Shown here: in pieces, positions 1-59,229 of the stretch | How the letters are laid out: every line of letters starts with the position of its first letter | Position numbering within the stretch: the first letter of the stretch is position 1 | Translations under genes and position numbers: made by a program | Origin: an uncultured Lachnospiraceae bacterium | Lineage (GTDB): Bacteria; Bacillota; Clostridia; Lachnospirales; Lachnospiraceae | Direction: 5' to 3' | Assembly (NCBI GenBank): GCA_947652925.1 | Contig: CANTEW010000011.1 | Coordinates: 1 to 59,229 of the forward strand | Length of the DNA: 59,229 bases | The notes under the pieces: generated by a model | What the model was told of the DNA's origin: nothing | The model's input: the letters and a program-made list of their open reading frames with translations, nothing else | Database searches by the model: none

Positions 1-333
1 CGCGGGGACAGGGAGATCTATGCCCGGAGGAAGGAGACCATCGAGCGGATCTTCGAGACTGCGAAAGAACAGCATGGGTTCCGTTATACACAATACATAG
101 GAAGAGCACGGATGGAGATGAAATCCGGGCTCACTTTTGCATGCATGGACTTAAAGAAACTGGCAAGGATCCTTGCCAGAAAGGGGCGAAGAGGACTACC
201 GTCCAAGGGATGTCCACGTATTTTAAAGAAGATACATCTCACGATAAGAGAGGTGTTGGAGTTTTGCTCTGACACCTCTCTTTGTCTACCGTCTGAGCCC
301 CCTCTCAGGAGGGGGCGGAAAGAAAGGGGGTAA
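1..333 (+). CDS. IS1182-type transposase, C-terminal part (cut by window start)
   Basis: The frame is open from the first base and ends at TAA. It reads as the end of an IS1182-family DDE transposase: an ERIF-TAKEQHGFRYTQY block carrying the last catalytic Glu region, followed by TFACMDLKKLA, a hallmark of the family's C-terminus. The tail is arginine-rich and ends in a short GCCCCCT/AGGGGGC hairpin (297-316), as IS ends often do. The N-terminal part lies outside the window, so it is unknown whether the copy is intact. The next gene begins 1 base after the stop, which suggests the IS landed in or next to the element described below. Confidence 0.75.
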   Translation, partial: RGDREIYARRKETIERIFETAKEQHGFRYTQYIGRARMEMKSGLTFACMDLKKLARILARKGRRGLPSKGCPRILKKIHLTIREVLEFCSDTSLCLPSEPPLRRGRKERG

Positions 334-334
334 T

Positions 335-1078
335 ATGGAAAAAAGGATTTTGGTCCTCATTATCTTTTGCCTTTCATTGGCTACGGCACTCATTGTCCCA
401 ATGCATGCGTATGAGGCCTTGCCACCTATGTCCACGGATATTTTTGTGGGATATGTTTTGAAAACATATTTAGTGATGGTTGCTGGATGTATTTTTTCTT
501 TTATCTGTTTTTGGGCAGTCCGGTGGGCGTGGGATACGCCTGCAAAAACTGTACTCGAATCCTGGGTGCGGCTGTCAGCTTTGCGTTTTTCGCTTTGGAG
601 ACGTTCGAAAAATATAAGTTTCATCGCTCCCCGACTGCAATGTTTTTTATTCCTTGTCCTGAAAAGGAATAATGAGTTCCTGCACCTGCCCTTGGGCAGG
701 GATGTCACCGCTCTGTCTCCTCTGGGGACGGGGACGGTATTCCGGGACAGCTGTATCTTTTATCAGTTCCAGCTTGTGCTGGCTCCTGGTCTTGACCTGG
801 ATGAAAGGGCAATGACAGAACTGCTCCGCACATACATAGCTGCGAAACTGCGCAATTTCGGGATTGCGGGGCTGGATGCAGTCTACCTGGACAGCAGGAC
901 AGGGAACTGGCTCACTGTCTACCTTGACCGGGTGGACATCGACCAGGACAGCAGCCTGCTGACTTTTGAACTGCTCTATGTGTCAGACCGCGCCTCGGCC
1001 CGGTACCTGCAGAAAGCCGTTGAAAGGGAGCGGGCAGGGGACGTCCCAGAACCCGAGGTCTACGACGATGAATCGTGA
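335..1078 (+). CDS. Membrane protein of integrated element, unknown function
   Basis: This is a 247-residue protein with two hydrophobic segments near the N-terminus (about residues 5-25 and 45-65) and a soluble remainder. A GGGGG ribosome site sits just upstream of the ATG. The stop overlaps the start of the FtsK-like gene by 11 bases, so the two are probably translationally coupled. A membrane partner ahead of an FtsK/HerA-type ATPase is common in Gram-positive conjugative and mobilizable elements, but I do not recognise this family. A role as membrane anchor for the ATPase is inference. Confidence 0.6.
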   Translation: MEKRILVLIIFCLSLATALIVPMHAYEALPPMSTDIFVGYVLKTYLVMVAGCIFSFICFWAVRWAWDTPAKTVLESWVRLSALRFSLWRRSKNISFIAPRLQCFLFLVLKRNNEFLHLPLGRDVTALSPLGTGTVFRDSCIFYQFQLVLAPGLDLDERAMTELLRTYIAAKLRNFGIAGLDAVYLDSRTGNWLTVYLDRVDIDQDSSLLTFELLYVSDRASARYLQKAVERERAGDVPEPEVYDDES

Positions 1079-1781
1079 TAGTGACGGCCTGTTTTATGCG
1101 GGGTTTGAGCAAAATGCTCTTTCCCTGGGTATCAGGCTCCCTGTAAAGGTCGATTTCCGCTCAGTGCCGCATCTGCTGATAGTGGCCCCGAGCGGGTCAG
1201 GCAAGACACATCTGCTCACTTTTATCCTGGGGCAGTTAGCCAGAAAAGACGGGGGATTGATACTCGCCGATTTTAAGGGCATTGATTTTACAGCCCTGGA
1301 CGGGTGCCGCCATTACTATAAACACAGTGCTGTGGCAGAGGCCCTCTCCCATGTTTTTGGTATCTTACAGGAACGCATGGCAGACCCACAGTCAGGGCGT
1401 AAGATACTATTCCTAGTGATCGATGAATGGAGCGGTTTTCTCTCGCTCTATCCAAAAAAACAGGAGGGGTTCAAACAGCAGCTGGCATCCATCCTGATGC
1501 TGGGCAGGGGCGTGGGGATATTTGTGATACTGGCCCTCCAGCGTGCGGATGCGGGTTATCTGACTGGCAGGGACAATTTTGGGAACTGTATCGGCCTTGG
1601 GACTCTAAGTAGGGAAAGTATCAGTATGACGTTCTCAGACCACAGAGATTCTATCATCCCAAAGGGGCGGGGAAAAGGGTATCTGGCTACAGACGGGAGG
1701 CCATTGCAGGAGATAGTCGTCCCACGGATAAGGAATATCAAAGGGACAATGGGCGTTATATGTTCAGCATTGGACGGCTGA
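1068..1781 (+). CDS. FtsK/HerA-like DNA-pumping ATPase, small form
   Basis: The 237-residue protein has a Walker A motif APSGSGKTH near residue 42, a LILADFKGIDF segment, and a Walker B-like ILFLVIDEWSGF, the order seen in FtsK/SpoIIIE/TcpA ATPases of Gram-positive conjugative elements. It lacks the usual N-terminal membrane domain; the overlapping upstream membrane protein may supply it. I chose the ATG at 1068 because it gives the 11-base overlap and sits just before the conserved part. Expected role: coupling ATPase that brings DNA to a membrane channel. At 237 residues it is shorter than typical FtsK-like coupling proteins (400 or more), so it may be a minimal or reduced form. Confidence 0.72.
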   Translation: MNRDSDGLFYAGFEQNALSLGIRLPVKVDFRSVPHLLIVAPSGSGKTHLLTFILGQLARKDGGLILADFKGIDFTALDGCRHYYKHSAVAEALSHVFGILQERMADPQSGRKILFLVIDEWSGFLSLYPKKQEGFKQQLASILMLGRGVGIFVILALQRADAGYLTGRDNFGNCIGLGTLSRESISMTFSDHRDSIIPKGRGKGYLATDGRPLQEIVVPRIRNIKGTMGVICSALDG

Positions 1782-1839
1782 CTGGGACCTGCCCGACTGT
1801 GCCGCCTGCCGGAGGCAGAAGGCACAGGGAGGGCAGGGG

Positions 1840-1865
1840 GTTCCCGGCCAGTATTACCCGGGAAC
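1840..1865 (+). other. CRESS-like replication origin stem-loop with CAGTATTAC
   Basis: GTTCCCGG (1840-1847) and CCGGGAAC (1858-1865) form a perfect 8-bp stem around the 10-base loop CCAGTATTAC. The loop holds CAGTATTAC (1849-1857), which fits the NANTATTAC nonanucleotide nicked by Rep at the rolling-circle origin of circoviruses, geminiviruses and nanoviruses; nicking would fall between TATT and AC. It lies just upstream of a gene with HUH Rep motifs, as expected. Short GGCAG/GGCAC units at 1814-1836 could be Rep-binding iterons. Function is inference from match and position. Confidence 0.72.
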
Positions 1866-1869
1866 TTCT

Positions 1870-2958
1870 GTGACTGTAACTTTTTACCACACCCCCTTAT
1901 TTTTCAAGGGGCCTGGATGAAGAAAAATATAAAGACCCAGAGTATCTTGCCGACTATCTCTGTGGACTTTGGGAAAACAGTGGAAAAGGACGTACTTCGG
2001 CTGTAGCAGTCTGTAAGAGCGCAGATGGGCTGTATCATGCGCATATGGCCCTATACGGCAACACGACAACATTAAAAAATGTTGCGAAGATATTGTGCCA
2101 GAGCCATGTTGAACCCCAATATGGAGGCAAGCAGGCACTCAGCGGATATCTCTCAAAGACTGGGATATATGCAGAAAAAGGTGAGGAGGTCCTGTCCATA
2201 AAAGGCCTCGAGAATATACAAGATGTGCAGGGGAAACGCAGTGATATACAGGTGATAGAGGAAATGCTCTTAAAAGGCTATACTCCATCCCAGATACTCA
2301 GCAGTGATATCTCATTTTACAGATTTGAAAAGATGATATTACATGCTTACGCAGACCAGCGCATTAGAGATGCGCCACAGCACAGGGATATATATACAGA
2401 GTATCATTTAGGGGGGCTGGGACAGGGAAGACTAATTTTTACAACCATTTGTGTGAGGAGTATGGGAGTGAAAATATATATATGCTGACAGATTATGATA
2501 ATAACCTGTCGGGAGGGCTTGACTCTTATATGAAAGAAGGCGCACCGGATATACTCTTTATGGATGAATTCAAGGGATTTGGTATCAGCTACAGTAAACT
2601 GCTGACCATGCTGAACGGGTATTCCCGTATGCAGACACACAGCCGGTATGTCAATACATATAATCTATGGTCAAAAGTCTATATAACATCGGTCTATCCG
2701 CCAGAACGCATCTATCAGAATATGGTATCGACGGAATACCAGGATGTTGATTCTTATCAGCAGTTCCTACGCAGGATAAATAAGATTGTATATCATTATA
2801 AGAAAGATGGGAGATATCATACATATCCCATCGACAGCACCGATCATAACGGCTATGAAGATTTAAGACGCCGGTCGGAAGATGCAGGCCGGGAAGAAAA
2901 AGACGGTTTCAAAAAGATATCTGATACGGAACAACTGGCACTACCGTTCAAGGATTAG
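1870..2958 (+). pseudogene. rep: CRESS-type Rep (HUH endonuclease-SF3 helicase), frameshifted
   Basis: One frame (about 1880-2488) encodes an endonuclease part with GLYHAHMALYG (the HUH motif, His-x-His) and GYLSK (YxxK, catalytic Tyr). A second frame (to 2958) encodes a helicase part with ILFMDEFKG (Walker B) and VYITSVYPPE (motif C). They join if one G is restored to the G6 run at 2411-2416; the repaired reading gives GGAGTGKT, the missing Walker A. No ATG precedes the HUH motif in its frame: the first is at 2045, inside the motif. A better N-terminus (FYHTPLFFKG) is seen in the GTG frame from 1870 and would need one more single-base repair near 1906-1913. The family is that of bacterial pCRESS Reps, which initiate rolling-circle replication. 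As read here it is broken. The start is uncertain. Confidence 0.75.
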
Positions 2959-2970
2959 GGGGGTGTATAT

Positions 2971-3372
2971 ATGGTATCTAAAAAAACAGATGACCTGCTG
3001 GAGCTTATGAAAAAATCGGCAGATGGACCCCGCCAGCAGTCCCCCATGGAAGCCATGGAGGGGCTGGCATGTGTATGGGACAACGTAGAATGTACGGACT
3101 ACAGCCGCATCCGGGACAGTACCGGAGAAATCTTAGAGGAACGGCTGTCCGTATGTTTTGAAGATGGAGCCGAGATATTGGTCTTGTTTTCGGATGGGGC
3201 ATACAGCTGGGGGACCTATCCAGCTATCCCCACACCGGAACAAGATACAGACATTATCCAAAAAATATATAATGGAGGTAAACAAAAATGGGTGAGGACG
3301 AGATTTTTTTTGACCCAAATGCAGGATTCAATATCCATCATGGGTTTGAATACTATGCACCCCAGCGGATAA
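2971..3372 (+). CDS. Unknown element protein
   Basis: The frame encodes 133 residues and starts 12 bases after rep behind a GGGGGG run that may serve as ribosome site. The first ~105 residues look like a real soluble protein (acidic, with SVCFEDGAEILVLFSDGAYSW). The last ~28 residues overlap the next gene by 85 bases in another frame and look like read-through, so the true 3' end may have been lost to a small indel. I do not recognise the family. Position between rep and xis marks it as element cargo or accessory replication gene. Confidence 0.45.
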   Translation: MVSKKTDDLLELMKKSADGPRQQSPMEAMEGLACVWDNVECTDYSRIRDSTGEILEERLSVCFEDGAEILVLFSDGAYSWGTYPAIPTPEQDTDIIQKIYNGGKQKWVRTRFFLTQMQDSISIMGLNTMHPSG

Positions 3373-3677
3373 AACGCATATTGAAAAAGGATTTCAACTG
3401 CCATTTAGAGAACATCTGGCAGGGCTATAAGGCCAACCGGAAGCCAGGCTATCATGAAATCTACAACCTAGTGGACGATGCCACGGGGAAGATTATCGGG
3501 AGCAAGCTCCCTCTTGACCATTTCCGGAGGGTGTTTTCCCAGATGGGCTATCCTCGCGATGATGAAAAAAGCGCTGTACATGGCAGATATCTCCGACGCA
3601 GTGAAGGGTTAGAGAGATTCCGCGAGATGGTAGAAAGAGCAAAAAAAGAAAGCCAAGAAGGACAACAAGAAGACTAA
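3288..3677 (+). CDS. Unknown element protein with lysine-rich end
   Basis: The 129-residue protein starts at an ATG 10 bases after GGAGG (3273-3277). It is basic, with HHGFEYYAPQRIKRILKKDF and a conserved-looking KLPLDHFRRVF segment, and has no motif I can name. The end runs into an A7 tract (3641-3647). With one A fewer the frame would continue into a long Lys/Ala/Thr-rich basic tail and on toward the excisionase, so the present stop may reflect a small indel. A DNA-binding role is only a guess from the basic composition. Confidence 0.5.
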   Translation: MGEDEIFFDPNAGFNIHHGFEYYAPQRIKRILKKDFNCHLENIWQGYKANRKPGYHEIYNLVDDATGKIIGSKLPLDHFRRVFSQMGYPRDDEKSAVHGRYLRRSEGLERFREMVERAKKESQEGQQED

Positions 3678-3719
3678 GAAGACCAAGAAGAAAGCCGCTA
3701 AAAGCGGAGAAAGGAGATG

Positions 3720-3783
3720 TCCTGACAATACCGATAATGTACTGTATTGTATCGTAATGCCGCGTCGTAAGCGATTGTCAGGA
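3720..3783. repeat. Inverted repeat upstream of excisionase
   Basis: TCCTGACAAT (3720-3729) and ATTGTCAGGA (3774-3783) are perfect 10-base inverted copies 44 bases apart. A further ATTGTCAA occurs at about 3802. They sit directly before the excisionase gene, where Tn916-type elements keep regulatory and recombination sites. A repressor or Xis/Int arm-type site is possible; nothing here decides between them. Confidence 0.5.
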
Positions 3784-3822
3784 AAAGATAAAAATATCCG
3801 TATTGTCAAGTCCATGTATCAG

Positions 3823-4017
3823 ATGAACAAAACAAAAACAAGGGAAACAGAAAAACAGATAGCAGTTGATATTGAAAAACTGGCGGCCATGTTGTCATGC
3901 GGCCATGCAACCGCACGGAAGATAGGGGAAGATGCTGGAGCGCGTATAAATATAGGCAGACGTGTATTATATTCTGTAGAAAAAGTTGAGCGATATATAT
4001 ATTTGATCTCACAATAA
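3823..4017 (+). CDS. xis: Excisionase (MerR-like helix-turn-helix)
   Basis: This is a protein of about 64 residues whose core VDIEKLAAMLSCGHATARKI is the winged-helix start of Tn916-type excisionases, followed by INIGRRVLYSVEKVERYI, the wing and second helix. It lies just before an integrase remnant in the same direction, the standard xis-int order. Excisionase bends DNA at attachment sites and directs integrase toward excision. I took the ATG at 3823; 3814 is equally possible, and neither has a clear ribosome site. The frame stays open upstream to the previous gene, so the start is not certain. Confidence 0.7.
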   Translation: MNKTKTRETEKQIAVDIEKLAAMLSCGHATARKIGEDAGARINIGRRVLYSVEKVERYIYLISQ

Positions 4018-4104
4018 GAAATCAGACTTTTATGTTCCCATCCCAGTGTATCTATGTTATGATATATCCATAGACGCAATACGCCATGGGGACACAGAGA
4101 AAAG

Positions 4105-4639
4105 ACTGAAAGTTGGCACAGGTGTGCGGTGCGGGGAACTGATAGGGCTGACCTGGACTGATGTGGATATGAAAAAAAGACAGTCAGCATAGACCATCAA
4201 CTCATCTATAAAAATACAGGAAGTGTACCGCGCGTTTAAAGCACAACGCGAGTTAGACTTTTTACAAGGAAAGAGCAGGGATATTGACGTGGACGGCTAT
4301 ACAGATTTTATCTTTACAGCAAAGACAGGACGGCCATTGATGCCGAGTGCAGTCAACAGCATACTCTACAATATCGTGGATGCGTATAATAAAGCGGAAC
4401 TGCAAAGAGCCAAGGGACAACACCGGAAAGCGGAACTGCTCCCAAGATTCTCAGCCCACGTCACCCGCCACACCGCTTGTACCCGGATGGCTGAGAGCGG
4501 CATGGATATAAAAGTCTTGCAGTATATCATGGGACATTCTGATATAGAGATGACCATGCAGGTGTATAACCACATCACAGATATGTCCCGGGTAGAAAAA
4601 GAGATAGAAAAACTGGACAGGATGACAGTCAACCTCTGA
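4105..4639 (+). pseudogene. int: Tn916-type tyrosine integrase, N-terminally deleted and frameshifted
   Basis: Only the catalytic domain remains. The first piece reads VGTGVRCGELIGLTW with the first catalytic Arg; the second (4223-4639) holds HVTRHTACTRMAE (His-x-x-Arg), GHSDIEMTMQVYNH (His and the nucleophile Tyr). The pieces are out of frame by one base at an A7 tract (4172-4178); eight As would join them as MKKKTVSIDHQLIYK. The arm-binding and core-binding domains (about 180 residues) are absent between xis and 4105. The element therefore cannot integrate or excise by itself. Even with the A-run corrected, the N-terminal deletion remains, so this is real decay. Confidence 0.8.
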
Positions 4640-4665
4640 CACCAAAAAATTAAAAATTGGTGTCA
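4637..4665. terminator. Hairpin at integrase stop
   Basis: TGACACCAA (4637-4645) pairs with TTGGTGTCA (4657-4665) around an A/T-rich loop; the first arm starts with the integrase stop codon. There is no T-tract after it, so it may be an attachment-site or structural hairpin rather than a strong terminator. Confidence 0.45.
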
Positions 4666-4703
4666 AACCGCAAAAATCATGATATTTTATAAATTAAAAA
4701 GTC

Positions 4704-4732
4704 TGCAAACCCGCATAAATAAAGGGTTTGCA
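4704..4732. terminator. Hairpin between element and hsp20
   Basis: TGCAAACCC (4704-4712) and GGGTTTGCA (4724-4732) form a perfect 9-bp stem followed by AAAATTGC and, 15 bases on, CTTTTT. It would separate the integrated element from the heat-shock promoter. It could also mark the element's right end; no matching copy was found near position 335. Confidence 0.5.
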
Positions 4733-4749
4733 AAAATTGCAAAAACTTT

Positions 4750-4776
4750 TTAGCACTCACCCCTTGACAGTGCTAA
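4750..4776. promoter_or_regulatory. CIRCE element (HrcA operator)
   Basis: TTAGCACTC, a 9-base spacer, then CAGTGCTAA: this matches the CIRCE inverted repeat TTAGCACTC-N9-GAGTGCTAA at 17 of 18 positions. It overlaps the -35 box of the hsp20 promoter, so bound HrcA would block transcription until heat stress. Confidence 0.88.
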
Positions 4777-4792
4777 CAATGCGTGCTATAGT
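4764..4792 (+). promoter_or_regulatory. Sigma-A promoter of hsp20
   Basis: TTGACA (4764-4769), a 17-base spacer, and TATAGT (4787-4792). The -35 box lies inside the CIRCE repeat. Confidence 0.85.
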
Positions 4793-4837
4793 ACACCTAT
4801 AACAAAAACAACTACAGTTTCTAAGGAGGTATTCTTT

Positions 4838-5263
4838 ATGATGTTAACAAATAGAAATTTTGGACTTTTTGACGAACTTTTTAAAGACCCTTTCTTTTCC
4901 ACCACATTCAACCGGAGCGATACTTCCCTGATGAAAACAGACATCCAGGAATCCGGGGATAAATATCTGCTGGATATCGAGCTGCCTGGTTTCCACAAAG
5001 AAGATATCCATGCCGAGCTAAAAGAAGGTTATCTGACCGTCACAGCCACCCGGAACGAGAAAAAAGATGAGAAAGATGAAAAGGGCAATTATCTGCGGCG
5101 GGAAAGATTCTCCGGTACATGTAAGCGCAGTTTTTATGTAGGAGAAGGCATCACCCAGGAAGATATACAGGCCGGTTTTGAAAATGGTATCCTCCGCTTG
5201 AGCATCCCCAAGGAAGCTCCGAAAGCCATTGAAGAAAAACCTAAGTATATCACCATCCAGTAA
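4838..5263 (+). CDS. hsp20: Small heat-shock protein, Hsp20/alpha-crystallin family
   Basis: A 141-residue chaperone with the usual clostridial start (MMLTNRNFGLFDELF), an alpha-crystallin domain from about residue 35 (DIQESGDKYLLDIELPGFHKED) and the conserved A-x-x-x-n-G-v-L motif late in the domain (AGFENGILRLSIPK). It binds unfolding proteins without ATP and holds them for refolding. Start: ATG at 4838 after AAGGAGG; a second ATG follows at once. Control by CIRCE/HrcA is visible upstream. The next gene starts 3 bases after the stop, so the two form an operon. Confidence 0.93.
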   Translation: MMLTNRNFGLFDELFKDPFFSTTFNRSDTSLMKTDIQESGDKYLLDIELPGFHKEDIHAELKEGYLTVTATRNEKKDEKDEKGNYLRRERFSGTCKRSFYVGEGITQEDIQAGFENGILRLSIPKEAPKAIEEKPKYITIQ

Positions 5264-5266
5264 CAG

Positions 5267-5863
5267 ATGGAACGGCTTCTATGCCTGGGGGACAGCATCA
5301 CTGCAGCCGACCGCCTTTTCTGCTCTGACAGGCTGGGCGAGGGGTATGTATCCATGCTGCCCCCTTTGTTAAAAGATCTCGAGATCATCAACAAAGGTAT
5401 GGATGGTCTTACTATCTCCAGGATCCTCCAGAATATACAGCGGGACTGCATCGACCTGCAGCCAGACATCGTCACGATCCAAGTGGGGATCAATAATATC
5501 GGCCTGCTGATGAATACAGACCGCAGTCCCACCCAGCAGACGCAGATGATGGCCGAGTACATCCGGGAATATACAGCATTGCTCAAGAAGATCACGGAAC
5601 ACAGCCACGCCAGGCTCATCCTCATCGAACCGTTCATCTTTCCCTATCCCGAAGAATTCACCGGATGGATCCCCCATGTAAAGACCCTCTCCGGGCACAT
5701 CAGAGGATTAGCTGATATCTTTGCCTGCAGTTTCCTGCCCCTCCATGACCTCCTGGGCCAGGAAGCCCGGCGGCTGGGTTATGGGGCCATCACCACAGAT
5801 GGGATACATCTGACCCGCCTGGGACATCAGATCATCGCCCAGCGTCTGGCAAAGCTTCTCTGA
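5267..5863 (+). CDS. SGNH/GDSL-family hydrolase
   Basis: The 198-residue protein has block I GDSI with the nucleophile Ser (residues 8-11), block III VGINN with the oxyanion Asn, and block V DGIHLTRLGH with the catalytic Asp and His: a full SGNH set. No signal peptide is visible, so it is probably a cytoplasmic esterase or lipase-like enzyme; the substrate cannot be read. It follows hsp20 with a 3-base gap and no ribosome site of its own except within the hsp20 end, so it should be induced by heat with hsp20. Confidence 0.88.
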   Translation: MERLLCLGDSITAADRLFCSDRLGEGYVSMLPPLLKDLEIINKGMDGLTISRILQNIQRDCIDLQPDIVTIQVGINNIGLLMNTDRSPTQQTQMMAEYIREYTALLKKITEHSHARLILIEPFIFPYPEEFTGWIPHVKTLSGHIRGLADIFACSFLPLHDLLGQEARRLGYGAITTDGIHLTRLGHQIIAQRLAKLL

Positions 5864-5894
5864 CCCTGTATATTTTTCCCCATATCCCACATAC

Positions 5895-5928
5895 TATGAT
5901 AGCCTGGCCATATCACCAGGCTATCATA
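5895..5928. terminator. 13-bp perfect hairpin
   Basis: TATGATAGCCTGG (5895-5907) and CCAGGCTATCATA (5916-5928) form a perfect stem with an 8-base loop. No T-run follows, and the ribosome site of the next small ORF lies only ~8 bases downstream, so it may act as terminator of the hsp20 operon or as a regulatory hairpin for the small ORF. Confidence 0.55.
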
Positions 5929-5950
5929 TATGTGAAAGGAGTAACAGGCT

Positions 5951-6142
5951 ATGGCAGAGAAGTCAGATCCGTATCATGTATCTTACGACTCCTACCTCAA
6001 CACCAATGCATGTACTGAATGCACTGGCCTGATACCCTCCCTGGCTGAAGACGACAGGGAATGGAACGCTTACCGGGAGGTCTTCGACTTTGAAGCCGTA
6101 CCGGAAAAAGCCACTAAACCTGGAAACGTATCTGAGAGTTAA
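5951..6142 (+). CDS. Small acidic protein, unknown
   Basis: The 63-residue ORF begins at an ATG 12 bases after AAAGGAG and ends just before a strong terminator. It is acidic and has two closely spaced cysteines (ACTECTG), which could bind metal or be modified. No family recognised. The ribosome site, separate hairpins on both sides and compact size argue for a real gene. Confidence 0.5.
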   Translation: MAEKSDPYHVSYDSYLNTNACTECTGLIPSLAEDDREWNAYREVFDFEAVPEKATKPGNVSES

Positions 6143-6186
6143 CAAGGCAGGGCGTCCTCCACACCACGGAAAGGCGCCCTGCCTTG
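6143..6186. terminator. Terminator between small ORF and XRE regulator
   Basis: CAAGGCAGGGCG (6143-6154) pairs with CGCCCTGCCTTG (6175-6186), 12 bp, followed by TATTTCC. It stands between converging genes and can serve both. Confidence 0.8.
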
Positions 6187-6196
6187 TATTTCCTTA

Positions 6197-6721
6197 TCAT
6201 TTTTTACCGCGTTTTAATACTCTCCTCTTAAAAGCCCTGATCTTTGTCATATAACGGCTGGAATACAAGACTCCCAAGAGCAGATCCCCGAATACGAGCC
6301 CGAGCATGAAGTCGGCTATATCACTGTAGACCTCCACATCCGTCAACCCCTGGATATCGATGACCATATATATGATATATGCGACCAGTCCTGCTATGAA
6401 CACGTAACAAAGTTTCTTTGAAAATACGATCTTCTCTGTGCTGACCTGTTCTGCGATCTTCAGCATGGTCTCCTCTGTCTTTTTATCCATATCCTTCTCT
6501 GTATCTTCTCCTTTCTTACCACCGTCTAGGATCTCCCCGACCTCCACATCATAATATCTTGCGATCTGGATGAGCAGATCAAGATCCGGCATAGTCACCC
6601 CGTTCTCCCACCGTGAGACACTTCGGTTCGATACACCCAGGATCTCTGCCACCTCCTCCTGGGTGAGCGATCTTTCTCTGCGCAGTTCCCTCAAAAACCT
6701 TCCGATCTTCTGCTGATCCAA
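6197..6721 (-). CDS. XRE-family regulator with two membrane segments
   Basis: The 174-residue protein has an N-terminal helix-turn-helix (residues 6-60; LTQEEVAEILGVSNRSVSRWENG), a charged linker (68-100), and two hydrophobic segments (about 104-121 and 135-160). Membrane-bound XRE regulators of this layout are common in clostridia; they probably sense something at the membrane. No partner gene is obvious: the neighbours are an unrelated small ORF and the ABC operon. Promoter and target are not visible. Confidence 0.85.
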   Translation of the reverse strand: MDQQKIGRFLRELRRERSLTQEEVAEILGVSNRSVSRWENGVTMPDLDLLIQIARYYDVEVGEILDGGKKGEDTEKDMDKKTEETMLKIAEQVSTEKIVFSKKLCYVFIAGLVAYIIYMVIDIQGLTDVEVYSDIADFMLGLVFGDLLLGVLYSSRYMTKIRAFKRRVLKRGKK

Positions 6722-6830
6722 CGTCCTCTCCCCTCCTCTCCGCCTCTATACTACCTTTTTTCTCAAAAAAGAACAGGACACAGACTGAGAACCTCCTGTT
6801 TTTGCTGAAGATCTCCATAGGATCAAGAAA

Positions 6831-6861
6831 GGGAGACAGCTACCCTCACGGCCTGTCTCCC
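6831..6861 (-). terminator. Terminator of the ABC transporter operon
   Basis: GGGAGACAG (6831-6839) and CTGTCTCCC (6853-6861) form a 9-bp stem; read on the minus strand it is followed by TTTCTTG. Confidence 0.7.
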
Positions 6862-6884
6862 TCAGCACGGATCCCCTATGATCC

Positions 6885-7652
6885 CTATCCTTCTTTTTTT
6901 TCAAATGTAAATGTGTTCAAAAATCTCTGCGCCCGCTCTGTCTTCGGACAGACAAAGAATCTCTCCGGCTCATCCATCTCCACGATGTCACCGCCGTCCA
7001 AAAAGACCACCTGGTCTGCCACTGCCCTGGCAAACTGCATCTCATGGGTCACGATCACCATCGTCGATCCGGCCTTTGCCAGTTCCAGCATGACATCCAG
7101 CACTTCACGCACCATCTCCGGATCCAGCGCCGCTGTCACCTCATCAAAGAGCATGATCTCCGGCTTCATGATCAGCGCCCTCACGATGGCCACCCTCTGT
7201 TTCTGCCCGCCGGAGAGCTGCCTGGGGTAGACGTCCTTCTTATCCAGGAGGCCCACACGCTCCAGAAGCTTCTCTGCCTCTTTCTCCGCTTCCGGACGGC
7301 TCCTCTTCTGGACCTTCATCGGCCCCAGGAGGATATTGTCCAGCACCGTCATGTGGGGGAACAGTTCATAGCTCTGGAACACCATCCCTATCTTCTGCCG
7401 CACTTCGCTCCATTTCGTCTTCTCGCCGCTGATCACCTGGCCATCCAGCAGGATCTCACCGGACTGGATGGATTCCAGCCCGTTCATACACCGCAGGAAT
7501 GTACTCTTCCCACAGCCGGAAGGCCCGATCAGTACCAATACTTCACCCTTATGCACATCCAGGGAGACATCATTTAACACGGGGCCGTTCCCGTAATCTT
7601 TATGGAGATGATGGATCTCCAGCAATCTTTCATTTTTATCCAAGCCTGCCAC
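6885..7652 (-). CDS. Polar amino-acid ABC transporter, ATP-binding subunit
   Basis: 255 residues with Walker A GPSGCGKST, Q-loop, signature LSGGQKQRVAI and Walker B IMLFDEVTAALDPE, closest in pattern to GlnQ/HisP-type ATPases. It energises uptake by the two permeases just upstream (3-base gap to the nearer one). It is the last gene of a three-gene minus-strand operon and is followed by a terminator at 6831-6861. Substrate is not readable, as no binding protein is present. Confidence 0.92.
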   Translation of the reverse strand: MAGLDKNERLLEIHHLHKDYGNGPVLNDVSLDVHKGEVLVLIGPSGCGKSTFLRCMNGLESIQSGEILLDGQVISGEKTKWSEVRQKIGMVFQSYELFPHMTVLDNILLGPMKVQKRSRPEAEKEAEKLLERVGLLDKKDVYPRQLSGGQKQRVAIVRALIMKPEIMLFDEVTAALDPEMVREVLDVMLELAKAGSTMVIVTHEMQFARAVADQVVFLDGGDIVEMDEPERFFVCPKTERAQRFLNTFTFEKKEG

Positions 7653-7655
7653 CTC

Positions 7656-8333
7656 CTAATCTTTCCACTTCTTCTCCAACCTTGACGCCAAAAGGGATAT
7701 AGGCCAGCACGCCAGGAAATAGAGGAAAAAGACTGCTCCATATATCCAGAGTGCAGAATCCGGCACTGTATACCGATTTGCCTCGATGATCTGCTGGGCG
7801 ACTTTCAGCACCTCCACCACACCGATCAGCACGATCAGCGATGTGGTCTTGATCATACGTGTGGTCAGATTGATGGCCAGCGGGACCAACCGCCTCAACG
7901 TCTGGGGGATGATGATATACCGGTAGATCTGGCCGCTCTCCAGCCCCAACGCCGCGCCGCTCTCGTATTGGTGCCTGGGGATGGAGATGAGCGCCCCCCG
8001 CACAAGGTCGCCCATCTCCGCCGTCCCCCAGAGGGTAAATACGATCACCGCTGAGACCTGCCCCGATAACTGGATCCCAAATGTCTTCGTTACACCGAAA
8101 TACACCAGGAATAAGAGTACCAGCTGGGGCATGATCCGGATAAATTCCAGGTATACTTTCGTGATACAGCGGATGACCGGATTTTTCAGAGTCATCACCA
8201 TACCTAAGAGGATCCCTAAGACGATCGAAAATACAACAGACAGGAGAGAGATCTCTATGGTGACCCACAACCCTCCCAAAAGCCGGGCCAGATTATTGCC
8301 CATGAACAACACTCTAATCCCCAAATCCTGCAT
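7656..8333 (-). CDS. Polar amino-acid ABC permease (second)
   Basis: 225 residues, about five membrane segments, and the permease EAA-type loop (YESGAALGLESGQIYRYIIIPQ) that contacts the ATPase. The start lies inside the end of the upstream permease gene (about 20-base overlap), so translation is coupled. With its partner it forms the membrane channel of a His/Glu/Gln-type uptake system. Confidence 0.9.
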   Translation of the reverse strand: MQDLGIRVLFMGNNLARLLGGLWVTIEISLLSVVFSIVLGILLGMVMTLKNPVIRCITKVYLEFIRIMPQLVLLFLVYFGVTKTFGIQLSGQVSAVIVFTLWGTAEMGDLVRGALISIPRHQYESGAALGLESGQIYRYIIIPQTLRRLVPLAINLTTRMIKTTSLIVLIGVVEVLKVAQQIIEANRYTVPDSALWIYGAVFFLYFLACWPISLLASRLEKKWKD

Positions 8334-8973
8334 AGCGGAGCCTCCTTTCCAGCCATGCCGCCGCTAAGGATATGGGCAGCAGCAAGATCAGATACGCGAT
8401 CACCAGCATAAGGAGCGCTTCATCCGTCTGATAATAAAGCCCGATCAGGTCTTTCGCCACATACATCAGATCCGCCAGCGCCACCGCGCTGAACACCGAA
8501 GTCTCCTTGATGAGGAAAATGACATTGGCGCACAGGGCCGGGACTGATATGGACAATGCCTGGGGAAAGATGATATAGCGCATCACCTGCCCGTGCGTGA
8601 GCCCGATCGCCAGCCCTGATTCCATCTGGCTGGATGCTATGGCCTCCAGGCCGCTCCTGAACGCCTCCGCCATATAACTCCCCCCAAGAAAAGTCAGCCC
8701 GATGATCGCACAGCCCTCCGAACTGATCATGATCCCGATCTTCGGAAGACCAAAATACAGAAAAAACAGCTGCACCAGCAGCGGAGTATTTCTGGACAAC
8801 TCTATATATACCGATACGATCCGTCTCAGTACCGGTACCTTATAATACTGGATCAATGAACAGGCCAGCCCAATGATCAGGGAAAATAAGATCCCGATCA
8901 CACCCAGAGTAAGGGTCAGCTTCGCTGCATCCACATACAGGTGAGCGTATTTTCCCATAAATTCCGTATCCAA
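8314..8973 (-). CDS. Polar amino-acid ABC permease (first)
   Basis: About 219 residues, homologous in plan to the following permease: hydrophobic segments and the EAA loop (MESGLAIGLTHGQVMRYIIFPQ). Start choice: the TTG at 8973 lies ~9 bases after AAAGGA on the minus strand; an ATG at 8958 and a TTG at 8997 are alternatives. It heads the operon, behind the promoter at 9033-9062. The usual periplasmic-type binding lipoprotein gene is missing on both sides. Confidence 0.87.
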   Translation of the reverse strand: MDTEFMGKYAHLYVDAAKLTLTLGVIGILFSLIIGLACSLIQYYKVPVLRRIVSVYIELSRNTPLLVQLFFLYFGLPKIGIMISSEGCAIIGLTFLGGSYMAEAFRSGLEAIASSQMESGLAIGLTHGQVMRYIIFPQALSISVPALCANVIFLIKETSVFSAVALADLMYVAKDLIGLYYQTDEALLMLVIAYLILLLPISLAAAWLERRLRYAGFGD

Positions 8974-9013
8974 ATCCTCACATCCTTTCACAGGCAAGCA
9001 CTGCCATTTTAAT

Positions 9014-9034
9014 ATCCTACTAATTTGATAGGAT
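9014..9034. promoter_or_regulatory. Dyad overlapping the ABC operon promoter
   Basis: ATCCTA (9014-9019) and TAGGAT (9029-9034) are perfect inverted half-sites 9 bases apart. The dyad reaches into the -10 box of the minus-strand promoter, where a repressor would block it. The regulator is unknown. Confidence 0.45.
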
Positions 9035-9062
9035 TATAACATACATCCAGCTGCCTTGTCAA
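9033..9062 (-). promoter_or_regulatory. Sigma-A promoter of ABC transporter operon
   Basis: On the minus strand TTGACA (9062-9057), an 18-base spacer, and TATAAT (9038-9033): both boxes are perfect. Confidence 0.85.
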
Positions 9063-9194
9063 AACCTTTTAAGGCCAAGGGTTCCCCGCCCCTTCTATAT
9101 ATCCTTATAATATATTCCATCCCTCTCCATATTGTTCGCCCTCCAGCCATACGATCGCAGATCCGCAAAAAGAGTGCAGAGCCTTGATACATCC

Positions 9195-9974
9195 TCAAGG
9201 CTCTGCACTCTTTATCCCGACACATTCCAGATACTCCATGATATATCCCACCGACTCCCTAAAACTGCGCCCATAAAAACCATGCCCCGCCCGGTCTATC
9301 ATACACAGCCGGGCGCCCGGATAGCATTTCTGCGCTCTCTGCGCGTAGGATACATCCACGACCGGATCTTTGCCCCCCTGGATGATCAGCACGGGTCTTT
9401 TATATTTTTCCAGCTCACTATATACATCATAGTCCCATATATCTTCCGCGTATCTCTTCCCCACATCGATCCATTCGAGGAAACGGAAACACTCCGGCAC
9501 ATCCTCCAGGCGGTCGAACTGGGCATGGATCTTATCGTATAACATAAAAGCCGGATACAGGAGTATCAGCCCAGCCACTTTCTCTCCGCTGCGCGCTGCC
9601 ACCGCCGCCGCCACCGCTCCCCCCTGGCTGGCACCCAGCAGTACGATCTTCTGCCCATCCACAAAATCCCATCCCCGCGCCGTATCGATGACCGCTCCCA
9701 GGTCATCCGCTCCCGTCATGACCGACATATCTGTGACCTTTCCATCACTGCGGCTGTCCACGCCCCCGCCACGGAAGTCAAAGGTATAGACCCCGATCCC
9801 CCGGCTGGCTAAAGCCACCGCATAGTCCGCCCCCGCCGCATGTGTATTCCCCAGCTGATGGGCAAAGACCACAAGGGGCGACCGTCCTTCCCGCTCTGGT
9901 ATATAGGCCACGCCGTAGATCCTCTGCCCATCGATCCTGCAATATATCTCTTCTGTCCTGTATCTATATCCCAT
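9195..9974 (-). CDS. Alpha/beta hydrolase (S33-like)
   Basis: 259 residues, no signal peptide. The nucleophile elbow is GASQGG, the acid Asp is in IIQGGKDPVV, and the His in DRAGHGF, in the order and spacing of alpha/beta hydrolases. The VFAHQLGNTHAAG segment supplies the oxyanion hole. Such proteins cleave small esters or peptides; the substrate is not readable. It starts 18 bases after the end of the aldo/keto reductase gene, so the two probably share a transcript. Confidence 0.88.
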   Translation of the reverse strand: MGYRYRTEEIYCRIDGQRIYGVAYIPEREGRSPLVVFAHQLGNTHAAGADYAVALASRGIGVYTFDFRGGGVDSRSDGKVTDMSVMTGADDLGAVIDTARGWDFVDGQKIVLLGASQGGAVAAAVAARSGEKVAGLILLYPAFMLYDKIHAQFDRLEDVPECFRFLEWIDVGKRYAEDIWDYDVYSELEKYKRPVLIIQGGKDPVVDVSYAQRAQKCYPGARLCMIDRAGHGFYGRSFRESVGYIMEYLECVGIKSAEP

Positions 9975-9992
9975 CTTTGTCCTCCATAGACC

Positions 9993-11171
9993 TCAATACA
10001 ACTTGAGTAAACGCACAGCCGTCTTTACGGCTCTGTAAGAGAACGTCTCCAGTCCTTTCGCCGCAGCCTGCAGCTCTCTGCGTATCTCTATATGCTGCGG
10101 ACAATGGGTCTCGCATTTCCCACAGCGGATGCACTGTGAGGCGCTGCTGGGATCCTGGCGCAGGGCCGTACACTGCAGGTAATCCTTTCTGCCCGATTTT
10201 TTCCCCTCTGCATACATGGCGTTGTAACAGCGGAAGGTACCTGGGATATCCACACCGCTGGGACAGGGCATACAGTAACCGCAGCCTGTACATCCCACTT
10301 TTACGCTCTTCTCTATCTCTCTTTTCACAGCTGCCAAAAGTTCCCTGTCCCGCTCCGTCATACAGCCCGGCACTGCCCCGGATGCCGTCTTCAGATCCTG
10401 TTCCACCATCTCCCGGGAATTCATGCCCGACAGGACACACGTGACCTCCGGCTGGTCATAGAGCCATTTAAAAGCCAGCTCCGCAGGCATCCGTCCTTCG
10501 CCGTTTTTTTTGAACAGTTCTTTTGCCGATCCCGGCAGAAGATCCACCAGGCGGCCGCCGCGCAGAGGTTCCATGACGATCACTGGGAGTCCTTTGGCAT
10601 TTGCATACTCCAGCCCTTCCACACCCGCCTGGGAAGTCTCGTCCATATAATTGTATTGGATCTGGCAGAGATCCCAATCATAGGCATCCACCAGCTGTTT
10701 GAACATCTCTGTATTGCCGTGATAGGAAAAACCGATGTTCCGGATCTGCCCGGACGCCAGCTTCTCCTGGATCCATTTTTCTATCCCGCGCTTTTTCAGT
10801 TTTTCCCAGGTGGCAGTATCTGTCAACATGTGCATGAGGTAATAGTCGATATGATCCGTCTGGAGCCGCCTGAGCTGTTCACAGAATGTCCTCTCCACGC
10901 CCTCTATCGTCTTTATCATATAGTGGGGGAGTTTTGTGGCGAGATATACCCTGTCCCGGCATCCATTGCGGCGCAGGATCTCCCCCACTGCCGCCTCGCT
11001 GCCAGGATAGATATAGGCGGTATCCAGGTAATTGACGCCGCCCTCTATGGCCGCCATCACCTCTTCCTCCGCCTTATCCAGATCGATGCCGATCCCCTGC
11101 CGCATAAAACGCATACATCCATAACCGAGGACCGATATCTCATTTCCTTTTTTATCTTTTCTGTACTGCAT
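9993..11171 (-). CDS. Aldo/keto reductase fused to a ferredoxin-type 4Fe-4S domain
   Basis: 392 residues. The front 280 are an aldo/keto reductase barrel with the tetrad Asp/Tyr (YLDTAYIYPGSEAAVG), Lys (ATKLPHY) and His (DYYLMHML). The end carries two Cys clusters, VGCTGCGYCMPCP and CIRCGKCETHCPQ, for iron-sulfur centres. This fused family is common in anaerobic Firmicutes and may use ferredoxin-linked electrons; the substrate is unknown. It lies upstream of the hydrolase gene in the same direction. Confidence 0.9.
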   Translation of the reverse strand: MQYRKDKKGNEISVLGYGCMRFMRQGIGIDLDKAEEEVMAAIEGGVNYLDTAYIYPGSEAAVGEILRRNGCRDRVYLATKLPHYMIKTIEGVERTFCEQLRRLQTDHIDYYLMHMLTDTATWEKLKKRGIEKWIQEKLASGQIRNIGFSYHGNTEMFKQLVDAYDWDLCQIQYNYMDETSQAGVEGLEYANAKGLPVIVMEPLRGGRLVDLLPGSAKELFKKNGEGRMPAELAFKWLYDQPEVTCVLSGMNSREMVEQDLKTASGAVPGCMTERDRELLAAVKREIEKSVKVGCTGCGYCMPCPSGVDIPGTFRCYNAMYAEGKKSGRKDYLQCTALRQDPSSASQCIRCGKCETHCPQHIEIRRELQAAAKGLETFSYRAVKTAVRLLKLY

Positions 11172-11312
11172 CCTGCCTCCTTCTCCTGAGCCTGCACCTT
11201 TTGGCGTCCCCTATCCCATCATTTCATCTTGTAGGATGCGCCCGGTCATGATAGGATAAGATCATATACTCATCAGATAACATAAGCATACATCAAAAGA
11301 AAGGATCTGTCT

Positions 11313-12008
11313 ATGGATATATCCGGTTTTACCAAAACTACCCTGCTGGACTACCCCGGCCGGATCGCTGCCACCCTCTTTCTGGGGGGCTGTAACTTCC
11401 GCTGTCCCTTCTGCCACAACTCGTCCCTTGTCCTGGCACCGGGAGAAGGCCCTTCTTATCCCCTGGAGGACATCCTATATTTTTTAAAAAAACGCCGGGG
11501 TATCCTGGAAGGCGTGTGTATCAGCGGCGGCGAACCCACATTAAACCCAGGGCTCAGATCTCTGTGTGAGAGCATCAAAGCCCTGGGTTATCCTATCAAA
11601 TTAGACACAAACGGCACAAACCCCGGCCTTCTGCAGGAATTGGCCGGGGAACATCTGATCGATCATATCGCCATGGATATCAAGTCTCCACCTGCACATT
11701 ATGCAAAACTCGCAGGGGTGGAAGATGCTGCGCTGGATAAGATCGACCGATCCGTCCAGTGGCTCCTGTCGGATCCCCTGCCCTATGAATTTAGGACTAC
11801 GGTCGTCCGGGAACTGCATACAGAAGAGGATCTGATCCAGATCTCAAAGTGGATCGCCGGCGCTGCACAGTATTTTCTGCAGGCATACCGGGACAGTCCC
11901 CAAGTCATGCAGCGCGGCTATTCCGCCTGCTCGAAAGAAGAGATGGGCCATTATCTAAGATCGGTCCGCCTTCTCATTCCGTCTGCCCAGCTTCGGGGGG
12001 TAGATTAA
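11313..12008 (+). CDS. Anaerobic ribonucleotide reductase activase-like radical SAM protein (NrdG2 type)
   Basis: 231 residues beginning MDISGFTKTTLLDYPGR, the signature start of the NrdG2 subfamily, with the radical-SAM cluster CNFRCPFCHN (Cys-x3-Cys-x2-Cys). It cleaves S-adenosylmethionine to set a glycyl radical, by family on anaerobic ribonucleotide reductase; no nrdD gene is in the window, so the partner is elsewhere. The start follows AAAGGA. The last 54 bases overlap the end of the opposing gene. Confidence 0.88.
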   Translation: MDISGFTKTTLLDYPGRIAATLFLGGCNFRCPFCHNSSLVLAPGEGPSYPLEDILYFLKKRRGILEGVCISGGEPTLNPGLRSLCESIKALGYPIKLDTNGTNPGLLQELAGEHLIDHIAMDIKSPPAHYAKLAGVEDAALDKIDRSVQWLLSDPLPYEFRTTVVRELHTEEDLIQISKWIAGAAQYFLQAYRDSPQVMQRGYSACSKEEMGHYLRSVRLLIPSAQLRGVD

Positions 12009-13919
12009 CCGGTACCAATACCCAAAGCATGCCTGTCTATTGCTTTTTCGCCTGGCACATTTAAAGTTGTGGAAGCCGAACATATCTGCCATGAACTTTT
12101 CCTGTTTCTGGTACATGCCTGGGACGCCCAGGATGTACTGGGAATTCCTGGCGACCTTTGCCAGGAGCAGATGGCCAAACATCTGATATCCATGCTGGAC
12201 GAACCGGTTATTGCGCATCCCCTGATCCCTGGGATCCAGGAACCGCAGATCTTCTATGGAGATCTTCCTGCAGTCCTCCAGGACTCCATCTGTAAACGGA
12301 CAAAATCTGTCTTCCCTCTGCGCGGCAGTCCCCTCCACATCTTCTGCCTCCATCTCCGCTCCTATGTATCTTTCCCTCTGCGACACTTCTCCAGCGGCCA
12401 TATCCTCTTCTGCACGTTCCTCCATGACCGCACCTTCTAGGATATGGTCTTCTATGTGGTCGCTTTCCATCTGCCCCCTCTCCATGTATGCACTCTCATC
12501 GAGACCACTCCCTCTGCCATCCTGTGGGAGTCTTCCTTCCGTATCAGGGATGGGTACTGTGGTGTCCAGCACTTCTGGAAGTCCTTCTCCTTCCGGTAAC
12601 TCCCATTGTCCTGTCCCTCCTGCGCTCCCGCGCTCTTCCATCTCTTGCCGCCGCTCTGCGGGTCCTGGTGCGGGCCATCCCTCTTGAGGTCCTGACATTT
12701 CTGCCAGTCCCCTCTGCTCTGGCCTTTCCGCTGCGGGACTTTCCTCCTGCAGAGACAAGATCCTGCCTGATCCGCTTCCTCCTGGCAGCTCTGCGGATCT
12801 CCCTCCAGATCCCTGACCATCTGATACGGGGCCTTCCATACCCTTTGGGGGCATCCTTCGCTCCTCCCGGATTCCTCTCTCTCCCACACTATCCTGGATG
12901 ACCGTCCCCACACCATCCTTTTCCTGTGCCCGGATCTCTCCCTGGGCTTTTATCCCTGCGGCTGTCCGCTGTATCTCTGGCTGCTGGATCTCCTCCTGTT
13001 GCACCTCTCCCTGCACGATCTCCTCCTGTAAGACCGCCGTCTGCTGTATCTCTGGCTGCAGGGACTCCGCTTGCTCGATCTCTGGCTGCTGGGACTCCGC
13101 CTGCTCGATCTCTTCCTGCCGGATCTCTGTCTGTTCTATCTCTGTCTGCAGGGACTCTGCCTGCTCGATCTCCTCCTGTTCCATCTCCACTCGTGGGATC
13201 TCTTCCTGCTCGATCTCCTCTTGTGGGATCTCCGCCCGCTGCATCTCTGCCTGCAGGGGTTCTGTCCGTGGTATCTCCTCCTGCCCCATCTCCGTCGGCG
13301 GTATCTCTTCCTGCAGGGACTCCGCTCGTGGGAACTCTCCTCCTATCTCCTCCGGGTTCCCGGCTTCCAAGGTCTGCGGCTCCGCCCCTGTCTCCTGCAG
13401 TCTTTCTCCCATCCTTGTGTCCGCCATCGCCGGAGTTTCAGGCTCAGGCTGCCTTTGCTGCTCTTCTGCTCCCTGATCTTCTATGACCCCAGGTCCTTCA
13501 ACAGCCGCTCTTCTCCGTATATTTCTTTCATCCGGCTGGAAATTTTCCATCTTCATGGGTTCATCATCCCACTGTGTCCCATACATGGTCTCATCATCCC
13601 CGCGGAATATGACCCCGCTCAGATCATGCAGGCTGTACCTGGCATCTCCCATCTCATTTCTCAGAGATACCAGCTGCTCCTGCACGATCCCCATCTTCAC
13701 CGGACATTCGGCCAAGAGACTGCCCTTTAACAGCCCTTCTTCCCGTTTAAAACCATAGACCTTGCAAGTCCCGTTCCCATCTCTGCAGACCCCCTTTAGC
13801 GAGATCTGCATACTACATGTATTCCCTCTGGCTTCTACCTTGATAAATCCCCGGTTCCCGGCCTTTTTCCCATTCTCGTATTGATATACATAAGAAACAA
13901 AGCGTCGATATGTCTGCAT
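11955..13919 (-). CDS. Large protein with Glu/Gln pentapeptide repeats (DUF6128-like ends)
   Basis: 654 residues. The N-terminal ~110 (MQTYRRFVSYVYQYENGKK...) and the C-terminal ~70 (HLLLAKVARNSQYILGVPG) are ordered and resemble the two halves of a Lachnospiraceae protein known as DUF6128. Between them lies ~400 residues of low-complexity Glu/Gln/Pro/Gly sequence, including a long run of degenerate 5-residue units of the type QEEI-x. Start at 13919, not 13958, because AGGAGG lies 7 bases before this ATG. No signal peptide; function unknown. The repeat is likely variable in length between strains. Confidence 0.8.
   Translation of the reverse strand: MQTYRRFVSYVYQYENGKKAGNRGFIKVEARGNTCSMQISLKGVCRDGNGTCKVYGFKREEGLLKGSLLAECPVKMGIVQEQLVSLRNEMGDARYSLHDLSGVIFRGDDETMYGTQWDDEPMKMENFQPDERNIRRRAAVEGPGVIEDQGAEEQQRQPEPETPAMADTRMGERLQETGAEPQTLEAGNPEEIGGEFPRAESLQEEIPPTEMGQEEIPRTEPLQAEMQRAEIPQEEIEQEEIPRVEMEQEEIEQAESLQTEIEQTEIRQEEIEQAESQQPEIEQAESLQPEIQQTAVLQEEIVQGEVQQEEIQQPEIQRTAAGIKAQGEIRAQEKDGVGTVIQDSVGERGIREERRMPPKGMEGPVSDGQGSGGRSAELPGGSGSGRILSLQEESPAAERPEQRGLAEMSGPQEGWPAPGPAERRQEMEERGSAGGTGQWELPEGEGLPEVLDTTVPIPDTEGRLPQDGRGSGLDESAYMERGQMESDHIEDHILEGAVMEERAEEDMAAGEVSQRERYIGAEMEAEDVEGTAAQREDRFCPFTDGVLEDCRKISIEDLRFLDPRDQGMRNNRFVQHGYQMFGHLLLAKVARNSQYILGVPGMYQKQEKFMADMFGFHNFKCARRKSNRQACFGYWYRLIYPPKLGRRNEKADRS
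12960..13345. repeat. Degenerate 15-base tandem repeats coding Glu/Gln pentapeptides
   Basis: Read on the minus strand, units of about 15 bases (CAGGAGGAGATC-like) code for QEEIx or EQAES-type pentapeptides. Units are imperfect. Expected source of slippage and length change. Confidence 0.75.
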
Positions 13920-13990
13920 CCAAAACCTCCTGGCTATCCTATTTGGCCCCATCACCATTATATGGAAGCCGCTGTTTCAATATGCATGGA

Positions 13991-16900
13991 TCAGGAAAAG
14001 CGGGCTGTTGTATACCCGGGCACCACTGCTTTCCAACTGGAAGTCCCTATACGTGCCAGAGCAAATTTAGTCTTTGCACTCCCTTTGGATGTATCCATAT
14101 ATCTGAATACTTCCCAGGCGTATTTTTTTTTCCCGATCGAAGCCGGCTGCGCACTGCCGTCGTTGGTCCACAGCCCTAACGCCAGCCCTATCGCCTGTTC
14201 CGCCTGGTGGTCCACATGCCTGTGGAGGATGAACGCATCGATCATATCATTAAATTCTGCCAGATAATACGCATACGCTATGGCCGCCGCCTGGAGTTCC
14301 TCTGCCTCCACCCCGTATCTGCTGGAGGTGAATCCCTGTTCTGAAAGTATGATCCGGGTATTGCTGCCCCACCTCATCTTCACGTAATTTGTCAATACAG
14401 TCAGGTTAGACATGGCGATGCAGGGCGTGCCGACACTGTTGCTGATCAGACTCTTGGAATTGGTCCAGAAAGCCGGATCTTCCAAGGGGGCGGGATAGGG
14501 ATGGAAAGCGATGTTGAAATCCCCCAGCTTCCCGTAACTGGCCCAATACTCGGCAAATCTGTCCAGGAATTGTTTGCTGCTGTTGGAATTGGGCGCCAGA
14601 TAGGTCCATGTCTGATCCAAAGAGATATAGACCCTGGCTTTCGCATACACGCTCCGCATGGCGATATGCGCTGTGCGATATGTAGCTGCATAGATCTTTG
14701 CATTTTTATCCACAGCCGTATCCCCCGTATAATGATAGACCCCATAGTTATTCACTTCGTTGCCCAATATCCAGTTTATGACCCGTTTATCCGATGCATA
14801 CCTCTGGGCCAGGAACGTAAAGACTGCCTCCAGGTGCTTCCGTGCTTTCGCCTCACTGGTATCCATCGCATAGAAATCGTGCCCCGACTCTCTGGCCGCT
14901 TTCGGGATCAGATAAGCGATATCTTCCCTCCAGCGCAGCAGCAAGATCGCGGAGACCAGCATATCCTCCTCCTGGAACCGGTCGAGCGTATGGTCGATGC
15001 TCTCCACGATCCCTCTGTTGAACCAGTATGTACTCCCATTATACCTATAGGAGATGCCCTGGATATCATTTTTCTGGTCAGGAGTGGCGATCAGATCGTC
15101 CAGACAGATATTGTAAGCTGTATGCTTCACGCCCAATGTGACAGCATCTTCCATATACCGGGGATCCACCTGCAGCCCTTTCTTGGTCACTGCTGTGGGG
15201 AAGGCATAGTTGTAGGATGCTGCTTTCTCTGCATTGGAGATATACTGGGGTGCGGAGATGATCGTGTAAGTCCCCTCCTTCCCTGTTTTCACCGCCAATA
15301 CAAACTTGGACTGGAGTTTGCTGGCCGATGTGTCCCGGGCCAGCGGCGTGGTCATGGTCACTGTCGTACTTTTTTTTACCTTTGCGTCTGGTGCCGCCTT
15401 TTTGGCGATCTTCTCCCCTGTCCCCTGCAGATGGAACAGATAATAGTACGCATCCACACTTTTTACAGGATCTGTGATCTTCGCCCGCACCCGCACGTTC
15501 TTCTTTGATGCCAGTGCCACGGATGTGAGAGTTGCTGCATCTCTGGAAGGGGCCACAGTCTGGATCCCTTTTGCGATCTTCAACTTTTTTTTCACACTGA
15601 ATTTTCCATAGATCTTCTTACCCCTGGAATCCAGCTTGTAAGCCCGCACCCGCACATAATATGTTTTGTTTTTATATCTGTCCTTGATAGAGAAAGTAGT
15701 ACTGTCCGCCGCATAAGATTCTTTTTTGCTATTGAAACTCTTATCCGTACTCACCTGGAGCTGATATCCATGGGCGCCTTTGACCTTTGCGTAAGTGACT
15801 TTCAGTACACCCTTGGACTTATTGGCCAGACTCCTTATGTCCCCTCTGGCCACACTCACTTTTGACCATTTTGCTGTAAGGGTCAGGTCTTTTGTGACTG
15901 TTTTTTTGAAATCGTATTTTTTGTTGCCGTTATACCATTTTTTAAATAAATATCTGGATCTGACAGGATCTGCCGGCTTCTTTACCTTTCCGCCCTTTGC
16001 TATCTTCTGCGCCTTGACAGCACTGCCGCCTTTGGGCTTGAAAGTGACCGTATAGGTGGCGACCGCCTGTGTACCAGGATCCTGTGCGGGAGTGTCTGTC
16101 CCGCTGGTCGTTGTCCTCCCACGTTTTTCCGGTGTACTGTTCCCGGATACGCCATTTCCGGAGAGATCGTTTCCGGAGATATCATTCCCGGAGATGTCAT
16201 TCCCGGAGATATCTTTTCCAGACACTTTATTTTCTGAGATATCATTTCCGGATACATCGGTCCCCGGATATATGTTTTCCGAGACACTGTTCTCTGAGAT
16301 GCTGTTTTCTGAGGTACTATTCTCTGAGATAGTATCCCCTTGTATACCATCTTCTGGGATATCATTCCCGGAGATCTGTCCCTGTGTCCCTCCCAGGGAT
16401 CTCCAGACCGCCACATCTCCATCACTGGATATCTCCTGCAGCTGCATACACGCCCGGGCGTCGATCACTGACAGCAGATTATCCCGGCAATACACGCTCT
16501 CCACAAGAGGATTCCCATTCAGGTCCAACTCTGCCAAACGGCCATTTTCACAATTGAGATACACCAGACAGGGAAAATACTCCAATCCTTCCAAGCATTC
16601 GATCCCCATCCCTTTCAGATACAGCGTGGTCACCTGGCTGCGCTCCTGCCAGGAAAGCCGCCCATCCAGATCTAAGTCCAGGCATTCCCCTATATATTTA
16701 CGAAAATGGGCATCCGGGAAGATCTCCTCTGTGATCTCTACAAGCTCTTCCTCCTTTTCCAACTGCAGAGCATCCGGGACTGCATTAAACTCCAGCGACA
16801 CTCCCGCGCTCCCCGCCCCCTGCAAATGATCGGGCAGGAGCAGATCCTCCTCCCGGATCTGGTTCCAGTCTGCATCCAGGCTCTCCAGATATCCACATGC

Positions 16901-17245
16901 ACGCAGATCCAATCCCGTCAAACGGTCCCCCCTGCACTGGATCTTGCGCAGCCCCCCAAAGACAGAGATCCCGCGCAGGCTCCTGATCCCCCGGCCGGAT
17001 ACATCCAGCTCACGGACACTCTCCTTTTCTTCTGTGTCCAGGATACCATTGCCGTCAAGGTCGAAAGTATCCGCCACATACTCTCTGAATATCCTATCTG
17101 GAAAATTTTCCTCATCGATGGGCGTGCCCTGCCCATACAGCTCCTGCCCCAGCGCCCATGTGTCAGCGATCCCCCAGCCCGACTGGGAAAATAAGATCAC
17201 TGCCAGTAAGACCGCCCAAAAACGTCCCCATACCTTACTCCTCAT
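13991..17245 (-). CDS. Secreted multidomain surface protein with DUF5722-like catalytic barrel
   Basis: 1084 residues with a signal peptide (to about residue 30). Then come two calcium-loop segments (DLDGNGILDTEE and DLDLDGRLSWQE) each followed by leucine-rich-type strands (residues ~40-290), a linker of SGND/SENS pentapeptides (~290-375), a Listeria-Bacteroides B-repeat (YTVTFKPKGGSAVK...LTLTAKWSKV), a fibronectin-III-like domain, and a ~400-residue C-terminal barrel of DUF5722 type. The barrel has NWILGNEVNN and RIILSEQG, which fit acid/base and nucleophile glutamates of clan-A glycoside hydrolases. Likely an exported polysaccharide-binding or degrading enzyme. No sorting motif is seen. AAAGGAGG precedes the ATG. 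Confidence 0.82.
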   Translation of the reverse strand: MRSKVWGRFWAVLLAVILFSQSGWGIADTWALGQELYGQGTPIDEENFPDRIFREYVADTFDLDGNGILDTEEKESVRELDVSGRGIRSLRGISVFGGLRKIQCRGDRLTGLDLRACGYLESLDADWNQIREEDLLLPDHLQGAGSAGVSLEFNAVPDALQLEKEEELVEITEEIFPDAHFRKYIGECLDLDLDGRLSWQERSQVTTLYLKGMGIECLEGLEYFPCLVYLNCENGRLAELDLNGNPLVESVYCRDNLLSVIDARACMQLQEISSDGDVAVWRSLGGTQGQISGNDIPEDGIQGDTISENSTSENSISENSVSENIYPGTDVSGNDISENKVSGKDISGNDISGNDISGNDLSGNGVSGNSTPEKRGRTTTSGTDTPAQDPGTQAVATYTVTFKPKGGSAVKAQKIAKGGKVKKPADPVRSRYLFKKWYNGNKKYDFKKTVTKDLTLTAKWSKVSVARGDIRSLANKSKGVLKVTYAKVKGAHGYQLQVSTDKSFNSKKESYAADSTTFSIKDRYKNKTYYVRVRAYKLDSRGKKIYGKFSVKKKLKIAKGIQTVAPSRDAATLTSVALASKKNVRVRAKITDPVKSVDAYYYLFHLQGTGEKIAKKAAPDAKVKKSTTVTMTTPLARDTSASKLQSKFVLAVKTGKEGTYTIISAPQYISNAEKAASYNYAFPTAVTKKGLQVDPRYMEDAVTLGVKHTAYNICLDDLIATPDQKNDIQGISYRYNGSTYWFNRGIVESIDHTLDRFQEEDMLVSAILLLRWREDIAYLIPKAARESGHDFYAMDTSEAKARKHLEAVFTFLAQRYASDKRVINWILGNEVNNYGVYHYTGDTAVDKNAKIYAATYRTAHIAMRSVYAKARVYISLDQTWTYLAPNSNSSKQFLDRFAEYWASYGKLGDFNIAFHPYPAPLEDPAFWTNSKSLISNSVGTPCIAMSNLTVLTNYVKMRWGSNTRIILSEQGFTSSRYGVEAEELQAAAIAYAYYLAEFNDMIDAFILHRHVDHQAEQAIGLALGLWTNDGSAQPASIGKKKYAWEVFRYMDTSKGSAKTKFALARIGTSSWKAVVPGYTTARFS
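16137..16370. repeat. Pentapeptide-coding 15-base repeats (SGND/SENS linker)
   Basis: About 15 units of the type (I/V)SGND or (I/S)SEN, coded by near-identical 15-base repeats (TTCCGGAGATATCAT-like on the plus strand). Forms a flexible Ser/Gly/Asn spacer between the leucine-rich part and the B-repeat of the surface protein. Confidence 0.8.
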
Positions 17246-17272
17246 CTTCTACCTCCTTTGCAATAGCAAAAT

Positions 17273-17297
17273 CCGGGGCTTCTGTCTATAGCCCCGG
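17273..17297 (-). terminator. Terminator of the 3D-domain gene
   Basis: CCGGGGCT (17273-17280) and AGCCCCGG (17290-17297) form an 8-bp GC-rich stem; on the minus strand it is followed by ATTTTGC. Confidence 0.75.
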
Positions 17298-17305
17298 TCT
17301 ATCAT

Positions 17306-18739
17306 CTAATTATTTAACTGATACACAGCAGCTTTCTGACTACCGAACTGTAATGCCGCACTGTGGCTGTCCATATAGATATCCACATGCCCATATCCAG
17401 TCCCCCGGTCTTCTACTGTATATACATTACCATTGATCAAAAGTTTCGTTCCAAATGGCACACCTCCCATGGCTACAGTCCTCCCCGCCGTAGGAGTCGT
17501 CCCGCTGGCCGTCCCTCCTCCTGACCAGGAACCACAACACTTGGAACAATTACAATATGCTGTAAGTGTAAAATCACCTAAATATGTACCGGCACTGTTG
17601 CTTCCTGCCGTTTCCGTTTCCGCAGCCTCTGTCTCTTCCGGCTGCGCTGTCGTCTCTGGTGTCGCAGACGCTTCCGGTGTCTGGGTCACTCCGGGCGTAC
17701 TGACCTCTTCTTCGGCTCCCTCAGTCTCTCCATCTCCAGGCCCTTCAATCCCTTCAGATGTTCCAACTGCCTCCGTGAGATCATCTGTCTCCTCTGTGTC
17801 CTCTTCCGTGTCTGCTCCATCCACAGGGGCATCCTCCTGATCAGCCTCCGATATGACCTGCCCATCTCCCTCCTGGACAGTCTCTTCCTGGCTGGCCGCC
17901 TGCGTCTGCTCTGCCGCCTTAGCAGCTTTCTCCTCTTCTTCCAGCTGCCTTGCCAACTCTGCTTCCGCCGCTCTCCTGGCTGCCTCTGCTTCTTCTTCCG
18001 CCTTATCCATCAAACTCCCCAGCTGGACGGATTGGCTCTCCACAAGTTCCAATAGACTGGCCGCCTCCCCTTCAGAACGGTCGATCTCCTGGCTATATCG
18101 TGCGATCTCCTCCTGGGTAGTCGACGCAAGTCCCTCTACCTCCTGCCTCTTCTCTGCACTCTCTTCCTGCAGCTGGGCAATGGATTCCTGTTCCACTCTT
18201 ATAGCCGTTTTCTGGTCTTGTACCTTTTCCTTTGTCTGCTCATACTTCTTGAGCATCTCCCGGTCATACTTGGATATCTGCGTAAAATTTTCTGCCCGTG
18301 TGAGAAGATCCGTGAGACTATCCACAGACAACAGAGAAGTCAGCAGGTTCCCCTTAGAATTTTCATACATATATGAGATACGGATCTTCATACTCTCATA
18401 CTGCTCTTGTTCCTTCTCTTTTGCTCTCTTCAGTTCCTTTTTGACCATTTTCAGTTCTTTTTGTTTCTGCTTTGCCTTTCCTGTCAATTCTTCCAGGCTG
18501 GCACTCAGCTCTTCATACTGCTGAGATAACTGCGATAAATAACTCTCAAGGTCTCCCCTTTGCCCTTCCAAGTTATCGATCTGTTCCTGGACCTCAGCGA
18601 GTTCGGACTCTGTCTGGGCCTTCCCCTTCTCTACGGCCTCGATCTGTTCCTGCGTGGATGCAGCTCGTACAGATACGCTCCCTCCCGTGATCAGTACGGA
18701 CATCGCTATCGCTGTGGTCATAAATCTGAATTTATTCAT
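17306..18739 (-). CDS. Secreted coiled-coil and 3D-domain cell-wall protein
   Basis: 477 residues. A signal peptide (to about residue 27) is followed by a long coiled coil (~30-250; like the N-terminus of PcsB-type wall hydrolases), an acidic Thr/Glu/Pro linker, and a C-terminal 3D domain with the three Asp residues (VEDRGTGYGHVDIYMDSHSAA). 3D domains are related to lytic transglycosylase cores such as MltA/Rpf. Probable cell-wall remodelling enzyme. I moved the start to 18739 (MNKFRFMTTA) because GAGGTG precedes it and the signal peptide begins there; the frame is open upstream to 18811. Confidence 0.87.
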   Translation of the reverse strand: MNKFRFMTTAIAMSVLITGGSVSVRAASTQEQIEAVEKGKAQTESELAEVQEQIDNLEGQRGDLESYLSQLSQQYEELSASLEELTGKAKQKQKELKMVKKELKRAKEKEQEQYESMKIRISYMYENSKGNLLTSLLSVDSLTDLLTRAENFTQISKYDREMLKKYEQTKEKVQDQKTAIRVEQESIAQLQEESAEKRQEVEGLASTTQEEIARYSQEIDRSEGEAASLLELVESQSVQLGSLMDKAEEEAEAARRAAEAELARQLEEEEKAAKAAEQTQAASQEETVQEGDGQVISEADQEDAPVDGADTEEDTEETDDLTEAVGTSEGIEGPGDGETEGAEEEVSTPGVTQTPEASATPETTAQPEETEAAETETAGSNSAGTYLGDFTLTAYCNCSKCCGSWSGGGTASGTTPTAGRTVAMGGVPFGTKLLINGNVYTVEDRGTGYGHVDIYMDSHSAALQFGSQKAAVYQLNN

Positions 18740-18974
18740 GTATAACACCTCATTTATATTTACGTTACACATTATACCACACTCCGAAATAAAATCAATA
18801 CCTTTTTGCAAGATTTTTGTAATATTTTCGTAACACTCGATGTGGGAGCCTTATTTGATATCTGTAATTTTGCAAATATCTATTTTCTTGTTGTTTAGTT
18901 TTTTTCTTAGAATTTGTAAACTATAACAATAGAAAATTACAATTACGCTTAAAAACCAGGAGGGAAAGAAAGTC

Positions 18975-19208
18975 ATGGATGAAAAAAGGAAAAAACAATA
19001 TCGGGAGCTTGGGCTGACGATCGCTTATTACCGTAAACTCAAAGGACTGACCCAGCTGCAGCTTGCAGAAGCCACAGATGTCAGCCGGACACATATGAGC
19101 AATATCGAAGCTCCAAATGGAAAGACTTCCGTATCCCTTGACAAACTATTTGACATAGCAGATGCTCTGGGAATTGAGATCAAAGACTTGTTTGATTTTC
19201 GTAAATAG
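18975..19208 (+). CDS. Small XRE-family helix-turn-helix regulator
   Basis: 77 residues, almost entirely one HTH domain (LTQLQLAEATDVSRTHMSNIE). The ATG follows AGGAGGGAAAGAAAGTC. The 235-base region upstream is A/T-rich and divergent from the 3D-domain gene; I see no clear promoter boxes in it. No sensing domain; targets unknown. Confidence 0.88.
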   Translation: MDEKRKKQYRELGLTIAYYRKLKGLTQLQLAEATDVSRTHMSNIEAPNGKTSVSLDKLFDIADALGIEIKDLFDFRK

Positions 19209-19212
19209 AAGA

Positions 19213-19252
19213 AACGCCGATCCCACATCCAACTCGGTCGGGGATCGGCGTT
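19213..19252. terminator. Bidirectional terminator XRE / spoVG
   Basis: AACGCCGATCCC (19213-19224) pairs with GGGATCGGCGTT (19241-19252), then TTTT on the plus strand and, across, TTC on the minus strand. It separates two converging genes. Confidence 0.9.
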
Positions 19253-19256
19253 TTTT

Positions 19257-19559
19257 CTATCCTATTGTCTCTTCTGCTTCAACTGGGCGGTCGTTTGCTT
19301 CTATATCCATAACCTCTTCATACTTCTCCAAAATAATGCGCTGGATCCCTTCGCGGGTCGCCGAATTGATGGGGTGGGCAATATCCCGGTATTCACCATC
19401 TGATGCTTTCCGGCTGGGCATCGCGATAAACAATCCTTTCTCGCCTTCGATCACTTTGATATCGTGTACCACGAATTCATCATCGATCGTGATCGACACA
19501 ACTGCTTTCATCTTCCCTTCTTTTGCTACCTTTCGTACCCTAACATCTGTTATATTCAT
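19257..19559 (-). CDS. spoVG: SpoVG, RNA/DNA-binding septation and sporulation regulator
   Basis: 100 residues beginning [11 protein letters not shown] with [20 protein letters not shown], the diagnostic SpoVG motif. In Firmicutes it binds nucleic acid and affects septation, sporulation and surface genes. Located 22 bases after the end of glgD on the same strand, so it may be read with glgCD. Confidence 0.95.
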
Positions 19560-19581
19560 AGTAGTTTCCGCCCCTTTCGGA

Positions 19582-20697
19582 TTATATTACATACCGTTCA
19601 TTCTTTTCCACAACGATCTTGATACCATCTTCCCCATAATGATAAGAATTCGCACGTATCGTATCCCTGCTCTCCACAACACAGTTCTCTATATGTGTAT
19701 TATCACCTAGGTATACTTCGTTAAGGATGATCGAATTTTTTATTACGCAATTATTTCCTACAAATACATTTTTGAACAGAACAGAATTTTCTACTTCTCC
19801 ATTGATGATACATCCGCTGGCGATCAGACTATTCTTCACAACAGCGCCTGGGTTATATTTAGCCGGCGGCAGGTCATCGATCTTCGTCTTGATCTCAGGG
19901 CCTTCCCGGAAAAAATATGCCCGCACGTCTGGCCGCAGGAAATCCATGTTCGTCCTGTAATATGATTCCACTGTGGAGATATTGCTCCAGTAATCCTTTA
20001 TCTTATAACCGTAGATCCGCTTCAGATTCTTATAGCGGATCAAGATATCTTTCACAAAATCATGCCGGTCCTCCTGTGCGCATTTCTCCAGCATCTCGAT
20101 GAGCTGCCTCCTGCGCAGGACGTAGATACCTGTGGAAATGGTATGGGATTGGGTGACCATGGGTTTTTCCTCGAATTCTTCGATCCTGGATTCCTCATTC
20201 ATCTTCAGCACGCCAAAACGGTTCACATCATCCCCGTCGATATCTGTACATACCACTGTCACGTCTGCCCGTTTCTTGATGTGGTATTCCAGCACCTTGT
20301 TGTAGTCGAGCTTGTAGATGCCATCGCCGGAAGCGATCACCACATAAGGTTCATGACTGTTCTTCAAGAAATTCAGGTTCTGGTACATGGCGTCGGCTGT
20401 ACCCCTGTACCACCAGCTGTTATCGGCTGTCACCATTGGCGTAAAGACATACAATCCGCCCTGCTTCCGTCCAAAATCCCACCATTTGGAGGAACTGAGA
20501 TGCTCATTCAGGGAACGGGCATTGTACTGCGTCAAGACCGCCACTTTCTGGATATGGGAATTGGACATATTGCTCAGCGCAAAATCAATGCTCCTGTAAC
20601 TGCCTGCCACCGGCATCGCCGCGATCGCTCTCTTGTCCGATAATTCCCTCATCTTGTTGTTGCTGCCGCCTGCCAAAATAAGTCCTATCGCCCTCAT
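19582..20697 (-). CDS. glgD: GlgD, glucose-1-phosphate adenylyltransferase regulatory subunit
   Basis: 371 residues with the nucleotidyltransferase fold and a C-terminal left-handed beta-helix. The N-terminal loop is degenerate ([19 protein letters not shown]) compared with GlgC, as in the GlgD subunit of Firmicutes. It pairs with GlgC to make ADP-glucose for glycogen. Its start overlaps the glgC stop by 4 bases. Other glycogen genes are not in the window. Confidence 0.93.
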
Positions 20698-21968
20698 GCG
20701 CCTTCACCATCCTTTGCTATCACTCCGCCGCTCGCCAGTACACCGCCTGGATAATCGTCTGATACTGTCTCACCTGAGATGGCTGTATTCTTTCCTATCT
20801 TCACACCGTTGGGGATCACCGAATGCTCTCCGATAGTCACCAGGCCAAATGCATATACTTTCGGCTTTGCTACATTTTCTGCTTCTTCCCCTTCGCCCAA
20901 TACCACATCGCACCCGATGGTGACACTCTCTGCTATGATCGACTTGTCCACCACCGTATTGCAGCCGATCGAAGTATTGCGCATGATAACAGAATCTTTG
21001 ACCACAGCGCCCCGTCCGATATAGACATTCGGACCGATCACTGAGTTCTGTACTTCCCCGTGGATCTCGCTCCCCTCGCCGATCAGACATTTGCCGAGGA
21101 CAGCTTCTTCCGCTATATACTGGGGCGGGATGATATCCCCTTTTGTATAGATCTTCCAGAATTCCTCATATAGATTGAATTCCGGGATGATATCTATCAA
21201 TTCCATGTTGGCTTCCCAATAAGACCCCAGGGTTCCCACGTCTTTCCAATATCCATTGTACTCATAGGCAAACAGACGCTGTTCCTTCTCATGGCAGTAA
21301 GGCAGTACATGCATGCCGAAGTCGCAGTTATTCTGGTCTTTCTTCGCCAGGAGCGCTTCCTTGAGCACCGGCCAGCTGAAGATATAGATCCCCATAGATG
21401 CCAGGTTGCTGCTGGGCTTCTCCGGTTTTTCCTCGAACTGGGTGATCCGGTTCGTCTCATCGGTCACTACAATACCAAAACGGCTGGCTTCCTCAAGGGG
21501 TACCGGCATAGTGGCAATGGTCACGTCTGCTTTATTTACCTTGTGAAAATCCAGCATCACTTCATAATCCATCTTATAAATATGGTCCCCGGAGAGGATC
21601 AACACATACTCCGGGTTATACTGCTCCATGTAATCCATATTCTGAAAAATGGCATTCGCCGTACCTGTATACCATTCACTGTTCGTACTCTTTTCATAAG
21701 GAGGCAGCACGGTCACACCACCCTCGTTCCTGTCCAGATCCCAGGGGATGCCGATACCAATATGGGTATTTAACAACAATGGCTGGTACTGGGTCAGCAC
21801 CCCCACTGTATCGATACCTGAATTGATACAATTGCTCAGGGGAAAGTCGATGATCCGGTATTTACCGCCGAAAGACACAGCAGGCTTTGCTACCTTCTCG
21901 GTCAGGACACCAAGACGGCTGCCCTGTCCGCCTGCTAAGAGCATGGCGATCATTTCTTTTTTTATCAT
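20694..21968 (-). CDS. glgC: GlgC, glucose-1-phosphate adenylyltransferase catalytic subunit
   Basis: 424 residues with the ATP-binding loop [14 protein letters not shown], the sugar-binding [18 protein letters not shown] segment and a beta-helix end. It makes ADP-glucose, the first step of glycogen synthesis. It heads the glgC-glgD pair, with a promoter at 22000-22028. Confidence 0.95.
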
Positions 21969-21999
21969 GCAATCACCTCTTGTCTATTATAATGGATTT

Positions 22000-22028
22000 A
22001 TTATATCATACTTTTTACCATTAGTGAA
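22000..22028 (-). promoter_or_regulatory. Promoter of glgCD
   Basis: On the minus strand TTCACT (22028-22023), 17 bases, TATAAT (22005-22000). A second TATAAT-like box lies nearer the gene (about 21984-21989). Confidence 0.6.
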
Positions 22029-22165
22029 CATTTTTTACAAATTATCGAGTCTTTTTTTCTCCTTTTTGATCGAAATGTATGATCATTTTCTCTTTTCATT
22101 TTCTCCGGCAAAGGTTATAATCAATATGCGGATTTCCTCTTTGTTATAGAAAGGAGAAACATGTT

Positions 22166-23545
22166 ATGTACAAAATAGACTTTGACCATCCTGGCCGGGT
22201 GCATTTTATAGGCATCGGCGGTATCAGCATGAGCGGGCTGGCCGAGATACTGCTCCAGAATGATTTCCAGGTCTCCGGCTCCGACGCCAAGAAAAGCCCC
22301 CTGACCGACCGTCTCGCCGGGAAGGGGGCCGCCATCTACATCGGCCAGCGGGCCTCAAATCTCGCGGATCCCATCGACCTTGTAGTCTACACGGCGGCCA
22401 TCCATCCTGATAACCCTGAATACGCCTGCGCCGTTGAGAAAAAGATCCCTATGCTGACCCGCGCCGAACTTCTGGGCCAGATCATGGCAAATTATGATAT
22501 GCCGATCGCGGTCGCCGGTACGCACGGGAAGACGACCACCACCTCTATGATCTCCCACATCCTCCTGGAAGGGGGCCTGGACCCTACCGTGACTGTAGGG
22601 GGCATCCTGCCTGCCATCGGCGGGAACATCCGCGTGGGGGATTCTGGTACTTTTGTGACGGAGGCCTGTGAATACACCAACAGCTTCCTGAGTTTTTTCC
22701 CCAAGATCAGCATCATCCTCAATGTGGACGCTGACCACCTGGATTTTTTCCGCGATATCGACCATATCCGGGAGTCTTTCCGGAGATTTGCCGAAAGGCT
22801 CCCCGCAGACGGCTGCCTGATCATCAACAGCGATACGCCGAGATATGAGACCGTCACTGAAGGACTGCCCTGCAAGATCATCACCTATGGACTGGAGACT
22901 CCGGGGGATTATACTGCTCATGATATCGTTTTTGATGAAAAAGGATACCCCTCCTTCACCTGCAGCAGGGACGGGGAAAAGATAGGCAGCTTCTCCTTAT
23001 CCGTCCCCGGGATGCACAACATATCCAACGCCCTGGCCGCCATCGCCCTGGGGCAGCGACTGGGGATCGAGATAGATACGATCCAAAAAGGGCTCTCCGG
23101 GTTTCCCGGCACAGAGAGGCGTTTCCAACATAAAGGAGTGGTCGGCGGCGTGACCATCATCGACGACTACGCCCACCACCCCACAGAGATCCGGGCGACC
23201 CTGTCCGCCGCCCACGATCACCCGCACAAAAAGATATGGTGCGCTTTCCAGCCGCATACTTACACCCGCACCAACGCCCTGTTAAAGGATTTCGCCCAGG
23301 CACTGACCCTGGCAGATCAGGTGGTGCTGGCAGACATCTATGCCGCCCGTGAAAAAAATACCATCGGCATCACCTCCAAAGACCTGCAAAAAGAGATCCA
23401 GGCGCTGGGTACACCCTGTGCGTACTTTCCCACTTTCGATGAGATCGAAGGCTACCTTCTTGAAAATTGCCGGGAGGGGGATCTTCTGATCACAATGGGC
23501 GCGGGGGATATCGTGATGGTCGGCGAACATTTATTGGGGAAATGA
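22166..23545 (+). CDS. murC: MurC, UDP-N-acetylmuramate-L-alanine ligase
   Basis: 459 residues, typical length. It has the N-terminal UDP-binding GIGGISMSGLAEIL, the ATP loop GTHGKTTTTSM (near residue 115), the EACEY segment and a C-terminal domain with DDYAHHPTEI. It adds L-Ala to UDP-MurNAc in the cytoplasm, the first peptide step of peptidoglycan synthesis. AAAGGAG precedes the start. Single gene, closed by a strong terminator. Confidence 0.96.
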   Translation: MYKIDFDHPGRVHFIGIGGISMSGLAEILLQNDFQVSGSDAKKSPLTDRLAGKGAAIYIGQRASNLADPIDLVVYTAAIHPDNPEYACAVEKKIPMLTRAELLGQIMANYDMPIAVAGTHGKTTTTSMISHILLEGGLDPTVTVGGILPAIGGNIRVGDSGTFVTEACEYTNSFLSFFPKISIILNVDADHLDFFRDIDHIRESFRRFAERLPADGCLIINSDTPRYETVTEGLPCKIITYGLETPGDYTAHDIVFDEKGYPSFTCSRDGEKIGSFSLSVPGMHNISNALAAIALGQRLGIEIDTIQKGLSGFPGTERRFQHKGVVGGVTIIDDYAHHPTEIRATLSAAHDHPHKKIWCAFQPHTYTRTNALLKDFAQALTLADQVVLADIYAAREKNTIGITSKDLQKEIQALGTPCAYFPTFDEIEGYLLENCREGDLLITMGAGDIVMVGEHLLGK

Positions 23546-23554
23546 CCGACGACA

Positions 23555-23588
23555 GAAAGAGGATCCTGTCCCTGCAGGATCCTCTTTC
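23555..23588. terminator. Terminator murC / glmS
   Basis: GAAAGAGGATCCTG (23555-23568) and CAGGATCCTCTTTC (23575-23588) form a perfect 14-bp stem with a 6-base loop, between two converging genes. Confidence 0.88.
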
Positions 23589-23596
23589 ATATAATC

Positions 23597-25435
23597 TCAT
23601 TCCACTGTCACACTCTTCGCCAGATTCCTTGGTTTATCCACATCCAGCCCTTTTGCCAACGATACATAGTAAGCCATCAGCTGCAGCGGGATCACTGCCA
23701 GCGATACGGCAAAATGCACATCTGTCTTGGGGACATAGACCACAAAATCCGCGGTATCCTCTATGTTGTAATTCCCATAAGTGGTCAGCCCCATCAGATA
23801 CGCCCCGCGGCTCTTACACTCCACCATATTGCTGATCGTCTTTTCAAACAATCCCTGCTGGGTCAGGACGCCTACCACCAACGTGCCGTCCTCGATCAGC
23901 GAGATCGTCCCATGCTTCAATTCTCCGGCTGCATATGCTTCTGAATGGATATAGCTGATCTCTTTCATCTTCAGGCTGCCCTCCAGGGAGATGGCATAGT
24001 CGATGCCCCTGCCGATGAAGAAGATATCTTTCGCCGCCGCCTGTTTCGCCGCAAACCACTGGATACGCTCTTTATCCTCGATGATCTTCCCGATCTTCTC
24101 CGGCAGCGTCCCCAACTCCTCTATGAGCCGTGTATATCCTTCCCCGTCGATCGCCTCCCGTATCCTGGCAAATTGGACGGCCAGGGCATAACAGGCGATG
24201 AGCTGTGTGCTGTATGCCTTCGTGGTCGCCACTGCGATCTCCGGCCCCGCAAGCGTATAGAATACATTGTCCGCTTCACGGGCGATGGAAGAGCCCACCA
24301 CATTTACGATCCCCAGTGTCTTCACGCCTTTTGCCTTTGCCTCGCGGAGTGCGGCGAGACTGTCCGCCGTCTCTCCAGACTGGCTGATGATGATCACCAG
24401 GCCGTCCTTATCCAACAACGGCCCTCTGTATCTGAACTCGGAAGCCAGCTCCACTCTCACCGGGATCTTCGCCAGGTCTTCGATCACATATTGGGCCGCC
24501 ACGCCTACATGGTACGCCGACCCACAGGCCACAATGTAGATCTGGCTGATGCCTTTGATATCCTCTTCCGATAACCCCACACCGGACAGATCGATCTTCC
24601 CATCTTTCACCACTGAATGGAGGGTATCTGAAACTGCTTTGGGCTGTTCATGGATCTCCTTGATCATAAAATGCTCAAATCCCGTCTTCTCCGCCGCCTC
24701 AGCATCCCATTGTATCTCTGTTAGCTCTTTTTCCACCTCATCCCCGTCCAGATTATAAAAGGTGACCTTTCCCTTCTCAAGCTTTCCGATCTCCATGTTC
24801 CCGATATAATATACATTCCTTGTATATTTCAATATGGCGGGTACGTCAGACGCCAGATAGGACTCCCCGTCCTGGATGCCGAGTATCATGGGGCTGTCTT
24901 TTCTCGCAGCGTAGATCTCACCCGGATATTCCTCGAACATGGCGGCCAGGGCGTAAGAGCCGCGGATACGCACCATGGCATGGTTGATGGCATCCACCGG
25001 GGTGCCCAGATATTTTTTATAATAATAATCGATCAGCTTGACCGCGACTTCCGTATCCGTCTCTGAATAGAACTGATAGCCCTTCCTGACCAGTTTGTCT
25101 TTTAATTCCTGATAATTTTCAATGATGCCGTTGTGTACGGCGACAACAGTGCAGTCATCGCTGTGGTGGGGATGTGCATTTCCCTCTGACGGTTCCCCAT
25201 GGGTGGCCCATCTGGTGTGCCCGATCCCACAAGTGCCCGTCAATGTCTGCCCGCCATTTGTCTTCTCCTCCAGTACGGATAACCGTCCTTTCGCCTTGAC
25301 GATCTCCACCTCCGCCTCGTTATCACGGACGGCCAGCCCTGCTGAATCATACCCCCGGTATTCCAGCTTAGACAATCCTTCCAATAAGATCGGGGCTGCC
25401 TGCTGGTCTCCCGTAAAGCCAACTATTCCACACAT
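23597..25435 (-). CDS. glmS: GlmS, glutamine-fructose-6-phosphate aminotransferase
   Basis: 612 residues. Cys2 (MCGIVGF) is the glutaminase nucleophile; the C-terminal half has two SIS domains with SQSGETADS and the ending LAKSVTVE. It makes glucosamine-6-phosphate for peptidoglycan. AGGAG precedes the start by ~10 bases. The 115-base upstream region is too short for a glmS ribozyme and holds only the preceding gene's terminator, so control differs from Bacillus. Confidence 0.96.
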   Translation of the reverse strand: MCGIVGFTGDQQAAPILLEGLSKLEYRGYDSAGLAVRDNEAEVEIVKAKGRLSVLEEKTNGGQTLTGTCGIGHTRWATHGEPSEGNAHPHHSDDCTVVAVHNGIIENYQELKDKLVRKGYQFYSETDTEVAVKLIDYYYKKYLGTPVDAINHAMVRIRGSYALAAMFEEYPGEIYAARKDSPMILGIQDGESYLASDVPAILKYTRNVYYIGNMEIGKLEKGKVTFYNLDGDEVEKELTEIQWDAEAAEKTGFEHFMIKEIHEQPKAVSDTLHSVVKDGKIDLSGVGLSEEDIKGISQIYIVACGSAYHVGVAAQYVIEDLAKIPVRVELASEFRYRGPLLDKDGLVIIISQSGETADSLAALREAKAKGVKTLGIVNVVGSSIAREADNVFYTLAGPEIAVATTKAYSTQLIACYALAVQFARIREAIDGEGYTRLIEELGTLPEKIGKIIEDKERIQWFAAKQAAAKDIFFIGRGIDYAISLEGSLKMKEISYIHSEAYAAGELKHGTISLIEDGTLVVGVLTQQGLFEKTISNMVECKSRGAYLMGLTTYGNYNIEDTADFVVYVPKTDVHFAVSLAVIPLQLMAYYVSLAKGLDVDKPRNLAKSVTVE

Positions 25436-25505
25436 ATGAACTTTACTCCTATACTTTCATCTTTATTTTATCTCCAATCTTACCACAACATCCTCCGAAC
25501 AGCAA

Positions 25506-25535
25506 GAAAAGCCCCGTCAAAACACGGCGCTTTTC
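25506..25535 (-). terminator. Terminator of the hybrid kinase gene
   Basis: GAAAAGCCCCG (25506-25516) and CGGCGCTTTTC (25525-25535) pair with one mismatch; on the minus strand the stem ends in CTTTTC. Confidence 0.75.
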
Positions 25536-25550
25536 TCACTGTTCCCATAT

Positions 25551-28500
25551 CTATCTTCTCAACATATGATCCAACGTATCAAACAGGACTTCCACATCTA
25601 TGGGTTTTGCGATATGTCCATCCATCCCACTCTTCAACGCCTCCTGCTTATCTTCTTCAAAAGCGTTGGCTGTCATAGCTATGATCGGTATAGACGCCAA
25701 TCCAGGGTCCTGCAGCCTGCGGATCTCTCTGGCCGCCTGATAGCCGTCCATCACCGGCATCTGGATATCCATGAGTACGAGCTGATAATACCCGGGTTCT
25801 GAGGCCGCCAGCATCTCCACAGCCATCTTCCCGTTCTCCGCAACTTCGATCGTAAAACCCGCCTCACCCAGGATCGCCACAGCGATCTCCTGGTTCAATT
25901 CATTATCTTCTGTCAACAAGATCCGTCCTGTATGTCGTTCCACTGGTCCACCATCATCCTCTTTTCCATCTTCTTCTGCATTTACGATCGACTGCAGACA
26001 ACTGCGCAGCTCTGACAGGAACAGCGGCTTGCTGCAAAATGCCGTGACCCCGGCTTCTATCGCCTCTCCCTCTATGTCTGACCAGTCATATGCAGTCAAC
26101 ACAATGATCGGTACACTATCGCCTGTCTCTTTGCGCACCCTGCGGGTGACTTCCACACCATTCATATCAGGCAGGAGCCAGTCAATGATATACACACCGT
26201 ACTCATCCCCGCGCATCACCGCCTGACGGGTACGCAGCACAGCCTCTTTTCCCGATAGGGTCCATTCTGCCCGCAGCCCGATCTGCTGGAGCATATAGGA
26301 TACGCTGTCACAGGTATTAAAATCATCATCTACCACCAGCGCCCTGCAGTTCTGCAGCTCCGGTATATCCTGCCGCTCTTTTTCTCCCAGATCCAAACGG
26401 AACATAAAGGACACCGTGACTTCCGTACCCGCCCCCTGTTCACTCTTCACTTCAATGGATCCGTTCATCATATCCACGATATTCTTTGTGATCGCCATCC
26501 CAAGGCCGCTCCCTGGGATACCGCTGATCGTCGTGGTATTTTCCCGCTCAAATGGTTCAAAGATATGCGCTACAAATTCCTTGCTCATCCCGATGCCATT
26601 ATCTTTGATGGTAAATTCATAATGAGCCCATCCGGACGGCGCCCCAGGCTTTTCCCGGATCCGCATGCTCACTGCCCCTCCTGCCCCGGTATATTTTACC
26701 GCGTTGCCCAGGAGGTTCAAAAGTACCTGGTTCAGGCGCAGTTTATCACAATAGATATCCTCATCCATGACATCCATCGCATCCATGTATAACTCAAGCT
26801 GCTTTGCATGCACATCTGCCTGGATGATATTGCGCAGCCCCTGGAGGATCTCCGGGAGATTACACGACTGCTCATCCAGATGGATCTTGCCGCTCTCGAT
26901 ACGGCTCATATCCAGGACATCATTGATGAGGCTGAGCAGATGGTTCCCCGAGGTCATGATCTTCTTCAGATATTCCTCCACCTGTTCCTTATTGTCGATA
27001 TGGGTGACTGCCAGGGCTGTAAAGCCAACGATCGCATTCATCGGCGTCCTTATATCATGGGACATATTGGACAAGAACAGGCTCTTGGCTTTGCTGGCCC
27101 GGTTCGCCTGCATGAGAGCGTCTTCCAGCAGGCTCTTTTTCTCCATCTCGTCACGGATCTCTTCGTCCACACTGCGCAGCCCCAGGACAATGCCATGGCT
27201 CTCCTCCCATTCGCCCGCACGGACCACTTTCATCTGAAAGTATTCTGTCTTACCCTTTCTGCTGGTACGGTAATTCATATAAAACAGGCGCTTTTCCGTC
27301 AGTTCTTTCTCCAACTGCTCCAATGAAAATGCCTGGCTGAGCGTTTCCCTGTCTTCCTCATACACGGCCTTCTGTATGTAGCGTTCCACGCTCTCCTGCA
27401 GAGATACCTCCCCATCAAAAATGGGATCGAATACATGCCCCTCCCCATCGTCATTGCGCAGAGTCCTGCCGCTGCCCGTATCCAGATCGAAAAAGCAGAC
27501 AAGGGCATAATCGATGCCCAAAGCCTGGATCATCTCCGCCTGGCGCATCTCCCGTCTCTTCTCCTGCAGCTTTTGCTCTGTGCAATCCAGGACGAACCGC
27601 TGGTAGAACAATTCCCCGTTCTCTTCCAGGAGCTTCACGTTGCCCATGACATGCAGGATATCCCCATTGCGTGACTGCACACGATATTCGATACTGGTAT
27701 TGTCGCCTGCCTTCTTCAGGCTCCGGATAAGTTCCTGGACATTTTCCCTATCTTCTTCCACAACGGAAGAGGCGATCATATCAAAGCCCGTCTCCTCCAA
27801 TTCTTCCTTGGACTCATACCCCAGGATATCCAGAGCAGCCCTGTTGATGCTCAGGACCTTCTTCCCGTCCAGTGAATGGCATACGATCCCGCATTCCATC
27901 GCAGTAAAGATCGTCTCCATCGTACGGTTCTTCCTGAGCAGTTCCTGTTCATAAGCGCGCTCCTGGGTGGCGTCGATGGCCACACCCACAGTCCCCATCA
28001 CGCTCCCATCCAGATCATACAGCGGAGATTTATAGGTGGTGAGTGTCTTCGGACCCTCCCCGGTCTGGATGATCTCCTCAGATACGCAGGTCTCTCTCTT
28101 GGTCATGACCTCGCGCTCTGACTCTATGCAGGCGGGATCGTCCTGTTCCACATCCCAGATATAGGCATGCCCGCGCCCTTCCACCTGCTCTTTCGATTTA
28201 TTGACCGTTTTGCAAAAACTGTCATTTACTTTCTCATGTATCCCGTCCTTATCTTTAAACCAGACAAGCGTCGGGATATTATTGATCGCAGCCTCAAGAT
28301 ACTGCCTGGCCTGCCAATGGTCTTTATCCTCTTTATATCTCTGCTGCCACCTGAGGAAACGGAATCTTACCTCCCCTTCTGACATCGGCATTGTCCAAAT
28401 ATCCCTGATTCCCGAGAGATCATCTGCCATAAGATCTATCTGTTCCCTGTCTGCCAGCAAGATGAGTTCCGCACTGCCGGCTTTGGCCGAGATCAGTGTC

Positions 28501-28697
28501 CGCACCGCCTCTTTTACATCTGGATACCCCTGCAGATCCGCCACTATCACATCCGCTCCCGCCGCCAACGTTTCTTCCGGCCTGTCACTTTCCAGGAATT
28601 CATGCGTAAAATGTTCAAGCGGGGACATTTCTTTTATGATCTCAAATACCCTATGCGGATGGCCTGTCAAATATAACCGCATGTGACAATGGTACAT
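25551..28697 (-). CDS. Hybrid sensor histidine kinase with two receiver domains
   Basis: 1048 residues, no membrane segments, so a cytoplasmic sensor. N-terminal ~120 residues resemble a degenerate receiver; then PAS domains (from ~130 NNIPTLVWFKDKDG, and ~265 FTAMECGIVCHSLDG) and a third PAS-like part; kinase core with SHDIRTPMN (phospho-His), NLLGNAVKYT (N-box), DNGIGM and GSGLGMAI; two receivers with the acceptor Asp in YIIDWLLPDMNG and VLMDIQMPVMDG. No separate output regulator or HPt gene is adjacent. Start at 28697, after AGGGG. Confidence 0.92.
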   Translation of the reverse strand: MYHCHMRLYLTGHPHRVFEIIKEMSPLEHFTHEFLESDRPEETLAAGADVIVADLQGYPDVKEAVRTLISAKAGSAELILLADREQIDLMADDLSGIRDIWTMPMSEGEVRFRFLRWQQRYKEDKDHWQARQYLEAAINNIPTLVWFKDKDGIHEKVNDSFCKTVNKSKEQVEGRGHAYIWDVEQDDPACIESEREVMTKRETCVSEEIIQTGEGPKTLTTYKSPLYDLDGSVMGTVGVAIDATQERAYEQELLRKNRTMETIFTAMECGIVCHSLDGKKVLSINRAALDILGYESKEELEETGFDMIASSVVEEDRENVQELIRSLKKAGDNTSIEYRVQSRNGDILHVMGNVKLLEENGELFYQRFVLDCTEQKLQEKRREMRQAEMIQALGIDYALVCFFDLDTGSGRTLRNDDGEGHVFDPIFDGEVSLQESVERYIQKAVYEEDRETLSQAFSLEQLEKELTEKRLFYMNYRTSRKGKTEYFQMKVVRAGEWEESHGIVLGLRSVDEEIRDEMEKKSLLEDALMQANRASKAKSLFLSNMSHDIRTPMNAIVGFTALAVTHIDNKEQVEEYLKKIMTSGNHLLSLINDVLDMSRIESGKIHLDEQSCNLPEILQGLRNIIQADVHAKQLELYMDAMDVMDEDIYCDKLRLNQVLLNLLGNAVKYTGAGGAVSMRIREKPGAPSGWAHYEFTIKDNGIGMSKEFVAHIFEPFERENTTTISGIPGSGLGMAITKNIVDMMNGSIEVKSEQGAGTEVTVSFMFRLDLGEKERQDIPELQNCRALVVDDDFNTCDSVSYMLQQIGLRAEWTLSGKEAVLRTRQAVMRGDEYGVYIIDWLLPDMNGVEVTRRVRKETGDSVPIIVLTAYDWSDIEGEAIEAGVTAFCSKPLFLSELRSCLQSIVNAEEDGKEDDGGPVERHTGRILLTEDNELNQEIAVAILGEAGFTIEVAENGKMAVEMLAASEPGYYQLVLMDIQMPVMDGYQAAREIRRLQDPGLASIPIIAMTANAFEEDKQEALKSGMDGHIAKPIDVEVLFDTLDHMLRR

Positions 28698-28723
28698 TAC
28701 AGTTTCCCCCTATACATTTAGTA

Positions 28724-29608
28724 TCAACCCAACATATACCTTTGGAATCTTAACGCTTCCTCTGCATCTTTGTCAAGAGCTTCCTCAGAAATATTTTCCA
28801 CAAGGTCCCTCCATATCCGGATATCTCTCCCAACTGTCCCTCCAGGGATCACGAAAGGCTCCATGACCACCGTGCCGTCATAGCCGATATCTGCCAGCGC
28901 ATCATGGATCTCTCTCCAGGGAGTCCGCCCCTGTCCAGGCACCATCCGGTTACACTCTCCTGTGTGGAAATGCCCCAGAAGATCCCCGGCTGTGCGGATG
29001 GCATTTCCAATACTCTGCTCTTCGATATTCATATGGAAAGTATCCAGCATGACCTTTATATTTGTCGCTCTGGACTCCAGCTGACGGACAGACTGTACGA
29101 ACGCCGCGCCTTCTCTCGCCGTATTCAGCACATGGTTCTCAAACCTGTTCAGGACTTCCATCCCGATCGTCTCGATCCCCCAGTCCATGCCGATCCTGCC
29201 CAGTCTCGCCACGCCTTCGATCCCCCGCTCCCAGTCCCCTTTCTTGTCTACAGGCTTGCTGTAGTCAATGGGCCAACAGGAATAAAGCGCCCCTCCGATC
29301 AATGTAGCGCCTATCTTCTCCATCCGCTGGAACAGATCCTCATAAAAAGCCAGAGCATGTTCCCGTACTTTCGGATCGGCGGATGCGATATTATTCTCCG
29401 GCGCCGGCCCATATCCCACTGTCAGCCGTATACCGTGCGCCTGTGCGCACTCCCGCAGTTCTGATAACTGCGCCGGCGTATACTCTGGGAGCGGCCCCGC
29501 CGCGATCTCCAGGATGTCAAACCCAAGGTCTGCCACCTTCTCTATATAATGCAGATAATCACCGCTCCATTCCCTTTCCCAATACGCGTAATAAATGCCA
29601 TGCTGCAT
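28724..29608 (-). CDS. D-psicose/D-tagatose 3-epimerase family protein
   Basis: 294 residues, usual length for ketose 3-epimerases. MQHGIYYAYWEREW and the four metal ligands are present: Glu in MEVLNRFENH, Asp in VMLDTFHMNIEE, His in GHFHTGECNR, Glu in VVMEPFV. It interconverts ketohexoses at C3 (fructose-psicose or tagatose-sorbose). I placed the start at 29608 because AAAGGAG lies before that ATG; the longer frame to 29695 reads through the inverted repeat and is not coding. No sugar transporter is next to it. Confidence 0.92.
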   Translation of the reverse strand: MQHGIYYAYWEREWSGDYLHYIEKVADLGFDILEIAAGPLPEYTPAQLSELRECAQAHGIRLTVGYGPAPENNIASADPKVREHALAFYEDLFQRMEKIGATLIGGALYSCWPIDYSKPVDKKGDWERGIEGVARLGRIGMDWGIETIGMEVLNRFENHVLNTAREGAAFVQSVRQLESRATNIKVMLDTFHMNIEEQSIGNAIRTAGDLLGHFHTGECNRMVPGQGRTPWREIHDALADIGYDGTVVMEPFVIPGGTVGRDIRIWRDLVENISEEALDKDAEEALRFQRYMLG

Positions 29609-29638
29609 CTTCCTTCTCCTTTCCTTCCAAAAAATAGA

Positions 29639-29698
29639 AGGGTGTGTTTGAAAACCCATCCACGCTCTCTGCTCTGTACGCATTTCCAAACACACCCT
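29639..29698. repeat. 60-base inverted repeat (possible small mobile relic)
   Basis: AGGGTGTGTTTG (29639-29650) and CAAACACACCCT (29687-29698) are perfect 12-base inverted arms; the inner flanks (GAAAAC / CATTTC) pair partly. The arm resembles the end of the 144-base repeat at 57777 (GAGTGTGTTTTAAAACC), so it could be the shrunken relic of a related element. Confidence 0.5.
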
Positions 29699-29714
29699 AA
29701 TGATCCATTACGGG

Positions 29715-29743
29715 CAAAGAACCCCGCACTTGCGGGATCCTTT
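29715..29743 (-). terminator. Terminator of the chemoreceptor gene
   Basis: CCCCGCA and TGCGGGA-type arms within AAAGAACCCCGCACTTGCGGG pair around a short loop, flanked by AAAG and CTTT; it lies 14 bases beyond the receptor stop. Confidence 0.8.
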
Positions 29744-29756
29744 GATCATTTTATGT

Positions 29757-31718
29757 TTAATATTTAGAATAATCATCCTGGAAGTGTATCTCGCCGACCT
29801 GATCCCTGATCTCCGGGCTGAGCGTAGCTTCCACATTAGGATCCATATCTTGTTTCGTATCAGGTGCCGGTGAAGACCACTGATGGCTTGCCGCGGGGCT
29901 GCTGTCGAATTTCAGCTGAAGTTTTGCCGGAGCCGGAGCTTTCGGCGCGGGCTTCGGTACAGCAGGTGCTTTCTTATTGGGAGTAACTGCCGGCGCCGCT
30001 TTCGTCGTACCGCCTTCGTCCTCGTTGCGGAATGTGAATCTGCCAAGCAGGCTATGTAACAGACGGGCTTGTCCGGAAAGCTCCTGACTGGCCGCAGCGC
30101 TCTGCTCCGCAGTCGCTGAGTTTGTCTGGACCACACTGGCGATCTGGTCGATACCCAATGTGATCTGTGAGATAGACTCTGCCTGTGCGGTAGACGCCTT
30201 GGATATATCGTTGATGATCCCCACCACTTCCTCTGAATCAGCGACTGCCGCCTGGACAGAGGCTGCCGTCTCACTGGCGATCTTTGTACCATTTTCCACT
30301 GCGTGGATCGCGCTCTCGATCAGAGCGGTCGTATTGCTGGCAGCTTCCGCACTCTTTCCTGCCAAGCTGCGCACTTCATCAGCCACGACTGCAAAACCTT
30401 TTCCAGCCGCTCCAGCCCTGGCAGCTTCCACAGCTGCATTCAATGCCAGGATGTTGGTCTGGAATGCGATATCTTCGATCGTCTTGATGATCTTACCGAT
30501 CTCATTGGATGCCTCGCTGATCTTGTTCATCGCCTGGATCATCTCAGTCATCTGCTCATTGCTCTCATTCAGCTTGCCGCCCATACGGTCCGCGCGCATG
30601 CTGGCGTCTTCTGCATTCTGGGCATTCTTATTGACATTCTGGGAGATACCGTTGATCGTAGCCGCCAGTTCCTGTACGGAGCTTGCCTGCTCGGTCGCTC
30701 CCTGGGATAACGCCTGTGAACCATCGGAAACCTGATCCGCGCTGGAATCTACCTGCTCGGTCGCCGAACTGATCTGGTCCAGCGTATCATTCAGATTATA
30801 CGCGATCAAACGCATGGCAGCCAAGAGCGGTGCAAAATCCTGCTGATAAGCGTCCGTACACTTGCTGTATACATCGAAATTCCCTTTCGCCATGTCCTCC
30901 AGGATCTGTTCTTCATCTTCTATGATCGCATTCAACGTACTCACGATAGATTGGGTGGAATCCGCCAGGATCCTCGTCTCATCCTGACTGTCCACAACGG
31001 GCACGGGAGCTGAGAGATCACCTTTTGCCAAGAGCGCCAAGCGTTCAGCACATTCTCTGACAGGTGTGGCGATACTATGTGAGATCTTCGCCGAGATACC
31101 AAAAGCCAGGAGGATCACGATGATGATGACGGCGATGACCAGGATCACTGCACTGTTCGCCAGCCTTGCAAGGTCATGGAGACTCTGTTTTGCCGCGTCG
31201 GATTTCGCCTGCATGATCGTACTCTGGTTCTCATAGGCCTTCTCGTAAAGAGGATCCACTTCAGCCCTGCACTGGTCGAACACTTTCTCCATCTCATCGC
31301 CAGTGGCGTTCCTTCCCAGCTCCACATACTTCTGGGCCAGATCCTCATATTCTTTCAGGTTCACTTCCCAATCCTTGAAGGCTTGTTTCCCAGTATCTGT
31401 ATTTAAAGTGACTTCCACCGCCTTCATATATGCTTCCGTCTTATCAAAATTGTCATTTAATTCTTCTTCAAGTTCAGCCATCAATGACTCGTCAGATGTG
31501 TTGATGATATCATGGAGACCACGCCTGGTCGCCGTAAACGTCACAGACCCGTAACCCAGGTCGCCCAACGCGAGCCCGTTATTTTCCAGATCATAGGAAT
31601 ACTTCGAATCCACATACTTGAGTGATATCAGTCCCGCTATACCCGATATAGCAGCCAACAAGGTGACCAACAAAAAAACAATGGTCATTTTTTTTCTGAG
31701 GTTCATCGTCTTAAACAT
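29757..31718 (-). CDS. Methyl-accepting chemotaxis protein
   Basis: 653 residues: TM1 (~12-32), a ~150-residue four-helix-bundle sensor, TM2 (~187-210), HAMP, then a long signalling coiled coil with the invariant tip [19 protein letters not shown]. It passes ligand signals to CheA/CheW. The C-terminal ~80 residues are Pro/Ala/Lys-rich and lack a CheR-binding pentapeptide. It stands alone; no che genes are near. A possible promoter (TTGGAT-18-TATACT) lies upstream on the minus strand. Confidence 0.95.
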
Positions 31719-31892
31719 ACTTTTAATACCTGCCTTTAACTTTGATAGTATAGATAAATAAACGTTTACTATCCAAGGGCTAAAGATCAGCCATCAGCTC
31801 TATTGAATAGTAATATATATAATGTTTTCTTTATTGTGATATATCGACAAAAACGCAAAAAAGATAAGGGACATTTATGAAAAAAATGCAAC

Positions 31893-31921
31893 TTTACAAA
31901 CATTTTTTTTTCTGCTATGAT
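31893..31921 (+). promoter_or_regulatory. Promoter of phosphopantetheinyl transferase gene
   Basis: TTTACA (31893-31898), 17 bases mostly T, TATGAT (31916-31921), ~50 bases before the start. The rest of the 255-base gap back to the receptor gene is A/T-rich with no gene. Confidence 0.6.
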
Positions 31922-31973
31922 CTTTGGGAAATGAGTATTTTTCCCAAGATCGTCAAGGAGGATAAAAAAAACA

Positions 31974-32618
31974 ATGGTCTTGACTTGGATCGGAGATGTC
32001 CGCCCCCTTTTACAGGAGTCCTGTTATCTGAGATACTGGCGCCAGCTCCCGGCTTTCCGCCGGGAAAAAGCTGACAGATACCGTTTTCCCATGGGACGCG
32101 CCCTGAGTGTAGGTGTCTGGATCTTATGGCAGCAGGCCCAGGCAGACTATGGGCTTCCCCAGGACGCTCCCTTTAATCTGTCACATTCCGGTCACTATGC
32201 CTTATGTTCGGCAGAGACAGGTACAGAGGAGCTGTCTGGTGCAGGCCGGATCCGGGTGGGTTGTGATGTGGAACAGATCCATGCCTACCAGGAAGGGATC
32301 GCCCGGCGTTTTTTTTCTCCAGAAGAATATCGGCACATCCAGTCCCAGGAGGATCTGACCGTACAGACGGAACTCTTTTACCGCTACTGGGTCTTAAAAG
32401 AAAGCTTTATCAAGGCCACACGCCAGGGGATGGCCATGGCGCTGGATTCTTTCTCCTTTGATATAAAGTACAAAAAAGATCCAGTTTTAACGTCCTGCCC
32501 CGCCCCTTACAGGAAAGAGGAGCATCACTTCCGCGAATTTACCCTGGCTTCTTACCGGGCAGCCGTCTGTTCCACCGACCCTGTGATCGACCCTATGCTG
32601 CACTGGGTGGTCTTCTGA
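31974..32618 (+). CDS. 4'-phosphopantetheinyl transferase, Sfp type
   Basis: 214 residues with the two Sfp motifs: RVGCDVEQI (Mg-binding Asp) and FYRYWVLKESFIKATRQGM (WxxKES). It moves phosphopantetheine from CoA to a carrier-protein Ser. Sfp types serve peptide or polyketide synthetases, but no such cluster is visible here, so it may act on fatty-acid ACP or a distant cluster. AAGGAGG precedes the ATG. Confidence 0.92.
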   Translation: MVLTWIGDVRPLLQESCYLRYWRQLPAFRREKADRYRFPMGRALSVGVWILWQQAQADYGLPQDAPFNLSHSGHYALCSAETGTEELSGAGRIRVGCDVEQIHAYQEGIARRFFSPEEYRHIQSQEDLTVQTELFYRYWVLKESFIKATRQGMAMALDSFSFDIKYKKDPVLTSCPAPYRKEEHHFREFTLASYRAAVCSTDPVIDPMLHWVVF

Positions 32619-32629
32619 AATATCAGATC

Positions 32630-32887
32630 TCAGCATTTATCTTTTAGGCACTGATCTTCCTTGATCTCCACCAGGATGATATCTTCTCCGATCTGACAGA
32701 TACACCCCCAGGGGATGATATACTCACTGTCCCGCCCCATAAAACCAAAGATACGTCCCGGACCGGGGAGGATCAGCGCCGTCAGATTCCCGGTCTTGGG
32801 GTTGAACTCCACATCGATGGGGCAGCCCAGGCTCTTGCATGTACAGGCGTTGATGACCTCTTTTTGTTTCAATTCGCATACCCGCAT
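32630..32887 (-). CDS. YlmC/YmxH-family sporulation protein (PRC barrel)
   Basis: 85 residues, MRVCELKQKEVINACTCKSLG and IIPWGCICQIGEDIILVEI: the clostridial YlmC/YmxH family. It is a single small PRC-barrel domain of unclear mechanism linked to sporulation. It converges on the transferase gene with an 11-base gap. Confidence 0.88.
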   Translation of the reverse strand: MRVCELKQKEVINACTCKSLGCPIDVEFNPKTGNLTALILPGPGRIFGFMGRDSEYIIPWGCICQIGEDIILVEIKEDQCLKDKC

Positions 32888-32979
32888 AGAAAAAAATCCT
32901 TTTTATGTAACTATATGGCCGTCTGTATGAAAAGAGACTCACAAAAACCGCTCACCATCCACATAAGGAGGTATAGATC

Positions 32980-33429
32980 ATGAGATGTCCCTTCTGTAAC
33001 CAGGAAAATACCCGGGTCGTTGATTCAAGGCCTGTGGAGGAAAATAATTCTATACGCCGACGGCGTCTGTGCGACGCATGCGCCCGGCGCTTTACCACTT
33101 ATGAAAAAGTGGAAACGATCCCTCTGATCATCATCAAGAAAGATATGAGCCGCGAACAGTATGACCGTACGAAGATAGAGAACGGCGTCCTGCGCGCCTG
33201 CCACAAACGGCCTGTCTCCGCTGATCAGGTAGACGATGCAGTGGATGCGATCGAGACTACGATCTTCAACGAAGGCGAACGAGAGATCCCCAGTTCCCGC
33301 ATCGGCGAGATCGTGATGGAACATCTGAAACCTCTGGACGGAGTCGCTTATGTACGCTTTGCTTCCGTATACAGAGAGTTTAAAGACATCAACACATTTA
33401 TGGATGAACTAAAAAAGATCCTGGAGTGA
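32980..33429 (+). CDS. nrdR: NrdR, ribonucleotide reductase repressor
   Basis: 149 residues. Zinc finger CPFC...CDAC and an ATP-cone domain with VETIPLIIIKKD. It senses dATP/ATP and represses ribonucleotide reductase genes. AAGGAGG sits ~9 bases before the ATG. The next gene starts 7 bases after the stop. Confidence 0.96.
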   Translation: MRCPFCNQENTRVVDSRPVEENNSIRRRRLCDACARRFTTYEKVETIPLIIIKKDMSREQYDRTKIENGVLRACHKRPVSADQVDDAVDAIETTIFNEGEREIPSSRIGEIVMEHLKPLDGVAYVRFASVYREFKDINTFMDELKKILE

Positions 33430-33436
33430 CCCCCTT

Positions 33437-34396
33437 ATGAAAGATTCTAAGATCTATTACAGTGTAGGCCCCCTATTATATTGTCCGGCCAATAACAAGT
33501 CCGTGGCAGGACACATCATAGAGCAGAGATTCGGCAGCGGCTTTTCTCTGGCTCTGTGCCTGGAAGACACCATCCCAGACGCCTATGTGGAAGAGGCAGA
33601 ACACATACTCGCCCACACGCTCCTCTGCCTGTACCGCCAGACTATGGAACAGAGCTTCTTCCTCCCCAAGATATTCATACGTGTCAGGAGATCCCAACAG
33701 GTCCAGCGGCTCATGCATCTGCTGCAAGAGAGCATGTCCATCGTGACCGGGTTCATCCTCCCGGGATTTTCTCCCGATAATGCAGATGACCACATACACG
33801 CTGTTATATCTGCCAACGAACGCTCCAAAAGACAGCTGTATATGATGCCCATCTATGAGAGCCCCTGCCTGGTGGACTTAAGGAGCCGCTATGAGATCTT
33901 GTACTCTCTGAAAGACAGATTGCGGCAAGTCGAAGATCTGGTCCTCAACATCCGGGTGGGCGGCAATGACTTGTGCAATATATTCGGCTTCCGCCGCCAG
34001 GTCACAAGATCGATACATGAGATCGGCCCTGTGGCCAGTATCCTCTCAGATATCGTCACCGTCTACGGGACTGACTATGTTGTGTCCGGCCCTGTATGGG
34101 AGTATTTCAGCGGAGATGGCTGGGCGCAGGGACTCGCCAGCGAGATCGCTGATGACCGCGCATGCGGCCTGATCGGAAAGACCGTCATCCATCCTGCCCA
34201 GATCCCGGTCGCCAACGACGCATTCAAGGTCCCCGCAGCTGACCTGCACGACGCAGTATCCATCTTAAACTGGGACAGATCTTCTCATTCCCTGGTCGCC
34301 GCCGATCCGAGATCTGAGCGGATGGATGAATACAAGACACACTATAACTGGGCCAGACAGACAGTCTTTTTGGCCGAAGTATTTGGTACAAGATAG
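33437..34396 (+). CDS. CitE-like lyase of the Ter stress module (HpcH/HpaI family)
   Basis: 319 residues. A TIM-barrel lyase: ALCLEDTIPD (acidic metal site), FIRVRR (Arg for the acyl group), IRVGGNDLCNIFG and GLIGKTVIHPAQIPVAN are HpcH/HpaI-citrate lyase beta signatures. This subgroup occurs with TerD, phosphoribosyltransferase-TRSP and StiP in the proposed Ter-linked pathway for a nucleoside-like metabolite. Those three genes lie right beside it on the other strand, 3' ends 7 bases apart. Reaction not known. Confidence 0.85.
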   Translation: MKDSKIYYSVGPLLYCPANNKSVAGHIIEQRFGSGFSLALCLEDTIPDAYVEEAEHILAHTLLCLYRQTMEQSFFLPKIFIRVRRSQQVQRLMHLLQESMSIVTGFILPGFSPDNADDHIHAVISANERSKRQLYMMPIYESPCLVDLRSRYEILYSLKDRLRQVEDLVLNIRVGGNDLCNIFGFRRQVTRSIHEIGPVASILSDIVTVYGTDYVVSGPVWEYFSGDGWAQGLASEIADDRACGLIGKTVIHPAQIPVANDAFKVPAADLHDAVSILNWDRSSHSLVAADPRSERMDEYKTHYNWARQTVFLAEVFGTR

Positions 34397-34403
34397 CCCA
34401 CAT

Positions 34404-35465
34404 TCACACAACCTCCATCTTCTTGATGATCCCGCAGCATTTATAATGCACCAGGGGATGATCCTCTACGGGCACCTGCTTCTCTTGCGCCAGTCTGATC
34501 ACATGGCGCAGTGCCCGGTCCTCCCTGTATCTTCCATCTATCAATATCTTCCAGGGGACTCTCCTGAGCAGCACGCGGGTCGTCTCACCCACGCCCGGCT
34601 TGATGAGACCGATATCATCCACCGCAAACTCTCCCGCGATCTTCTCCACCTCATGGATCCCCAGGCCCTCCGCCTGTTTCCCGCTGCATCTATTCTCTTT
34701 CCTAAAATGAGCTTCTACAGCGTGTATAAATCCATACGTCAGGTCAGAATGTACAAGTTCTCCGTAATAGACCGCCCCATGGAAATCATCTTTCCCTATG
34801 ATATCCTCTCTCAAAAATGTCCTGCTGAGCAGCCCGGATACCGTACAGTTCAGGCACGAACTGGGGATCAGGATATCCTCATGGGTCCCACACAGATCCG
34901 TCACATTCGCCGGATCAGCCAGGACTGCCATATCCCCAGCCACCCCCTCATATGGAGCTATCTCCCTGCGCAGTCCATCATATATAGCCCCTTTTCCGAT
35001 CCAGCCATCCACAAACAGCAGCCGCTCTGGAGCATAACACCCCAGGAGATAGCCCATGGCGTTGTGGTCGATCTCCCTGCCGCGGATGATCGAAATAGCA
35101 TAATGGGGGAGTTCTCTGTCATATTTCCACTGTATATAATGTTTTAATAAGATACCGATGGACACGCCGGCCCTGGCCAGAGAGACGAGTACCGTCTCAG
35201 GCCCCCGGACCTCCATGATCCGATCTGCCAGCACTCCCACCGCCTCCGCCACCTGTCCGGAATACTCCCTGAGAGCCTCCTCATAGACAGCCATATATCC
35301 CGGAGTGGGTACATACTCTACAGGGAGCATCTCGCAGTAATGGACACCCGACTGGATCAGCCTCTCCCTCTCTTCTGTTGACAGCGGCTCCACCTGCCCG
35401 GTGATATCTTTGAGCAGCAATGTCACATCTTCTTCCCTATACGAACTCCTCAAGTCCCGCACCAC
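34404..35465 (-). CDS. stiP: StiP-family cysteine protease-like protein
   Basis: 353 residues. Matches the StiP family found with Ter genes: SSYREEDVTLLLKDI near the start, PETVLVSLARAGVSIGILLKHY (phosphoribosyltransferase-like), and SSCLNCTVSGLLSRTF with the likely active Cys. The GTG start overlaps the upstream gene end by 16 bases, so it is coupled to it. In Ter operons its role is unclear; protease or amidase activity is predicted, not shown. Confidence 0.85.
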   Translation of the reverse strand: MVRDLRSSYREEDVTLLLKDITGQVEPLSTEERERLIQSGVHYCEMLPVEYVPTPGYMAVYEEALREYSGQVAEAVGVLADRIMEVRGPETVLVSLARAGVSIGILLKHYIQWKYDRELPHYAISIIRGREIDHNAMGYLLGCYAPERLLFVDGWIGKGAIYDGLRREIAPYEGVAGDMAVLADPANVTDLCGTHEDILIPSSCLNCTVSGLLSRTFLREDIIGKDDFHGAVYYGELVHSDLTYGFIHAVEAHFRKENRCSGKQAEGLGIHEVEKIAGEFAVDDIGLIKPGVGETTRVLLRRVPWKILIDGRYREDRALRHVIRLAQEKQVPVEDHPLVHYKCCGIIKKMEVV

Positions 35466-36577
35466 CTTACAAAAAATACCGGACCTCTGTTCTCCCTACG
35501 CACTGCATTGACCAGAGAACAGACGCCTTCCCAGTGAACCTCCTGCGCATCCGTGAGGATCAGCACAGCGTCGTATGTGTCAAGATCATACAGATATGTG
35601 ACCCGGCTGCGGTCATACAGGCTGCGCAGCTCGTACCGGACATGGAGAGGATAACCATCTTCCCAGCTCACAGCGATGGGACTCCTGGTGGTGGAATGGC
35701 AGACCACGGCCACCCCTATCCCCGCTGCCCGCTCTGCCAGATAAAGAGCAGGGTACATAAATTCTTCCGTCCCGAGTACCAGCAGCCGCTGAAAACGGGA
35801 AAGATCCACTTGTCTGAAGATCCCCGCACACAGCCCCTCACAGGCTTCCTGATAGACCTCAGCCTGCACCAGGCGGCGGGCATCCAGCCAGCCGCCGATC
35901 CTGATCCCTCTCAGCTTGGCCAGACATCCCTCGTCAAGATCCGCCGGCACATATGTACCATTTTCCAGGACACTCTCCGCCGCCTGGATATAAGCAGCCT
36001 TATCTGCATCTGCCCGCACCAGATAATGGAGCGGGATATCTCTCTGCCGGTAGACCTCCAGGTCCTCACTATCCATGCCGTTTATGAGCGACGCCACGGC
36101 ATACCTTGCGGCTCCCGGATGATCTTGCTCTAATACATCTATGATGTGGAGGATCGTCTTCCCCGTCGTCACTTCGTCCTCGACAAAAACGACCCTGTCG
36201 ATCTGGTGGATGATCCGATCCATATCGTCTTTGACCAGTCTCTGCTCTGCAGCATGACTGTGGTCTTCCGAAAATGAGAGAAACTCTGCACCGGGGATCT
36301 CTTCCCGGGTGGTCTGTATATACGCAGCGCCTAGCTCCACCGCGACCGCAGCTCCAACAGCCGTGGCCGTCTCTGCAAACCCCACCAGCAGCAGCCGTTC
36401 CTGCCCATACACGCCCTCCAGCACCCCCGCCAGACTCCTAAAGAGACCTAATGCCCTACCTGGGTCTGCCGGGATGTGTTTTCCCTGGAGAGGATCCACC
36501 AGAAGATATCTCCGCTTCAGATTATTCTCCCGTTTTGCGATACGGATCAGATCTTCTTTACGCCACTTCAATGCCAT
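35450..36577 (-). CDS. Phosphoribosyltransferase with TRSP domain
   Basis: 375 residues. N-terminal phosphoribosyltransferase with the PRPP loop [15 protein letters not shown]-terminal TRSP domain with its naming motif in [11 protein letters not shown]. Middle gene of terD-PRT-stiP; overlaps terD by 20 bases and stiP by 16. Proposed to make a ribosylated metabolite used in Ter-dependent stress response. Confidence 0.88.
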
Positions 36578-37139
36578 AGTGCCCGCAGAGTGCCGCTAAG
36601 CCTCCCTGGAACCCGCTCCCGATCGCATTGAACCTCCACCCGCCGTCTTTCCTGTATAATTCTCCCACGACTACGGCCGTCTCGATGGAAAAATCTTCGC
36701 CCAGATCATATTGGATCAGGTCTGTGCCCGTATCTTCATCCACGATATGGATAAACGCATTGGACACCTGTCCGAAATTCTGCCTCCTGGCCTCCGCCTC
36801 ATAGATCGTGACTGTAAAGACAACCCTGTCCACATTCTCCGGTATCTTGGTCAGATCCACCTGGATCTGCTCATCGTCCCCGTCTCCAGCTCCCGTCAGA
36901 TTGTCCCCCATATGCAGCACCGCTCCGCTGGCATGCTCCAGGTTGCCGTAAAATATAAATTCTTTGTCTGTGGGGCATCTCCCGTTGGTCCCCACCATGA
37001 ACACCGCCGCATCCAGGTCATGATCGGCCCCAGAGTCAAAGGTGTTCACATCCCATCCCAGCCCTACCATCAAATGCTTTAAACTGGGATTCCCCTTGGT
37101 CAGATCGACTTTCTGCCCTTTTACTAAACTGATCGGCAT
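36558..37139 (-). CDS. terD: TerD-family calcium-binding stress protein
   Basis: 193 residues. [15 protein letters not shown] is the standard TerD start; acidic Ca2+ sites are in DHDLDAAVF and GDGDDEQI. TerD proteins are linked to tellurite, phage and envelope stress. Start at 37139 (after GGAGGAGG), not 37301. First gene of the three-gene minus-strand unit. Confidence 0.92.
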
Positions 37140-37341
37140 ATCTTTCCTCCTCCATCCTGATACAGTCACGCACCTTTTCTGTCCTCTATTATAACTCCGC
37201 CTGCCGCCCGTCGTCAATAACTGTGTTGGATATCCTTCCCCATCCGCTGGATCCCCGCCGAAAAAAACGATCCACAGCCAGATCATGGATAATATCCGCA
37301 TAGACCGGGCATACTACCGGCAAATGATCTTGATAAAGGAT

Positions 37342-37401
37342 AGGCGATCGCGAAACGCCCCTTCCACTGACCAGCGTCTGGGAAGAGTCTCGCGATCGCC
37401 T
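37342..37401 (+). promoter_or_regulatory. Structured leader upstream of GltD-like gene
   Basis: AGGCGATCGCGA (37342-37353) and TCGCGATCGCCT (37390-37401) form a perfect 12-bp stem; inside, CTTCC and GGAAG can pair too. It ends 25 bases before the start codon. Could be a regulatory RNA hairpin or a repressor palindrome. No known riboswitch recognised. Confidence 0.5.
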
Positions 37402-37426
37402 GGTCGATAAAGAACACAGAAAGGAT

Positions 37427-38692
37427 ATGGATCAAATGGCATTGCATATCATCGATGAGGCAAACCGCTGCCTGAACTGTAAAAAACCCGGATGTCAGAA
37501 AGGCTGCCCCGCGCACACACCGATCCCGCAGGTCATGCAGCTCTTTAACGAAGGTAAACTGATGGAAGCAGGCGCCCTCCTGTTCGAAAACAATCCCCTA
37601 TCCGCGATCTGTTCCACCGTCTGTAACCACGAAGTGCAGTGTGCGGGCAATTGTGTCCTGGGAAAGAAGGGGAATCCGATCCATTTTTCCAGCGTAGAGA
37701 ATTTTATCTCCGAAGCATATCTGGACCGTATGGAATGGAAAGCCGAAGAGAAAAAAGGGGAAAGTGTGGCAGTGATCGGCAGCGGCCCAGCCGGGATGAC
37801 TACGGCGATGCTCTTAGCAAGAGCAGGATACGGTGTCACGATCTTCGAAGCGAAGGATAAGATCGGCGGTATCATGCAGTATGGCATACCTGAATTCAGG
37901 CTTTCCAAAAAACTCCTGACCAGATACAAGGAGAAAATGCTGGAAATGGGCATCCAGATACGCCCCAACACCACCATCGGCGGCGCCCTGAAGATCGAAG
38001 ACCTGTTCCGCGACGGATATTCCTGTGTATTCATCGGGACAGGCGTGTGGCGGCCAAAGACTCTCGGTATCCATGGGGAGAGCCTTGGGAACGTACACTT
38101 CGGGCTGGATTACCTGGCTAACCCAACGGCCTATGATCTGGGTGAGACGATCGCAGTGATCGGGATGGGCAATGCGGCTATGGACGTAGCAAGGACGGCC
38201 CTGCGGCGCGGCGCACGCAAAGCCATGCTGTTCGCCAGAGGGAAGAAAGCCGCCGCCAGTTCCCACGAAATGTCCTATGCCCGTCTGGACGGAGCGGAAT
38301 TTATCTATGAAAAAGCCATCGAGCGCATCACCCCGGAAGGACCTGTCTTCAGGAACTCCATATTTGACGAAGAAGAAAATGTGATCGGGTACAGCGAAGA
38401 GACAGAACTGATCCGGGCCGACTCCACGATCATCTCCGTCAGCCAAGGACCAAAAAACAAACTGATCCTGACAACAAAAGGACTCAAAGGGACCGATCAG
38501 GGACTGCTGCAGGTTGATGAGGATCTGATGACCACATGTGACGGGGTCTTTGCAGCGGGCGACGTGGTCCATGGCGCAAAGACAGTGGTGGCGGCTGTAG
38601 AGGAGGCGAAAAGAGCCGTAAAGTCAATGATCAGATATATGGAACGCAGAGCGGACGCACCGCAAAATAAAAATAGGGGCATTGCTGTCTGA
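37427..38692 (+). CDS. GltD-like FAD/NAD(P)-dependent oxidoreductase
   Basis: 421 residues. N-terminal Cys clusters (RCLNCKKPGCQKGCP, CNHEVQCAGNC) for 4Fe-4S, FAD loop VAVIGSGPAGM, NADPH loop IAVIGMGNAAMD, and C-terminal CDGVFAAGDV. This is the glutamate synthase small-subunit family, which also includes stand-alone electron-transfer proteins (NfnB-like). No large subunit is adjacent, so the partner is unclear. Closed by a terminator. Confidence 0.9.
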   Translation: MDQMALHIIDEANRCLNCKKPGCQKGCPAHTPIPQVMQLFNEGKLMEAGALLFENNPLSAICSTVCNHEVQCAGNCVLGKKGNPIHFSSVENFISEAYLDRMEWKAEEKKGESVAVIGSGPAGMTTAMLLARAGYGVTIFEAKDKIGGIMQYGIPEFRLSKKLLTRYKEKMLEMGIQIRPNTTIGGALKIEDLFRDGYSCVFIGTGVWRPKTLGIHGESLGNVHFGLDYLANPTAYDLGETIAVIGMGNAAMDVARTALRRGARKAMLFARGKKAAASSHEMSYARLDGAEFIYEKAIERITPEGPVFRNSIFDEEENVIGYSEETELIRADSTIISVSQGPKNKLILTTKGLKGTDQGLLQVDEDLMTTCDGVFAAGDVVHGAKTVVAAVEEAKRAVKSMIRYMERRADAPQNKNRGIAV

Positions 38693-38698
38693 CATCAG

Positions 38699-38742
38699 GA
38701 GAAAGACGGGTGAGGAACGATCGTTTCCTGCCTGTCTTTCTC
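38699..38742 (+). terminator. Terminator of the GltD-like gene
   Basis: GAGAAAGAC (38699-38707) pairs with GTCTTTCTC (38734-38742), with an inner AGGAACGATCGTTTCCT palindrome, followed by TTGTG. Confidence 0.75.
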
Positions 38743-38783
38743 TTGTGTGCCCGGCAGTGGATCCGCAGGATTTAAAGATATTT

Positions 38784-38804
38784 GAGGTTTTAAAATACGC
38801 TCTG
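38784..38804. repeat. Solo end of the 144-base dispersed repeat
   Basis: GAGGTTTTAAAATACGCTCT matches the terminal ~20 bases of the repeat at 57777 and 40418, without its interior. It lies just outside the stop of the next minus-strand gene. Confidence 0.5.
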
Positions 38805-38805
38805 G

Positions 38806-39153
38806 TCAAAATAGATCTTCTCCCAGACATTTATCATGTGGGACGACCAGGCATTTTTCGATAGACTTCCAGTAGCTGTCGTAAAGGTTCTTTTGTGCTA
38901 TCCCGTAGTTTTCTTTTGTATCAAATTCCCAGTAGAGCATGTACTTGACACTTTTTACGATGCGGGTGATCTTAAGTGGGGGAGTCCTTCTTTGATCTGT
39001 TCCATGTCTATGCGATATCCTCTTTTGCTGAGTCGGAGCAAAAGGAGCCCCCTCTTGTTTTTCCAAAAAGCTTTTAGCTTCGAACATCAATGCTTCAAAT
39101 TCGTCTGCCTTTTGTGGCTTGACCTGATAAATACATATCTCGGTAAATGGCAT
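38806..39153 (-). CDS. Small dimeric-barrel-like protein, two compensating indels suspected
   Basis: 115 residues. The start (MPFTEICIYQVKPQKADEF) and end (YMLYWEFDTKENYGIAQKN) look like a ferredoxin-fold (antibiotic-monooxygenase-like) protein. The middle 25 residues (GAPFAPTQQKRISHRHG) look out of frame: the next frame there reads LLLLRLSKRGYRIDMEQIKEG, which fits a beta strand and helix. One extra base at the C5 run 39048-39052 and one missing at the G5 run 38978-38982 would explain it. Function unknown. Confidence 0.6.
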   Translation of the reverse strand: MPFTEICIYQVKPQKADEFEALMFEAKSFLEKQEGAPFAPTQQKRISHRHGTDQRRTPPLKITRIVKSVKYMLYWEFDTKENYGIAQKNLYDSYWKSIEKCLVVPHDKCLGEDLF

Positions 39154-39217
39154 GTCCGCACTCTCCTTTGTTTTATTTGCGCCCCTGCTCTTCCAACAAA
39201 AGGCGGCTTTTATGCGG

Positions 39218-39601
39218 TCAGACGGTGATCTCTATCTGGTTCCCTTCGATCCCGATGATACAGCTTTCGTAGTAGCCGTCACCTGTAGTCCTTGGTCCGC
39301 TGACGATCTCATACCCATCTGACCGCAATCGTTCAGTAAGGATATCAACTTGTTCTCTGCTCCCTACGCTGAACGCTATGTGGATATAGACTGTCCTGGA
39401 GAGTTCTTTTTGGGCATCATCCATTTCAGGTCTTGTCATGATCTCCAGTCTGGTCCCATCATCAAAACAGATGAAATAGGAACGAAACTCAGTTGTTTTA
39501 TTGTGGTAACTGTTAGCCGAGCGGCCTCCAAAATATTTTACAAAAAAGCCCCTGGCACTTTCCAGGTCATTTACATACATGGCCACATGTTCTATCTTCA
39601 T
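39218..39601 (-). CDS. VOC/glyoxalase-family protein
   Basis: 127 residues, two beta-alpha-beta repeats. Metal-ligand positions: His in MKIEHVAMYV, Glu in GTRLEIMTRP, His in YIHIAFSVG, Glu in NQIEITV: all four kept. VOC proteins range from lyases to dioxygenases and drug-binding proteins; substrate not readable. Monocistronic, in a region rich in mobile relics. Confidence 0.88.
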   Translation of the reverse strand: MKIEHVAMYVNDLESARGFFVKYFGGRSANSYHNKTTEFRSYFICFDDGTRLEIMTRPEMDDAQKELSRTVYIHIAFSVGSREQVDILTERLRSDGYEIVSGPRTTGDGYYESCIIGIEGNQIEITV

Positions 39602-39677
39602 ATTATCTCACCCCTTTCTACGATATCCGTTTTTGGATCATCTTGGATTTTTTCATATATGATATGCTACGCATACA

Positions 39678-40141
39678 TCACCCCCTGCGGATCTTGATGG
39701 GACGGAAGACATCATCATACAGTCTTCCTGCATCTTCTAGTGTGTCGACAAGTTGACTTCTGTAATAAAGCGTGCCGGATATTTTGTCGCTCTGCAAGGC
39801 GGAGGAATGAGGTGTAGCGGTGGCTACAGCGATTGATGACAACGCAGCAGATGGCAAAATAGGCGGTACGATCGATATAGAAGTCAACTTGTCGACACAC
39901 TAGCTCTATCATCAGCCATTTCTGCTCGTCCATGGATCTGTACGTTCCAGTCTGTATAGACATAAAGTATGATGCCCTCCTCAGATATATTTTTATAAAA
40001 TGGGGATATATCGCTGAGTTTTTCGTTATATTTTCGGAGTTCTGGATCATTTCCATTGACCAGCACCATTATGTCGATATCTGGATCATTTGTCTGCGTG
40101 CCCCTTGCTGTGGGACCATACCTCCTTTTGATCCTGTCTAC
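39678..40141 (-). pseudogene. Nucleotidyltransferase-like gene split by a MITE
   Basis: Upstream part: VDRIKRRYGPTARGT then DPDIDIMVLVNG (Asp-x-Asp of MNT-type nucleotidyltransferases) and helices to YVYTD. After a frame change near 39950 the text is SMDEQKWLMIE. The MITE at 39740-39900 follows, and after it LEDAGRLYDDVFRPIKIRRG to the stop. Removing the MITE and one TA gives an uninterrupted MIELEDAGRLYDDV. The N-terminus begins after an in-frame stop without a start codon. So the gene has at least two lesions besides the insertion. Confidence 0.72.
39740..39900. mobile_element. MITE A, copy 1 (161 bases, TA target)
   Basis: Perfect 22-base inverted ends, starting GTGTGTCGACAAGTTGAC (39740 on) and mirrored at 39879-39900, flanked by TA on each side (39738-39739, 39901-39902). 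No coding capacity. TA duplication points to an IS630/mariner-type transposase acting in trans. Confidence 0.88.
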
Positions 40142-40417
40142 AGCTTACCATGATCCTATGCAGCTATCTACTGATATCTGGATTTTTATATATATTTAAT
40201 ATGCGGCTGTCCCGGGAGAGCAGTCCAATAGCTTTCATGCAACTTTCAGAATAATAGATGAGTACATCCCAAAAACAGCGTTTTAAGGGGTCCGGGTGAG
40301 ATCCGCGATCCCCCGGCGCTTTTGGTACTTTTCTCGTAGAAAAGTACATAAAAAAATTTGAACAGCCGCAGATCATATTCAGAGGCTTGTAAGATCCAAA
40401 CTATTTACAGAGTTTTT
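40142..40417. other. Non-coding gap with a 10-bp palindrome
   Basis: No gene seen. Holds GTACTTTTCT (40325-40334) and AGAAAAGTAC (40338-40347), a perfect stem with a 3-base loop, and a GC-rich GGGGTCCGGG...CCCCCGG segment (40289-40317). A 70-codon minus-strand frame here looks random. Confidence 0.4.
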
Positions 40418-40544
40418 GAGGTTTTAAAATACACTTTAGACAAGATTTTGACAGCGATGTGATGGCATTGGTTAGAGATTTTAACGACGCAATAGTGTGG
40501 GTCAGGCAAAGCATTACTCTAATTTCTGGCCGGATGGAGTACTA
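40418..40544. repeat. Dispersed repeat C, copy 1 (truncated by MITE B)
   Basis: Starts GAGGTTTTAAAATACACTTTAG-like and runs to GGATGGAGTACTA. In reverse complement it aligns almost throughout with 57797-57920 (I count about 16 differences in ~105 bases by eye). Its other end is missing because MITE B follows at the TA. Confidence 0.8.
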
Positions 40545-40704
40545 GTGTACTGTACCGCTCATATTCAGCAAAACTCCTTGCCCAATCTTTCATCAGACTG
40601 TGTTGGCTTCGATCAACGATGCCACCGCATCGCCTCACTCAGCCGCCTTGCTGCTGAAAAAATTGTCCGGCAGATTTTTGCTAAACATGAACGGTACAGT
40701 ACAC
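40545..40704. mobile_element. MITE B (160 bases, TA target)
   Basis: Inverted ends of about 29 bases with 3 mismatches; outer part GTGTACTGTACCG is identical. Flanked by TA (40543-40544 and 40705-40706). No coding capacity. Different interior from MITE A but the same GTGT start and TA target. Confidence 0.85.
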
Positions 40705-40706
40705 TA

Positions 40707-40893
40707 GTGTATCGACAAGCTGACTTCCATATCAATTGTTCCGCCTATTTTGCCATCTGCCACGTTAGTCTGCACTTCGTTCCGGTCCGTGCTGAACATG
40801 TGCCACTGGCACATAGCACCGTCGATCGCCGTAGCCACCGTTACGCCCCATTCCTCCGCCTTGCAGAGTGACAAAATATCCGGCACACTTTAT
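40707..40893. mobile_element. MITE A, copy 2 (inverted, right end missing)
   Basis: In opposite orientation to copy 1: GTGTATCGACAAGCTGACTTCC, then CCGCCTATTTTGCCATCTGC and CATTCCTCCGCCTTGCAGAG shared with copy 1, with ~25 extra bases in the middle. The match stops at CACTTTATTA; the terminal repeat is absent and isomerase coding sequence follows. Confidence 0.8.
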
Positions 40894-41437
40894 TAGGGAA
40901 CTCTACGGCTCTTGCATGCACCCGGAGGTGATGCGCCAGATGGCGGACCGGTATGACCAGTTCAAAGAGGCGATCCCCATGATCGAGGACTTTGGGATGC
41001 AGATAGCTATCGAAAACCACACAGATACCTTTTCCGATGAGATCTTATGGATCGTGGACAGGTTAGACCATCCTCTGATCGGCACCTGTGTAGACACCAT
41101 GAACCCCCTGCAGGTGATGGAAGATCCTTCTCACGCTATGGAGCGGATGCTCCCCCGGGCGTACTGCTGCCATTTCAGCGATGAAATCATCGTGGTGGAT
41201 CCTCTGGGTGTCCACGATATCGGTGCCCCGCATGGTCAGGGTTCCATGGACTGCCCGCGGATGGTGGCACAGATCCGTGAGAAGTCCCCGATGGATAAGA
41301 TCATCTTTGAAAACGAGATCGCGTTCAAGCGTATGGATGAGCCGATCGAGGAAGCCAGAGCCAGAGAACTGGAGGCTTGTAAGGAGAGCGTGCGCTATCT
41401 GCGCGACGTGCTGAAACTGGGTGTGAGGAATAGATAG
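40868..41437 (+). pseudogene. Sugar-phosphate isomerase/epimerase, 5' part lost
   Basis: From about 40894 on, the frame is the C-terminal ~180 residues of an AP-endonuclease-2-type TIM barrel: IPMIEDFGMQIAIENHTDT (metal Glu), GTCVDTMN (Asp), CCHFSDE (His), KIIFENEIAFKR (Glu). The first ~90 residues of the family are missing. The open frame's first codons (GTG at 40868) come from the MITE A relic. It precedes the methyltransferase-family gene by 27 bases and would have been its operon partner. Confidence 0.8.
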
Positions 41438-41464
41438 ACATGTATATGGAGGAGGTTTTTTGAT

Positions 41465-42858
41465 ATGACAAGAGAACAGATGATACATAAGGCAGCCATG
41501 GAGATCATGGCGGAGGTAGGTGTGAAGATCCACAATGAAAAAGCAGTGGTGATCTTCAAAGAAAACGGTATCCGCGTTGAGGGTGACATCGCATACTTTA
41601 CAGAAGAACAGGTGATGGAATGGGTAAAAAAGCACCGGAGTCCTTTACGATCTATGCCAGGAACCCCAAATACGATACAGTGATCGGCGGGGACCATGTC
41701 AACCCTGCCCCCACTTATGGATGCGCTTTCATCGATGAGGCAGACGGGACACGCCGCAGCGGGACGATGGAAGACTACATAAAATGCCTCAAGCTGGTCC
41801 ATGCAGAGGACAGCTATACTCTAAACGGAGGCATCATGATCCAGCCTAGCGACGTGCCGGAAGACAACGCCGCGCTCAACATGTTCTATGCCACACTGCA
41901 ATATTCAGACAAAGCGATCCTGCTCCCCACTGGGATGAAAGAAGAGATGGAGCTGATCTTAGAAGCCGCCTGCGGATTCTTCGGCGGCAAAGAAGCCATG
42001 ATCGAAAAGCCCCGGATGATCGCACTGATCAACACCGTATCTCCCCTGGCATTAGACGAGCGGATGCTGGACTGCCTGATGCTGCTGGCTGGATACGGAC
42101 AGCCAGCGATCCTCTGCCCCGCCGCCATGCTGGGCGCCACAGGTTCCCTCTCCATGGCCGGGACACTGGCCAGCGGTGCCGCCGAGAGCCTTGCCGGGAT
42201 CGTACTGGCTCAGATGATCCGCCCCGGTACGCCGGTCGTCTTCGGCGTACAGTCCACAGCCGCAGATATGCGGGGCGGGATCGCGTTCGCCTGCGCCGCC
42301 CCCGAGGGAACGCTCATGCAGGGATTCGGAAATGACCTGGCGAAGTTCTACGGCCTGCCCTCCAGAGGCGGCGGGTGCCAGACAGACGCGCCTGTGATCA
42401 ACTGCCAGGCCGGATACGAATCCATGCTGACCTTTTCCAGTGCATACCGCCATGGGATCAACCTGATCCTGGAATCCGGCGGCGTGATGGATAGTGTGAA
42501 CGCCACTTCTTTTGAAAAGATGGTCATCGATTTTGAGATCATCCGCCAGGTGAAAGCTTCTTTCACTCCTATCGAAGTCAACGAAGAGACACTGGATCTG
42601 GAAGAGATCAAAGAGATCGGGCACGATGGCAGTTTTATCACCGCAGACTATACGCTGGAAAATTTCAGCGACCTGTACGCCCCCCCCCGCATCGGCTCAC
42701 GCAATGCCTCGGACCCGGCTTATTTTATGGACAGTGTGGACAAAGAGATGGAACGTCTGCTGGAAGTCTACGACGAACACAAGCCTGAGACAGATACGGC
42801 AGCTCTTGACAGAGTAAGATCCATATTGGAAAGTTCCGGCGCTCACATTTCATTATGA
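41465..42858 (+). pseudogene. Trimethylamine methyltransferase (MttB) family, frameshifted
   Basis: N-terminal ORF 41465-41683 and main ORF from ~41620 to 42858 join if the A6 run at 41626-41631 has one more A; the joined text reads MEWVKKAPESFTIYARNPKY. The joined protein is ~464 residues with the MttB barrel (GGIMIQPSDVPEDNAALN, SRGGGCQTDAPVINCQAG). No internal TAG is present, so it belongs to the non-pyrrolysine branch, which demethylates glycine betaine or similar quaternary amines onto a corrinoid protein. No corrinoid protein gene is adjacent. AGGAGG precedes the start. Confidence 0.82.
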
Positions 42859-42968
42859 GCAGACCGCCTTTTTCTTGACGGGCAGTTTTAAATCATGTAG
42901 TATCTTTACAGGTTAATGTGTCTACATATGGATATCGTGCCTGCAAGCATCGGATGAGTGTGTGATAT

Positions 42969-43628
42969 ATGGCTGTCTACGAAAAAGGAAATGAGACAAA
43001 ACGGCGTTTGATCATGTCGATGTATAATAAATTAAAGGTACAGGATGCTTCAGAGATCACCGTACGGGAACTGGCGAAGGAAAACGGCTGTTCCCCTGCG
43101 GCCCTGTACCGTCACTTTGATAATCTTGAATACCTGATCATCCTTGGGGCGATGCGTTTTTTTACGGGATATATGACCGAATATGGCCAGCTGATGGATG
43201 CGGAAGAAGACCGGATGGAATTTTATATCAAAGGCTGGGAATTGTTCAACAGGTATGCGTTCGAGAGGCCGGATCTGTATTACCGGCTCTTATGGGGATC
43301 TTATAACAAGCAGTTTTCAGATGCACTGGAAGAATATTTTGAGTTGTTCCCTGTGACGGGGTCGGAACGGCATCCGGCATATTTTTATATCCTGTTATTT
43401 ACAGAAAACATCCAGGAGCGGGATCTCTTTATGCTGAAAAGAGCCGTGGACCACAATATGCTGTCCTATGAAGATGCTGTCTACTTCAGCATCACAAATA
43501 CCCTGATCGTCAAAGGGATGCTGGAGATGTATATGGACCAGGATCTGGAGAGCAGAAGACAGGGCGAGCAGGAATGCAACCGGCTGCTCCTGAAAAATCT
43601 TGAAAAAGTCTATGTCCGGTCGCGATGA
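42969..43628 (+). CDS. TetR-family regulator
   Basis: 219 residues. N-terminal HTH (ASEITVRELAKENGCSPAALYRHFDNLEYLI) and a C-terminal ligand and dimer domain. It sits between the MttB-family gene and the transporter and probably regulates one or both. The 110 bases upstream hold no clear operator. Confidence 0.9.
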   Translation: MAVYEKGNETKRRLIMSMYNKLKVQDASEITVRELAKENGCSPAALYRHFDNLEYLIILGAMRFFTGYMTEYGQLMDAEEDRMEFYIKGWELFNRYAFERPDLYYRLLWGSYNKQFSDALEEYFELFPVTGSERHPAYFYILLFTENIQERDLFMLKRAVDHNMLSYEDAVYFSITNTLIVKGMLEMYMDQDLESRRQGEQECNRLLLKNLEKVYVRSR

Positions 43629-43755
43629 GCGATCTGCGATAGATATAAGGAGGGAAAAAAGATCATTTGAAACAATTGCAGGCCAGCAGACACATTAGCT
43701 GGTTTTTTGTCTTAAAAAGTAAACGTGTTAGCTAAATATAAAGGAGGTTCTTCTT

Positions 43756-45717
43756 ATGGTGATCACAGGGAAAAAGCGATGGATCGTGCTGGTCATGGTC
43801 TCCATCCTGGCTGGCGTCATGGTCTATGTGCCATTCCTTCGTTACAGTTATTATGACCAGATGGTCCTTTTGTTTTCTGAGTATAAACAAGTCGCCTCTG
43901 CGTCCAATGTCAATGAATCCATCGGTGATTTTAGTTTCTGGTTCGGCCTGATCTGTACGATAGGCTACCCGATCGGCGGTATCCTGGTAGATAGATTTGG
44001 GGAAAAATGGCTGCTGATCATCGGCGCCGTCATGATGGGGGCATGTTCTTTCTGGTTCGGCCTGGTACCGGGCAGGATGTCGATCATCATCATCCACGCT
44101 CTGTATGGGATCGGCACCAGTTTCTTTATCTGGAACGCCTATCTGAAGACGACCCGTAAGATGGGGACGGCTTCCGAACAGGGATCCATGTTCTCAAGTT
44201 CTGAATTTGTCCGGGCCATCGTGGGCATGCTCCTGGGTTTTCTCGGTGTAGCACTGTTGAACCGCGCCATCATGCCCGGCAATACCACCGACTTACAGGT
44301 GCTGGGCGCCCAGTGGCGGAATATGCTGTTCTTCAACGGCGCCCTGTTCGTGCTGCTGGCTGTGGCTGTGTTCTTCGTGATCCCTGATAAGATCATCGGG
44401 GCAGAGGAGGCAGAGTCTGCTGTTTCCGGGGACGCTGCCCCTTCCCAGGAGAGCTTATCCGCAGCTTCTGTATTGAAAGTACTGAAAATGCCCGGTACCT
44501 GGCTCTTGTCCCTGCTGATCTTCTTCTGCTTCTCCTTTACATCGGCGGCCAACGGCTATCTGGGCTCCTATACAGTCAACGTCCTGGGCATCTCCCAGAC
44601 CCAGGCGAGCACGTTCGCCGTTGTGCGCAATTATATCATCGCCGGGCTTGCCACGCTGGCGATCGGATTTATCGCAGATAAGATCGGATCCAAGGTAAAG
44701 ACCCTTGGCTATTATCTCGCCATCGCCACTGTACTGACTGTGGCTGTGATCTTCACAAAAAATGCGGCGTTCCTCTGCGTGGCCGTCACCTTTATCTTTG
44801 CAGTGGTCTACACAGGTATGCGTGGGATCTATTTTGCCACTCTGGGTGAAGTGGGAATCCCCCTGTCCCTCACCGGCGTGGCCACAGGCGTGATCTCTCT
44901 GATCTGCTATCTGCCGGACGTATACTTTGCAAAACTGGCTGGCATCTGGCTGGACCGGTACGGGGATCACGGATATGACCTGATCTGGTACTGGGTGATC
45001 GGCTGCGGCATCCTGGGGATCCTGACCGGATTCCTCACCGGACTGGTGGGCGCCGTCTCCAATCCCATATTCTGGAACAGGGCATTTGCCGCAAAAGACG
45101 TGCGGACAGCTAAACGCTCCTATGGTATCACTTTTTTTATGAACATCCTGCTCGTCTTTATCATGATCACCATCGGGATCGCGTCCCTGATGTTCACCAA
45201 TGCCGGGGACCAGGCATTAGTCTGGGTGATCTTGGATAAAATGCCTCCCATCTGCGGCGTCATCCTGGCCGAGAGCGTCCTTGCCGCCTGCATGTCCTGC
45301 GCGGACACCCATCTGAACTGCGCCGCGGCAAATGTGGTATCCGATATCCTGGACCCAGATCAAAAACTGGACAGCAAGACGAGCGTGCGCTACGCCAAAC
45401 TGGCCACCCTGGCTGCCGGGATCATCGCAGTGGTATCCGGGTTGTATGCACCCTTCATCTATGCTCTTGGGACATACGGATATACTGTATGCGGCGGCGT
45501 CCTGATCCCTATGTTCGTGCTGGGGCTGCTCTACCGTTCCAGGCTCGATATAAGAGCTGCCAGGATCGGCATGACATTGGGGATCATCTGTGCAGTCACA
45601 TTCGAGATCGTGCCTTCCCTTTATGCGATATTCGGAGGTGGTGTGATCCCTGCCATCGCCGCCACAGTCCTGGGGACATGGATCCCCGACCTATTCCTTC
45701 ACAGACACGTACGCTGA
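43756..45717 (+). CDS. Chimeric transporter: MFS N-terminal part fused to sodium-solute symporter C-terminal part
   Basis: 653 residues in one frame. Residues 1 to ~425 are a major facilitator with the loop motif GGILVDRFGEKW after TM2 and repeat GFIADKIGSKVK in the second half, ~12 membrane segments. From ~428 the text changes to the sodium-solute symporter family: NPIFWNRAFAAKDVRTAKR and LAESVLAACMSCADTHLNCA are signatures of its TM7-TM8 part, followed by four to five more segments. The symporter's first half (sodium-site TM1) is absent. The joint near 45020-45050 contains CTGACCGGA/CTCACCGGA direct repeats. Probably a deletion fusion of two adjacent transporter genes; whether the MFS part works is unknown. 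Confidence 0.75.
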   Translation: MVITGKKRWIVLVMVSILAGVMVYVPFLRYSYYDQMVLLFSEYKQVASASNVNESIGDFSFWFGLICTIGYPIGGILVDRFGEKWLLIIGAVMMGACSFWFGLVPGRMSIIIIHALYGIGTSFFIWNAYLKTTRKMGTASEQGSMFSSSEFVRAIVGMLLGFLGVALLNRAIMPGNTTDLQVLGAQWRNMLFFNGALFVLLAVAVFFVIPDKIIGAEEAESAVSGDAAPSQESLSAASVLKVLKMPGTWLLSLLIFFCFSFTSAANGYLGSYTVNVLGISQTQASTFAVVRNYIIAGLATLAIGFIADKIGSKVKTLGYYLAIATVLTVAVIFTKNAAFLCVAVTFIFAVVYTGMRGIYFATLGEVGIPLSLTGVATGVISLICYLPDVYFAKLAGIWLDRYGDHGYDLIWYWVIGCGILGILTGFLTGLVGAVSNPIFWNRAFAAKDVRTAKRSYGITFFMNILLVFIMITIGIASLMFTNAGDQALVWVILDKMPPICGVILAESVLAACMSCADTHLNCAAANVVSDILDPDQKLDSKTSVRYAKLATLAAGIIAVVSGLYAPFIYALGTYGYTVCGGVLIPMFVLGLLYRSRLDIRAARIGMTLGIICAVTFEIVPSLYAIFGGGVIPAIAATVLGTWIPDLFLHRHVR

Positions 45718-46563
45718 GACCGCTCGCGCCGGACAGATGGATCTGCACTTTCCACAACGGATACATTCGGGGCTGTTTATCTCCCGGGTGACTTCCACCC
45801 CCATAGGGCAGGCGCGTTCACATTTTTTACAGCCCGTGCATCTGCCCTCATCCAAGTACATCTGATAAATACTAAAACGGTTGAATAGAGAATAGAACGC
45901 CCCCAACGGACAGAGATAACGGCAAAAGGGCCGACAGATCAGGATGGATGCCACAAGGATCACGATCAACAGAGCTGCTTTCCACTGGAACAGCAGCCCT
46001 GCCGCCTGCCTGAGCCCCGGGCTTGCGATCATGTGAGGGAGTCCCCCGCCCAATGTCCCGGCCGGACAGATATATTTGCAAAAATAGGGAGGTATGATCC
46101 CCTCCTTGATCGCTGCCGCTGTGGGGAGTATGACCGCCAACGCCAGCAAAATGATATATTTTATGTATCTCGCAAGCCTATCGATCTTCCCCGGTATCCT
46201 GATCTCTGGGGATGGGATTTTATGGAACAGATCCTGCACCAGTCCAAAAGGGCACAGGAAACCACAGACCAGTCTGCCCAGCACAATGCCAAAGAGCATG
46301 AGCAGGCCCAGGACATAGAAAGGGAAATGCGGCCTGATGCCGCCCAGGGCCGCCTGGAGCGCCCCCACCGGGCAAGCTCCCAGCGCCCCTGGACAGGAAT
46401 AACAGTTTAAGACAGGGACACAGACCGCTTTGCTCCCGCCTGTATAGATCCTGCCCTTTTGGAACCCCAGGACGTATCCGTTCAATACAGCCGCCGCTGC
46501 AAACTGGATGGTCCGCCGGGATAAGACCTTTACTTTTACCCGATCCCAATGCATTCCAGACAT
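45691..46563 (-). CDS. NapH-like membrane 4Fe-4S protein
   Basis: 290 residues, four to five membrane segments with cytoplasmic Cys motifs (CYSCPGALGACPVG, CGFLCPFG, CRYLCPLG) and a C-terminal double cluster CTGCKKCERACPMG / CIRCGKCRSICPA. It passes electrons at the membrane. I chose MSGMHWDRV at 46563 as start. It overlaps the CXXC micro-gene by 28 bases. Its 3' end overlaps the opposing transporter gene by 27 bases. Confidence 0.85.
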   Translation of the reverse strand: MSGMHWDRVKVKVLSRRTIQFAAAAVLNGYVLGFQKGRIYTGGSKAVCVPVLNCYSCPGALGACPVGALQAALGGIRPHFPFYVLGLLMLFGIVLGRLVCGFLCPFGLVQDLFHKIPSPEIRIPGKIDRLARYIKYIILLALAVILPTAAAIKEGIIPPYFCKYICPAGTLGGGLPHMIASPGLRQAAGLLFQWKAALLIVILVASILICRPFCRYLCPLGAFYSLFNRFSIYQMYLDEGRCTGCKKCERACPMGVEVTREINSPECIRCGKCRSICPARAVSAYVSVKE

Positions 46564-46661
46564 ATCTTCACCGCCTTTCCCAACACCTCCATCTGTTCCC
46601 CCTTGAGCAGTCCCGTCACGATAAAGAGCACAGAGACAGCCAGTACACAAATTTTCTTCAT
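46536..46661 (-). CDS. CD1871A-family CXXC micro-protein
   Basis: 41 residues: one membrane segment (CVLAVSVLFIVTGLLKGE) and the ending AVKICLECIGIG with the CxxC pair, as in clostridial CD1871A proteins. Its ATG overlaps the tlpA stop (ATGA) and its end overlaps the NapH-like start. The trio probably handles thiol/disulfide electrons across the membrane; direct function is unknown. Confidence 0.82.
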   Translation of the reverse strand: MKKICVLAVSVLFIVTGLLKGEQMEVLGKAVKICLECIGIG

Positions 46662-47251
46662 CTCAGCGGATCCTCTCCAAGATCCAGCCTCTCTTTTCCG
46701 GCTGACTCCAGGACATTATTTATGGCATTTCCATAACTCTCTGCCAGATCCGCCTGTCCTCCGATCATAAAATCCCCCACCACATCCCCCTCTTTATCCA
46801 CAAAGACTGTGGTGGGCGTATACTGGATCATCCCGCAGAGTTTCTGAAGATCCCCGTCGCCGCTCAGGAGAGTCGTTCCCTCGAATCCAGCCTCCTCCAT
46901 GATATCCTCCACCTCATCCCGCATATCTTTCCCGTCAAGGCAGACTGTGAGAATCTGCACATTCTCCGGGAGCGCTCTCTCAAATGCCGCGATATCCGGC
47001 ATCTCCTCTATACAGGGGCCGCAGTGCAGCGACCAGAGATTGATCACAGTCACATCTTTTTCCATAAGATCTTCCTGGGTAAATGTCCCTTTATCCAACG
47101 TGTCCGCCGTAAATGTACGCAAGCAGACCACACTGTCCTCCTGTTGGCTCTGCGCCGATGAGGGGCTTTTGCTGTCCCCACATCCTGTGACACACAGAGC
47201 ATATACAAGTACCACACCCAAGATCGATGCCTTTACCTTTCTCATCACCAT
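46658..47251 (-). CDS. TlpA-type thiol-disulfide lipoprotein
   Basis: 197 residues. Lipoprotein signal with lipobox LCVTGC (Cys ~24), then a thioredoxin fold with active site LHCGPCIEEMP and cis-Pro loop QYTPTTVFVD. Extracytoplasmic reductase anchored to the membrane. AAAGGAGG is 8 bases before the ATG. First gene of the tlpA-CXXC-napH unit. Confidence 0.9.
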   Translation of the reverse strand: MVMRKVKASILGVVLVYALCVTGCGDSKSPSSAQSQQEDSVVCLRTFTADTLDKGTFTQEDLMEKDVTVINLWSLHCGPCIEEMPDIAAFERALPENVQILTVCLDGKDMRDEVEDIMEEAGFEGTTLLSGDGDLQKLCGMIQYTPTTVFVDKEGDVVGDFMIGGQADLAESYGNAINNVLESAGKERLDLGEDPLR

Positions 47252-47330
47252 ATCCTTGACCTCCTTTGCTCAAACTCTATTGCCATCCCTATCCGCGTGA
47301 TCAGACGAAGATCCTTTTTGCGGCAGATCG

Positions 47331-49673
47331 TCATTCCCCTGTGAGCAATCCTCTCGGCGCGATCTTCCTCACCCTCAGCGACAGCAGGCAGGCGATCCCG
47401 AAAGCCATGACAATGAGTCCTGCCCCTGCCCCGGCGATAAGCCCTACGGGAACGACAAAGGTACTCTTCACGATGCCGATACTGCGCAGGAACACTGCTA
47501 TCAGCGGATTGATGATAAAACTGCACAGGGTCAGCCCCGCAATGGTGGAGCAGGTGATCGCAGGCATAAAAGACAATGCCGTCTGCAGGATGAGCTGCCC
47601 CGTGGTGAACCCCAGGGCCTTCAAGATCCCGTGATCCCGCTTTTTGCTGCCCAAAAGTGTGCGCACGAGCAGATACAGCACAAATGTGATCACGAGTACA
47701 CTCAGCACGAGGATCCCTCCCACGATCATGATCATCAGGGACACATACACAGCTCCTGCCCCTTCCACCGTCGCGTCCACATTGATCGTCGTATTGACCT
47801 GATCCCCAAACCGTTCCTTGATCTGCGCATTAAAGGCATCGATATCGCTGCCGTCGGCCAGATCCAGATAATAGCTGGTGTCCCGCATCTCGCTGAGCCG
47901 TTCATAACCGGCTCTTGTGAGCAGGCAGTCCTTGCCAAGGTTATTGCTGATCTGTGTAAAGCCTGTTATGATATAATCTGCTTTTTTCCCGCCTGCAGTC
48001 ATGGTCATCTCCATCCCTATCTCCAGGTCATTTTCCCTGGCATATTTTGCTGCCAAGGCGACCTCATTGTCAAATTCAGGGAATCTCCCCTCAAATACAA
48101 CGCTCTTATTGTTGACTCTTGAAAAATCGTCGCACATGGTAGCCACAAGCCCCACGCCGTCCACATGCCTCACTTCAGCCGAACTGTACAGATAGACTTT
48201 TTCAACACGCGGATCCGCATGTACCTCCCGCAGGAAATCCTCTTCGATCCCCGGCTGGACATTGATACAGCTGTCTGCGATCTCGCCCACGATGAGCCTT
48301 AAAAAAGGTCCCATGTCGGCAATGACATTTTCCACCATCACTCCCAGAAAGACCACCACAAGGGAAAGGACCAGCATGGTGACCCCGATCGTCACATTGT
48401 GCTTGATCCCTGAGAGCGTCGTCTTCAGGGCCAGGGCCATATGGAGGGATACCTTCGTCTTTTCAAGTGGGATATGGTCCCGTTTGGGATCATGCGTATG
48501 GACACCCTGGCGGAGCGCTGTGATCGGCTCTATCTTCTTGATCTTACGCGCTGATACCCATACAGCGAGCATGACTGTCCCTGCCAGGACCGCCAGTGTG
48601 ATGAACATGGGCAGCGGCAGGAAATGGACTGCGTAGGGGATGCCTGTCTGCGAGATCATCATGGTATTGACATAAGGGAACAGGCAATAAGACAGGCCTA
48701 TGCCCGCGACAGCCGCCAACAGCGACAGGCCCACAAACTGTATCAGCAGAGGACCGATAAGCTGCTGCCCTGTATACCCGATCGCTTTGAGCGCACCCAG
48801 ATCTTTCATATTCTCCTGTATATAGTCGTTGATATTGGACACGATGACCACCAGGGCGATCAGCAGGATGAAAAAAGCCATGGCGCTCACGATCCCTGCA
48901 CAGACCATCTGCGATATATAACGGGATTGATAGACGAGCGCATAGGAATTGCTGGCCGTTCGTATATCCGGATATCTGGAGGATATGGTCTCTTCCAGCA
49001 TCGCCTCCTGATCTTCACTCTCATTTTTATCTTTCAGCCGTACAGAACACAGGATCGATCTGGATGCATAGCCAGTCTCCTCCAGTTCCCTGTATTTATC
49101 CTCTGTCAGTATGAGTGCGCACATACTGCAATTATGGGAACCGGCCATGATGCTGTTGAAGAATCCGCACACCTTATAGGAGATCTTGTGGCTCCCCACA
49201 GAGACCTGGATGGTCTTTCCCACCGCGATATCCTCTGACTTATACAGCATGGGCATGTAGATCCCGCTCTCTATCCCGCTGTCCTCTACGATCTCGATCT
49301 TCCCCACCGAGCGGGAGAGGGCTGTCTGTTTTTCCAGGAGGATCAGCTCAGAGTTGATCTCTCCATCATTATAGCCAAACAGACCCACCATGTGCATGGC
49401 GGGATCCATGGAATATCCCTCGATATCCTCGTCTTCCCCGAAGATCTCCCGCAGGGATCCTCTCATCCTGGCGCTGTCATCATCCACCGCAAGGGTGACA
49501 TGGCCTTCATTGAGTTTTTCATGATATCTGTCAAAATTCTTCTTGTAATCCATGGAGAGCATGAGCCACAGATCCAGCATCAGCGCCGCCAGAAGGATGA
49601 GTATGACGATAGCGGCCGCCTGGCCTTTCGCTTTATGCAGGTTCGACCGTATGAGGATAGATCCTTTTCTCAT
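47331..49673 (-). CDS. FtsX/MacB-type ABC permease
   Basis: About 780 residues. One N-terminal segment (AAIVILILLAALMLDLWLML), a large extracellular domain, three segments, a cross-linker, then a second such set: the double-FtsX plan of Gram-positive BceB-like or lantibiotic-stress exporters. Start set at 49673 (MRKGSILIRSN), immediately after the ATPase stop; longer frames overlap that gene. Works with the ATPase upstream; the two-component pair before it likely regulates both. Confidence 0.88.
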   Translation of the reverse strand: MRKGSILIRSNLHKAKGQAAAIVILILLAALMLDLWLMLSMDYKKNFDRYHEKLNEGHVTLAVDDDSARMRGSLREIFGEDEDIEGYSMDPAMHMVGLFGYNDGEINSELILLEKQTALSRSVGKIEIVEDSGIESGIYMPMLYKSEDIAVGKTIQVSVGSHKISYKVCGFFNSIMAGSHNCSMCALILTEDKYRELEETGYASRSILCSVRLKDKNESEDQEAMLEETISSRYPDIRTASNSYALVYQSRYISQMVCAGIVSAMAFFILLIALVVIVSNINDYIQENMKDLGALKAIGYTGQQLIGPLLIQFVGLSLLAAVAGIGLSYCLFPYVNTMMISQTGIPYAVHFLPLPMFITLAVLAGTVMLAVWVSARKIKKIEPITALRQGVHTHDPKRDHIPLEKTKVSLHMALALKTTLSGIKHNVTIGVTMLVLSLVVVFLGVMVENVIADMGPFLRLIVGEIADSCINVQPGIEEDFLREVHADPRVEKVYLYSSAEVRHVDGVGLVATMCDDFSRVNNKSVVFEGRFPEFDNEVALAAKYARENDLEIGMEMTMTAGGKKADYIITGFTQISNNLGKDCLLTRAGYERLSEMRDTSYYLDLADGSDIDAFNAQIKERFGDQVNTTINVDATVEGAGAVYVSLMIMIVGGILVLSVLVITFVLYLLVRTLLGSKKRDHGILKALGFTTGQLILQTALSFMPAITCSTIAGLTLCSFIINPLIAVFLRSIGIVKSTFVVPVGLIAGAGAGLIVMAFGIACLLSLRVRKIAPRGLLTGE

Positions 49674-49674
49674 C

Positions 49675-50433
49675 TCACCACCCCATTTCCCCGAGGAAAG
49701 CGGACAGCTTCTCATGCCGCGCCCTGTCCCCATGCTCATATCTCCCCAGATCGCACTCGCCCAGGATGCTCCCATCTTTTAGATATAAGATACGGTTCCC
49801 CCTCCGCGCAGAGCGCATATCATGTGTGACCATGACCACACTCTGCCCCTGTTCATTGAACCTGGTCAGTGTGTCCAATACATCGAGCCCTGTCTTGGAA
49901 TTGAGGGCGCCTGTGGGCTCATCGGCAAATAAGATCTCCGGATCGTTGATGAGGGCCCGTACGATCCCCACCCGCTGGGCCTCGCCGCCTGAGATCTGCG
50001 TGGGGAATTTTTTCTGTGTTTCCCCGGAGATATCCACGGCTGCAAATAAGTCCCTGGCTCTTGCCAGGAGCGCTCTTTTGTCCTTATTGACCAGAAGGCC
50101 CGCCGCCAGGACATTATCCATGACAGACATCCCGTCGATCAGATAGATCTGCTGGAATACAAAACCGCAGTGCCTGCGCCGGAACACCGCAAGGCCATCC
50201 TGATCCAGCTCGGAGATCACCCGGTCCCCAAATGTGATCGTGCCAAGGGATGGGGTATCCATCCCTGAAAGGGCGTACAAGAGCGTAGATTTTCCAGCGC
50301 CGCTGGCCCCCATGATCACTGTATAGTCCCCTTGATAGAGCTCCAGATCGATATTCTTCAGAACGTGCTGCAGAGTCCCTCCGCTTGAGAAAGACTTACT
50401 AAGATGATCTGTCTTTAACAATATATTTTTCAT
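49675..50433 (-). CDS. ABC transporter ATPase (MacB/BceA type)
   Basis: 252 residues with GASGAGKST (Walker A), ISGGEAQRVGIVRAL (signature) and EILFADEPTGALNSKTG (Walker B with the PTGAL ending typical of LolD/MacB-like exporters). Pairs with the FtsX permease. It lies 75 bases after the histidine kinase gene. Confidence 0.93.
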   Translation of the reverse strand: MKNILLKTDHLSKSFSSGGTLQHVLKNIDLELYQGDYTVIMGASGAGKSTLLYALSGMDTPSLGTITFGDRVISELDQDGLAVFRRRHCGFVFQQIYLIDGMSVMDNVLAAGLLVNKDKRALLARARDLFAAVDISGETQKKFPTQISGGEAQRVGIVRALINDPEILFADEPTGALNSKTGLDVLDTLTRFNEQGQSVVMVTHDMRSARRGNRILYLKDGSILGECDLGRYEHGDRARHEKLSAFLGEMGW

Positions 50434-50508
50434 CTCCTCCTCCTTTCTTACACGTTCTATCTTATATTTTTGATCCTTAAAGGTCTTTAAGCAAACCTTA
50501 AATATTCC

Positions 50509-51777
50509 TTAAAAACCTTTACCGCTCTGCCCGATCAGCACTGTCACTCTCAATCCATGCGCCCCGTTCCTCACATCCAATCCCCCTTTCATCTCTCTCA
50601 TAAAATGATCCGAGATATAAAGCCCCAGGCCCGCTCCTTCCACATGCTCCGCCTGCCCGCCCCGCCTGAACTTTTCTTTCAAAAAAGGGACCTCCCCCTC
50701 ACTGACACCGCCGCCATAGTCTTCGATGCTGACTGCCAGGCATCCCTCCTCTCTATAGACCATGACCTCTATCTCTGTATCTGCATATTTGTAGGAATTG
50801 TTGAAGATATTATCGAATACCTGCTGCAGCCTGAGCCTGTCCGCATATAAGATACATGCAGGGACTGGGGGGATCTTTGCCCGTTGGAGATAGTCGGCAT
50901 TTCTGAGGAGATCCCCGATCTCGCCGCTCTCTATATCCTGCGGCGTCACAGGGAGCTGCTGCAGCTCTTCCAGCGTAGCCGTGAACAGATCCGTGATCAG
51001 AGCGTCGATCTGGTCGGCTTTGCGTATGATCCGCATATGATCCTCCCGGACCCTTTCATTGTCTGTGAGGGCTGCCCCTACCTCCGCGACCGCCTTGATG
51101 CTGGCCACCGGCGTCCTGATATCGTGGGACAATTTCGCCACCAGCTCTTTCTTTTCCCCATTGGCCCTGGCTTCTGCCTGTCTTGCTCTCTTCAATTCCG
51201 AACGCATGATGTCAAAACTCTCGGTAAAAGGCCCGAACAGATTCTGCCTGTCCATCTCCAGAGGCACATCCAGATCGCCGCCTGCCACGCGCTCTGCAAA
51301 GCCTTCTAATCTGTGGAAAGGCTTTATGACGATACGGTCCACATAGACCAGATACCCCGCACAGACAGCGTACTGCACACATACGGCCGCCGCCAGGATC
51401 AACATGATCCCCTGTTTCCATGCCCGGAAAGCCTGTACGCTGTCATTATAGAGGATGAGCTTTCCCACGACCGTCCCGTCTGCCTGGATATCCAGAATGG
51501 TATCCCTGTACATCACCGCCTCATTCAGACTCTCACGCAGACCCGGCCGGGTCTTAAAAAGCACTGTCCCCTCCAGATCCAGCACCACATAGTCAAGTCC
51601 CGTCTGGTCCTCATGGCTTTCGATCGCCGCCCAATCCCTCTGCACCGACTGGAGCGCTTTATTTACCAGGACAGTATCCTGTGATCCATCTGTCTTCCCT
51701 GTCAGCATGAAGAAGAAGGACAGGATCTCCACTGCCGCTATACATGCCAGGAGGATCCATACAGTCCTCCTCCTCAT
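50509..51777 (-). CDS. Sensor histidine kinase
   Basis: 422 residues: TM1 (~7-25), ~90-residue extracellular part, TM2 (~118-140), HAMP, HisKA with LSHDIRTPVAS (phospho-His), HATPase with NNSYKYAD (N-box), DYGGGVSEGE and GAGLGLYIS. Its start overlaps the response regulator stop by 4 bases. Likely senses an envelope-active compound and controls the ABC exporter that follows. Confidence 0.92.
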   Translation of the reverse strand: MRRRTVWILLACIAAVEILSFFFMLTGKTDGSQDTVLVNKALQSVQRDWAAIESHEDQTGLDYVVLDLEGTVLFKTRPGLRESLNEAVMYRDTILDIQADGTVVGKLILYNDSVQAFRAWKQGIMLILAAAVCVQYAVCAGYLVYVDRIVIKPFHRLEGFAERVAGGDLDVPLEMDRQNLFGPFTESFDIMRSELKRARQAEARANGEKKELVAKLSHDIRTPVASIKAVAEVGAALTDNERVREDHMRIIRKADQIDALITDLFTATLEELQQLPVTPQDIESGEIGDLLRNADYLQRAKIPPVPACILYADRLRLQQVFDNIFNNSYKYADTEIEVMVYREEGCLAVSIEDYGGGVSEGEVPFLKEKFRRGGQAEHVEGAGLGLYISDHFMREMKGGLDVRNGAHGLRVTVLIGQSGKGF

Positions 51778-52454
51778 CGCTCCCCTCCGACGAACTTGTA
51801 ACCCTCACCCCATACAGTCACGATATATTCCGGTCTGCCCGGCCTGCGCTCGATCGCCTCCCGTATCTTGCGGATATGTACATTCAGCGTCCCATCCCCT
51901 GTAAATCTGTCCCGCCAGACCTCCTCAAACAACTCCTGCTTGGAGACCACTCTCTCTTTATTCTCGATCAGATAAGACAACAGCCTGAACTCCAGCGGCG
52001 TGAGCTTCACAGCTTCCCCCTGGACAAAGACCTGTCTCGCATCAAGATCCACTCTCAGCCTCCCGTCCGTATATCCTGTGCCGGAAGCCTGCCCGCAGCG
52101 CTTCAGCACCGCCTGTACTTTTGCCAACAGCACACCCAGAGAATACGGTTTTGGGATATGGTCATCGCCTCCGATGTGGAGAGACAGGATCATATCATCC
52201 TCGCTCGTCCGCGCGGAGATGAACAGGATCGGTATCTTTGTTTTCTCCCGGAGTCCTTTACACAGCTCAAGACCGCTGCTGTCCCCCAGATTGATATCCA
52301 GCAGCAGCACATCGGTCGTATCTTCTTTAAAAAAATCCCGGCACTGGGACCCGCTGTATACGACCGCAGTCTTTACACCAAAGAGGTTAAAATACTCGGC
52401 AGTGCTGTCTGCCAGCAATCTTTCATCATCTACGATCAAGCAATCGTATCTCAT
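51774..52454 (-). CDS. OmpR-family response regulator
   Basis: 226 residues: receiver (acidic DDE, acceptor Asp in VLLLDINLGD, Lys in DDHIPKPYS) and winged-helix output (LTPLEFRLLSYLIENKERVVSK). Start at 52454 (MRYDCLIVDDE) after GGAGGTGGGTG. First gene of the unit RR, kinase, ATPase, permease. Confidence 0.93.
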   Translation of the reverse strand: MRYDCLIVDDERLLADSTAEYFNLFGVKTAVVYSGSQCRDFFKEDTTDVLLLDINLGDSSGLELCKGLREKTKIPILFISARTSEDDMILSLHIGGDDHIPKPYSLGVLLAKVQAVLKRCGQASGTGYTDGRLRVDLDARQVFVQGEAVKLTPLEFRLLSYLIENKERVVSKQELFEEVWRDRFTGDGTLNVHIRKIREAIERRPGRPEYIVTVWGEGYKFVGGER

Positions 52455-52484
52455 CACCCACCTCCGTAAACGCATAAAACACAC

Positions 52485-52526
52485 ACGGCAAGGAACACTC
52501 CCGCCTGCGAAAATGCCCCTTGCCGT
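52485..52526 (-). terminator. Terminator of the signal-peptidase-like gene
   Basis: ACGGCAAGG (52485-52493) and CCTTGCCGT (52518-52526) form a 9-bp stem; on the minus strand GTGTGTTTT follows. Confidence 0.65.
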
Positions 52527-52549
52527 ATCTTATCCCCCACGATCGGGGT

Positions 52550-53704
52550 TCACTCACTGTCTCCGCTCCCGCCGCCGATGATCGAAGAGTAATCGAGCAG
52601 TGTCACCCCAGTCTCCTCATCCTGCACGACTTCCGGTGCTTCCCCGGCCGCTTTGGCCTTCTCCAATAATTCTTCTGCTGTATAGAGCGGGATCGCGATC
52701 TTTGCCGTTGCCTCTTCTTGTTCCGGCTCAGGAGTCTCGTCCTTCTGTTCTTCCTCTTCCGGTGCCCCTTCTGTTTTCGTCTCTTCTTTCTTCTTCTCTT
52801 CTTCCCCTGGAACCCCGTCAAGCGCCGGGATCTCCTGCGTAGGCATCTTCTCCTGTTCCGCTCTCTGTTCCGGGGATACAGCCGTTGTCGCCGCTTCGAT
52901 CTCTTTTTTCAGTTCCTCATGGGCCTGGTCTGCTGCCTGTTCAGCCGGAGAATCGCCGTCCAGGCCCAAGATCGTCTCCACAGGCTCCATATCCTCAATA
53001 AATCCGCCGGTCCGCGCGATCCGCTTCGCCGCTTTCAGTTTCTCTTTCTCCTCGCGCCGCCTCTCTTTCGCCTCTGCTTTCAGCCGGGCTACTTCCGCCT
53101 TCTGGCGGGCGCGGGCTTCTTTTTTCAACTGGCGCGGGTCTTTTTCCTCTGTTCCTTGTCCAGGCACGGCAGATACGGCCGCTTCCTCATAAGTCTCTCC
53201 CTCTTCCTCTCCTTCTTCTTCCTGCGCCCCTTTATCCCTGCCCCACATCTCAGCCAGGACAAACAATATGATCAGGAATACTACTGCCAGCCCGATCACG
53301 ATCAGCCCTTCTGTAGACTGTATGGCCATCAGAAGATAGCCGATGTACCCGATCGTGATCGTCACCTTGGTGACATTCCCCCTGATCGTGATCGCTTTCG
53401 GCTCTGCGCTGGGATTGCTGGTATCAAGGACTGTGAACATGCTATTATCCAGATCGATCTCCTGGACCCGGTACCGATACGCCTGGTTCCCGTCCTGTAT
53501 AACGATAGAGTCACCTATCAGGATATCACTTCCAGTGATCTCCTTTCCATAAGTCACTGAACCCAGCGGGAGATTCGTCTCCTGGTCTGTATCATCGATC
53601 GCGATCGTGGTGATCCCCACAAATGGCGGCACTGCCAGTGCCAGGATACTCAAGATCCCCAAAAATACGATCAAATGTACAATGAATTTTAGAACTTTGG
53701 CCAT
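52550..53704 (-). CDS. Signal-peptidase-like membrane protein with inactive site
   Basis: 384 residues. TM1 (~8-28), an extracellular domain with PLGSVTYG (Ser49) and the strand-rich DILIGDSIVIQ...YRVQEID, then TM2 (~132-153) and a cytoplasmic tail of ~230 highly charged Lys/Glu residues. The first 155 residues follow the plan of SipW-type signal peptidases (GSM-x-P... and THRV). The catalytic His of THRV is replaced by Tyr78 (YRYRV). So it is probably not a peptidase. Role unknown. No clear partner. Confidence 0.65.
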   Translation of the reverse strand: MAKVLKFIVHLIVFLGILSILALAVPPFVGITTIAIDDTDQETNLPLGSVTYGKEITGSDILIGDSIVIQDGNQAYRYRVQEIDLDNSMFTVLDTSNPSAEPKAITIRGNVTKVTITIGYIGYLLMAIQSTEGLIVIGLAVVFLIILFVLAEMWGRDKGAQEEEGEEEGETYEEAAVSAVPGQGTEEKDPRQLKKEARARQKAEVARLKAEAKERRREEKEKLKAAKRIARTGGFIEDMEPVETILGLDGDSPAEQAADQAHEELKKEIEAATTAVSPEQRAEQEKMPTQEIPALDGVPGEEEKKKEETKTEGAPEEEEQKDETPEPEQEEATAKIAIPLYTAEELLEKAKAAGEAPEVVQDEETGVTLLDYSSIIGGGSGDSE

Positions 53705-53847
53705 CTATAATACGCTCCTTCATATTTTTTGCCATTTGATTTTTATTTTAACACCTAATGGGCGATCTGTACACAAAAAGTTGTCTTTCAGTCATGTGTT
53801 TTCTATTATACTCATATATTTGAAACAAACTGATCCTAAGGAATGTC

Positions 53848-54669
53848 ATGAAAAAACAGAATTGGAAAAAGATGCTGGTGACCAGCCTAATCCTCGCCGC
53901 CGCATTCTGCGCAGGAAGGATCGCGGCGCATATCGATAACAGAGTACCGTCCAACGGAACGCTCACCAGAGCTACGGCAGACGGCAACTGGGGCCTTAGT
54001 TTCCCCGAGGAGGGGCAGCCCCCTGTCGCCAACGCTTCTATGGATGAATTAGCGAGATTTGATACCTATTACGCCCAGGACACCGAGGAAAAACGGATCT
54101 ATCTGACCTTCGACTGCGGCTACGAGAACGGGAACACACCCCTGATCCTGGATGCCCTGAAAAAACATAAGGCCCCGGCTACTTTTTTCGTAGTGGGCAA
54201 TTTTGTCTCCACCAGCGGTGACCTGATCAAACGGATGGTGGACGAGGGACACACTGTGGGCAATCACACGTACAGCCATCCGGATATGTCGAAGATCTCC
54301 ACCCAGGAGACTTTCAGTAAAGAACTGTCCCAGGTGGAGGATCTATACAAAGAGATCACCGGGACAGAGATGACAAAATATTATCGGCCGCCCCAGGGCA
54401 AATACAACGAAGCGAATCTGCAGATGGCCAAGGACATGGGCTATAAGACTTTCTTCTGGAGCCTGGCCTATGTGGACTGGTACCAGGATAAACAGCCCAG
54501 CAAAGAGGAGGCATTCGAAAAACTCCTGGGCAGGATCCACCCAGGAGCGATCGTCTTACTGCACAATACCTCTTCTACTAACGGCCAGATCCTGGATGAA
54601 CTCCTGGGGAAATGGGAGGATATGGGCTATACATTCCATCCCCTGGAAGAACTGTGGGCAGGGTCATGA
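53848..54669 (+). CDS. pdaA: PdaA-type polysaccharide deacetylase (spore cortex)
   Basis: 273 residues. Signal or anchor at the start; NodB domain with YLTFDCGYENGNT (metal Asp and catalytic base), GNHTYSHPD (His ligands), YRPPQGKYNE and LLHNTS. The TFDCGYE form and overall length fit PdaA, which removes acetyl groups from muramic acid to form cortex delta-lactam. Single gene; start follows a weak site. Confidence 0.9.
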   Translation: MKKQNWKKMLVTSLILAAAFCAGRIAAHIDNRVPSNGTLTRATADGNWGLSFPEEGQPPVANASMDELARFDTYYAQDTEEKRIYLTFDCGYENGNTPLILDALKKHKAPATFFVVGNFVSTSGDLIKRMVDEGHTVGNHTYSHPDMSKISTQETFSKELSQVEDLYKEITGTEMTKYYRPPQGKYNEANLQMAKDMGYKTFFWSLAYVDWYQDKQPSKEEAFEKLLGRIHPGAIVLLHNTSSTNGQILDELLGKWEDMGYTFHPLEELWAGS

Positions 54670-54689
54670 TCCCTTCCCCTTAAAAAAGA

Positions 54690-54724
54690 GACGTATGCTA
54701 TGACGGGGGCGCATACCGTCTTTT
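54690..54724. terminator. Terminator pdaA / cfa
   Basis: GACGTATGC (54690-54698) pairs with GCATACCGTC (54711-54720) with one bulge, followed by TTTT; between converging genes. Confidence 0.7.
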
Positions 54725-54739
54725 ACGATCTGCATCTGT

Positions 54740-55903
54740 TCAATACCATTTTGTCATCGGCAGCTCATTATTAACATCATTTGTAAAAACGATCTGATGC
54801 AGATCGATGATCCCGTTCATGAATGTGGCCGCACAGGCACACAGATACAATTCCCACATCCGCGCGAAACGTTCGTCGAACATGTCCACCACTTCCCCCC
54901 GGTGTTCCTGGAAGTTCTCATTCCAGCACAGGAGCGTCTTGTTATAGTGCCTGCGCAGGCTTTCCACATCTACGGTGTAGAACCGCATATCGCCCGCGAT
55001 ATGGATGATCTCGCGCAGACTGGGGACGACGCCTCCCGGAAAGATGTATCTCTTTATCCACGCATCTCCCGGATATTCTTTCAGGGCGCTGATAAAATGG
55101 AGCAGGAACACGCCTCCCGGCTCCAGCACGGACTGTACACACTGCATAAACTCCTCGTAATCCCCCCTTCCCACATGTTCCACCATCCCCACGCTCACCA
55201 CACGGTCGAACTGCCGGCCATGTTTCGGCAGATCCCGATAGTCCATCAGACGCACTTCCAGGAGTCCCTCCAACCCTTCTTCCTCTATCCTGTCCTGAAA
55301 TGCTTTGTACTGCTCTTTGCTCAGTGTGATCCCAAGGCCATGCACGCCGTATTTTTTTGCCGCCTCCAGGAGCAGATACCCCCAGCCGCAGCCCACATCC
55401 AGCAGGTGCATGCCTTCATGCAGATCCAGTTTTTTCAGGATGTGGTCCACTTTTCCCATCTGTGCCTGCGTCAGTGTATCGTCCTCATTCTGGAAATAAC
55501 CGCAGGAATAGCTCATGGTGTCGTCCAGCCAGAGTTTGTAAAAATCATTGCCGATATCATAATGGCTCTGCACTTCTTTTTGCTGGTTCTTCTTACTCTT
55601 AGAAGTGAAGATCAGTTTTTTTAACGCCGATGTATCAGTAGAAAATTTCCCCATCTGTCCTAAAAAATGATCCAGTGCGTCATACAGATCCCCTTCGATC
55701 TCAAGGGCGCCGTCCATATACGCCTCGCCCAGCGCCAGGGAGGTACTCGTCATGAGTGCGGACATGGGGATCGGCTTCTTGATCGCCACTGTAAATGCCG
55801 GTCCCCCTTCTCCGATCCTATACTCTTTCCCACCCATCTTTACACAAAAAGGATACTGGTCAAATTTCTCCAAAAAAGATATCAAAATATTTTCTTCTGA
55901 CAT
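54740..55903 (-). CDS. cfa: Cyclopropane-fatty-acyl-phospholipid synthase family methyltransferase
   Basis: 387 residues: N-terminal lipid-binding part, then SAM methyltransferase with LLDVGCGWGYLLLEA (SAM loop) and FDRVVSVGMVEHVG. It adds a methylene bridge to unsaturated acyl chains of membrane lipids. I started it at MSEENILISF (55903) after AAAGGAGG. Confidence 0.9.
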   Translation of the reverse strand: MSEENILISFLEKFDQYPFCVKMGGKEYRIGEGGPAFTVAIKKPIPMSALMTSTSLALGEAYMDGALEIEGDLYDALDHFLGQMGKFSTDTSALKKLIFTSKSKKNQQKEVQSHYDIGNDFYKLWLDDTMSYSCGYFQNEDDTLTQAQMGKVDHILKKLDLHEGMHLLDVGCGWGYLLLEAAKKYGVHGLGITLSKEQYKAFQDRIEEEGLEGLLEVRLMDYRDLPKHGRQFDRVVSVGMVEHVGRGDYEEFMQCVQSVLEPGGVFLLHFISALKEYPGDAWIKRYIFPGGVVPSLREIIHIAGDMRFYTVDVESLRRHYNKTLLCWNENFQEHRGEVVDMFDERFARMWELYLCACAATFMNGIIDLHQIVFTNDVNNELPMTKWY

Positions 55904-55958
55904 GATCTGCTCCTCCTTTCTCACCTATCATTTCCAGGCAATTGCCTGCTATCATTTC

Positions 55959-56987
55959 TCATCTCTGCCGGACAGCCGCCACGATGCTGTCGATCCCAAG
56001 CAAGATCAGACAGACAGCCGCCGCATACCCTATCGCCCGCAGGGTCATGAATGCGAGGAGGGGCCGGAAGACCATCATGACCCCGTTATTTCCCTCAAAG
56101 CCATCCATCTCCGTGAGTAGCTGGTTCAGCGTCTGTTCCCGCTCGTCGTTCCCGCCCATGCGTCCATCCCTTTTCTTTCCGATCGCGTCGATCTCATCGA
56201 TAAAGACAATACACGGCGCTTTTTCTTTTGCCTGCTTGAACAGATCACGCACTTTAGACGCGCCCATGCCCACGAACATCTCTACAAATTCCGACCCCGA
56301 CATGGAGAAAAACGGCACGTCCGCTCCCCCCGCGACCGCCTTTGCCAGCATCGTCTTGCCAGTGCCAGGAGGTCCTACCAAGAGCAGTCCTTTGGGCATG
56401 GAAGCGCCTATCTGGGTGTACTTATCAGGATCGTGCAGATAATCCACGATCTCGGCGAGGTTCTCTTTCGCCTCGTCCTCTCCGGCCACATCCTCAAAAT
56501 GGATGCCCTCCGTGGACTGGACATAGATCTTCGCACTGCTCTTTCCCATGCCGAAAGACATGGCGTTGGCCCCACCGGCATTCTGCATCAGCTTTCTACT
56601 CATATACTGCCCAATACCGACAAAGATAAGCATGGGGAACACCACTGTCAGAAGGATGTTGATCAGCGGCGACCGGGGTTTTTCAATATTTTTTGCGAAT
56701 TTTGCGCCCGCGTCATAAAGCCGCTGCGCCAGAGACGGGTCGTCCATCACGCCGGTCTTGTAGACCGCCGTACCCCCTTTATCTGTAAAGACGATCTGGG
56801 AATCCTCCACCTGTACGCTGCCGATATCCTTTTTTTCCGTCATCTCCATAAAAACGCCGTAATCCACTTCCTCTACCTGTCCCTGCATGAGCAGCGGCGT
56901 TATAAATATATTGAACAGAAAAATGACCAGCAATGTGATCGCATAATAATAGATCAGAGGCTTTTTTGGCGATCTGACTTCTTTCAT
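55959..56987 (-). pseudogene. ftsH: FtsH cut off within the AAA domain, with a foreign membrane tail
   Basis: 343 residues versus ~600 or more for FtsH. Present: TM1, small extracellular domain, TM2 (~110), AAA with Walker [14 protein letters not shown] and Walker [13 protein letters not shown], up to [12 protein letters not shown]. Then the text should be AATNRP...RPGRF; instead it becomes [17 protein letters not shown] plus a membrane segment and stops. The arginine finger, HEAGH zinc protease domain are absent. A deletion has joined ftsH to the tail of another membrane gene. AGAGGAG precedes the start. Confidence 0.82.
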
Positions 56988-57111
56988 AGCAAACTCCTCT
57001 CTTTTTTTCATCCATAGCGATGTCTGCGGGGCAGGCATACCCGTTTATTTTGTACATTATAGAGTCTTTTTATCTCATCCTCAATAGTCAATATGGGCCG
57101 TCTGTATAGAC

Positions 57112-57148
57112 AAAAAGGCCAGAGTGTAAACTTTTTTACCCCCTGGCT
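57112..57148 (-). terminator. Terminator of the TetR gene
   Basis: GGCCAG and CTGGCT arms close a loop holding a GTAAA/TTTAC inner stem; on the minus strand CTTTTTG follows. Confidence 0.65.
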
Positions 57149-57176
57149 CCTCTATCATATATCTTGTCACACCGCG

Positions 57177-57727
57177 CTATCCTGTGGTATCCGGATACGG
57201 AGAGATCTCTCCCTTCAGCAAAAGATAGGTCAGATGGACGATCTCATCCAGATGTTCCGTATCGCTGTCTGTCCATCCACGGAGGATGCCCATGACCGCC
57301 TGGCTGTGATAACGCAGGATGAACTGCGACTCAAAACGGCTGCGGTCCTTATACATATCCCCGGCCTCCATCACCACTTCAAAAAGATGGTAGATATGCT
57401 GCTCCAAAAGCCGCTCGATCTCATCTTTATAATTTGTCTGTATGCTTTTTTTTCATATAGAGCCCGGCATTTGCCACAGCAAGATAAAAATACCGGAGTC
57501 CTTTTTCGGTATCCTGCTGCGCCCTGTATCTCCTGCAGCATATGTTCCGTACTCTGTTCCAAGATCCACCGGATCATATCCGGTATATCTGCAAAATAAT
57601 AATAAAAGGACTGCCTCGTTATGTGGCATTCCTCTACGATATCCTTCACTGTGAGCCTTTTCACATTTTTTTCAAACAAGAGCTTTCTGGCCGCTCCCGC
57701 GATCATTTTTTTCATATCAGCCGACAT
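57177..57727 (-). pseudogene. TetR-family regulator with two frameshifts
   Basis: The N-terminal part (57727 to about 57525) is a TetR HTH: VKRLTVKDIVEECHITRQSFYYYFADIPDMI. The C-terminal part continues in two other frames: DTEKGLRYFYLAVANAGLYMKK, then QTNYKDEIERLLEQHIYHLF to DTTG. One base less at GGG (57522-57524) and one less in the T8 run (57446-57453) rebuild a protein of ~182 residues of normal TetR length. Start at 57727 after GAGGAGG. It may regulate the genes that follow. Confidence 0.75.
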
Positions 57728-57776
57728 AGACGCCTCCTCATCCCACTCAGATCTTTTTTCCGATCTTAATATATTT

Positions 57777-57920
57777 GAGGTTTTAAAACACACTCTAGTA
57801 CTCCATCCAGTCAGAGATCAGAGTAATGCTTTGCCTGATCCACACCATTGCGCCGTTAAAATTTCTAACCGATGCCATCACATTTCCGTCAAAATTTTTC
57901 CTAAATTATATCTTAAAACC
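57777..57920. repeat. Dispersed repeat C, copy 2 (144 bases, near full length)
   Basis: Ends GAGGTTTTAAAACACACTCTAG-like at left and CTAAATTATATCTTAAAACC at right are imperfect inverted copies (about 15 of 20). The interior matches 40439-40544 in reverse complement. No coding capacity. Sits directly upstream of the TetR gene, so it may affect its promoter. Confidence 0.8.
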
Positions 57921-57982
57921 CTATCTTCCCTTAACAAGAGCATACAAAAAACACAACAATTTAATGGACTGTCAACCTTACG

Positions 57983-58021
57983 AAAAACGCCGCTTCCGTT
58001 AAAAATCGGAGCGGTGTTTTT
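57983..58021 (+). terminator. Strong hairpin before the mobilization region
   Basis: AAAAACGCCGCTTCCG (57983-57998) pairs with CGGAGCGGTGTTTTT (58007-58021), ending in T5. It bounds the mobile region on the left. Confidence 0.8.
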
Positions 58022-58027
58022 GTATAT

Positions 58028-58050
58028 CTTCTGGACACCGTGACCAGAAG
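58028..58050. repeat. Palindrome P, copy 1 (possible oriT or relaxosome site)
   Basis: CTTCTGGACACCGTGACC... through CAGAAG: a 23-base near-palindrome (CTTCTGG a CAC c GTG a CCAGAAG). A second copy with 2 base differences is at 58777-58799. The 277 bases from 58051 to the mobC start hold several other stems (GGCTCTGG.../...CCAGAGCC, GCTCCCT.../AGGGAGC) and no gene. Confidence 0.65.
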
Positions 58051-58327
58051 TGCCCCCATTTCCCCCGCTTCGTCCACGGAGGCTCTGGAGGATATATCCC
58101 CCAGAGCCGCTCCCTTTCCCTGGATAGGGAGCGGGCGGGGGGATAGGGTCGAACTGCTTTCTTCTCAAACCGCTGTCTTTCCACGGCTGATGTGTTGAAA
58201 ATCAGCAATCTCAAAGCCTTGCCCCGCAAGGGTTTCCAGCTCCGGTTTTGTGGGGGCTGGTATAGTATCATTCCCCACCCCCGATTTATCGAAATACTGT
58301 CAACATCTGAATTTATGGGAGGTATCT

Positions 58328-58729
58328 ATGAACAGTCAAAATTCAATGCCGTGCAGCTCTGAAAACCAGTCTACACTGGTCGCTGGGAAAAAGCGTATTC
58401 GGAGCACGTCCGTCTGTGTCTGGCTATCCCCGGATGAACAAGCAAAAATCCGGGAGCGCATGGCCGATGTGGGTATTCGCAATCTTTCAGCATATATGAG
58501 AAAAATGGCTCTCAACGGCTATGTGCTCCGTGTTGACCTTGCTCCAGTCAAAGAGATCGTTTCCCTGCAAAAGCGGTGTGCAAATAATCTCAATCAAATC
58601 GCTGTCAGGGTGAATACCTGTGGCGGAGTTTACCCCGAAGAAATCAAGACCCTGCAAAAGGACTATACGGATTTATGGGGGCCTCTCTCTGAACTACTGG
58701 AGAAACTTTCGGAGGTGGTGGCGCTGTAA
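58328..58729 (+). CDS. MobC-like relaxosome accessory protein
   Basis: 133 residues. Pattern SVCVWLSPDEQAKIRERMADVG...NLSAYMRKMALNG and LQKRCANNLNQIAVRVNTCGGVYPEEI is that of MobC-family ribbon-helix-helix proteins, which help relaxase nick oriT. GGGAGG is ~8 bases before the ATG at 58328; the frame is open further up but lacks a ribosome site. No relaxase gene follows in the remaining 500 bases, unlike usual mobC-relaxase pairs. Confidence 0.85.
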   Translation: MNSQNSMPCSSENQSTLVAGKKRIRSTSVCVWLSPDEQAKIRERMADVGIRNLSAYMRKMALNGYVLRVDLAPVKEIVSLQKRCANNLNQIAVRVNTCGGVYPEEIKTLQKDYTDLWGPLSELLEKLSEVVAL

Positions 58730-58776
58730 GCGCATAAGGCCCAGGAGCGTCAGCGACAGGGCCGCAGACAAAAGGA

Positions 58777-58799
58777 CTTCTGGTCACCGTGAGCAGAAG
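58777..58799. repeat. Palindrome P, copy 2
   Basis: CTTCTGGTCACCGTGAGCAG... : same 23-base palindrome as at 58028, just past mobC. Confidence 0.65.
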
Positions 58800-58851
58800 T
58801 CCCAGGCGGGTTTGGGGGCACCTCAACAAGCATTTTTGCGAAGCAAAAATT

Positions 58852-58870
58852 GCAAGTGTTATACACTTGC
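58852..58870. repeat. Palindrome GCAAGTGT-TAT-ACACTTGC
   Basis: Perfect 8-bp arms with a 3-base centre, 10 bases after a TTTTTGC/GCAAAAA hairpin (58833-58849). Non-coding stretch between mobC and the next gene; possible oriT-related site. Confidence 0.55.
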
Positions 58871-58987
58871 CCTGCTTGCCGTTTAGTGCGTCCCTTGGAA
58901 ATGGCGCAAAAGAGGCTCTCTTGCATTTTTAGGTGAAGTAAAATATAATAAAGGGAACATAAAATCAACCAGTGATCAGGAGGCCCT

Positions 58988-59229
58988 ATGGCAAATATTT
59001 TAATTGTTGAAGACGAAAAAGCCATGCAGGACATCATTGCAGACTATATGCGAAAGGGTGGGCATACCTGCTTTACCGCTGACGATGGCATAGATGCTCT
59101 TGTCACGCTGAAAAATCATCCTATGGACTTGATAATCCTGGATGTGATGATGCCCCATCTGGACGGTTTCTCCGTCTGCAAGATGGCGCGGGAAATGAGC
59201 AATATGCCCATTATCATGCTGACCGCCAA
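58988..59229 (+). CDS. Response regulator, N-terminal part (cut by window end)
   Basis: 80 residues of a receiver domain: ILIVEDEKAM (acidic pocket), LIILDVMMPHLDG (acceptor Asp), IIMLTA (Thr). AGGAGG is 5 bases before the ATG. Probably an OmpR-type regulator of a cargo two-component system; the output domain is outside the window. Confidence 0.9.
   Translation, partial: MANILIVEDEKAMQDIIADYMRKGGHTCFTADDGIDALVTLKNHPMDLIILDVMMPHLDGFSVCKMAREMSNMPIIMLTA

What the first reader, a model, noticed from the sequence alone, without database searches (positions are those of the whole stretch)
1840..2958. CRESS-DNA-virus-like origin beside a Rep gene in a bacterial chromosome
Seen: a perfect 8-bp stem-loop with loop CCAGTATTAC, containing CAGTATTAC (NANTATTAC class), lies next to a gene with HUH (YHAHMAL), YLSK and SF3 helicase motifs (GGAGTGKT after repair, ILFMDEFKG). 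Known: eukaryotic circo-, gemini- and nanoviruses use this nonanucleotide with this Rep type, and bacterial pCRESS Reps are their relatives. Inference: a rolling-circle replicating integrated element with the full viral-type origin logic kept in a gut-type Firmicute.
Basis: partly seen in the sequence, partly recalled or inferred. Interest (0 to 1): 0.9.

Follow-up and report, generated by a model that had tools for sequence, protein, structure and literature searches.

The report
Virus-type replication origin in bacterial elements
A decayed mobile element in a bacterial chromosome keeps the hairpin start signal that circoviruses and nanoviruses use to copy their DNA, and many relatives in other bacteria carry it beside a matching copying enzyme, so the signal and the enzyme look like one old module shared by bacterial elements and viruses.

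Summary
Window 1840-1865 is a perfect 8-bp stem with loop CCAGTATTAC (NANTATTAC class), the only such hairpin in the window, between an FtsK/TcpA-like gene and a broken Rep gene with HUH, YLSK and Walker B motifs. The window copy is a remnant: against relatives it lacks over 100 nt including the Rep start and motif I, its frame breaks near Walker A, and its integrase is C-terminal only. Relatives decide the case. Their profile matches PCV2 Rep at 5e-20. A NANTATTAC hairpin lies within 800 nt upstream, sense strand, in 37 of 46 loci (36 of 45 without the window), against 2 of 9,200 shuffles; in a later hold-out, in 5 of 7 strong places but 0 of 5 weak ones. Stems vary; the nonamer is nearly always NAGTATTAC. 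Short element-specific repeats often follow. The usual order is TcpA, hairpin, Rep, integrase; inoviruses have the module too. Rep-TcpA elements are known; I found no report of this origin in them. Best reading: a rolling-circle origin, perhaps also a transfer origin, of the circo-/nanovirus type. Nicking is untested.

The parts
1..333 (+). end of a DDE transposase at the contig edge (probably not part of the element)
   Evidence: PF13751 E 4e-8, over its cut-off
335..1078 (+). ORF, 247 aa, no family; stands where relatives L013/L014 have another small ORF before TcpA
   Evidence: no match found in the wider loci
1068..1781 (+). FtsK/SpoIIIE-like ATPase, TcpA-like coupling protein, 237 aa, frame open
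   Evidence: PF01580 25.5 bits (cut-off 24); similar proteins precede Rep in 14 of 20 wider loci
1840..1865 (+). origin hairpin: 8-bp stem, loop CCAGTATTAC 1848-1857, nonamer CAGTATTAC 1849-1857; expected nick 1855/1856 by analogy with TATT*AC of viral origins
   Evidence: cut site of viral Reps from PMC7826260 table, passage
1869..1880 (+). two imperfect repeat units, TGTGAC and TGTAAC, directly after the stem
   Evidence: TGTGAC twice at the same place in L013 and L014; the window's own repeats are not significant (L002)
1908..1909 (+). approximate junction where the window lacks a stretch of over 100 nt that L013 and L014 have
   Evidence: alignment A2; exact place ambiguous
1916..2421 (+). 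Rep piece 1: nuclease domain from after motif I, with YHAHM (2033-2047) and YLSK (2147-2158), up to about the Walker A region
   Evidence: 65-66% identity to L013-L015 over residues 11-201 of P0001
2449..2958 (+). Rep piece 2, other frame: helicase domain with ILFMDEFKG (2551-2577)
   Evidence: profile A1 match 8.1e-65 at 2416-2937
2971..3372 (+). ORF, 133 aa, unknown
3288..3677 (+). ORF, 129 aa, unknown
3757..4017 (+). small protein, weak HTH/DUF6462 match below cut-off; possible excisionase
   Evidence: PF20063 23.5 bits, cut-off 27.1
4223..4639 (+). tyrosine integrase, C-terminal part only
   Evidence: PF00589 E 1.3e-19, profile 90-170 of 172

Best explanation
The window holds the decayed remnant of an integrative mobilizable element whose initiation module is of the CRESS-virus kind: a HUH-SF3 Rep, nearest among plasmids to that of p4M, and its cognate origin, a hairpin with a NAGTATTAC loop followed by short element-specific repeats. 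For intact relatives I infer: the integrase excises the element as a circle; Rep binds the repeats; the hairpin extrudes; the motif III tyrosine nicks between T7 and A8 of the nonamer; the SF3 domain unwinds; host polymerase runs a rolling circle; the nicked strand may also be handed to the TcpA-like protein for transfer through a helper element. Shown: hairpin-Rep linkage, strand, position, stem variation under a constant loop, Rep homology, gene order. Inferred: nicking, repeat binding, excision, replication, transfer. The window copy should not make an active Rep.
For: 37 of 46 loci with the hairpin on the sense strand within 800 nt, 0 antisense, 2 of 9,200 shuffles, 0 in 218,162 nt of Rep bodies and downstream DNA, permuted cores at most 1 of 46. 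Hold-out chosen after the rule was fixed: 5 of 7 strong places. 39 of 49 Rep clusters at 90% identity. Loci of other rolling-circle families: 1 of 24. Tandem repeats at the stem edge in 25 of 41 loci against 570 of 4,100 shuffles; one hexamer over-repeated (p < 0.05) in 19 of 41. Hairpin in or at the edge of the TcpA-Rep gap in 14 of 14 wider loci that have TcpA there; integrase after Rep on the same strand in 16 of 20. Profile to PCV2 and redondovirus Rep; model to vientovirus Rep 1.1e-9 and PCV2 ATPase domain.
Against: 9 of 46 loci lack the hairpin within 800 nt (L004, L010, L012, L020, L021, L024, L035, L039, L045), 2 of 7 in the hold-out (L108, L109), and 0 of 5 weak, more distant matches have it. 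The window's repeats are not significant alone. The window's pieces match no Rep family directly. The Rep model has pTM 0.56, so domain arrangement is unsure. No attachment repeats were found for L014. Nothing here shows excision, nicking or transfer.
Confidence: 0.85

Rival explanations
1. The hairpin is mainly an origin of transfer: Rep works as a relaxase at it and the element does not keep itself as a plasmid.
For: TcpA-like gene directly before the hairpin in 14 of 20 wider loci; IME reviews treat such Reps as putative relaxases (PMC5357655, PMC5704250, passages).
Against: p4M and inoviruses, which are not integrated mobilizable elements, have the same arrangement; 6 of 20 wider loci show no TcpA by my search. 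The two functions do not exclude each other.
Confidence: 0.3
2. The hairpin is a transcription terminator or another regulatory hairpin between TcpA and Rep.
For: It stands in an intergenic gap.
Against: A constant nonamer loop with freely varying stems is not expected of a terminator, and no run of T follows the stem in the loci shown.
Confidence: 0.04
3. The hairpin in the window is a chance match.
For: The bare nonamer occurs as often as expected (3 against 3.71).
Against: (37 of 46 loci, 2 of 9,200 shuffles) and the aligned position in L013 and L014.
Confidence: 0.01
4. The element is an integrated CRESS virus or inovirus prophage rather than a mobilizable element.
For: Rep and origin are virus-like; inoviruses carry homologous Reps and hairpins.
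Against: None of nine ORF products in window 1-4639 matched a capsid or phage structural family in Pfam, none of eight in PHROGs (FtsK-like, integrase and weak matches); TcpA-like gene and integrase are present. The left end is cut by the contig edge, so genes there are unknown.
Confidence: 0.06

Closest known systems
Viral_Rep (PF02407) plus TcpA integrative mobilizable elements of streptococci (PMC5357655, PMC5704250; passages seen)
   Same: TcpA-like gene, Rep with Viral_Rep and helicase domains, small gene, tyrosine integrase, compact order.
   Different: The papers' passages describe no hairpin or nonanucleotide; two such elements were listed in streptococci, here many loci in the window's order. 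The streptococcal elements were not examined here.
p4M-like Reps (pCRESS1-3) of integrated and extrachromosomal plasmids (PMC6668415; passages seen)
   Same: HUH-SF3 Rep in integrated elements, motif III not YLxH; p4M is the one plasmid record that matches.
   Different: Main text has no 'nonanucleotide', 'NANTATTAC' or 'stem-loop'; the pCRESS group of these Reps was not assigned here; p4M's loop is TAGTGTTAC.
Circovirus and nanovirus origins (PMC7826260; passages seen)
   Same: Hairpin with AAGTATTAC or TAGTATTAC in a 10-13 nt loop on a 9-11 bp stem of varying sequence; the circovirus repeats beside the stem are recalled.
   Different: Host is bacterial, element is integrated, no capsid gene seen, TcpA and integrase present.
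Bajarodino inoviruses (PQ006121, PQ006124, PQ006138, PQ006165, PQ006184)
   Same: Homologous Rep with Walker A (41-48% identity to the L029 Rep); TAGTATTAC upstream in 5 of 5 read, perfect stem in 4, one mismatch in the fifth (fifth by eye).
   Different: Filamentous-phage genes; no TcpA-integrase order.

Membership tests
CRESS-type HUH-SF3 Rep | HUH nuclease motifs II and III with one tyrosine | tested here: met
   YHAHM and YLSK in the window piece; H66, H68, Y103, K106 invariant in 11 relatives
CRESS-type HUH-SF3 Rep | Motif I | tested here: not met
   Missing from the window copy; present region in relatives
CRESS-type HUH-SF3 Rep | SF3 helicase, Walker A and B | tested here: inconclusive
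   Walker B in the window; Walker A region is broken by the frame change; Walker A is present in the 11 relatives
CRESS-type HUH-SF3 Rep | Homology to viral Reps over both domains | tested here: met
   For relatives: PCV2 Rep 5e-20, redondovirus Rep 3.8e-18; for the window pieces alone nothing
pCRESS4-8 (YLxH supergroup) | YLxH in motif III | tested here: not met
   YLSK in the window; Y..K in 11 of 11 relatives
pCRESS1-3 (p4M-like) | Place in the Rep tree | not tested
   Only plasmid match is p4M, but no tree with pCRESS1-9 was built; p4M is a very long branch
CRESS-virus origin | NANTATTAC in a stem-loop beside rep | tested here: met
CRESS-virus origin | Nicking by Rep in the nonamer | not testable with these tools
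   Needs an assay
CRESS-DNA virus | Capsid gene | tested here: not met
   No capsid family among nine ORF products of window 1-4639 in Pfam; left end lost
Integrative mobilizable element with TcpA and Viral_Rep | TcpA-like gene, Rep and integrase in compact order | tested here: met
   Window and 14 of 20 (TcpA) and 16 of 20 (integrase) wider loci; window integrase and Rep broken
Integrative mobilizable element with TcpA and Viral_Rep | Excision and mobilization | not testable with these tools
   Attachment repeats not found for L014

The most novel reading that the evidence does not exclude
The NAGTATTAC hairpin with its repeats is a dual origin of replication and conjugative transfer in a large class of bacterial mobile elements, was passed to filamentous phages with the same Rep, and the circo-/nanovirus origin descends from it: the viral origin began as a bacterial transfer origin.
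Probability: 0.3. Interest if true: 0.88.

Novelty: new variant of a known kind. Interest (0 to 1): 0.68.

Why it matters
In the passages that I read, the case that eukaryotic CRESS-DNA viruses arose from bacterial plasmids rests on Rep sequences. A conserved origin with the same nonamer, strand and neighbouring repeats in bacterial elements is a second character, and makes the idea directly testable: does a bacterial Rep nick a virus-type loop? It also offers a concrete origin for Viral_Rep mobilizable elements, whose maintenance after excision is headed 'An Unexplored World' in PMC5704250 (section title seen). And it shows HUH-SF3 Reps in inoviruses, where PMC6668415 says inovirus Reps lack the helicase domain (passage; Walker A seen in 5 of 5 inovirus Reps).

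Tried and rejected
Pfam, NCBIfam, PHROGs and PDB searches with the window's two Rep pieces gave no Rep family. I first took window 1880-1912 for motif I; the alignment shows non-coding DNA instead. Three viral-contig scans found no relative. An attachment-site search in L014 gave only an 11-nt word, taken as chance. Control locus L102 (Rep_OBD) has a 7-bp stem with a 15-nt loop, taken as chance. Left out before the count: L001, L048, L052 (the window again), L007 (same place as L016), L050 and L051 (weak partial matches; no hairpin), and the places without a locus (30 of 60 places became loci). L014/L015, L020/L021 and L036/L037 are near-identical pairs within the 46. Seven strong and five weak of the unfetched places were then taken as a hold-out; the others were not. 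Inoviruses and p4M were counted apart; inovirus record PQ006154 was not read. The direction of descent between viruses and bacterial elements was not tested.

Full report
What is in the window. Its first 4.6 kb hold an element remnant: an ORF of unknown family (335-1078), an FtsK/SpoIIIE-like ATPase (1068-1781, PF01580 over its cut-off), the hairpin (1840-1865), two Rep pieces, two unknown ORFs, a small protein with a weak HTH match, and the C-terminal part of a tyrosine integrase (4223-4639). A transposase end lies at the contig edge, so the left end of the element is unknown. Downstream lie an Hsp20-like gene and other ordinary-looking genes (by eye, not searched).

The hairpin. Arms 1840-1847 and 1858-1865 pair perfectly; the loop is CCAGTATTAC. 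It is the only NANTATTAC hairpin with a stem of 7 bp or more in the window on either strand. The bare nonamer is not rare (3 found, 3.71 expected), so the weight rests on stem, place and relatives.

The Rep gene is broken. YHAHM and YLSK lie in one frame, ILFMDEFKG in another. Aligned to L013 and L014, the window lacks a stretch of over 100 nt between origin and nuclease domain, and with it start codon and motif I. The integrase is truncated. No other match lies in the own genome. So this copy reads as a fossil whose origin has outlived its initiator.

Relatives. With piece 1, 11 of 299 genomes of the family match, the own genome included, and three named Lachnospiraceae loci at 65-66% identity. 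With a profile of 11 relatives, 45 of 393 genomes of the order match and 6 of 398 drawn over the phylum, the own genome included each time. The profile matches PCV2 Rep (5e-20) and redondovirus Rep (3.8e-18) over both domains; at E <= 0.1 Viral_Rep rings in 7 and RNA_helicase in 8 of 11 members. The AlphaFold model of the L014 Rep (pLDDT 82.9, pTM 0.56) matches vientovirus Rep (1.1e-9) and the PCV2 ATPase domain best.

Hairpin and Rep go together. Of 46 loci, 37 have a NANTATTAC hairpin with a stem of 7 bp or more within 800 nt upstream on the sense strand; none on the other strand; 2 of 9,200 dinucleotide shuffles do; permuted cores give at most 1 of 46; Rep bodies and downstream DNA have none in 218,162 nt. 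The window is one of the 46 and was chosen for its hairpin: without it 36 of 45. The loci are the best-scoring ones of their searches; of 60 places, 30 became loci. As a hold-out I took 12 of the places left out, with the rule unchanged: 5 of 7 strong ones have the hairpin (one of them with TAATATTAC, one with AAGTATTAC), 0 of 5 weak ones do. So the origin goes with this Rep group and not with every distant SF3 match. Stems differ while the loop stays. Of 52 Reps including p4M and five inoviruses, 31 have TAGTATTAC, 5 CAGTATTAC, 3 AAGTATTAC, 1 TACTATTAC, 1 TAATATTAC, and 11 none by this rule; 39 of 49 clusters at 90% identity have it. The nine misses among the 46 are L004, L010, L012, L020, L021, L024, L035, L039 and L045; L020 and L021 have a hairpin at a like place with loop TAATGATTCC, L012 has a GAGTATTAC hairpin 1,292 nt upstream, L024 had only 420 nt of upstream DNA. 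Of 24 loci of other rolling-circle families (21 Rep_trans, 3 Rep_OBD) 1 has such a hairpin anywhere. On the midpoint-rooted Rep tree the nonamer occurs in both large clades.

Repeats beside the stem. Many loci have a tandem pair of 6-7 nt repeats just 3' of the stem, with more copies in either orientation before Rep; the unit differs between elements (TGTGAC, GGGACA, TGTCGCA, TGTTCCA and others). A tandem pair lies at the stem edge in 25 of 41 loci against 570 of 4,100 shuffles; one hexamer is over-repeated at p < 0.05 in 19 of 41. The window keeps two imperfect copies and is not significant by itself. That circoviruses have hexamer repeats beside the stem is recalled.

Gene order. Of 20 wider loci, 19 have the hairpin; in 14 a TcpA-like gene precedes Rep and the hairpin is in or at the edge of the gap in all 14; in 16 an integrase follows Rep on the same strand (phmmer with my seeds, so absences are soft). 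Some elements, such as that of L065 and the second of L063, look like little more than regulator, hairpin, Rep and integrase. L014's integrase ends near a tRNA-Lys gene.

Outside the chromosome. p4M is the only one of 72,556 plasmid records to match three queries. Between its FtsK and RepA genes it has an 8-bp stem with TAGTGTTAC in the loop and GTACCA twice just after (by eye); its Rep shows Walker A but no HxH triplet. Six inovirus records of 50,697 phage records match; all five read have TAGTATTAC upstream of Rep, four in a perfect stem, the fifth with one mismatch.

What is known. TcpA plus Viral_Rep mobilizable elements are known from streptococci (PMC5357655, PMC5704250; passages). HUH-SF3 Reps in integrated bacterial elements are known (PMC6668415; passages); 'nonanucleotide', 'NANTATTAC' and 'stem-loop' do not occur in its main text, and its supplements could not be read. 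For a phytoplasma DNA one paper reports an unsuccessful search for the canonical nonamer and a variant with 8 conserved nt (PMC3154185, passage). Listings and passages from ten searches showed me no report of this origin in bacterial mobilizable elements or inoviruses; the library is open-access only, and most papers listed were not opened.

Verdict. As an element it is a decayed member of a known kind; the conserved virus-type origin is the new part. All functional steps are inferred.

Noticed in passing
L054-L058 (inovirus records PQ006165, PQ006124, PQ006138, PQ006121, PQ006184): Filamentous phages from rodent faeces carry a HUH-SF3 Rep with Walker A and a TAGTATTAC hairpin upstream of it.
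   Followed up: partly
L063 4752-11632: Two elements in a row in one contig, each with hairpin, Rep and integrase, the first with TcpA; their Reps are of the two different clades.
   Followed up: no
L107 (G319:C56:7000-15000): Two Rep genes of this group on opposite strands, one with an AAGTATTAC and one with a TAATATTAC hairpin; genome G319 has five matches in all.
   Followed up: no
L020 and L021, about 110 nt upstream of the Rep match: Hairpin at the usual place with loop TAATGATTCC instead of the nonamer, in two near-identical Reps; perhaps a changed recognition sequence.
   Followed up: no
L014 1605-1841: Three direct repeats with 101-nt spacing beside the element.
   Followed up: no
window 11955-13958: 667-aa minus-strand ORF with a long stretch of EIEQ/EIPQ-like low-complexity repeats.
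   Followed up: no
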